A stretch of 24,648 nt of DNA, taken from IMG/VR virus record IMGVR_UViG_3300010160_000213, positions 1-24,648 of that record; one strand, 5' to 3'. Below, piece after piece: positions 1-24,648 of this stretch. A program made the position numbers and the translations under genes. The first letter of the stretch is position 1, and each line of letters begins with the position of its first letter. This stretch comes from a virus. Below the pieces are notes generated by a model that saw only the letters and a list, made by a program, of their open reading frames with translations, was not told where the DNA came from and searched no databases.

Positions 1-1
1 A

Positions 2-433
2 TTGAGTGTATTAACACCTAAACATAAATTCAAACAAGATGATGTTTTTAGTATTATTTTGAAGGATGACGAAAATCGTTCTACAATAAATTCAGTAGAT
101 AAACAAAGAATGGCATCTATTTCAATTTTCAGAAATACATTTGAGGAAATGATTGACAAAATATTAGCTATGCGATTGACAACTGCCGGCGTAACTGCAA
201 GTAGTCATTCAATAGTCAATAATAGTTCTTATGGTAGTACAATCAATCCAAATAAGTATGGAAAGTTGACGGTAACAGGAACAGGTGGTGGGTTATTCAA
301 TACAATAAATAGTAATGCAAATAATATTGTATGGGACCCGAATACTAATTTACCAAGTTCAATGTTAGTAGCAATAAAAGATTTACAAAAACAAATTGAT
401 GATTTAAAAGATAAGAATGCTAACAATAAATAA
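2..433 (+). CDS. Possible virion structural protein, 5' end probably outside window
   Basis: The reading frame is open from the left edge; the first usable start here is a TTG at base 2, so the true start may lie upstream. About 143 residues are visible. The N-terminal half is mixed alpha/beta and polar; the middle is rich in Ser, Thr, Asn and Gly (residues 58-105), typical of fibrous or virion surface segments. The end (about 120-143) is a charged predicted coiled coil with a KDLQKQIDDLKDK pattern. No family is recognised. A Gly/Thr-rich region followed by a short coiled coil suits a trimeric phage fibre, neck or baseplate component, but that is inference. It overlaps the next gene by 17 nt. 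Confidence 0.6.
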   Translation: MSVLTPKHKFKQDDVFSIILKDDENRSTINSVDKQRMASISIFRNTFEEMIDKILAMRLTTAGVTASSHSIVNNSSYGSTINPNKYGKLTVTGTGGGLFNTINSNANNIVWDPNTNLPSSMLVAIKDLQKQIDDLKDKNANNK

Positions 434-686
434 TCTAGATAAAATAATGAGATACCCAATAAATAATACCTTTCATGTGAGATGTATGATATGTGGGCAT
501 ATGGTATATCATATTTCATTAACGGATGTCAATAACGGACAACATAGAGACTTAAAACTTAATCGTGTTAAAGGTAGACGAGGTAAATATACAATATCAC
601 ATGGTAACTATTCTTTGTATTTGAAATTTTCAGACATACAAAACATAGATACCTTTTGTGCACAAATAAAAAGATTGATATGCTAA
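417..686 (+). CDS. Small protein of MxTIKN paralogous family, member 1
   Basis: An 89-residue protein of unknown function. It opens with MLTINN, encoded by the start box ATGCTAACAATAAA that recurs before many genes here, which fixes the start although it lies inside the preceding gene. The layout matches its neighbours: N-terminal MLTI(K/N)N, a beta-rich middle, a GKY strand (about residues 56-58) and an amphipathic C-terminal helix ending in CAQIKRLIC. A CMIC pair at about residues 23-26 could bind metal, but no second pair is obvious. The next gene starts inside its last codons, so the two are probably translationally coupled. Confidence 0.75.
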   Translation: MLTINNLDKIMRYPINNTFHVRCMICGHMVYHISLTDVNNGQHRDLKLNRVKGRRGKYTISHGNYSLYLKFSDIQNIDTFCAQIKRLIC

Positions 687-1000
687 TACTTAAAAACATA
701 GAAAAAATTAATGGGTATTCCTTAAATGTAAAAGGCAAAGGATGGTATTTCAAAGGTTGGGATAATACTACCAGTGAGGTTACACATTTTTCAATAAGAG
801 AGGTAGCACCACCACATTTGCTAAGAAAAAATATAACCCTACATAAAAAGGGGCGTTTGAGTACGGATTACATTCAAAATATGAGTTGTTATATTTATGG
901 AATTGAAATTGATGGATTACTATTTTATTATACAAAAGAAAGGTTAAACACACCCGAAAAATTTAGGGATGCAATTGAGCGAATATTAAATGCAATATAA
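680..1000 (+). CDS. Small protein of MxTIKN paralogous family, member 2
   Basis: A 106-residue protein of unknown function. The frame is open from an ATG at 656, but the ATG at 680 (ATGCTAATACTTAAAAAC) is chosen because it gives MLILKNIEKI, aligned with the MLTIKN starts of neighbours, and because the upstream stop (TAA, 684-686) lies inside this start box, giving a 7-nt stop-start overlap. The protein is beta-rich and ends in the amphipathic helix FRDAIERILNAI, the same C-terminal form as its paralogues. There is no signal peptide or membrane span. The next ATG follows the stop directly. Confidence 0.75.
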   Translation: MLILKNIEKINGYSLNVKGKGWYFKGWDNTTSEVTHFSIREVAPPHLLRKNITLHKKGRLSTDYIQNMSCYIYGIEIDGLLFYYTKERLNTPEKFRDAIERILNAI

Positions 1001-1321
1001 ATGTTGACAATAAAGAATCAATATAAATTAGTAGCAGAAACCATTGTAGTATCTAAAAACGGAGCAAACCAACATTGGATAGTGGATGATGTAGCTGAAA
1101 TGCCTGGTGTGTATGATATTGTAGTATTAAGAAAGCTGGGCATCTTTGATACAATATTTCGTATAATAAGAATAAACAAAGAAAAAAATGAATTGGGGAT
1201 GTATTCGGTTCAAATTATACAAGAGGGATTAGTAATAGATAAGGACCAGATACGATTAAGTAATATAAAAACGGCAGATGGGATGTTGAATGAATTGAAA
1301 ACAATAATGGAATTAATATAA
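1001..1321 (+). CDS. Small protein of MxTIKN paralogous family, member 3
   Basis: A 106-residue protein of unknown function that starts immediately after the preceding stop. It begins MLTIKN, has a central GMYSVQI strand (about residues 66-72) matched by GMYVMEY and GEYEMVL in members 4 and 5, and ends with the helix LNELKTIMELI. This shared architecture, rather than high identity, is the reason to call it a paralogue. It is predicted to be soluble. The next gene starts 1 nt after its stop. Confidence 0.75.
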   Translation: MLTIKNQYKLVAETIVVSKNGANQHWIVDDVAEMPGVYDIVVLRKLGIFDTIFRIIRINKEKNELGMYSVQIIQEGLVIDKDQIRLSNIKTADGMLNELKTIMELI

Positions 1322-1322
1322 T

Positions 1323-1592
1323 ATGCTAACAATAAAAAACATACAAACTATAATAGGTGAAACTTACAACGAAGTATTTAATGTTATTGTAGTTAAAGAG
1401 GAAAAATCGTATTATGAATTTACATTAGGATATGCGACAGTTGGCAAACCGAATTACGAAACGATATTACTACATAGACAACAAACGGACAACGGAATGT
1501 ATGTTATGGAATACAATAGTAAAACCATTTGGTTAAACAAAGATGAGTTTGACACAATAGATAAAATTATCATTTGCATGCAGACTATCTAA
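1323..1592 (+). CDS. Small protein of MxTIKN paralogous family, member 4
   Basis: An 89-residue protein of unknown function. It starts MLTIKNIQTI from the start box ATGCTAACAATAAAAAAC, has the family DNGMYVMEY strand at about residues 59-67, and ends with DKIIICMQTI in the helical tail position. It is the last gene before the promoter at 1594-1622, so it probably closes this sub-operon. No catalytic or metal-binding motif is visible. Confidence 0.75.
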   Translation: MLTIKNIQTIIGETYNEVFNVIVVKEEKSYYEFTLGYATVGKPNYETILLHRQQTDNGMYVMEYNSKTIWLNKDEFDTIDKIIICMQTI

Positions 1593-1593
1593 T

Positions 1594-1622
1594 TTGGTAA
1601 AGTGAAAAATATTTCGTATATT
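1594..1622 (+). promoter_or_regulatory. Promoter P1 (TTG-N20-TATATT)
   Basis: TTG at 1594-1596 and TATATT at 1617-1622 are separated by 20 nt, with the TTTGGTAA and TCG flanks shared by six other sites in the window. It resembles the Bacteroidota housekeeping promoter TTTG-N19-TAnnTTTG. Transcription should begin near 1628-1630 and serve the genes from 1727 on. Confidence 0.7.
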
Positions 1623-1627
1623 GTAGT

Positions 1628-1719
1628 ATGGAAAACAAAATCAAATATGCACAATACATTCTACATTGTTAAATGAGGATGGTATGTGTAATAAATGTTT
1701 AGAACAATCAAATAAATAA
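1628..1719 (+). pseudogene. Frameshifted mini-ORF with CxxC motif
   Basis: An ATG at 1628 gives a 14-residue peptide ending HC-stop at 1670-1672. If one base is added around the TGTTAAATG at 1667, the frame continues to a TAA at 1717-1719 and gives a 30-residue protein whose middle reads HCLNEDGMCNKCLEQ, a C-x6-C-x2-C cluster like a minimal zinc knuckle. The ATG lies only 5 nt after the -10 element of P1, so it would be translated from a leaderless message. It could be a decayed gene, a sequencing or assembly deletion, a programmed frameshift, or chance. Confidence 0.3.
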
Positions 1720-1726
1720 AAATAAT

Positions 1727-1861
1727 ATGAAAAAAATTAATTGGTCAAATGTATTAGAGTTTATTGCAAAGACAATAGTAATAGGACTAACAATATTAGT
1801 AGGTGGATTTGCATTCTTTATGCTATTTAATATGTTTAAAGAGTTAATTCGTAATTGGTAA
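1727..1861 (+). CDS. Small single-span membrane protein
   Basis: A 44-residue protein: a short polar N-terminus (MKKINWSNVLEF), one hydrophobic segment at about residues 13-36 containing GLTILVGG, and a basic tail (KELIRNW). The start has the A-rich AAAAATAAT leader used by genes in this region. It is the first full gene downstream of promoter P1, and its stop is followed after 1 nt by the next ATG, so the two are probably coupled. Function is unknown; small phage membrane peptides of this kind can act in exclusion, lysis control or membrane remodelling, but nothing here decides between them. Confidence 0.6.
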   Translation: MKKINWSNVLEFIAKTIVIGLTILVGGFAFFMLFNMFKELIRNW

Positions 1862-1862
1862 T

Positions 1863-2204
1863 ATGATAACAATAAAGAATTATAAATCATTAGAGGGTTG
1901 GGCACATCATTATAAAGATTTTAGAATAGGTGAAATAGGTGAAACGGCCGAAAATTATATTTTTAGAGTTGCATATAATAGTACACCATACACTTTAAAA
2001 ATATTTAGAGAAGGGACAGAATCTGGTGAGTACGAAATGGTATTAAGGGATGGGGCAGATATAATACAATTCGGTCGGACATGGATAATGAAAGGTAGTG
2101 TATCAAAAAATAAAATACTAGATACATTGGAAAAACTTATAACACATCATAAACCAAAAGCACAGGGAATAAACAATCCGTTTTATTCAAATGGACCATT
2201 TTAA
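1863..2204 (+). CDS. Small protein of MxTIKN paralogous family, member 5
   Basis: A 113-residue protein of unknown function. It starts MITIKNYKSL from the box ATGATAACAATAAAGAAT, has the SGEYEMVL strand at about residues 57-64, and carries the helical tail LDTLEKLITHH at about 86-96 followed by an extra Pro/Gly/Asn-rich end absent from its paralogues. It is predicted to be soluble. It begins 1 nt after the stop of the small membrane-protein gene before it. Confidence 0.75.
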   Translation: MITIKNYKSLEGWAHHYKDFRIGEIGETAENYIFRVAYNSTPYTLKIFREGTESGEYEMVLRDGADIIQFGRTWIMKGSVSKNKILDTLEKLITHHKPKAQGINNPFYSNGPF

Positions 2205-2213
2205 AAACAAAAT

Positions 2214-2459
2214 ATGAAAGTAGAATTAGGAATTAGTATATTCAGTAAAAGGGAAACAATGTTAGGATTACATCTGACTACCCATAATGGAGTTAATGTA
2301 AAGGATAGCCAATTACATAGTGAACGAGTAGTCGAATTTAGTATTGGGATAGTATTTGCTATATTAACAATTGGTTTCGTTACAATTGGCGACAAAATAG
2401 ATACACCAAGTAATGTTATGAAGGCAATAGAAGCATTTGAAAACGAATTGGACAAATAA
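2214..2459 (+). CDS. Small protein with central hydrophobic segment
   Basis: An 81-residue protein of unknown function. It starts MKVELGISIFSKRETM, has a hydrophobic stretch at about residues 43-58 (FSIGIVFAILTIGFVT) that could be a membrane span or buried strands, and ends with the acidic helix VMKAIEAFENELDK, which resembles the tails of the MxTIKN proteins. It lacks the MxTIKN start, so it is either a distant relative or unrelated. The antisense strand is also open here, but the + frame fits the gene order, spacing and A-rich start context. Confidence 0.6.
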   Translation: MKVELGISIFSKRETMLGLHLTTHNGVNVKDSQLHSERVVEFSIGIVFAILTIGFVTIGDKIDTPSNVMKAIEAFENELDK

Positions 2460-2484
2460 TCAATAACAATTAAAACAAATAAAA

Positions 2485-2562
2485 ATGAACAAGGTAAAAA
2501 GAAAACACAGGAAAGTAATGGGTATTCGTAAGGTAATGAGAATAGCTAGTAAAAGAAAATAG
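2485..2562 (+). CDS. Tiny highly basic peptide
   Basis: A 25-residue peptide starting MNKVKRKHRKVMGIRK in which about half of the residues are Lys, Arg or His. The start has the A-rich leader ACAAATAAAA seen at neighbouring genes, and the stop is followed after 1 nt by another start box. The composition suggests nucleic-acid binding. It is too short for a family call and could be fortuitous, but its place in the tight gene chain supports translation. Confidence 0.4.
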   Translation: MNKVKRKHRKVMGIRKVMRIASKRK

Positions 2563-2563
2563 T

Positions 2564-2614
2564 ATGATTACAATAAAGAACCTGAATAAGTTAAACCATA
2601 AAACATTAGGTTAA
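2564..2614 (+). CDS. Truncated MxTIKN-type ORF (16 aa)
   Basis: The start box ATGATTACAATAAAGAAC gives MITIKNLNKL and then runs into a stop after 16 residues. Only the conserved N-terminus of the family is present. It may be the remnant of a deleted paralogue, since the 70 nt that follow are unusually G-rich and non-coding, or a short leader peptide. It overlaps no neighbour and sits 1 nt after the preceding stop. Confidence 0.35.
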   Translation: MITIKNLNKLNHKTLG

Positions 2615-2640
2615 TACGAAACCACAAACCACGAACCGAA

Positions 2641-2657
2641 GGGGCGGGGGTTGGGGG
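2641..2657 (+). repeat. G-rich tract, inverted copy at 11071-11084
   Basis: GGGGCGGGGGTTGGGGG stands out in very AT-rich DNA between two small genes. The 14-nt core GCGGGGGTTGGGGG recurs on the opposite strand at 11071-11084, also just outside genes. Three G-runs with short loops could contribute to a G-quadruplex on this strand. Confidence 0.6.
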
Positions 2658-2687
2658 TGAGTCGTTTAAGGAAAATTTTTTGATAGT

Positions 2688-2852
2688 ATGATAACAATAA
2701 AAAATATAGAAATAGATAACGGTCAGTTAGTATGGCAGCCGACGTGTGTAATATACAAAGGTAAAAGGTATGCAGCACCCGTCTACCTTACTACATTGCA
2801 GAGTATGGACTTAATAACCGACCTATTAAGAACGGGTGAGTGGAAAAACTAA
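2688..2852 (+). CDS. Short MxTIKN family protein, member 6
   Basis: A 54-residue protein starting MITIKNIEID from the box ATGATAACAATAAAAAAT. It keeps the N-terminal motif and a helical end (LQSMDLITDLLRTGEWKN) but has a shorter central part with a VIYKGKRYAAPVYL strand pair. It is probably a reduced member of the same family. Function is unknown. It follows the G-rich spacer at 2615-2687, so it may not be co-translated with the genes before it. Confidence 0.6.
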   Translation: MITIKNIEIDNGQLVWQPTCVIYKGKRYAAPVYLTTLQSMDLITDLLRTGEWKN

Positions 2853-2893
2853 AAACGATTTTGAAAAGTAAGATAAAATAAATTCAGCAAGGA

Positions 2894-3049
2894 ATGAGTA
2901 AGTATTTAAGTAATAAAGGATTTAAAATAATAGAAGGTATCATATGGACAATGGCAGTAGTGGGTATGTTAGGGTTACTCATTGCTCTACATGAATTAAA
3001 AGGATTGAGTAAGGATATAAGAGAATATAAAACACAAATAAGAAAGTAA
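2894..3049 (+). CDS. Small single-span membrane protein, paralogue A
   Basis: A 51-residue protein with one hydrophobic span (about residues 14-34, GIIWTMAVVGMLGLLIALHE) followed by a short charged tail containing ELKGLSK. The ELKGLSK tail and the VVG..GL..xLxE span are shared with the 3141-3299 protein, so the two are duplicates. The start follows TTCAGCAAGGA, a leader also found before 7657. Orientation and function are not known; the basic tail is probably cytoplasmic. Confidence 0.6.
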   Translation: MSKYLSNKGFKIIEGIIWTMAVVGMLGLLIALHELKGLSKDIREYKTQIRK

Positions 3050-3050
3050 A

Positions 3051-3137
3051 ATGATAACAAAGATAATAGTAATCGGTTTATACTACATACTGGTAATAGG
3101 ATTGATAAGAGGTATTTTAAAGTTATTAAGTAAATAG
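3051..3137 (+). CDS. Very small hydrophobic peptide
   Basis: A 28-residue peptide, nearly all one membrane span (MITKIIVIGLYYILVIGLIR) with a basic tail. The first ten bases, ATGATAACAA, match the start box used by the MxTIKN genes although the protein is different, which suggests that the nucleotide signal itself is conserved. It sits 1 nt after the stop of paralogue A and 3 nt before paralogue B. Confidence 0.5.
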   Translation: MITKIIVIGLYYILVIGLIRGILKLLSK

Positions 3138-3140
3138 TAT

Positions 3141-3299
3141 ATGCTAACAATCGAAACAAAAGATATAGTAGAGGGTATAACCTTTATATTAATGGTAGTG
3201 GGTATAATAGGATTGATATGTGTACTATATGAAGTGAATGAATTAAAAGGATTGAGTAAAGGTGCAAGTAATTTTAGAAGTATAGAATATCGAAAATAG
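3141..3299 (+). CDS. Small single-span membrane protein, paralogue B
   Basis: A 52-residue protein with one span (about residues 12-32, ITFILMVVGIIGLICVLYE) and a tail ELKGLSKGASNF. It is a duplicate of the 2894-3049 protein: both have the EGI-x5-VVG-x2-GL span and the ELKGLSK tail. It starts MLTIET from ATGCTAACAATCG, a close match to the start box. Function is unknown. Confidence 0.6.
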   Translation: MLTIETKDIVEGITFILMVVGIIGLICVLYEVNELKGLSKGASNFRSIEYRK

Positions 3300-3302
3300 A
3301 AT

Positions 3303-3539
3303 ATGATGTATAATAGAGATAAGAATAAGAATAAAACGAATTGGCGAGAACTAATGTATAAGATTAATTCCAACCCGATTATAGCAAAGATAATGGCAGA
3401 GAATAAAAAGACCGATAAGAATAAGATTGGAATGTATTATCAAACGATGTATAAAGATAAAGACTTTGATGCTGAGTGTTCATTCAATCGTATTCAATAT
3501 AGAGTGGATAGTATATCAATCAATACCATATCAAAATAA
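3303..3539 (+). CDS. Small basic soluble protein
   Basis: A 78-residue, Lys/Asn-rich protein without membrane spans or recognised motifs. It starts MMYNRDKNKNKTNWRELMYK; the second ATG (3306) is an equally good start. The C-terminal part has a single Cys and alternating strands (SFNRIQYRVDSISINTI). It is the last gene of the small-gene array and is followed by about 680 nt of non-coding DNA. Confidence 0.55.
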   Translation: MMYNRDKNKNKTNWRELMYKINSNPIIAKIMAENKKTDKNKIGMYYQTMYKDKDFDAECSFNRIQYRVDSISINTISK

Positions 3540-3645
3540 TAAAGATTAGGGGAATAAGTGGTAAAAAGTGTTAGTAAGTGGTAAAATCTGTCAAACAATT
3601 GAAGTGTGTCATTTTTAATTTAACATACAAACACTAAACAATAAA

Positions 3646-3707
3646 CCAAGAGTGTAATAATAATCTGTCATAAAGAATGTTAATATCCCACCTATTTACA
3701 CGCTTGG
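3646..3707 (+). terminator. Long-loop inverted repeat, possible terminator or RNA structure
   Basis: CCAAGAGTGTAA (3646-3657) and TTACACGCTTGG (3696-3707) pair at 11 of 12 positions around a 38-nt loop. The right arm is followed by ATTAAAAAAATTT rather than a clean T-run, so termination is only one reading. Confidence 0.35.
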
Positions 3708-3987
3708 ATTAAAAAAATTTATAGGGGATAAAAATCGAATACGGGTACTAACTGGATCGTGAATTACAGGCGAGTAACCCGGTCCAACACGCTTTATTTT
3801 TTTACTGATTTTATTTTTGTTATACCGGTCAAACCCACGCAATACAGGCCTGGTCTACCTCCTGTAAGATACGAAAAATATTTGAATTTACCAAGAGCCT
3901 TACCAGTATTGAATTGCGTCAAACAAAATAAATGTTTCGTTAGAAATTATTTAAATAAGCTACGGACCGATATAGAAATTCTCTAAT

Positions 3988-4120
3988 GCGTAACTGATTG
4001 ATACTGAATTGGTTGGCGTAATGTGTTGAAAATCAATGAGTTACGTCCCAAAAATTCTTGATTGAGTATCAACGAGTTACATATATGTTTTTTTGTTATA
4101 AGCGTAACTCATTGATTGTC
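3988..4120. repeat. Four copies of a GTAACTCATTGAT-type repeat
   Basis: Copies lie at 3988-4005 (+, GCGTAACTGATTGATACT), 4031-4045 (-, AATCAATGAGTTACG), 4067-4080 (-, TATCAACGAGTTAC) and 4102-4120 (+, GCGTAACTCATTGATTGTC). The order + - - + makes nested inverted repeats just upstream of promoter P2. They could be regulator-binding sites, recombinase sites or a hairpin-forming origin element. Confidence 0.6.
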
Positions 4121-4143
4121 AATAAACTTTCTTTTCAAAACAT

Positions 4144-4172
4144 TTGGCCAGATTAAAAAAAAGTTGTATCTT
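4144..4172 (+). promoter_or_regulatory. Promoter P2 (TTG-N20-TATCTT)
   Basis: TTTGG with TTG at 4144-4146 and TATCTTAG from 4167, again with exactly 20 nt between them. It lies about 50 nt upstream of the gene at 4221, just after the repeat cluster. Confidence 0.6.
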
Positions 4173-4220
4173 AGACCTGTAAGGGTCAAAAAGATAGAAA
4201 ATATATAAAAATTTAATAAT

Positions 4221-4595
4221 ATGAGTAAGTTCAATTTAGAGTTCAAAGAGTCAGTTAAAACGGGTTCAAATCGTTTATCAAGCATTATTGATAATCCGTA
4301 TAAGAATTTTGCCGCGAGTAAAATGAGTAATGGTCGTAAAACTATGTGTATAGTTGAGTATACCGACTTTATGGGTAAAAAACATAGAATCGTATGTAAT
4401 AACCGAAAACAAATGAGTGAAGCTCAAGCGTTTTTAAGTATCTTTAAACAGGAAACTGCTACCTTAAAAAGTATCGTTTCACAATATCCTATCAAATTAG
4501 GCCGTATTGAGAAAAAGTTTCTTAAAGAATTAAGAAGTGAATTGAATCCGTTAGGGTTTAGTAACAAATTAATTAACGAAATTGCTGGTTGGTAA
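4221..4595 (+). CDS. Hypothetical protein, first gene after P2
   Basis: A 124-residue soluble protein of unknown function. The N-terminal half is polar with a beta-hairpin (CIVEYTDFMGKKHRIVC, about residues 43-59); the C-terminal half is helical and charged (KKFLKELRSELNPLGFSNKL). It uses CGT and GGT codons more than the AGA-rich genes elsewhere, which may mean good expression. The stop codon lies inside a strong hairpin (4580-4607). Confidence 0.65.
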   Translation: MSKFNLEFKESVKTGSNRLSSIIDNPYKNFAASKMSNGRKTMCIVEYTDFMGKKHRIVCNNRKQMSEAQAFLSIFKQETATLKSIVSQYPIKLGRIEKKFLKELRSELNPLGFSNKLINEIAGW

Positions 4596-4607
4596 TAACC
4601 GGCAATT
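4580..4607 (+). terminator. Terminator-like hairpin over a stop codon
   Basis: AATTGCTGGTT (4580-4590) pairs with AACCGGCAATT (4597-4607) over 11 bp with one G-U pair and a 6-nt loop, followed by TTCATTTC. The left arm is the end of the coding sequence. The weak T-run suggests partial termination or protection of the mRNA 3' end. Confidence 0.55.
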
Positions 4608-4642
4608 TTCATTTCAAATCATTAAAAATAAAACAAAATAAT

Positions 4643-4825
4643 ATGTATAACGAAAACGAAATAACACTAACAATGACTAAGAAACAATTAAAGTCCGTTG
4701 TTCAATTAATGGGTATCGCATTGGAAACCGATTGTAAACCAATGAATGATATGAGTAACAAAAAATTAGAAAACCTATCAATACTATATCAAGTGTTAAA
4801 GGATATGTCAAAACAAGCAAAATAA
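4643..4825 (+). CDS. Small helical protein
   Basis: A 60-residue protein of unknown function. The frame is open further upstream, but the ATG at 4643 is chosen because of its AAATAAT leader and because the upstream extension crosses the hairpin at 4580-4607. The protein starts MYNENEITLTMTKKQLK and is otherwise helical and polar (LENLSILYQVLKDMSKQ). The next gene begins 1 nt after its stop. Confidence 0.6.
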   Translation: MYNENEITLTMTKKQLKSVVQLMGIALETDCKPMNDMSNKKLENLSILYQVLKDMSKQAK

Positions 4826-4826
4826 T

Positions 4827-4922
4827 ATGATAACAATAGGAGAAACAATAGTAATCGCAGTGGTATCAATTTTAGGATATACACTAATCAAAACAATAGT
4901 ACAAACCATTAAAAGTAAGTAA
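4827..4922 (+). CDS. Very small hydrophobic peptide
   Basis: A 31-residue peptide starting MITIGETIVIAVVSILGYTL, one membrane span and a basic tail. Its first bases, ATGATAACAATAGGA, reuse the start box of the upstream array although the protein is not in the MxTIKN family. It sits between two genes with 1-nt gaps, which supports translation. Confidence 0.5.
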   Translation: MITIGETIVIAVVSILGYTLIKTIVQTIKSK

Positions 4923-4923
4923 T

Positions 4924-5169
4924 ATGAAAAGTAAGTTAAACATAAAGAGTAATTACTCAGTCAAAAAAGTTAATAGAGTATTGAGAATGAAGGATAATGA
5001 ATTCGAGCCGGCTACATACGAAATATACAAAGTAACCGGTCCTAATAAATTCCAAAAGTATTTCGCCAATAGGAAAGATGCTTACGCATACATAACCGAC
5101 TGGACTAATACAAAAATGAGTCCGATTGAAGTAGGTAATTTAGTAAGTGAAATTAAAAGATTAAAATAG
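4924..5169 (+). CDS. Small basic protein, distant paralogue of 5496-5867 product
   Basis: An 81-residue soluble, Lys-rich protein. The central segment YEIYKVTGPNKFQKYFANR (about residues 35-53) aligns with YEVIELSGPKMDKPRMF in the 5496 gene product, with a similar following helix that contains AYITDW here and KYVSEM there. The end is VGNLVSEIKRLK. The shared beta-hairpin and helix suggest a duplicated small domain of unknown function, possibly nucleic-acid binding given its charge. Confidence 0.6.
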   Translation: MKSKLNIKSNYSVKKVNRVLRMKDNEFEPATYEIYKVTGPNKFQKYFANRKDAYAYITDWTNTKMSPIEVGNLVSEIKRLK

Positions 5170-5170
5170 A

Positions 5171-5485
5171 ATGAGAAAAAAGAGAAACGATAGAAACCAC
5201 GTATTGTACGAAATAGTAAACACTAGCAATGGTAAAAGTTATTTAGGTATCACCGCGGCAATTGGTAGACGTTTCCACTACTCTGCTAAATTGAGGTTAC
5301 AAAAACATTTCAGTAGAGCTCGTAAAGAAAACAAACAATGGGCGTTGTATATTGATATGCGAGAGAATGACCAAGAAGTATACGAGTTGTTTATTGTGGA
5401 TATAGTGAGAGGTAAAGCACTAGCACATAAAATTGAAACGCAATTGTTAAAAGAATTTAAATACGAATTAAATTCAACACACTAA
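5171..5485 (+). CDS. GIY-YIG nuclease-like protein
   Basis: A 104-residue protein with the core of a GIY-YIG endonuclease: LYEIVNTSNGKSYLGIT (about residues 12-28) supplies the GIY/YIG strands, followed by Arg (GRRF), a His (LQKHFSRA) and a Glu near the end (KIETQLLKEF). Enzymes of this fold cut DNA with one metal ion. The domain is nearly the whole protein; no extra DNA-binding domain is visible. Small phage copies may be homing endonucleases or nucleases acting on host or phage DNA. It starts 1 nt after the previous stop, inside an operon, and no disrupted gene or intron boundary is evident. Confidence 0.65.
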   Translation: MRKKRNDRNHVLYEIVNTSNGKSYLGITAAIGRRFHYSAKLRLQKHFSRARKENKQWALYIDMRENDQEVYELFIVDIVRGKALAHKIETQLLKEFKYELNSTH

Positions 5486-5495
5486 AAGATAGTAT

Positions 5496-5867
5496 ATGAG
5501 TAAAGTAAAAGTAAAAGAAATTAAGTTAGGTAAAAGAGGTTTTAAAGCCGTAGTAAAGAATAAGAAACTGAACTTTGGTGACGGTAAGCACATATATGAA
5601 GTGATTGAGTTATCCGGTCCTAAAATGGACAAGCCTCGTATGTTTGTGGACGAAGAGTCAGTACGCAAATATGTGAGTGAAATGGAATCAGGCAACAAAA
5701 TGATTAAGCTTGAAACATCCCTAATCAAAAACCTAGTATCTAAACGTGAGAAAAAAGACGCAGTTGCTTCAAAGGAATTGAGTGAAATGATACCGGCGCT
5801 TGAAGAGATTGTGCCGGCTATGATGCGTGACAACATGGCGACTAGACCAGAAGATACTGATAAATAA
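5496..5867 (+). CDS. Hypothetical charged protein
   Basis: A 123-residue soluble protein. The N-terminus is strongly basic (MSKVKVKEIKLGKRGFKAVV); the middle carries the YEVIELSGPK hairpin shared with the 4924 gene product; the C-terminal 45 residues are an acidic helix with EMIPALEEIVPAMM. The minus strand is also open across this gene, but operon spacing, start context and the paralogy support the + frame. Function is unknown. Confidence 0.6.
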   Translation: MSKVKVKEIKLGKRGFKAVVKNKKLNFGDGKHIYEVIELSGPKMDKPRMFVDEESVRKYVSEMESGNKMIKLETSLIKNLVSKREKKDAVASKELSEMIPALEEIVPAMMRDNMATRPEDTDK

Positions 5868-5914
5868 TTAAACAATAAAAACCTTGTGGTGTATTAGGTT
5901 AACCCATTTCGATT

Positions 5915-6283
5915 ATGAAAAATATTATACTATTTACAAACCAGTATGAAGGGCATATTCCATACGATAGTAAATCTAAAAAGTTTAGATTCTACATTGA
6001 CAATCCTTTCAAAGAATGTGAAGGTGCTATGGCAACCATTTTACCAACGACTGGAAGGATTAAAACGCATGGTGGCGTTAAGCATGTTACTATGGCATAT
6101 GGATATGGTATTAAGCTTAAACAGGATTCTAATGGATTCTATTATGAATTTCAAAGATTAAAAACACACCTGTTAAGTGAATACTTTGCTCATACCGGTA
6201 AACGATATGTTGATAAGGATTTGAATCCAATCGGTTCAGCAAAAGGTCTGCGTTATCAATACGAAGATAATTTCTTAAAGTAA
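5915..6283 (+). CDS. Hypothetical protein
   Basis: A 122-residue soluble protein of unknown function, rich in Tyr, Gly and Phe and probably beta-sheet based (GVKHVTMAYGYGIKLKQD, about residues 54-71), with a helical segment RLKTHLLSEYFAH. It starts 47 nt after the preceding gene, with no clear promoter between, and is followed by the hairpin at 6291-6334. Confidence 0.6.
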   Translation: MKNIILFTNQYEGHIPYDSKSKKFRFYIDNPFKECEGAMATILPTTGRIKTHGGVKHVTMAYGYGIKLKQDSNGFYYEFQRLKTHLLSEYFAHTGKRYVDKDLNPIGSAKGLRYQYEDNFLK

Positions 6284-6290
6284 AGTGATT

Positions 6291-6334
6291 GCCGGCGTGG
6301 GGTACATATTCATAATGGTTACCTCACTGCCGGC
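6291..6334 (+). terminator. Strong hairpin, terminator-like
   Basis: GCCGGCGTGGGGTA (from 6291) pairs with TACCTCACTGCCGGC (ending 6334) with one bulge and one G-U pair around a loop of about 14 nt. It is followed by CCTTATT rather than a T-run. It separates the 4221-6283 operon from promoter P3. Confidence 0.5.
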
Positions 6335-6350
6335 CCTTATTAAAATAGAT

Positions 6351-6379
6351 TTGGTAATATAAAAAATTAGTCGTATATT
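6351..6379 (+). promoter_or_regulatory. Promoter P3 (TTG-N20-TATATT)
   Basis: TTTGGTAAT with TTG at 6351-6353, then 20 nt, then TATATTG at 6374-6380, preceded by TCG. It drives the lipoprotein-like gene at 6485 through a leader of about 100 nt that can fold. Confidence 0.75.
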
Positions 6380-6406
6380 GTATATACAAACAACGACATA
6401 AAGATA

Positions 6407-6449
6407 CAAGCGAAGCTAAGGTAAAAGGGACCCGCCTTAATGGAGCTTG
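6407..6449 (+). ncRNA. Structured 5' leader of the 6485 gene
   Basis: CAAGC (6407-6411) pairs with GCTTG (6445-6449) and TAAGG (6417-6421) with CCTTA (6435-6439), leaving an apical AAAAGGGACCCG that could pair further. GGGAACC then recurs just before the start codon (6468-6474). It may be a stabiliser or a cis-regulator; it matches no riboswitch consensus I recognise. Confidence 0.35.
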
Positions 6450-6484
6450 AACAATTAATAACTTAAAGGGAACCAAAAAATAAT

Positions 6485-6799
6485 ATGGCTAAGAAAATTA
6501 GTACAAAAGTGAATTATCAAGTAACAGAGTTAGTAAACAACTTAAACGAAGCAGCGACTACTCAAAGCGAGCAAAAGCGTGATTTCTTTACGACTAGAGC
6601 GTTATACAACGCAAAGCGTTTATCAACTATCTTATCAACGGCTAAAGTAGGTGCTATGGCATTAATTCTTTCAGTAGGTATGGTAGCGTGTGGAACCGGT
6701 GCTTCAAACGAAGTGAAAGCTGATTCAACTGCAACTGATTCTACAATTGTAGATACAACAGCAGTTGCTCCAGTAGCAGATACAACTGCGACTAAGTAA
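6485..6799 (+). CDS. Lipoprotein-like membrane-anchored protein
   Basis: A 104-residue protein with three parts: a polar N-terminal region (residues 1-54), a hydrophobic segment (about 55-69) that ends in the lipobox-like GMVAC, and a Thr/Ser/Asp/Ala-rich tail (DSTATDSTIVDTTAVAPVAD) typical of an extended surface stalk. The Cys at about residue 69 would be lipidated by signal peptidase II, but the n-region is unusually long; an internal start at the Met before ALILSVG would lack positive charges. Phage lipoproteins often block superinfection at the outer membrane, which is one possible role. It has its own promoter, a structured leader and a downstream terminator, so it is probably expressed alone and strongly. 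Confidence 0.65.
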   Translation: MAKKISTKVNYQVTELVNNLNEAATTQSEQKRDFFTTRALYNAKRLSTILSTAKVGAMALILSVGMVACGTGASNEVKADSTATDSTIVDTTAVAPVADTTATK

Positions 6800-6804
6800 T
6801 TATA

Positions 6805-6848
6805 GCGGAGTTAAGGAAAGTGAGGGTTCGATTCCCTCACTTCGCTCA
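6805..6848 (+). ncRNA. tRNA-like minihelix (acceptor and T arm only)
   Basis: GCGGAGT (6805-6811) pairs over 7 bp with ACTTCGC (6839-6845), with one G-U pair. Between them stands a canonical T arm, GAGGG-TTCGATT-CCCTC (6822-6838), in the exact tRNA register, with T54 T55 C56 G57 A58. Only ten bases, TAAGGAAAGT, replace the D arm, anticodon arm and variable loop. The 3' end reads TCA, close to a discriminator base plus CA. It lies 6 nt after the lipoprotein stop and upstream of a terminator. It is either a tRNA relic or a tRNA mimic at an mRNA 3' end. Confidence 0.6.
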
Positions 6849-6929
6849 ATGATATCGAAAGGCATCTTGGTTACTTACTCAATTGGTTATTCTCCGATTT
6901 ACTTTACAACAAAAGCCCGATATTAATAT

Positions 6930-6963
6930 AGGGGTAGTGTCCAAGAACGCTATCCCTTTTTTT
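6930..6963 (+). terminator. Intrinsic terminator
   Basis: AGGGGTAGTG pairs with CGCTATCCCT (9-10 bp, two G-U pairs) around the loop TCCAAGAA, directly followed by seven T. It ends the P3 transcript. Confidence 0.85.
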
Positions 6964-6982
6964 ATAACTAAAACTAATGTGA

Positions 6983-7408
6983 ATGATTTATTTAAGCACC
7001 CCGATATCGAGACTGGGTAGACAGCCAACATTCCGTATCGCTAATATGGCATTGCACTGGTGCGAGCGTGAACTTGGAGTGAACAATAGGAAAAAATACA
7101 AACCTGTATGGTCCATTCGTAAAGGATATGAGCCGGACCTATGTGGTGAGTACGACGATGAAGATAATGAAGTGCATGTGTATTGGGACAATTGTGATAC
7201 AGTCAGAGAACTTATTCAAACCTGCATACACGAATGGACACATCAATTACAACCAATTAGAACAAAATACTTTAAATACCCTGGTACATATAGTAGAAAT
7301 CCGTATGAACGGGCTGCTAGATACGCTGAAAAGAAACATACATCTGCCTGTTGGGCACACATAAAGAAACATTTAAACAAAAACAAACATGGATTACGCA
7401 ATAAGTAA
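6983..7408 (+). CDS. Mini zinc metallopeptidase (HExxH)
   Basis: A 141-residue protein carrying a zincin signature: HEWTH at residues 83-87 within CIHEWTHQLQP, and a possible third ligand in NPYERAARYAE (106-116), where the Glu residues fit the gluzincin-like spacing seen in small SprT- or ImmA-type peptidases. The N-terminus is basic. There is no signal peptide, so it should act in the cytoplasm; substrates are unknown. It starts 20 nt after the terminator, with no recognisable promoter in between, so either readthrough or a different promoter type is used. It overlaps the next gene by 20 nt. Confidence 0.65.
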   Translation: MIYLSTPISRLGRQPTFRIANMALHWCERELGVNNRKKYKPVWSIRKGYEPDLCGEYDDEDNEVHVYWDNCDTVRELIQTCIHEWTHQLQPIRTKYFKYPGTYSRNPYERAARYAEKKHTSACWAHIKKHLNKNKHGLRNK

Positions 7409-7619
7409 ATTGAAGCACGACGAAGTAGTATTAATGAAAAAGATTAAAGGGTTGCAAGACGGTAAACCTAAATGGGCAGCATCAAAACAATTGGATGAGC
7501 TCCGTACCGCGTTACGACTGTTAGAACGATACAATGAAATGGTTGCTACGGACGAGGCTGAGCAGGACGAGTACTTAAAGGAAGTATTTGAAATGAACCC
7601 ACCCAAAGCAAAGGCCTAA
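7389..7619 (+). CDS. Small helical charged protein
   Basis: A 76-residue, all-helical, charged protein, probably a helical hairpin or coiled coil (LKHDEVVLMKKIKGLQ, then ELRTALRLLERYNEMV), with an acidic end. It starts within the preceding metallopeptidase gene, which argues for coupled translation and possibly a joint role. Family unknown. Confidence 0.6.
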   Translation: MDYAISKLKHDEVVLMKKIKGLQDGKPKWAASKQLDELRTALRLLERYNEMVATDEAEQDEYLKEVFEMNPPKAKA

Positions 7620-7656
7620 TTCGGACAATCTTAATAAAAATAAAATCAGCAAGGAT

Positions 7657-7878
7657 ATGGACGTACATAGTATAGTCAATGTAGATATAGATACATATGA
7701 TAGTATAGAGAGAGAACGAAGTGAAACAATGCATTTAAAAGCATTTAAAGACTGGTGTAAGGAATTAAACATAGGTAGTAGAGTAGAGAAGCTTAATGAT
7801 AGTAAGCATAGAGCAAGTGAATTAATGAATCAATATCAAGACTACTATCCTAAATGGGTACAAAGAATGTATAACTAA
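7657..7878 (+). CDS. Small hypothetical protein
   Basis: A 73-residue soluble protein of unknown function with a Trp/Tyr-rich end (YQDYYPKWVQRMYN) and a charged middle. Its leader ATCAGCAAGGAT is almost the same as the leader before 2894 (TTCAGCAAGGA), a hint of a shared translation signal. It is followed by the hairpin at 7902-7927. Confidence 0.6.
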   Translation: MDVHSIVNVDIDTYDSIERERSETMHLKAFKDWCKELNIGSRVEKLNDSKHRASELMNQYQDYYPKWVQRMYN

Positions 7879-7901
7879 GCTCACTTATATAGAGTGATGA
7901 A

Positions 7902-7951
7902 ACCGCAATGAGTAAAATCGTTGCGGTATTTTCATGCCCTTTTTTTTCCAC
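7902..7951 (+). terminator. Probable terminator
   Basis: ACCGCAA (7902-7908) pairs with TTGCGGT (7921-7927) around a 12-nt loop. A long T-run follows only after CATGCCC, so termination may depend on the extended region. Confidence 0.5.
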
Positions 7952-7957
7952 ATTTTA

Positions 7958-8109
7958 TTCGTTTCCTCGATAGTTATAAAGAGACGAAAAGCATTAAAAG
8001 CTTAAATAAAGACTGGAACGAGAGACACTGAATATCGTGTAGCTAGATAAAAGTGAGTCACTAAAAAACCGGTCGGACTCCCTTGCATACCGGGGGGACT
8101 TTTTTTCCC
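7958..8109 (+). ncRNA. Candidate small RNA with several hairpins
   Basis: This non-coding stretch holds consecutive short hairpins: AAGC/GCTT near 7990-8010, ACAC/GTGT near 8026-8041, the perfect palindrome AGTGAGTCACT at 8052-8062, and CCGGT/ACCGG with CCC/GGG pairing (about 8070-8097) that ends in ACTTTTTTT, a terminator-like finish. No open frame of note is present. The promoter is not clear. Confidence 0.35.
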
Positions 8110-8128
8110 TATACGAGTTATTTTGATA

Positions 8129-8145
8129 TAGTATGTGACATACTA
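8129..8145. promoter_or_regulatory. Perfect 17-nt palindrome, possible operator
   Basis: TAGTATGT-G-ACATACTA is a perfect 8+8 palindrome with a single central base, upstream of the small gene at 8252. Its form suits a dimeric repressor site. No cognate regulator was identified. Confidence 0.45.
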
Positions 8146-8251
8146 ACTACCCTTTTAACTGAATTTTATTTGTTTAAGGATTTTTTAATTGATATTTATT
8201 ACTACGATATCGGAATAGGTTGACATATTTTCTAACTTAAACAAAACGAAA

Positions 8252-8362
8252 ATGGCAGTATTAGATTTCGTATTTTCATTACAATTCGTAGTGGGAGCAG
8301 TAGTAGGATGGTTGGTAATACCACATCTTATTAAATTCGGAAAGAAGTTTATTAAGGTATAA
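8252..8362 (+). CDS. Tiny membrane protein (36 aa)
   Basis: A 36-residue protein with a hydrophobic span (about residues 5-25, DFVFSLQFVVGAVVGWLVIP) and a basic tail (KFGKKFIKV), so the tail is probably cytoplasmic. It has the leader AACAAAACGAAA before the ATG and is followed within 8 nt by a strong terminator, so it is transcribed as a single short unit. Function is unknown. Confidence 0.6.
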   Translation: MAVLDFVFSLQFVVGAVVGWLVIPHLIKFGKKFIKV

Positions 8363-8369
8363 ACAGAGA

Positions 8370-8395
8370 CCCTCACTTTATAGTGGGGGTTTTTT
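8370..8395 (+). terminator. Intrinsic terminator
   Basis: CCCTCACT pairs with AGTGGGGG (8 bp, one G-U pair) around the loop TTAT, directly followed by six T. It ends the 8252 gene. Confidence 0.85.
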
Positions 8396-8417
8396 ATTTT
8401 GTAAGATATTTATTAGT

Positions 8418-8795
8418 ATGATAAAATTAATTGATTTATTAAAAGAGGGACCTTATTCGTACACTTTTACGAATAGAAATCATTTATTCCCAACCAATTC
8501 AGGAGAATCGGCAATGTTTGGTATAGTAATATCACACCCAAAGGGTATTTCCGAAGATGAAGCAAGAGAAATTATATCTTTATATGATAAGGATGATAAG
8601 GAATCCGATTTAAAATACTACCCATCAACTAAAAAGGTAGTAGGTAAAGTAGGAGCATTTCGATTCTTTATGCCAGGAAAAGTATCAACGGCAAATGTAA
8701 GTATGAAACCATCGTTAGATAAAGCGAGATTAAAAGCAGGATTAGATAAAATCAAAGCGGGTTTAGAAATTACAAAGAAAACAATACATAAGTAA
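8418..8795 (+). CDS. Hypothetical protein
   Basis: A 125-residue soluble protein starting MIKLIDLLKEGPYSYTF. The short N-terminal helix MIKLIDLLKE is a form often seen at the start of unrelated phage proteins, perhaps a docking peptide. The middle has DEAREIISLYDKDDKE; the C-terminal third is a Lys/Ala/Leu-rich helix (LKAGLDKIKAGLEITKK). It begins a run of coupled genes (8418-10384) and sits 23 nt after a terminator. Function is unknown. Confidence 0.6.
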   Translation: MIKLIDLLKEGPYSYTFTNRNHLFPTNSGESAMFGIVISHPKGISEDEAREIISLYDKDDKESDLKYYPSTKKVVGKVGAFRFFMPGKVSTANVSMKPSLDKARLKAGLDKIKAGLEITKKTIHK

Positions 8796-8995
8796 TGAGA
8801 ATAGAGAGACAGATGAGGTTAAAGGAATTAATGGTTAAAATGTTCGAAGGGTATTGTGAAAGAATCCCTGGAGAGAACGACGAAGATTTCTTAACCAGAT
8901 GTGGTAACGCGGGATTCGATAGAACCGATAGGGATAAGATGAATCAAAAGAACGGAACATTTGTTAGACCATTAGTTAGAGAAAAAAAGAAATAA
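8795..8995 (+). CDS. Small basic helical protein
   Basis: A 66-residue, Arg/Lys-rich protein with two Cys (CERIPG and TRCGNAGF). The segment GENDEDFLTRCGNAGF resembles short phage motifs in which a Cys follows an acidic helix, but I cannot name the family. The ATG overlaps the previous stop by one base (TAATG), so the genes are coupled. Confidence 0.6.
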   Translation: MRIERQMRLKELMVKMFEGYCERIPGENDEDFLTRCGNAGFDRTDRDKMNQKNGTFVRPLVREKKK

Positions 8996-8997
8996 GA

Positions 8998-9315
8998 ATG
9001 TTAAAAGAGCATGTATATATTGAATCGGCAGATGAATTTGGTTGTTCAGTAGGAGTGGCTCACATCACAGGTTATAAAAGAAAGGAAGAACATATAACGG
9101 AATACTCAAAAGAAGATTATAAGAACTTATCGGACGAGTTAGAGATTAACGATATTATAAACACGGCAATAGATAGGGGTGAATACCAATCCTTAATGAG
9201 AGGGGTTCTTAAAAGTGAAAAGGACGGTAGAAAACTAAAACCTCTCACTATATATAAAAAACAATTGAACAATGGCATCGGTAAAGTTTTCAAATCACCC
9301 AGAAAGGTATTCTAA
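8998..9315 (+). CDS. Hypothetical acidic-basic protein
   Basis: A 105-residue soluble protein with no recognised domain: N-terminal strands (EHVYIESADEFGCSVGVAHI), an acidic helix (YKNLSDELEINDIINTAIDR) and a basic tail (GKVFKSPRKVF). The last 44 nt overlap the next gene in a different frame, the longest overlap in this stretch, so one of the two ends may be shorter in reality; both frames look coding. Confidence 0.55.
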   Translation: MLKEHVYIESADEFGCSVGVAHITGYKRKEEHITEYSKEDYKNLSDELEINDIINTAIDRGEYQSLMRGVLKSEKDGRKLKPLTIYKKQLNNGIGKVFKSPRKVF

Positions 9316-10237
9316 AAAAGATGGTAATTGGGTTATAAACGCAAGTACGGGTTCATACATAACCGAACCTTATATATTCTCTGCTAACGAAAAGAAAATA
9401 GATTTTCTACCCATATTAAACAATGAGGTATTAGTTATTGTAAAGATACAAGAAAAATATCTTTGCTCACCTCTCACACTACAAGATTTAAAAGATAATT
9501 CGGAGGAAAACCCACACTGGTGGTACGATGTTCGACATGCCGTTCCAACTCCATCCACATCAGGTTCAGTAAACATAGGAGGAACTATCCCTATTATAGA
9601 ATTAGATATGGAAACTATAATGGAATTAGCGGATATAGAAACAGAACTTATACCTTATGCGGGAGTAAAGGATGTAACATGGGTATTTGAAGGAGATTCG
9701 GTATTAACTCCTAAACTAATAGACCAATTAAATTATTGTTTAACTAATGTAACCAAAAGACCGGCAGATGAATGGCAACTATGGGACCTAAATCTTTCCG
9801 CCGACTACTCTATCAATCAACTTAAAATAGAAGCTCCAACAACGGAAGGAGCATCGATTGATAAAGAAAAACTGGCTAATAACCTAATGGAGATAAATAA
9901 AAGAATCAAAGGATTAAGAACGGATTTCAATAATATCAAAAACATATTCTATAACGGAGAGAAAGGTAAAGATATGTTATACTATTCCGATTATCAATCT
10001 TCCGCCGTTGGTTCTCTTGCTCCTGAAACCTCTATCAAACTTTCCGATACTGCACCCGTCGTATTTAAAACGAGTGAAATTGTCGAAGTGAAAACACCCG
10101 CGGTTCAAGCTCAAACGGAAGCCGCAATCGCTGCTGTTACTCCTACTACCGATACTACAACTAATACGACCCCTACTCGTCCTGGGTTTACCGGTGGTGG
10201 AGGTCTTTTCCGTAACCGTCCAACTCCACAAAGATAA
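9272..10237 (+). CDS. Possible virion protein with Thr/Pro-rich tail
   Basis: A 321-residue protein of unknown family. Residues 1-95 look beta-rich with aromatic pairs (HWWYDV); 100-200 are mixed; about 205-235 form a helix (LMEINKRIKGLRTDFNN); from about 260 the sequence turns into a low-complexity Thr/Ala/Pro stretch ending in Gly-rich PGFTGGGGLF. This tail also differs in base and codon use (CGT, CCT, CTC, ACC) from the AGA/TTA-rich body. A globular body plus a disordered Thr-rich end suits a virion-associated or scaffold-like protein, but this is inference. It starts inside the preceding gene. Confidence 0.65.
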   Translation: MASVKFSNHPERYSKKDGNWVINASTGSYITEPYIFSANEKKIDFLPILNNEVLVIVKIQEKYLCSPLTLQDLKDNSEENPHWWYDVRHAVPTPSTSGSVNIGGTIPIIELDMETIMELADIETELIPYAGVKDVTWVFEGDSVLTPKLIDQLNYCLTNVTKRPADEWQLWDLNLSADYSINQLKIEAPTTEGASIDKEKLANNLMEINKRIKGLRTDFNNIKNIFYNGEKGKDMLYYSDYQSSAVGSLAPETSIKLSDTAPVVFKTSEIVEVKTPAVQAQTEAAIAAVTPTTDTTTNTTPTRPGFTGGGGLFRNRPTPQR

Positions 10238-10240
10238 TCT

Positions 10241-10384
10241 ATGTTGAAGATTTTTAATACTATTGGTGATATATTCGCCCTTATAATGATGTTACCTGTG
10301 TTCCTGGTGGGCAGCGTTTGTTTATTTATCTATTGGGGTATAAGGTTCCCTTTTTGGTATTTGATTCGAAAATTGAGGAGATAA
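10241..10384 (+). CDS. Small single-span membrane protein (47 aa)
   Basis: A 47-residue protein: short N-terminus (MLKIFNTIGD), one long hydrophobic span (about residues 10-32, including LIMMLPVFLVGSVCLFIYWG) and a basic end (RKLRR). The stop overlaps the next ATG as TAATG at 10382-10386, which sets the start of the SGNH gene. A membrane peptide next to a fibre/esterase module could be a lysis or anchoring factor, but nothing decides this. Confidence 0.6.
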   Translation: MLKIFNTIGDIFALIMMLPVFLVGSVCLFIYWGIRFPFWYLIRKLRR

Positions 10385-11031
10385 TGAAGAAAATGTGGCT
10401 ATTTGGTGATAGTTGGACTTATACCAATTTAACCGATTCTTGGGGTAAACGGATTGCGGACGATTTGGGATTTGAATATATCAATCTTGCCGAGGTAGGA
10501 TTATCTAACGAAAGAATACTATTTAATTTACTGGATACACTACCAAAGATTCAAAGTGGTGATATTGTATTTTTACAAACTTCTTATAATTCTCGCTTCA
10601 ACTATCATAATAATCCAAGCTTCCCTCCATCTGGAAATACTACAAACTATAATCATAATTTATTTTGGTATTCGTCTCTATGGGAAGAAACAATGAAAGG
10701 ATGTGGTATATGGGAGGATTTGGATGTCATATCCGATTACCATAATAAAACAATCAATCCTCTAACATCCGCTTACTTTCAAAAATTGGGAGTGTTATTG
10801 AATTCTATGGGATGTATACCAATTCATATACCAATTGAAAAATGGGTGGGATATTATTCTAATTGGATTCCTTTGGGATGGAATGGGTGGGATAACTTTG
10901 AACAAATTATGAATGATGTTATAAAAGATGCCGATGAAATAGGTGATTCACATATAAAGGTTACTGGTCATTCGGTGATATATGAAAGATTATTACCACA
11001 ATTCAAAGAAATAGTAAATAACTATCAATAG
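10384..11031 (+). CDS. SGNH/GDSL-type hydrolase 1
   Basis: A 215-residue protein with the SGNH fold signature: FGDSWT at residues 7-12 supplies the nucleophilic Ser, GLSNERI and LQTSYNSRFN are in the block II and III positions, and GDSHIKVTGH near the C-terminus gives the Asp-His pair. Such enzymes remove acetyl or acyl groups from sugars and lipids. The frame is open upstream to 10318, but the ATG at 10384 is chosen because it overlaps the previous stop and puts the GDS motif near the N-terminus, as usual. There is no signal peptide. Next to the fibre-like gene it may edit glycans; two paralogues follow at 15596 and 16242. Confidence 0.75.
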   Translation: MKKMWLFGDSWTYTNLTDSWGKRIADDLGFEYINLAEVGLSNERILFNLLDTLPKIQSGDIVFLQTSYNSRFNYHNNPSFPPSGNTTNYNHNLFWYSSLWEETMKGCGIWEDLDVISDYHNKTINPLTSAYFQKLGVLLNSMGCIPIHIPIEKWVGYYSNWIPLGWNGWDNFEQIMNDVIKDADEIGDSHIKVTGHSVIYERLLPQFKEIVNNYQ

Positions 11032-11070
11032 GTGTAACCTAAAAATTTTTTTAAAAAATCGACCCGGTTC

Positions 11071-11084
11071 CCCCCAACCCCCGC
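11071..11084 (-). repeat. G-rich tract on minus strand, inverted copy of 2644-2657
   Basis: The + strand reads CCCCCAACCCCCGC, the reverse complement of GCGGGGGTTGGGGG at 2644-2657. It sits 7 nt upstream of promoter P4, in the gap after the SGNH gene. Confidence 0.6.
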
Positions 11085-11090
11085 ACACTT

Positions 11091-11119
11091 TTGGTAATTA
11101 TAAAATTTTGTTGTATATT
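11091..11119 (+). promoter_or_regulatory. Promoter P4 (TTG-N20-TATATT)
   Basis: TTTTGGTAAT with TTG at 11091-11093, 20 nt, then TATATTT at 11114-11120. It is about 55 nt upstream of the fibre-like gene and is the only clear promoter before 18548, so the whole 11175-18545 module may depend on it. Confidence 0.7.
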
Positions 11120-11174
11120 TAATTAAAATAGATTATAATTATATTTATAGAGGAATATAAATAACAAAAACAAT

Positions 11175-13100
11175 ATGAGAGCAGTCCTAATAGGTACAGA
11201 CTTTATAAAAGATACCGATGGTTCTTTTAAAGCAATTGAAACTAATACAAATATATCAATAGATGTAAATGTTCTAAATCACATTGATTCTGGTTCACTT
11301 ACAAATTTTGTATTAGATAATAATATACAAGAAATACATTTAATTAGTACCCAACCCAATTTAGATGTCTTTGACGATTTTAAAATTGAAGGACAATCGA
11401 GTCAATTTCACACATTTTTATCACAATCAATTTGTATACCAAATGATATACAATTCCACTTACATACAGTAGAAAATAATTCAATAACTATTCCACAAAT
11501 AGATGATTCTGATAATAAACTAATTATAAGAATATCATATGACACTACCGCATTGTTAGATGATACATATGCTAAAGATAATTGGGAATTTTTAAAAATA
11601 ATGTATGATAACAATCCAAATTCAATTCCAAAATGTTATATAGACGACATTGAATTAGGAATTGATAACATCGGGGAAGATTTGAGAGATAATGGTAACC
11701 ATCCAAATTATTGTATTAAAAAAAGAATAACACCATCTGACAATAAGGTATATCCAAAATTATATAAAATAGAAACAATTTTAGAATTAGAAAATCTAAA
11801 ATCAAATTTAGAAATAGATGAATATATACAAGAGTATATTTATAATACACAAGAATTAATTGATAATAAAACATTTCATTATAGAAGTGTAGATTTAGTG
11901 TATGGCCAATTGGATTCGTTAAACTTATATGTTTATAATAAAACAAATATGGCACCTATTGTAAATTCTTGTGATTTTGATGATAATAAGGTGGTTCAAG
12001 TTTGGGATAGACTTAGATATGTTAGTAAAGTTTCTAATGGAACAACTGATGTATCTGTTAGATTGGACGCCGATTCTACTACAAAAGTAGTTTTAAAAGA
12101 CAATTCGATTATTACCGCAGATAATTTATCTATAAACGATGAGGTTAAATCAATAAATTTTGCTGACCCAATATCATTTGCAATATCTGATAATTGGTCT
12201 GGTAGTTATAATAATTTTTCACAAAATTATAATATAACATCATCGGTAGTCGTAGAAAAAACCACATTTGACTACTTCGGCCCAATAATTAATTTAGAGT
12301 TGGATAACGGGTCTACCTTTTCAGATGTACCACATGGCAGGATATTTAAAGTAATAAATGTAGCAATTGAAGATACTATTGAAACAAATATAGTAATCGT
12401 TCCGTATGATGGCCTATCAATTGGAGATACTATAATAGTGTTAAATAATGAAACCAATTTAATTGAAACTAAAAATGTTCAAAATATATTATATTCATTT
12501 GAAAAACTACAATCATATAGAATTAACGTAGAAGAATCTGATTTATTTTTCTCAATGGAAGAAACTGAAAATCAATCAATATATGGAATTCTTACACATA
12601 ATTATGATTATGATTGTAAATTCGTAACAGGATATGGTTGTTATGGAGAGGTTAGCAACGGAACTCTATGTTCAGCAGGCTCCGACCCAGGTTCATCTAC
12701 ATGTGGTTATTATACACCAGTTTGTATGAGATGCAATGGTGTTTATGACGATTGTGGTTACATTGGAAATTTTTATTGTTATTATTATGGTGTTTATGGT
12801 TGTAATTATGCTGGTGCGACACAGGCCGATGGTGCTTATTGTAATGGACAAAAGTCAGATAAAAGATTAAAGAAAAATATTAATTTCTTATACGAACAAG
12901 AAAATGGTATAAAGATTTATGAATTTGAATTTATAGATGATGCAATAAAAAATAATCCAGATTTAGAAGGAAAATGGAGAGGTGTAATTGCACAAGATTT
13001 AATAGGAACAAAGTTTGAAGAAGCATTAAATTTAGAAGAAGATGGATATTTCTCAGTAAATTATGAAACAATTTCGGTAGAATTAATAAAATTAAATTAA
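11175..13100 (+). CDS. Multidomain fibre-like protein: ATP-grasp-like, Hint-like, Cys-rich, S74 chaperone
   Basis: A 641-residue protein. Residues 1-30 carry LIGTDFIKDTDGSFKAIETN, like the metal-binding end of an ATP-grasp fold; 113-260 have IIRISYDTTALLDDTYAKDN, IKKR, YIQEYI and HYRSVDLVYG, like its nucleotide-binding part, so the order looks permuted. Residues 296-476 resemble a Hint (intein/hedgehog) domain: LKDNSIITADNLSINDEV, VPHGRIF and the end GILTHN. The position-1 Cys is replaced (RLDAD) and Tyr follows the final Asn, so splicing is unlikely; Asn-driven C-terminal cleavage remains possible. Residues 481-556 hold ten Cys in a Tyr/Gly-rich stretch. Residues 561-641 start SDKRLKKNI, the peptidase S74 chaperone that trimerises and self-cleaves from phage fibres. 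It is probably a tail fibre or fibre-modifying protein. Confidence 0.7.
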   Translation: MRAVLIGTDFIKDTDGSFKAIETNTNISIDVNVLNHIDSGSLTNFVLDNNIQEIHLISTQPNLDVFDDFKIEGQSSQFHTFLSQSICIPNDIQFHLHTVENNSITIPQIDDSDNKLIIRISYDTTALLDDTYAKDNWEFLKIMYDNNPNSIPKCYIDDIELGIDNIGEDLRDNGNHPNYCIKKRITPSDNKVYPKLYKIETILELENLKSNLEIDEYIQEYIYNTQELIDNKTFHYRSVDLVYGQLDSLNLYVYNKTNMAPIVNSCDFDDNKVVQVWDRLRYVSKVSNGTTDVSVRLDADSTTKVVLKDNSIITADNLSINDEVKSINFADPISFAISDNWSGSYNNFSQNYNITSSVVVEKTTFDYFGPIINLELDNGSTFSDVPHGRIFKVINVAIEDTIETNIVIVPYDGLSIGDTIIVLNNETNLIETKNVQNILYSFEKLQSYRINVEESDLFFSMEETENQSIYGILTHNYDYDCKFVTGYGCYGEVSNGTLCSAGSDPGSSTCGYYTPVCMRCNGVYDDCGYIGNFYCYYYGVYGCNYAGATQADGAYCNGQKSDKRLKKNINFLYEQENGIKIYEFEFIDDAIKNNPDLEGKWRGVIAQDLIGTKFEEALNLEEDGYFSVNYETISVELIKLN

Positions 13101-13104
13101 TATT

Positions 13105-13254
13105 ATGAGTACAACAAATAACAAAAATACAAAGTATAGTGATAAAGACGCATTTGTATCTAAAATTAAAAAAATAAATAATACAACCGATAAGGTTAAT
13201 ATAAAAGTGGTAGTAGAAAATTTTCTTAATTTAGTGAAATTAAAACATACTTAA
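13105..13254 (+). CDS. Small Lys/Asn-rich protein
   Basis: A 49-residue soluble protein starting MSTTNNKNTKYSDKDAF with a helical end (VVVENFLNLVKLKHT). It lies 4 nt after the fibre-like gene and 17 nt before the Cys-cluster gene. A short helical companion right after a fibre gene may be an assembly chaperone, but no homologue is recognised. Confidence 0.55.
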   Translation: MSTTNNKNTKYSDKDAFVSKIKKINNTTDKVNIKVVVENFLNLVKLKHT

Positions 13255-13271
13255 AATTTAAATAATAGGTT

Positions 13272-13598
13272 ATGAATTTCGGATTAAAGAAAATAATAAG
13301 TGGATTGGTAAAAGACCCATCCAAAATTATTACAATTGCAGACGCATGGGTAACCTCCGTTAATCCAACCGACAAACAAAAAGAATTAGCAGAGGGTAGG
13401 TGGAATGTATGTGTACAATGCCCTGAATTTAGAGAAAAAAGACCAGTAACAGGTGAACCATTTTGTAATGATTGTGGATGCCCATTAAATAAAAAGATAT
13501 TTTCTAAAATTTACAACGAATGTCCATTAAAGAATTGGAAAGATATAGACGATATTTTGTGGCCACCTACACAAAAGCAAAATAAATCCATATTATAG
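13272..13598 (+). CDS. Cys-cluster (zinc or Fe-S) protein
   Basis: A 108-residue protein with six Cys in a compact arrangement: CVQC (47, 50), CNDCGC (65, 68, 70) and CPL (84), within RWNVCVQCPEF and EPFCNDCGCPLNKK. This matches the short zinc-ribbon-like proteins common in T4-like marine phages, of unknown function; iron-sulfur binding is also possible. The N-terminal 40 residues are helical (GLKKIISGLVKDPSKI). Its TAG stop shares one base with the GTG start of the next gene, so it is coupled to the glycan-modification genes. Confidence 0.65.
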   Translation: MNFGLKKIISGLVKDPSKIITIADAWVTSVNPTDKQKELAEGRWNVCVQCPEFREKRPVTGEPFCNDCGCPLNKKIFSKIYNECPLKNWKDIDDILWPPTQKQNKSIL

Positions 13599-14896
13599 TG
13601 ATTGATAAAAATAAAATATACATTCATCACTATTACACCAAATCGTTATTTTATAAAATCTTACACAATACAACCAATCGGACATATAGATTAAATAACT
13701 CCGTAGGTAGTATTTTTTGTAAATATAATAATAAAGATATTGAAGTAATATTTGACCCAATATTAAATGATAACGATGATGGTTATCATATTATAGACTT
13801 TATGTCTATTCTATATCAATACAATAGAGATGAAAAATTCTCAAGTATAAAATGTATTAATAAAATAACAGGAGTGTCAGCACACAGAGGTGCACAAGGT
13901 GCAGAATTTGGTGTTAATGATATTCCCATAATGAAATGGATTGCAGATGCTATATCGAGTAAATCTAACTGGTTTGTATTTTTATTAAGAACCGAAAAGT
14001 CTTATATAAAATACGATGGTATACCCTATCATAGTATTTTAGATTTAGAAACTCAAATAGAAAGATTAAAAAATCATTTTATTATAGATGATAATATTTT
14101 TATAGATAATGATATAAAATTACATTATCCAAATAGTAATTTTGCATTAACCAATACCATACATCAATGGAATGAATTACTTTCTATTAGATGGTATTAT
14201 GAATTTAAAAATGTTTTTGAAAAATTAAATCAACCATATGATTTGTGTTTTTCTATCAGATATCACAAACGACATAGAAAGGACTATATGTTAAAATTGT
14301 CAGAATTTAATCATCCTAAAATTTATTTATCTAGAGTAGATAATTGTAAAAATACTGAGTTTAAAAGATATGGTGATGCTTTAAAAGCTGATGCGAGGAT
14401 AAATTTTAATATAACCGAAGGTGATGACTTTGAAGATATAAGTTGGATAGAAAATATTGAACATTATTTAGATTATTTAATGAGAATATTACCAATGTCA
14501 AAGATGCATATTATGTCAGAAACTTGGGATTGGACAAATAATTTATCATCGGGATATCTTTCCGAAAAGTCGTATGGATTAATACTGGCCAATGTTCCAT
14601 TTATATCTATACACCCATATCCATTGAAAATGATTGAGACAATTTTAAATGTTCCGGCCCATCCATTTTATAATGAAGCTTTGGAATATAAAAATAATCC
14701 AAATTTGTTTATAGAATTCGTTGATAAATTTATGCAAGATTATGAAAAAAATTATAAAGTGTGTAAAGATTGGGTTACACTATGTAATGAAAAACTAATG
14801 AATGAAGTAACTACAAAAAATTCTTTTTTAGATTTATTGTTATATAAAAACCTAAAAATCTCAAATCAAGTAAGAAATATAAAAAAAATAATATAA
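13598..14896 (+). CDS. Glycosyltransferase-like protein
   Basis: A 432-residue protein with a GTG start overlapping the previous TAG by one base. I recognise no full domain, but the C-terminal half has the form of a GT-B sugar-nucleotide-binding region: SEKSYGLILANVPFISIHPY (about residues 322-341) resembles the (T/S)EK-x4-I-x5-PFI element of phage and fucosyltransferase-like enzymes. The N-terminal half has many Tyr/Asp residues and SAHRGAQGAEFGVNDIPIM. Its place at the head of a chain of sulfotransferase, SGNH and acetyltransferase-like genes supports a sugar-transfer role. The end overlaps the next ATG (TAATG). It could also be an unrelated phage protein with the same C-terminal element. 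Confidence 0.5.
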   Translation: MIDKNKIYIHHYYTKSLFYKILHNTTNRTYRLNNSVGSIFCKYNNKDIEVIFDPILNDNDDGYHIIDFMSILYQYNRDEKFSSIKCINKITGVSAHRGAQGAEFGVNDIPIMKWIADAISSKSNWFVFLLRTEKSYIKYDGIPYHSILDLETQIERLKNHFIIDDNIFIDNDIKLHYPNSNFALTNTIHQWNELLSIRWYYEFKNVFEKLNQPYDLCFSIRYHKRHRKDYMLKLSEFNHPKIYLSRVDNCKNTEFKRYGDALKADARINFNITEGDDFEDISWIENIEHYLDYLMRILPMSKMHIMSETWDWTNNLSSGYLSEKSYGLILANVPFISIHPYPLKMIETILNVPAHPFYNEALEYKNNPNLFIEFVDKFMQDYEKNYKVCKDWVTLCNEKLMNEVTTKNSFLDLLLYKNLKISNQVRNIKKII

Positions 14897-15606
14897 TGTT
14901 AATAGAAAATCAATTTGTTTATTTACCTATACCAAAGAACGCATCAACCAGTATTATATATTCTATGTTACATTGGAGATTTAAGGTTGATTTTGGTGAT
15001 ACTACATTGAACAAAATTATGTATGACCAAATCGATAGTAATAGGCCATTTGCTCACTATCATAACACATATGATTATTATAAAAATATATTTCCAGATA
15101 AAAAAACAATAGGAATTTATCGACCATCGGAAGATAGATTTATATCCGCATTAAAATATATGGTTTTAATGTGTAAAGAAAATCGTGTAGAATTAAAATA
15201 CAATTTTGAAAAACTGAATGAGGTTGAGATAATAGAAATTTTTTCGAAAATATTTTTTGAATTAGATACCACAAAAGAACCAAATAATGATATGGAATTA
15301 AAACAATATGATAAAGATATCTACAATATCATAAAAAGAAATATTACAAATGATTATTTAAATTTTAATAAAATGCATTTAAATAATTTTAGGTCACAAT
15401 ATTTTTGGGGATTAAATAAATGTGATATAATAATAAACATGTCCGAATTAAATGAATTTACAAACATCATTAAAAAAATGAAGCCGAATTTTAATTTGAT
15501 TAAAATGAACAAAAGCAATGACATATCTTTAAAAATTACTAAATCGGAAGAGATTATTAATTTTGTAAATGAACACATCGATTATAAGTGGTTGAATGAA
15601 AAATAA
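14896..15606 (+). CDS. Sulfotransferase-like protein 1
   Basis: A 236-residue protein with the two PAPS-binding elements of carbohydrate sulfotransferases: the 5'-phosphosulfate loop in PIPKNASTSI (residues 11-20; Lys-Asn-Ala-Ser-Thr-Ser) and the 3'-phosphate element TIGIYRPSEDRFISALKYM (71-89), in which Arg-Pro-x3-Arg-x2-Ser fits R-x-P-x2-R-x2-S. HYHNTYDYYKN between them supplies a possible general base His. These enzymes move sulfate from PAPS to sugar hydroxyls. It is shorter than most sulfotransferases (about 250-300), with no signal peptide or membrane anchor. The start overlaps the previous stop by one base. Confidence 0.65.
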   Translation: MLIENQFVYLPIPKNASTSIIYSMLHWRFKVDFGDTTLNKIMYDQIDSNRPFAHYHNTYDYYKNIFPDKKTIGIYRPSEDRFISALKYMVLMCKENRVELKYNFEKLNEVEIIEIFSKIFFELDTTKEPNNDMELKQYDKDIYNIIKRNITNDYLNFNKMHLNNFRSQYFWGLNKCDIIINMSELNEFTNIIKKMKPNFNLIKMNKSNDISLKITKSEEIINFVNEHIDYKWLNEK

Positions 15607-16249
15607 TAAATTATATCATTTTGGTGATTCATTTGCAGTAGTTAAAAAATCAAAAAATTTCGGTGAGTATATTGCCGAACATTTTAATATGCATTATATA
15701 AACCTAGGTGAAACGGGAATATCCAATGAACAAATATTTCATAAAATTTTAGATTGTTATGATAATATAAATCCCGACGATATTGTTTTAATAAATTTTA
15801 GTTTTTTGGCTAGAGGGTTGATGGTAAATGAGATGGGTGATTTAAAGTCTACAAATACCCTATTAGATGATAATCAAAATATAATAACAGTAGAAGGTTT
15901 AAATTTATTAAGAACCAATAGTGCAGCTATACTTGATTATTTTATAAAATATAATTACGATTACAATATAAAACTATTTACATCCATATCCAAAGTATTA
16001 AATAATTTGAAAAAAAAAGGTGTAAAAGTTTATCATGTTTTTATTAAAAAAGATAATCTATATTATGGTAATAAAGTTTTCAATAAAACACAATATAATT
16101 TTCATTTACCAAACGAATTGGATTTTAAACCAAATTATTATCAATGGTTAAAATATAAAGAATGGAAAAACGAAGAAGATATACATTATACTTATAATAT
16201 TCAAAAGGAACTATCTATTGAATATATAAAACGAATTAATAATGAATAA
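15596..16249 (+). CDS. SGNH/GDSL-type hydrolase 2
   Basis: A 217-residue protein with HFGDSFA at residues 8-14 (nucleophile Ser12), GISNEQI in the block II position, LINFSF in the block III position and EDIHYTYNIQ near the C-terminus for the Asp-x-His pair. It is a divergent paralogue of the 10384 and 16242 products. It is probably an esterase or acyltransferase acting on sugar-linked acyl groups; no signal peptide. The start lies 11 nt inside the preceding sulfotransferase-like gene. Confidence 0.65.
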   Translation: MKNNKLYHFGDSFAVVKKSKNFGEYIAEHFNMHYINLGETGISNEQIFHKILDCYDNINPDDIVLINFSFLARGLMVNEMGDLKSTNTLLDDNQNIITVEGLNLLRTNSAAILDYFIKYNYDYNIKLFTSISKVLNNLKKKGVKVYHVFIKKDNLYYGNKVFNKTQYNFHLPNELDFKPNYYQWLKYKEWKNEEDIHYTYNIQKELSIEYIKRINNE

Positions 16250-16850
16250 CATTTGGTGTTTCGGTGATTCTTTTACCTATGGACATGGTTGCACACCAGA
16301 ATATGAATATTATCAAAAATATAAAAAAGATAAAGATGATTTATGGTGTAATCATTTAGGTAATTTATTAAATATGAACGTAATAAATAATGGTGTAAAT
16401 GGTTGTAGTAATGATATTATAATTGATTTAATAATTGATAACTTTAACAAAATTAAATCGGATGATATAGTAATTATAGGAAAAACTTTCAGTTACAGAT
16501 ATGATATACCATCTTTAAATAATGAAAATAAATGGATTTCGGCACATGATGTAATATATCATAAAGAGAAATATAATGAAGAACAATATCAAACTATATT
16601 GAATTTTTCATATCATTTTGCAAAAAATAAAAAATATAAAAATAGACAAAACAATAGAATTAATTTTTTAATAAGTGTATTAAACGAAAAAAACATAAAA
16701 ACTTTATTGTGGTCAGTTGAAGAGGACATTTTATTTTACGATAGAATACGAGACGCAACAAATGGTAAAATAGACGACGCACATTTGTCATTTAAAGGAC
16801 ATCTTCAATTTTACCAATGGATATACCAAAAATTAATTAAAATTTTATGA
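16242..16850 (+). CDS. SGNH/GDSL-type hydrolase 3
   Basis: A 202-residue protein with the clearest SGNH set of the three: CFGDSFTYGHGC (residues 6-17, nucleophile Ser10), GVNGCSND in the block II position (Gly), IIGKTFSYR in the block III position and DDAHLSFKGH for the Asp-His pair. It should hydrolyse or transfer acyl groups on glycans. It overlaps the preceding paralogue by 8 nt and the following gene by 4 nt (ATGA), as in a tightly coupled operon. The two adjacent paralogues may act on different positions or form a heteromer; that is inference. Confidence 0.7.
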   Translation: MNNIWCFGDSFTYGHGCTPEYEYYQKYKKDKDDLWCNHLGNLLNMNVINNGVNGCSNDIIIDLIIDNFNKIKSDDIVIIGKTFSYRYDIPSLNNENKWISAHDVIYHKEKYNEEQYQTILNFSYHFAKNKKYKNRQNNRINFLISVLNEKNIKTLLWSVEEDILFYDRIRDATNGKIDDAHLSFKGHLQFYQWIYQKLIKIL

Positions 16851-17446
16851 TAGTAAAAAAATTTTCTTACACGGATAAGTTTGATGTAATTGCACCTTTA
16901 AAATGTGGAACACGTTGGTTAGAAAAAAATACAAATCCAAACAATATTGAAGAAATCAAATACGAAGAATTGTTTAATAAAACATTAAAAGAAAAAACAT
17001 TTTTTATTTATAGAGATGTTTTGCAACATTTTAAATCCGGTTTATATACAGAATATCTTTGGTTCAACCATACTGCAATCCCAAATTCGGATGTTGGTAA
17101 TTTAAAATTAAAAAAAAATACGAAAGACTTTGACAAATATAAAAACATAAACAAATTATTTAAAAAATTAACAATTTATGGCGGCCATTTTATTCCAAAA
17201 CTTTGGGAAAAAATGTATTATAACAAATCAAATTTTATTTTTACAAAATTAGATAATTTAAAAAATATTTTTGATGATGAAAATATGAGTTATGACCCAA
17301 CCGATTTTGATTTTTCCAAAGAATACAATGATGTACTAACAAAAGAAGAGGTCTTTAATATGTTATCCGAAACGGATTTGGATGAATTAAATAAAATAAT
17401 TGAAAAGGAAAACTATTATCTAAATGAAATATTATCAATTAAATAA
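16847..17446 (+). CDS. Sulfotransferase-like protein 2
   Basis: A 199-residue protein. APLKCGTRWL (residues 16-25) fits the 5'-phosphosulfate loop of sulfotransferases (K-x-G-(T/S)), and TFFIYRDVLQHFKSGLYTEY (51-70) fits the 3'-phosphate element with Arg56 and Ser64. A His pair (GGHF, YLWFNHT) lies in the region expected to hold the catalytic base. It is smaller than the first sulfotransferase-like protein and is only distantly related to it. Sulfate donation from PAPS to a sugar is the likely reaction, with moderate certainty. Coupled to the GNAT-like gene by a 23-nt overlap. Confidence 0.55.
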   Translation: MIVKKFSYTDKFDVIAPLKCGTRWLEKNTNPNNIEEIKYEELFNKTLKEKTFFIYRDVLQHFKSGLYTEYLWFNHTAIPNSDVGNLKLKKNTKDFDKYKNINKLFKKLTIYGGHFIPKLWEKMYYNKSNFIFTKLDNLKNIFDDENMSYDPTDFDFSKEYNDVLTKEEVFNMLSETDLDELNKIIEKENYYLNEILSIK

Positions 17447-17882
17447 AGAAGATTACATCGAAGAAGCTGATTTACACATTGTACACATTTATAATAAAAC
17501 GTGGTCGGAAACATATAAAGATTCATTACAACTTTTAATAAATTATTTTCATAAAGAATATAAGTGGAATGAAATGTTTACAATTGATGATGCTATAAAT
17601 AGAATACAAACTGGCGATAATTTGTTTTTATTGTACATCAACAATAGAGTAATCGGATATGTGTGGTTTAAAGAATTAGATAAAGATACTTGCTTTGGAT
17701 ACAATTTGTATGTTACTAAAAAAATAGATAGACCAAAATCTGCACCAAAATGGTTTTATAATAAAGTAAGTGGTATTATGTTAAAAAATTATAAAACTAT
17801 TGAAGTAGAAATTGAAGATTGGAATGATATAGTATTTGATTTAGTCGAAAGTATTGGATATAAAAAAATAAAAAAACATTAA
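17424..17882 (+). CDS. GNAT-like acetyltransferase
   Basis: A 152-residue protein of GNAT form: a helical N-terminus with WSETYKDSLQLLIN, the strand pair NLFLLYINNRVIGYVWFKE (about residues 69-87), a central YNLYV strand, and VEIEDWNDIVFDLVESIGYK near the end, which fits the C-terminal element (x-N-x3-x3-S-x-G-(F/Y)) of acetyl-CoA N-acetyltransferases. The exact R/Q-x-x-G-x-G/A acetyl-CoA loop is not clear, so it may be degenerate or use another acyl donor. Its place in the cassette suggests amino-sugar acetylation. The start lies 23 nt inside the preceding gene. Confidence 0.5.
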   Translation: MKYYQLNKEDYIEEADLHIVHIYNKTWSETYKDSLQLLINYFHKEYKWNEMFTIDDAINRIQTGDNLFLLYINNRVIGYVWFKELDKDTCFGYNLYVTKKIDRPKSAPKWFYNKVSGIMLKNYKTIEVEIEDWNDIVFDLVESIGYKKIKKH

Positions 17883-17888
17883 TATAAT

Positions 17889-18545
17889 ATGGAAAAGATA
17901 TACTTTGATGATGAGACTTACATATGGAAAACCAATTTTGATATTTCACATATGAAAGATGATGTGTTAGAAGAATGCCTCAGTATTATAAAACATATGG
18001 AAGATTCAAGACCATATGATGCTTTTATATTTTATAGAGAATGGAACGAACATTTAAATTTTATTGGTGATATTGAATCAACTAAAAAAATATATGAAAT
18101 AGTTAAAGAAGGCATAAAAGCATGTACTACATTATTTAATGAAAATATAAAATTACCATATAATAAAATAAACACAATGGGTTGGATAAATATAGTAAGA
18201 GCAAAGAATCCAAAGCAGGTTAACTTTTTAACAGAAACAGAAACAGAAATAATAATGCACAATCACGCCGAACTCAATAGTAATAGTAATCTTTTCAAGT
18301 GTGATTACACATATGTTCACTATGTTCAAATGCCGGATAATTTAGAAGGTAACGATGGTGTGTTATACATAGAGGGTAAAGATGGAATTATTTATAATAT
18401 TCTCCCAAAAGAAAATGATATAATTATAATGGAAGGAAGAGTTCCTCACGTACCCGCATCAGCTAAAAAATCTACTAAAGATAGAATAGTTATTGCTGGT
18501 AATGTTGGATTTGAAATGATTAAAAAAAGAAATAGCTTAATATAA
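17889..18545 (+). CDS. 2OG-Fe(II) oxygenase-like protein
   Basis: A 218-residue protein with a double-stranded beta-helix pattern. MHNHAELN (residues 123-130) gives H124 and an acidic or His partner (H126 or E128), EGRVPHVPAS gives H187, and DRIVIAGNVG gives R199 for 2-oxoglutarate. The segment YTYVHYVQMPDNLEGNDGVLYI (shortened: YVHYVQMP...GVLYI) matches the family of putative phage 2OG-Fe(II) oxygenases that are common in T4-like phages of aquatic hosts. The target (sugar, protein or nucleobase) is unknown. It is the last gene of the cassette; a promoter follows 3 nt after its stop. Confidence 0.65.
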   Translation: MEKIYFDDETYIWKTNFDISHMKDDVLEECLSIIKHMEDSRPYDAFIFYREWNEHLNFIGDIESTKKIYEIVKEGIKACTTLFNENIKLPYNKINTMGWINIVRAKNPKQVNFLTETETEIIMHNHAELNSNSNLFKCDYTYVHYVQMPDNLEGNDGVLYIEGKDGIIYNILPKENDIIIMEGRVPHVPASAKKSTKDRIVIAGNVGFEMIKKRNSLI

Positions 18546-18547
18546 AT

Positions 18548-18576
18548 TTGGTAATATCGATTATTTGTCGTATATT
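18548..18576 (+). promoter_or_regulatory. Promoter P5 (TTG-N20-TATATT)
   Basis: TTTGGTAATAT with TTG at 18548-18550, 20 nt, TCG and TATATTAG at 18571-18578. It serves the HD-domain gene at 18607 with a leader of about 25 nt. Confidence 0.75.
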
Positions 18577-18606
18577 AGGGTATTATAAACAATTAAACTC
18601 TAAATT

Positions 18607-19260
18607 ATGAAACAAAAGACAGAACAAGAATTAAAAGCAAATTACGATAGATTTATCGCAATTATCAAAAAATATTTTAAAGGTGAAAGATTGGATAAAT
18701 TACTCCATATGTATTCGGAAACAGAATTAGGTGGAAATCTAATAGTATCTCCTGCATCTGGTAACTTAAATTATCACAATGCGTATACCGGTGGTTATAT
18801 TGACCATATTTTTAACGTATGTAAGAATGCTTTAAAAATGAAAAAAACTTTTGAAGAATCTGGTGGGATTTGTGATTTTAGTGAAGAAGAATTAATATTT
18901 GTAGCACTTCATCATGATTTAGGTAAATTAGGCACAAAAGATGAGCTGCATTATGCACCTAATGATAGTGAATGGCATATTAAAAATAAAGGAGAAGTTT
19001 ATACAAGAAATAATAAAAATTCATTTATGGCTATCACCGATAGAACTTTATATACTTTATCTTTATATGGTATTGTAATAAGTGAAAATGAATATTTCGG
19101 TATTAAACTTACTGATGGTCTTTATGATGAAGATAACGAAAAATATTTCAAAGTATATGATACATCTAAATATTTAAAATCAAACATTCAGTACATCATG
19201 CATTGGGCAGACCATATGAGCACAATCATAGAAAGACAAAATTACATAAAATCTAAATAA
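18607..19260 (+). CDS. HD-domain phosphohydrolase
   Basis: A 217-residue metal-dependent HD-domain protein. The ligand set is visible: H67 in GGYIDHIFN, H103-D104 in LHHDLGKLG and D202 in MHWADHMS, the H...HD...D pattern. Proteins of this type hydrolyse phosphate esters of nucleotides, for example dNMPs, cyclic nucleotides or (p)ppGpp. It is typical of T4-like phages of aquatic bacteria. It has its own promoter P5 and ends about 10 nt before the possible promoter at 19272. No extra domain is present; the substrate is not predictable from the sequence. Confidence 0.75.
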   Translation: MKQKTEQELKANYDRFIAIIKKYFKGERLDKLLHMYSETELGGNLIVSPASGNLNYHNAYTGGYIDHIFNVCKNALKMKKTFEESGGICDFSEEELIFVALHHDLGKLGTKDELHYAPNDSEWHIKNKGEVYTRNNKNSFMAITDRTLYTLSLYGIVISENEYFGIKLTDGLYDEDNEKYFKVYDTSKYLKSNIQYIMHWADHMSTIIERQNYIKSK

Positions 19261-19271
19261 TTTAAGACATT

Positions 19272-19302
19272 TTGTCAAAAAAATACATATGGTATAGTAT
19301 TT
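19272..19302 (+). promoter_or_regulatory. Possible promoter of hsp20
   Basis: TTTTG (TTG 19272-19274) followed 20 nt later by TAGTATTTG (19295-19303). The spacing matches the promoter series, but the -10 element departs from TATATT, which could mean a distinct regulation of the heat-shock gene. Confidence 0.4.
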
Positions 19303-19341
19303 GAACTATATAAGGTATTATTAACAAAAAAAATTTATATT

Positions 19342-19743
19342 ATGATTATTAATGAGTTTGACAGATTGATTAACGATTGGTTTGAAAATGATTACAACCA
19401 AAATTGGAGTGCAGCAAAAACAACAACCTATGTACCTAACAAATTTGCAGTGGATATCAAAGATGATACTGCAACAATGGCATTATCGGTATTGGGACAT
19501 GACCCAAAAAATATTGAAATCAATTGTTATGAAGATAAAATTGAAATCAAAGCAAAAAAATCTCAAGAGGATAAAGAAAATCCATTTAATCAATTAATTT
19601 CCGATATTGAAGAAAGAATCACTATTGGTAAAAATTATGATGGTAGACAGGCAAAAGCCGAAATTAAGAATGGTATTTTATCAATTACTCTTGAAAAGAA
19701 AGAAGAGTCCAAACCAAAAAAATTAACCTTAAAAGTTGGTTAA
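19342..19743 (+). CDS. hsp20: Small heat-shock protein (Hsp20/alpha-crystallin)
   Basis: A 133-residue small heat-shock protein, an ATP-independent holdase that prevents protein aggregation in the cytoplasm. The alpha-crystallin domain spans about residues 35-130: FAVDIKDDTATMALSVLGHD, then the beta strands KNIEINCYEDKIEIKAKK, and the family signature AEIKNGILSITLEKKEE with the C-terminal KKLTLKV. The N-terminal arm (INEFDRLINDWFEN) is the usual oligomerisation region; a short IxI-like end is missing. Hsp20 genes are known in T4-like cyanophages, probably for capsid folding. It is followed by the hairpin at 19769-19800. Confidence 0.9.
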   Translation: MIINEFDRLINDWFENDYNQNWSAAKTTTYVPNKFAVDIKDDTATMALSVLGHDPKNIEINCYEDKIEIKAKKSQEDKENPFNQLISDIEERITIGKNYDGRQAKAEIKNGILSITLEKKEESKPKKLTLKVG

Positions 19744-19764
19744 TTCAGTTATTTTTCGTATATT
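19736..19764 (+). promoter_or_regulatory. Promoter P6 (TTG-N20-TATATT), nested before a hairpin
   Basis: TTG at 19736-19738, inside the end of the hsp20 coding sequence, then 20 nt, TCG and TATATTAC at 19759-19766. The predicted start site (about 19770) is the first base of a terminator-like hairpin. Confidence 0.6.
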
Positions 19765-19768
19765 ACAA

Positions 19769-19800
19769 AGGTAGGAGTTCAGTCACTTCTACCTTTTTTT
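19769..19800 (+). terminator. Intrinsic terminator directly after P6
   Basis: AGGTAGGAG pairs with CTTCTACCT (9 bp, one G-U pair) around the loop TTCAGTCA and ends in seven T. It can end the hsp20 transcript and would also sit at the 5' end of a P6 transcript. Confidence 0.8.
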
Positions 19801-19822
19801 ATACAAATAAATACTTATTACT

Positions 19823-19999
19823 ATGATATACAACGAAAAAATACAAGGATTGTTAGAAGCTTTAGACGGAAAGTTAAGGATTTTACAAAACGGAATTACA
19901 GGCGCACAGCAAATGTCACCATCGGAAGGACATACAACATTGGAAGACGCTAGAAAAATAGTAGAACGTATTTCCGAATTAACTAGAATCAATCGTTAA
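19823..19999 (+). CDS. Small helical protein (58 aa)
   Basis: A 58-residue protein made of two amphipathic helices, MIYNEKIQGLLEALDGKLRI and EDARKIVERISELTRI, joined by a polar linker (GAQQMSPSEGHTT). It is predicted soluble and probably dimeric. The following membrane-protein gene starts on the very next base after its stop, so the two are coupled and may interact. The family is not recognised, but the pairing with a large coiled-coil membrane protein suggests an accessory subunit. Confidence 0.65.
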   Translation: MIYNEKIQGLLEALDGKLRILQNGITGAQQMSPSEGHTTLEDARKIVERISELTRINR

Positions 20000-21124
20000 A
20001 TGAATTGGCTTAAATATTTAGTCGGATTTTCTGCACTAATTATAGCCGGATGTGCAGCATTTTTCTCCGTAACTGGATTGGGTGTATTATTTAGTGGTGC
20101 CTCAACCGCAGTAATGGTAATGGCCGGTTCATTGGAGTTTGCTAAATTAGTTGCTGCTACATACCTCAAACAAAAATGGGATGATATTCAAGGTTTTAAT
20201 AAGTGGTATTTAGTGTCCGCAGTAGCATTATTAATGTTAATCACCTCCGCTGGTATTTTTGGTTATCTATCTAATGCTTTTCAGGCACAATCACTTAAAT
20301 TACAACAGGTAGATAGAGAAATATTAGTACATTCTACTAAAATTGACCAAAATACAATACAAATTACCCAACTTTCTACTCAAATTAGTGAGTTTAATAA
20401 AAATCAAGGTAAAATTTTAGATGGTGGTAAGGTAAATTCTCGTCTTATTCGTTCAATAGACAATAGAGATAAAGAAATTGCTAAAATTAACAAAAAAATT
20501 GGTGATTTGCAAGACCAAAACGCAAAAGAAAACGAAAAAATCAACGAAATTAAAACTACTAATATAGATTTGGAGAAAGAAGTGGGTGGGTTTCGTTTTG
20601 TCGCTGATGCATTTGGTATGGAATTGAAAAATGTTGTAAAATTCTTCATATTTTTGATTGTAATTGTATTTGACCCTCTTGCAGTAGCTCTAATTATCGC
20701 ATTTAACGGATTAATTGAAACCAAAAAACAAAAACAAAAAAGACTTATAGGTGAAATTATAGAAAATGACGAAAAATTGGGATTATATGATAATTTAGAT
20801 GATTTGATGGAAGAAAACTATAAAAATTATGAGGTGTATGGGGATGATACGGAAGAAATAATGGACGGTGGTGAAATGGAGGTTCCTCAAAATGTAAGAA
20901 TACCAATAGATTTGGATGGAGATGGTACAATCGATGGTTGGGATACTAATAATGATGGTATGATTGATGAGTGGTCACCAGAAGGCCACGCAGAAAGGTC
21001 TACCGGTAATAGAAATCTAATACCATACTATGCAAAACCAGATTTTAACTGGACGGATAGAAACACATGGATAAATGACCAAAATGCAGTAAATTTTTGG
21101 TTAAAATATAAAAATAAAATATAA
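20000..21124 (+). CDS. Large membrane protein with coiled coil and calcium-loop repeats
   Basis: A 374-residue protein. Four membrane spans are seen: about 5-31, 35-57 (GSLEFAKLVAATYL at its end), 68-92 and 211-235 (VVKFFIFLIVIVFDPLAVAL). Between spans 3 and 4 lies a 100-residue coiled coil with Gln/Asn/Lys heptads (QITQLSTQISEFN...). The C-terminal 130 residues are soluble; DLDGDGTIDGWDTNNDGMID (about 299-318) has two DxDxDG-type calcium-binding loops, like type-III thrombospondin or dockerin repeats. The protein seems membrane-bound, with its coiled coil and its calcium-binding tail exposed to opposite or the same side depending on topology. Similar proteins occur in T4-like phages of aquatic bacteria, function unknown. 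Confidence 0.75.
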   Translation: MNWLKYLVGFSALIIAGCAAFFSVTGLGVLFSGASTAVMVMAGSLEFAKLVAATYLKQKWDDIQGFNKWYLVSAVALLMLITSAGIFGYLSNAFQAQSLKLQQVDREILVHSTKIDQNTIQITQLSTQISEFNKNQGKILDGGKVNSRLIRSIDNRDKEIAKINKKIGDLQDQNAKENEKINEIKTTNIDLEKEVGGFRFVADAFGMELKNVVKFFIFLIVIVFDPLAVALIIAFNGLIETKKQKQKRLIGEIIENDEKLGLYDNLDDLMEENYKNYEVYGDDTEEIMDGGEMEVPQNVRIPIDLDGDGTIDGWDTNNDGMIDEWSPEGHAERSTGNRNLIPYYAKPDFNWTDRNTWINDQNAVNFWLKYKNKI

Positions 21125-21127
21125 TTT

Positions 21128-21156
21128 TTGGTATTTTAGATTTATTTTCGTATATT
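21128..21156 (+). promoter_or_regulatory. Promoter P7 (TTG-N20-TATATT), possibly leaderless
   Basis: TTTTTGGTATT with TTG at 21128-21130, 20 nt, TCG and TATATTAC at 21151-21158. The uvdE ATG (21164) lies 7 nt after the -10 element, where transcription should begin. Confidence 0.75.
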
Positions 21157-21163
21157 ACATTCT

Positions 21164-22051
21164 ATGAATATAGGATATGCATGTATTAATATGACGATGG
21201 GTAAGAAAGTTACCACTAATCGTACAATGGTGAAGAAAACATTCAATGCCAAAGGCTTGGATTATGTTTCGGAGTTGGCATTACTAAATGCAAAAGATAT
21301 TATTAAGATTTTAGAATGGAATAGAATAAACGGAATTAAATTCTTTCGTTTATCATCTACTATCATCCCGTGGGGTGATAATTTTGATATTACTCAATTA
21401 AAGGATTACAAAGAGATTAAAAGTGAGTTAAAAAAGGCAGGTGATTTCGCAAAGTTTCACAATATCCGTATTACATCACATCCGGGTCCATATAATGTAT
21501 TAGTTTCACCAAATGAATCGGTTATAGTTAAAACTATTGCTGATTTAGAGTTACATGGTAAAATATTCGATATGATGGGATTATCTAAAACTCCCTACAA
21601 TAAAATTAATATTCATTGCAATGGTGTTTACGGAGATAAAAAAGCTGCAATGGATAGATTCATCAAAAACTTCCAAAGACTCTCTAAATCGGTGCAAAAA
21701 CGACTTACAATAGAAAATGATGATAAGGCGTCTATGTATTCAGTTAAAGACCTTATGTATATTTATTCTGCTATAAAAACTCCAATTGTTTTTGATTATC
21801 ATCACCATCAATTTTGCACAGGTGATTTATCCGAACAATCGGCATTAGAATTAGCAATATCAACATGGCCGAAAGGAATTACACCAGTTGTGCACTATTC
21901 CGAATCAAAAGCATTGCACGAAAATAACCCAAAAGAAAAACCACAAGCTCACTCACTTTATATAAATGCACTTCCGAATACATATGGTGAAGATGTTGAT
22001 ATTATGGTTGAAGCAAAGGGTAAAGAATTAGCAATATTAAAATTTATATAA
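21164..22051 (+). CDS. uvdE: UV damage endonuclease UvdE/UvsE
   Basis: A 295-residue TIM-barrel endonuclease that nicks DNA 5' of UV photoproducts and starts excision repair. Family motifs are in order: GYACINMTM (4-12), FRLSSTIIPWGDNF (61-74), SHPGPYNVL (105-113), NINIHC-type KINIHCNGVYGDK (147-159), LTIENDD (181-187), VFDYHHHQF (209-217), PVVHYSES (241-248) and the late H263 and E283. Metal ligands H106, H151, E184, D211, H244, H263 and E283 are all present. Its length is typical. The gene starts directly after P7, so the message may be leaderless, and its stop overlaps the next ATG (TAATG). It presumably protects phage DNA in sunlit water. Confidence 0.9.
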   Translation: MNIGYACINMTMGKKVTTNRTMVKKTFNAKGLDYVSELALLNAKDIIKILEWNRINGIKFFRLSSTIIPWGDNFDITQLKDYKEIKSELKKAGDFAKFHNIRITSHPGPYNVLVSPNESVIVKTIADLELHGKIFDMMGLSKTPYNKINIHCNGVYGDKKAAMDRFIKNFQRLSKSVQKRLTIENDDKASMYSVKDLMYIYSAIKTPIVFDYHHHQFCTGDLSEQSALELAISTWPKGITPVVHYSESKALHENNPKEKPQAHSLYINALPNTYGEDVDIMVEAKGKELAILKFI

Positions 22052-22410
22052 TGAAAAGATACGCAATGTACATCGGAAGATGGCAAAATTGGCATAAAGG
22101 CCACGAATGGTTAATTAATCAACAATTGGAAAAAGGTAAAAATGTTTGGGTAGCAATTAGAGATGTTCAGATAGATGAAAACAATCCTAAAACTGCTCAA
22201 GAAGTTATGTTTGAACTTCGTAATGAACCATTTTTCCAAAATAATTGGAATAAAATATTATTATCAATCATCCCAGATATTGAATCGGTGAACTATGGTA
22301 GAGGTGTGGGATATGATGTAATCTATCACGAACCACCAACGGATGTAGCCGCAATTAGTGGTACTGCAATCCGTAGTGGAAAAATGAAGAATGATGGTAG
22401 TAGAGCGTAA
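22051..22410 (+). CDS. Nucleotidyltransferase (HxGH/ISxTxxR), NMN adenylyltransferase-like
   Basis: A 119-residue protein with both signatures of the HIGH nucleotidyltransferase superfamily: GRWQNWHKGHEWL (residues 9-21; H15-x2-H18) and ISGTAIRSGK (102-111). The first is closest to the GRFQPFHxGH of NadM/NadR nicotinamide-nucleotide adenylyltransferases, so NAD salvage is a reasonable guess, though cytidylyltransferase activity is possible. It is shorter than cellular NadM (about 170), with only a few residues after the second motif. It is coupled to uvdE by a 1-nt overlap and overlaps the DUF2061 gene by 20 nt. Confidence 0.7.
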   Translation: MKRYAMYIGRWQNWHKGHEWLINQQLEKGKNVWVAIRDVQIDENNPKTAQEVMFELRNEPFFQNNWNKILLSIIPDIESVNYGRGVGYDVIYHEPPTDVAAISGTAIRSGKMKNDGSRA

Positions 22411-22603
22411 GAGACACATAGCAAAAACCATCTCATATCGAATTGTAAGTACCTTAATCGGGTTCTTATTAATGTGGTTAGTAAGTGGTTCAATTAAAGT
22501 TGGAGCTGCATTTGGGATAGCAGAATTAATATATAAACCCATTCAATATTATATTCATGAAAGAATATGGTATAAATTTATAAAATACGGATTAAAAAAA
22601 TAA
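22391..22603 (+). CDS. DUF2061 membrane protein
   Basis: A 70-residue protein matching DUF2061: KRHIAKTISYRIVSTLIGF (residues 7-25), a first span to about 31, a second at about 35-48, then the signature YKPIQYYIHERIWYKFIKYG. Two predicted membrane spans with a cytoplasmic C-terminus. In bacteria DUF2061 proteins often stand near or are fused to sulfate-assimilation enzymes such as adenylylsulfate kinase, but their role is not known. It overlaps the nucleotidyltransferase gene by 20 nt; ATG 22394 is an equally possible start. Confidence 0.8.
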   Translation: MMVVERKRHIAKTISYRIVSTLIGFLLMWLVSGSIKVGAAFGIAELIYKPIQYYIHERIWYKFIKYGLKK

Positions 22604-22606
22604 AAA

Positions 22607-23242
22607 ATGAAATTAATAGTAGACAAACGTTCAAATGGACTAATAACGAAAGAGTTTAGAGAATATCTAAAAACTCCTGTATTAAAGTCAGAAATAACAC
22701 AAGATGAAGCTGATAATTTGAGAATGCAATTAACAGACGCCCTGATAGAGTATCCGGGATTAGGTATTTCTGCAACACAAATTGGTATTAAGAAACGAGC
22801 GTGTTATATTCAATTTGGTGATGAAGAATTATTCTTATTAAACCCAGTTATTAAAGAAAAATCTAAAGAAGGATTTCTTTTTTATGAGGGATGTTTATCA
22901 ATTCCATCTACACTTACAAAACCAATTAGAACAATTAGAGCTTGTAAAATTGTGATTGATACCGATAATTTGGGAGAATTAACTTTTGAAATAAATCCAG
23001 AAGGTGATAAAGCAAATGAATCAGTTTCGAAAGAAACAATGATGACGGTTATTGTTCAGCATGAAATTGACCATTTAGATGGATTTACAATTAAAGATAG
23101 AGTATACAACACACAGGTTGTAAAAAGACAAAGCTATGGTAGAAATGATAAAATTGTAATGAAATCAAAAGAAGGAGAATTGATTGAAGTTAAATTTAAA
23201 AATTCAAATAAATATTTTTTAGAAGGATACGAAATAGTTTAA
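22607..23242 (+). CDS. def: Peptide deformylase
   Basis: A 211-residue peptide deformylase, which removes the formyl group from new proteins, acting at the ribosome. The three family motifs are intact: GLGISATQIG (51-60, with Q58), YEGCLS (93-98, with Cys96) and QHEIDHLDG (151-159, with H152, E153 and H156). Metal ligands are C96, H152 and H156. There is an acidic segment before motif III and a longer C-terminal tail than in many phage deformylases. Phage-encoded deformylases are well known in aquatic T4-like phages and may keep late protein synthesis efficient. The start follows the DUF2061 stop by 3 nt. Confidence 0.9.
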   Translation: MKLIVDKRSNGLITKEFREYLKTPVLKSEITQDEADNLRMQLTDALIEYPGLGISATQIGIKKRACYIQFGDEELFLLNPVIKEKSKEGFLFYEGCLSIPSTLTKPIRTIRACKIVIDTDNLGELTFEINPEGDKANESVSKETMMTVIVQHEIDHLDGFTIKDRVYNTQVVKRQSYGRNDKIVMKSKEGELIEVKFKNSNKYFLEGYEIV

Positions 23243-23243
23243 T

Positions 23244-23504
23244 ATGAAAATAATAATAATAATTTTAATTGTATGTTTGATATCGACCTTATATACAATA
23301 TTCAATCTTCTTTCTAAATTAGAAAAATACGAAGAAGTTATAGAAGAAACCGATGATTTTATACAATCGGAATTACAAAAAAACGAAGCATTACTGGAGG
23401 CATTACGACAAATTGATAGTCGTGAAATGTTTGAAAAGGATGATGACGTAGGTTCTATATTTTATCAAATAAAAGAAACTATTGAAAAATTCAAACAAAG
23501 ATAA
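23244..23504 (+). CDS. Membrane-anchored coiled-coil protein next to sigma factor
   Basis: An 86-residue protein with an N-terminal membrane span (MKIIIIILIVCLISTLYTIF, residues 1-20) and an acidic coiled coil (about 24-60, with KLEKYEEVIEETDDFIQSEL), ending in SREMFEKDDDVGSIFYQI. The FEKDDDVG-x-IF element looks conserved next to late sigma genes of T4-like phages as far as I recall, but I cannot name the family. The span with almost no n-region suggests an inner-membrane anchor with the coil in the cytoplasm. One nucleotide separates it from the deformylase stop, two from the sigma factor. Confidence 0.65.
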   Translation: MKIIIIILIVCLISTLYTIFNLLSKLEKYEEVIEETDDFIQSELQKNEALLEALRQIDSREMFEKDDDVGSIFYQIKETIEKFKQR

Positions 23505-23506
23505 CT

Positions 23507-24199
23507 ATGCCCAGAAAAAGAAGTCCTAATAGACAATATTTTACAAAAGATACGGAAGATGCTATTATTGAATATAATATAACAACTGACCAATATATTA
23601 AAGATAAGTTATATAGAGAGAGAATAGCATCTGCATTTTCTAAATTAGCAGAAATTGTCTATAATAAATGGAAGTTTACATATTTTGATGATGACCCACA
23701 AGATGTAATGGCGGAAGTGGTTGCATTTATGGTTGAAAAAATACATATGTACAAAAATGGTAAAGGTAAAGCATTTAGTTACTTTACTATTGTTGCAAGA
23801 AACTATCTTATTTTAAATAATAATGCAAACTATAAAAGATATAAAGATACGGATATAATGTCCGGATTACCGGAATCATTTGATACTGAAAATAATTTTA
23901 GAGAGGAACAAAGAAATGATGAACACCGAACATTCAATGCTAGAATGTTACAATATTGGGATAAACATTTAGAAAACTTTTTCCCAAAGAAAAGAGATTT
24001 ACAAATAGCAGATTCCGTATTAGAATTATTTAGAAGAGCAGAATATATAGAAAATTTTAATAAAAAATCACTATATTTACTTATTAGAGAAATGACCGGA
24101 CACCCTACTCATTATATAACAAAAGTTGTCAACAAAATGAAAGAAAAACAAATGGCACTTTATAATGAATTTGATAGAGAAGGTGATATAAAAATTTAG
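23507..24199 (+). CDS. Late transcription sigma factor (gp55-like)
   Basis: A 230-residue protein resembling T4 gp55, the sigma factor that directs host RNA polymerase to late promoters. The region-2-like core lies at about residues 40-105: IASAFSKLAEIVYNKW, DDPQDVMAEVVAFMVEKIHM and GKGKAFSYFTIVARNYLILN, where AFSYFT and the following basic ARNYL recall the gp55 core-binding and -10-binding helices. The C-terminal part is helical and charged, without a clear region-4 domain, as in gp55. It starts MPRKRSPNRQYF. Whether it recognises the TATATT sites found here is not known. Confidence 0.75.
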   Translation: MPRKRSPNRQYFTKDTEDAIIEYNITTDQYIKDKLYRERIASAFSKLAEIVYNKWKFTYFDDDPQDVMAEVVAFMVEKIHMYKNGKGKAFSYFTIVARNYLILNNNANYKRYKDTDIMSGLPESFDTENNFREEQRNDEHRTFNARMLQYWDKHLENFFPKKRDLQIADSVLELFRRAEYIENFNKKSLYLLIREMTGHPTHYITKVVNKMKEKQMALYNEFDREGDIKI

Positions 24200-24210
24200 A
24201 AATAAAAACT

Positions 24211-24648
24211 ATGAAAAAATTATTAATATTATCAATGATATTATTGTCGCTTGTTTCTACCGCACAAGAATATAAATTGAAAAAAATTAAAACTATTTCT
24301 TATGTTAAAGAGTATATTGATGATGCACCAGAATATGAACATTGGACTAGTATTAGTTTAGGAGTTTCTCCATATGGTAATGCTTACTACGAAAGAAGAA
24401 GAGAACCAAAAGAAGATGGATTTGGACTTGATATATATAGAGACAAAGTAATTTACCCAGATGATTTTCAGAATAAGTATTATAGTGAAACCGATAGATT
24501 TATATTAAGTTCAAATAAAAGATTTGGTATGGCTATGTATTATATAACACCTTTAAAATATGGGTTTGATTTTTCTTTTGGTGTTGGATTTTTACGTTAC
24601 TATTTAGAAAAATCGTTACTTGATTTAACCCATAATATCAATGTAAAG
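24211..24648 (+). CDS. Exported protein with signal peptide, 3' end outside window
   Basis: The gene runs off the right edge with 146 residues visible. The N-terminus is a classical type I signal peptide (MKKLLILSMILLSLVSTAQ), with cleavage likely after Ala18 before Gln; STAQ is a common form in Bacteroidota. The mature part is rich in Tyr, Ser and Asp with alternating strands (SISLGVSPYGNAYYERRRE, GFDFSFGVGFL), as in outer-membrane beta-barrels or surface proteins. No lysozyme or spanin motif is visible. It starts 11 nt after the sigma gene. Exported phage proteins may act in lysis, exclusion or host-surface change. Confidence 0.6.
   Translation, partial: MKKLLILSMILLSLVSTAQEYKLKKIKTISYVKEYIDDAPEYEHWTSISLGVSPYGNAYYERRREPKEDGFGLDIYRDKVIYPDDFQNKYYSETDRFILSSNKRFGMAMYYITPLKYGFDFSFGVGFLRYYLEKSLLDLTHNINVK

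Follow-up and report, generated by a model that had tools for sequence, protein, structure and literature searches.

The plus-strand open reading frame at 11175..13100 in the window, a 24.6-kb fragment (24,648 nucleotides) of an uncultured virus, encodes a 641-aa modular carrier protein with a permuted ATP-grasp head, a Hint domain lacking Cys1, a ten-Cys tail, and an S74 domain. The constant core of this protein is a circularly permuted ATP-grasp-like domain followed by a Hint fold without Cys1. The region past the final Asn of the Hint domain is exchangeable and consists of a tail with an even number of cysteines, of such a tail plus S74 as in the window, or of one or two intact Hint domains. 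Many uncultured phages carry the gene together with two small partner genes, an arrangement suggestive of a phage protein-tailoring system not described before. Our leading explanation, which we hold tentatively, is that the protein acts as the carrier of a phage protein-maturation module, in which enzymes bearing a shared C-terminal tag mature its variable disulfide tail.

The reading frame and its four-part anatomy had been proposed in a first-pass annotation of the window; the frame is there, and the anatomy holds domain by domain. The assignments of the permuted ATP-grasp-like, Hint, and S74 domains are well supported, even though residues 1 to 560 received no significant name in searches of Pfam, PHROGs, NCBIfam, and PDB sequences. 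What alters the picture is the presence of conserved partner genes and of a C-terminal tag common to nearby proteins, both of which that annotation had missed.

Domain architecture of the carrier protein

For residues 1 to 289 (11175..12041, plus strand), profile placement and residue invariance make a circularly permuted ATP-grasp domain the best reading. Motif scans and profile alignment place the ExN metal motif, which normally lies on the final strand, in residues 9 to 25 (DFIKDTDGSFKAIETNT, 11199..11249, plus strand), so that the permutation point is at the N-terminus. ExN is described as a standard final-strand motif, alongside conserved lysines of the RAGNYA domain (PMC4431377), and the title of Polekhina 1999 (cited in PMC2213659) concerns the rare permutation seen in eukaryotic glutathione synthetase. 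Among 72 distinct sequences, D9, D13, G16, E22, N24, T25, R119, D123, D129, Y132, P177, K182, and R237 are invariant and K198 is kept in 71; most of these positions are polar. The ExN motif and its upstream Asp (D9, E22, and N24) are thus present throughout. D13 is lost in the subfamily that we call d, in which the hairpin is one residue shorter.

Once the hairpin had been placed back at the C-terminus, the profile of the family could be aligned to RimK across 165 columns; the DK motif, the ATP lysines, the QE hinge, the Arg strand, and the ExN strand were in order, and the ATP-lobe lysines K182 and K198 and R237 were in register. This bears out the earlier suggestion that residues 1 to 290 resemble a permuted ATP-grasp fold. 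The hhalign scores against GSP_synth, GSH_synth, CP_ATPgrasp_2, and RimK (17.6, 26.5, 22.5, and 18.7, respectively) exceeded both the maxima of 100 column shuffles (16.4, 21.9, 19.6, and 18.0) and the maxima of 12 unrelated real-family controls (16.1, 21.5, 17.5, and 16.6), and a wide set of relatives gave stronger alignments than a narrow one. Because the individual E values stay at 0.013 to 0.28 (0.15 for the RimK profile), we take this as strong evidence of placement and not as a significant match. Structure prediction was consistent with it: the AF2 model of residues 1 to 289 is modest (pLDDT of 67, pTM of 0.65), and its order of secondary-structure elements is that of an ATP-grasp domain with the last hairpin shifted to the N-terminus. 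A structural match to an ATP-grasp protein does exist, as had been anticipated, but it is weak; the best PDB fold match found by Foldseek is the glutathione synthetase-like structure 5oev (E = 0.033, probability of 0.57), whose family is known to include permutations of this type. Foldseek against viral models gave nothing useful, and sequence searches of the head in Pfam, PHROGs, NCBIfam, and PDB gave chance-level matches only, none of them above the Pfam cut-off. To judge from its conserved residues, the constant core is probably enzymatic, with a predicted ATP-grasp activity.

Residues ~290 to 476 (12042..12602, plus strand) adopt a Hint fold by AF2 model, Foldseek, and alignment, with Asp298 at the Cys1 position and a T474-H475-N476 end. 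The Hint region of the C-terminal model has pLDDT values of mostly 70 to 90. Foldseek returned 34 PDB matches at an E value of ≤0.001 (best E = 2.2e-6, TMt up to 0.76), and the 50 best matches were inteins, hedgehog domains, or bacterial intein-like (BIL) domains without exception. The loss of the first Cys and the retention of the final HN, first noted for the window protein, extend to its relatives. Cys1 is absent from the first Hint domain in 110/110 members, and the final Asn is kept in all 110; the residue before it is His in 107 members, Ser in two, and Ala in one. Ser occupies the Cys1-aligned position in many members, all of them in subfamily a. Since Cys1 is missing and blocks B and F of the first Hint domain are variable and degenerate, canonical splicing with its N-terminal step is not expected. 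The +1 residue is mostly not C, S, or T. Splicing or ligation by this domain is therefore predicted to be unlikely, and C-terminal cleavage after Asn476 by Asn cyclization is possible.

The variable tail comprises residues 477 to 560 (12603..12854, plus strand), contains ten cysteines predicted to be disulfide paired, and ends in CNGQK, as established by alignment and Cys counts; the ten-Cys segment described earlier is confirmed by this count. It is followed by an S74 chaperone/autoprotease at residues 561 to 641 (12855..13097, plus strand), detected by PHROGs and by Pfam PF13884 at residues 561 to 610 (E = 1.4e-4 to 3.4e-4, at or just below the gathering score). A Ser and a Lys at +5, here Ser561 and Lys566, are kept in S74-containing members, the same spacing as in the Ser-Lys dyads S911/K916 of endoNF and S587/K592 of MyRF (PMC8326128). 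Two relatives without S74 (L026 and L085) end in ...CNHQK, exactly at the predicted S74 cut site, and ...K is also the C-terminus of several more distantly related members that lack S74. Because the dyad is kept and S74-less relatives stop at the cut site, self-removal of S74 before Ser561 is likely. Thus, the functional guess of the first-pass annotation, that two self-cleavage modules might release or ligate the Cys-rich segment, was half right: the S74 cut is supported by dyad spacing and natural C-termini, and the Hint domain is an unlikely splicing or ligation element. The S74 domain is only ~66 to 85 aa long and optional within the family, and the AF2 monomer model has no long C-terminal trimerizing helix.

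Relatives and the exchangeable C-terminus

Successive searches of IMG/VR raised the number of loci from 8 to 18 and then to 35. Scanning IMG/VR DNA for the N-terminal motif yielded 34 stretches, all 34 of which are members of the carrier family with the motif 8 residues after Met, so the motif exceeds chance. A looser scan revealed a far larger family, with an Asp eight residues after Met in 60/60 N-terminal matches, and searching from the side of a partner gene added a fourth subfamily. Loci in all counts given here are phylogenetically non-independent and include some near-duplicates, open reading frames were called mechanically, and tails were delimited by pattern. Subfamily a is the window type, with a Cys tail and usually S74. 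Subfamily b proteins are ~500 aa long and have a short Cys tail. In most members of subfamily c, the first Hint domain is followed by one or two more that are intact and contain Cys1, and a few members have no recognized tail. Subfamily d proteins are ~495 aa long with a six-Cys tail of 25 to 31 aa, and one of them has S74.

The carrier core had no match in 50,697 phage records, and no relatives were found in cultured phages. A tandem-Hint relative matches phage inteins solely through its second and third Hint domains. Seven loci (L202, L204, L210, L211, L218, L223, and L266) have one or two intact Hint domains behind the Cys1-less one, and rows of Hint domains occur in a single phage protein, e.g., SHNAPCFVAGT...VHNRACFVKGT...HNK. 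One match in a bacterial genome, L062, is on a contig of 3.7 kb from a Pelagibacterales MAG, into which phage DNA may have been binned.

With the tail taken as the stretch between the Asn of the Hint domain and S74 or the stop, its number of cysteines is 6, 8, 10, or 12, even in 54/54 members and in 33/33 of an independently gathered set (87/87 together). As the counts are even and changes of a single Cys were never seen, the cysteines are predicted to pair in disulfides. A Zn or Fe-S cluster was rejected as their reason because counts of 6 and 10 suit pairs and not fours. The subfamily d tails (L335 to L389) are very short, Trp rich, and placed directly after the HN of the Hint domain, e.g., SCWCPWNYCGHWCNSWYCPGCSNVPVPKL.

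These tails and the S74 domain could also belong to an ordinary virion fiber or tip, the first-pass annotation having described the protein as fiber-like. The ATP-grasp and Hint domains would then be inert structural modules, the Cys-rich part would bind a receptor, S74 would trimerize the protein and be cut off, and the nearby enzymes would be unrelated genes for host takeover or glycans. S74 is typical of phage fibers and spikes (PMC7824862, PMC8326128), the tails are hypervariable and disulfide-like, and in a jumbo phage relative (L089) the gene lies near a repeat-rich gene of ~2,000 aa that is tail-fiber-like by eye. An inert scaffold would hardly keep the catalytic-type residues D9, E22, N24, K182, and R237 in 72/72 and K198 in 71/72 very divergent sequences, however, and S74 is missing from most subfamilies. 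No neighbor in the window was identified as structural, and the shared tag and the obligate small partners would go unexplained. We therefore consider a fiber unlikely overall; it is most tenable for the clade of the window, in which S74 is present.

Small partners and a shared C-terminal tag

Directly behind the carrier gene lies a gene for a 49-aa micropeptide (13105..13254, plus strand; MSTTNNKN...NFLNLVKLKHT), which has a counterpart behind nearly every member checked and in all four subfamilies. It is 45 to 50 aa long in 30/30 members of subfamily a, 24 to 29 aa in 25/25 of subfamily b, and 46 to 63 aa in the subfamily c members listed. It was also found in 32 of 33 further members, the one exception being a case where the scan chose another ATG. 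In subfamily a, mean pS is 0.35 and mean pN is 0.14, with pS exceeding pN in 18 of 19 related pairs; by this measure, the micropeptide is under purifying selection there.

The second partner is a 108-aa six-Cys protein (13272..13598, plus strand; CxxC...CxxCGC...CP, PHROG 13558) ending in the tag NKSIL. Its gene is an obligate neighbor of Cys-tail members, lying within 3.5 kb in 53/53 of those with sufficient flank. Among members without a Cys tail it was found in 0/5 with sufficient flank and in 0/13 regardless of flank. It is downstream of the carrier gene in close relatives and upstream in distant ones, which indicates that the pairing outlived rearrangement. In the reciprocal search, the carrier core was present in 76 of the best 80 of at least 568 six-Cys loci, and one of the four others has room on both sides; a search of cultured phages found no six-Cys protein. 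The association of this protein with Cys tails could reflect one or two events.

Unrelated proteins encoded near the carrier gene, at 13272 to 18545 in the window and in the neighborhoods of 227 related loci, share a C-terminal tag of approximately KxK[ST]LI. Counting same-strand open reading frames and excluding the six-Cys protein, the strict pattern ([KRNQ][TS][LIF][ILF]-COOH) occurs in 282/1088 proteins from -4 to +6 kb (26%) and in 7/303 farther out (2.3%; Fisher P = 4e-25); shuffled C-ends would give 2.4 of 1088. A looser pattern is found in 75% of proteins within 1.5 kb downstream and in 5% beyond 4 kb upstream. The tag is thus linked to the carrier locus, since its frequency is highest at the carrier gene and drops within ~6 kb to either side. 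Tagged members fall into thirty sequence clusters around all four subfamilies, with representatives matching 2OG-FeII_Oxy_3 (7e-9) and radical SAM (1.7e-7). Clusters named sulfotransferase-like by eye are also among the tag neighbors. Two further neighbors fit the pattern only loosely: a SET protein (1.8e-4) ending in VNLI and a Trp_halogenase (2e-89) ending in KKELI, other members of whose cluster end in SNSLI or SNTLI. None of the halogenase and oxygenase homologues inspected in Pelagibacter phage HTVC008M and in phage Syn1 carries the tag. Trp-halogenase genes are present in nine subfamily d loci; a correlation between Trp-halogenase genes and Trp-rich tails (P = 6e-4) was set aside because it is confounded by subfamily d.

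Within the window, a 2OG-Fe(II) oxygenase-like protein (17889..18545, plus strand; PHROG 81, E = 6e-8) ends in the tag IKKRNSLI. A 432-aa protein, glycosyltransferase-like by eye only (13598..14896, plus strand), has the looser tag NIKKII, and its homologues are encoded close to the carrier gene at 22 further loci; the product of 16242 to 16850 also has a looser version. The products of 14896 to 15606 and 16847 to 17446 are sulfotransferase-like by eye (PIPKNASTS and APLKCGTRW, respectively), with no significant Pfam match. The gene at 9272 to 10237, for a 321-aa protein, is conserved at 14 related loci, where it likewise lies upstream of the carrier gene. Elsewhere in the window are genes for Hsp20 (19342 to 19743, 3.7e-11), the UV-endonuclease UvdE (21164 to 22051, 4e-64), peptide deformylase (22607 to 23242, 8e-22), and a GIY-YIG protein (5171 to 5485, 2.5e-5), which together are a large-phage gene set. 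T4 late promoter sites (TATAAATA) are rarer than chance in the window and uninformative, although one lies just before the carrier gene.

The tag is possibly a docking or targeting signal. Short C-terminal tags often direct localization, and the tag could signal something other than docking to the carrier: it may mark a common destination, such as virion packaging, a phage compartment, or a host site, with the carrier acting as receptor or sorter or being merely co-located. Its presence on so many unrelated families, the six-Cys protein included, would suit such a destination. Its peak at the carrier gene and its fall within ~6 kb are compatible with docking and co-targeting alike, and we regard a destination without docking as rather doubtful, somewhat more so than a fiber.

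Proposed function and comparison with known systems

Least probable is a releasable mini-protein in the layout of a polymorphic toxin, in which Asn cyclization at the end of the Hint domain would free a disulfide-rich peptide of 25 to 110 aa against competitors or the host: the order of constant head, Hint domain, and variable tail, the final Asn in 110/110 members with His or Ser before it in 109, and the compact 25- to 31-aa six-Cys peptides right after HN in subfamily d are as expected for it, but every first Hint domain lacks Cys1 and has degenerate block B and F residues, S74 fused behind the tail in some members suits display over release, and no immunity or export gene was noticed.

A carrier with docked enzymes fits best because the core is probably enzymatic, the disulfide-containing C-terminus is exchangeable, the small partners are obligate, and the enzymes are commonly tagged. 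Under this explanation, the tagged enzymes would dock on the constant core, or on a common partner, and then modify the tail. The ATP-grasp domain may act as an active ligase on the tail, the micropeptide, or a tag, and the six-Cys protein may aid folding of the tail or the pairing of its cysteines. In the clade of the window, S74 would oligomerize the tail and detach itself by cleavage before Ser561, so that the mature end would be ...CNGQK560, and the mature tail would probably be displayed on the virion. A more specific form of the proposal is conceivable, although we hold it with less confidence: an assembly-line-like system in which the shared tag addresses unrelated enzymes (oxygenases, radical SAM proteins, sulfotransferases, methyltransferases, and others) to the constant permuted ATP-grasp-Hint carrier, where they decorate its variable disulfide-bonded mini-protein with the micropeptide and the six-Cys protein as obligate cofactors.

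Genes for auxiliary oxygenases, halogenases, radical SAM proteins, and sulfotransferase-like enzymes abound in phage genomes, and most of them have no known substrate. A carrier with a variable Cys-rich tail amid commonly tagged enzymes offers a concrete, testable substrate and targeting rule. If the proposal is correct, it would describe a new kind of viral posttranslational chemistry and a source of disulfide-rich modified mini-proteins. We know of no earlier role for a permuted ATP-grasp domain fused to a Hint domain, so this would be the first known to us.

No described system like the carrier and its tagged enzymes was found in the open-access literature, but parts of it resemble known ones. 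The locus is reminiscent of RiPP and protein-tailoring clusters in having a short, variable, Cys-, Trp-, and Tyr-rich substrate-like segment amid 2OG-oxygenase, radical SAM, halogenase, sulfotransferase-like, and SET genes. It differs from RiPP clusters in that the segment that would serve as substrate forms the C-terminal end of a large, constant protein and the enzymes share a tag; furthermore, no known precursor, leader-recognition domain, or exporter was noticed among the Pfam-searched neighbors. With the S74 chaperone domains of endosialidase, the T5 L-shaped fiber, and MyRF, the carrier shares the SDxxxK signature and the Ser/Lys +5 dyad, but its S74 domain is short, has no long C-terminal helix in the model, and is optional. 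The Hint domains of inteins, hedgehog proteins, and BIL proteins have the same fold and C-terminal (H/S)N, whereas that of the carrier lacks Cys1, has degenerate blocks B and F, and serves as a constant module before a variable tail. RimK-type ligases resemble the de-permuted carrier profile in the order of the lysines, QE hinge, Arg strand, and ExN strand; the carrier differs in being permuted and in having no usual Gly-rich loop, and the profile E value is only 0.15. The carrier shares its domain order with permuted ATP-grasp enzymes (eukaryotic-type glutathione synthetase, the glutathionylspermidine synthase GSP_synth, and CP_ATPgrasp_1/2), in which the D...ExN metal motif likewise comes first, followed by the substrate domain and the ATP lobe. 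The carrier profile aligns to the ExN motifs of four ATP-grasp families, that of GSH_synth at family columns 141 to 161 (score of 26.5 versus a shuffle maximum of 21.9). Compared with these enzymes, the carrier head is much shorter, without a significant sequence match, and its motif begins 8 residues after Met; it is also phage encoded and fused to a Hint domain and a variable tail.
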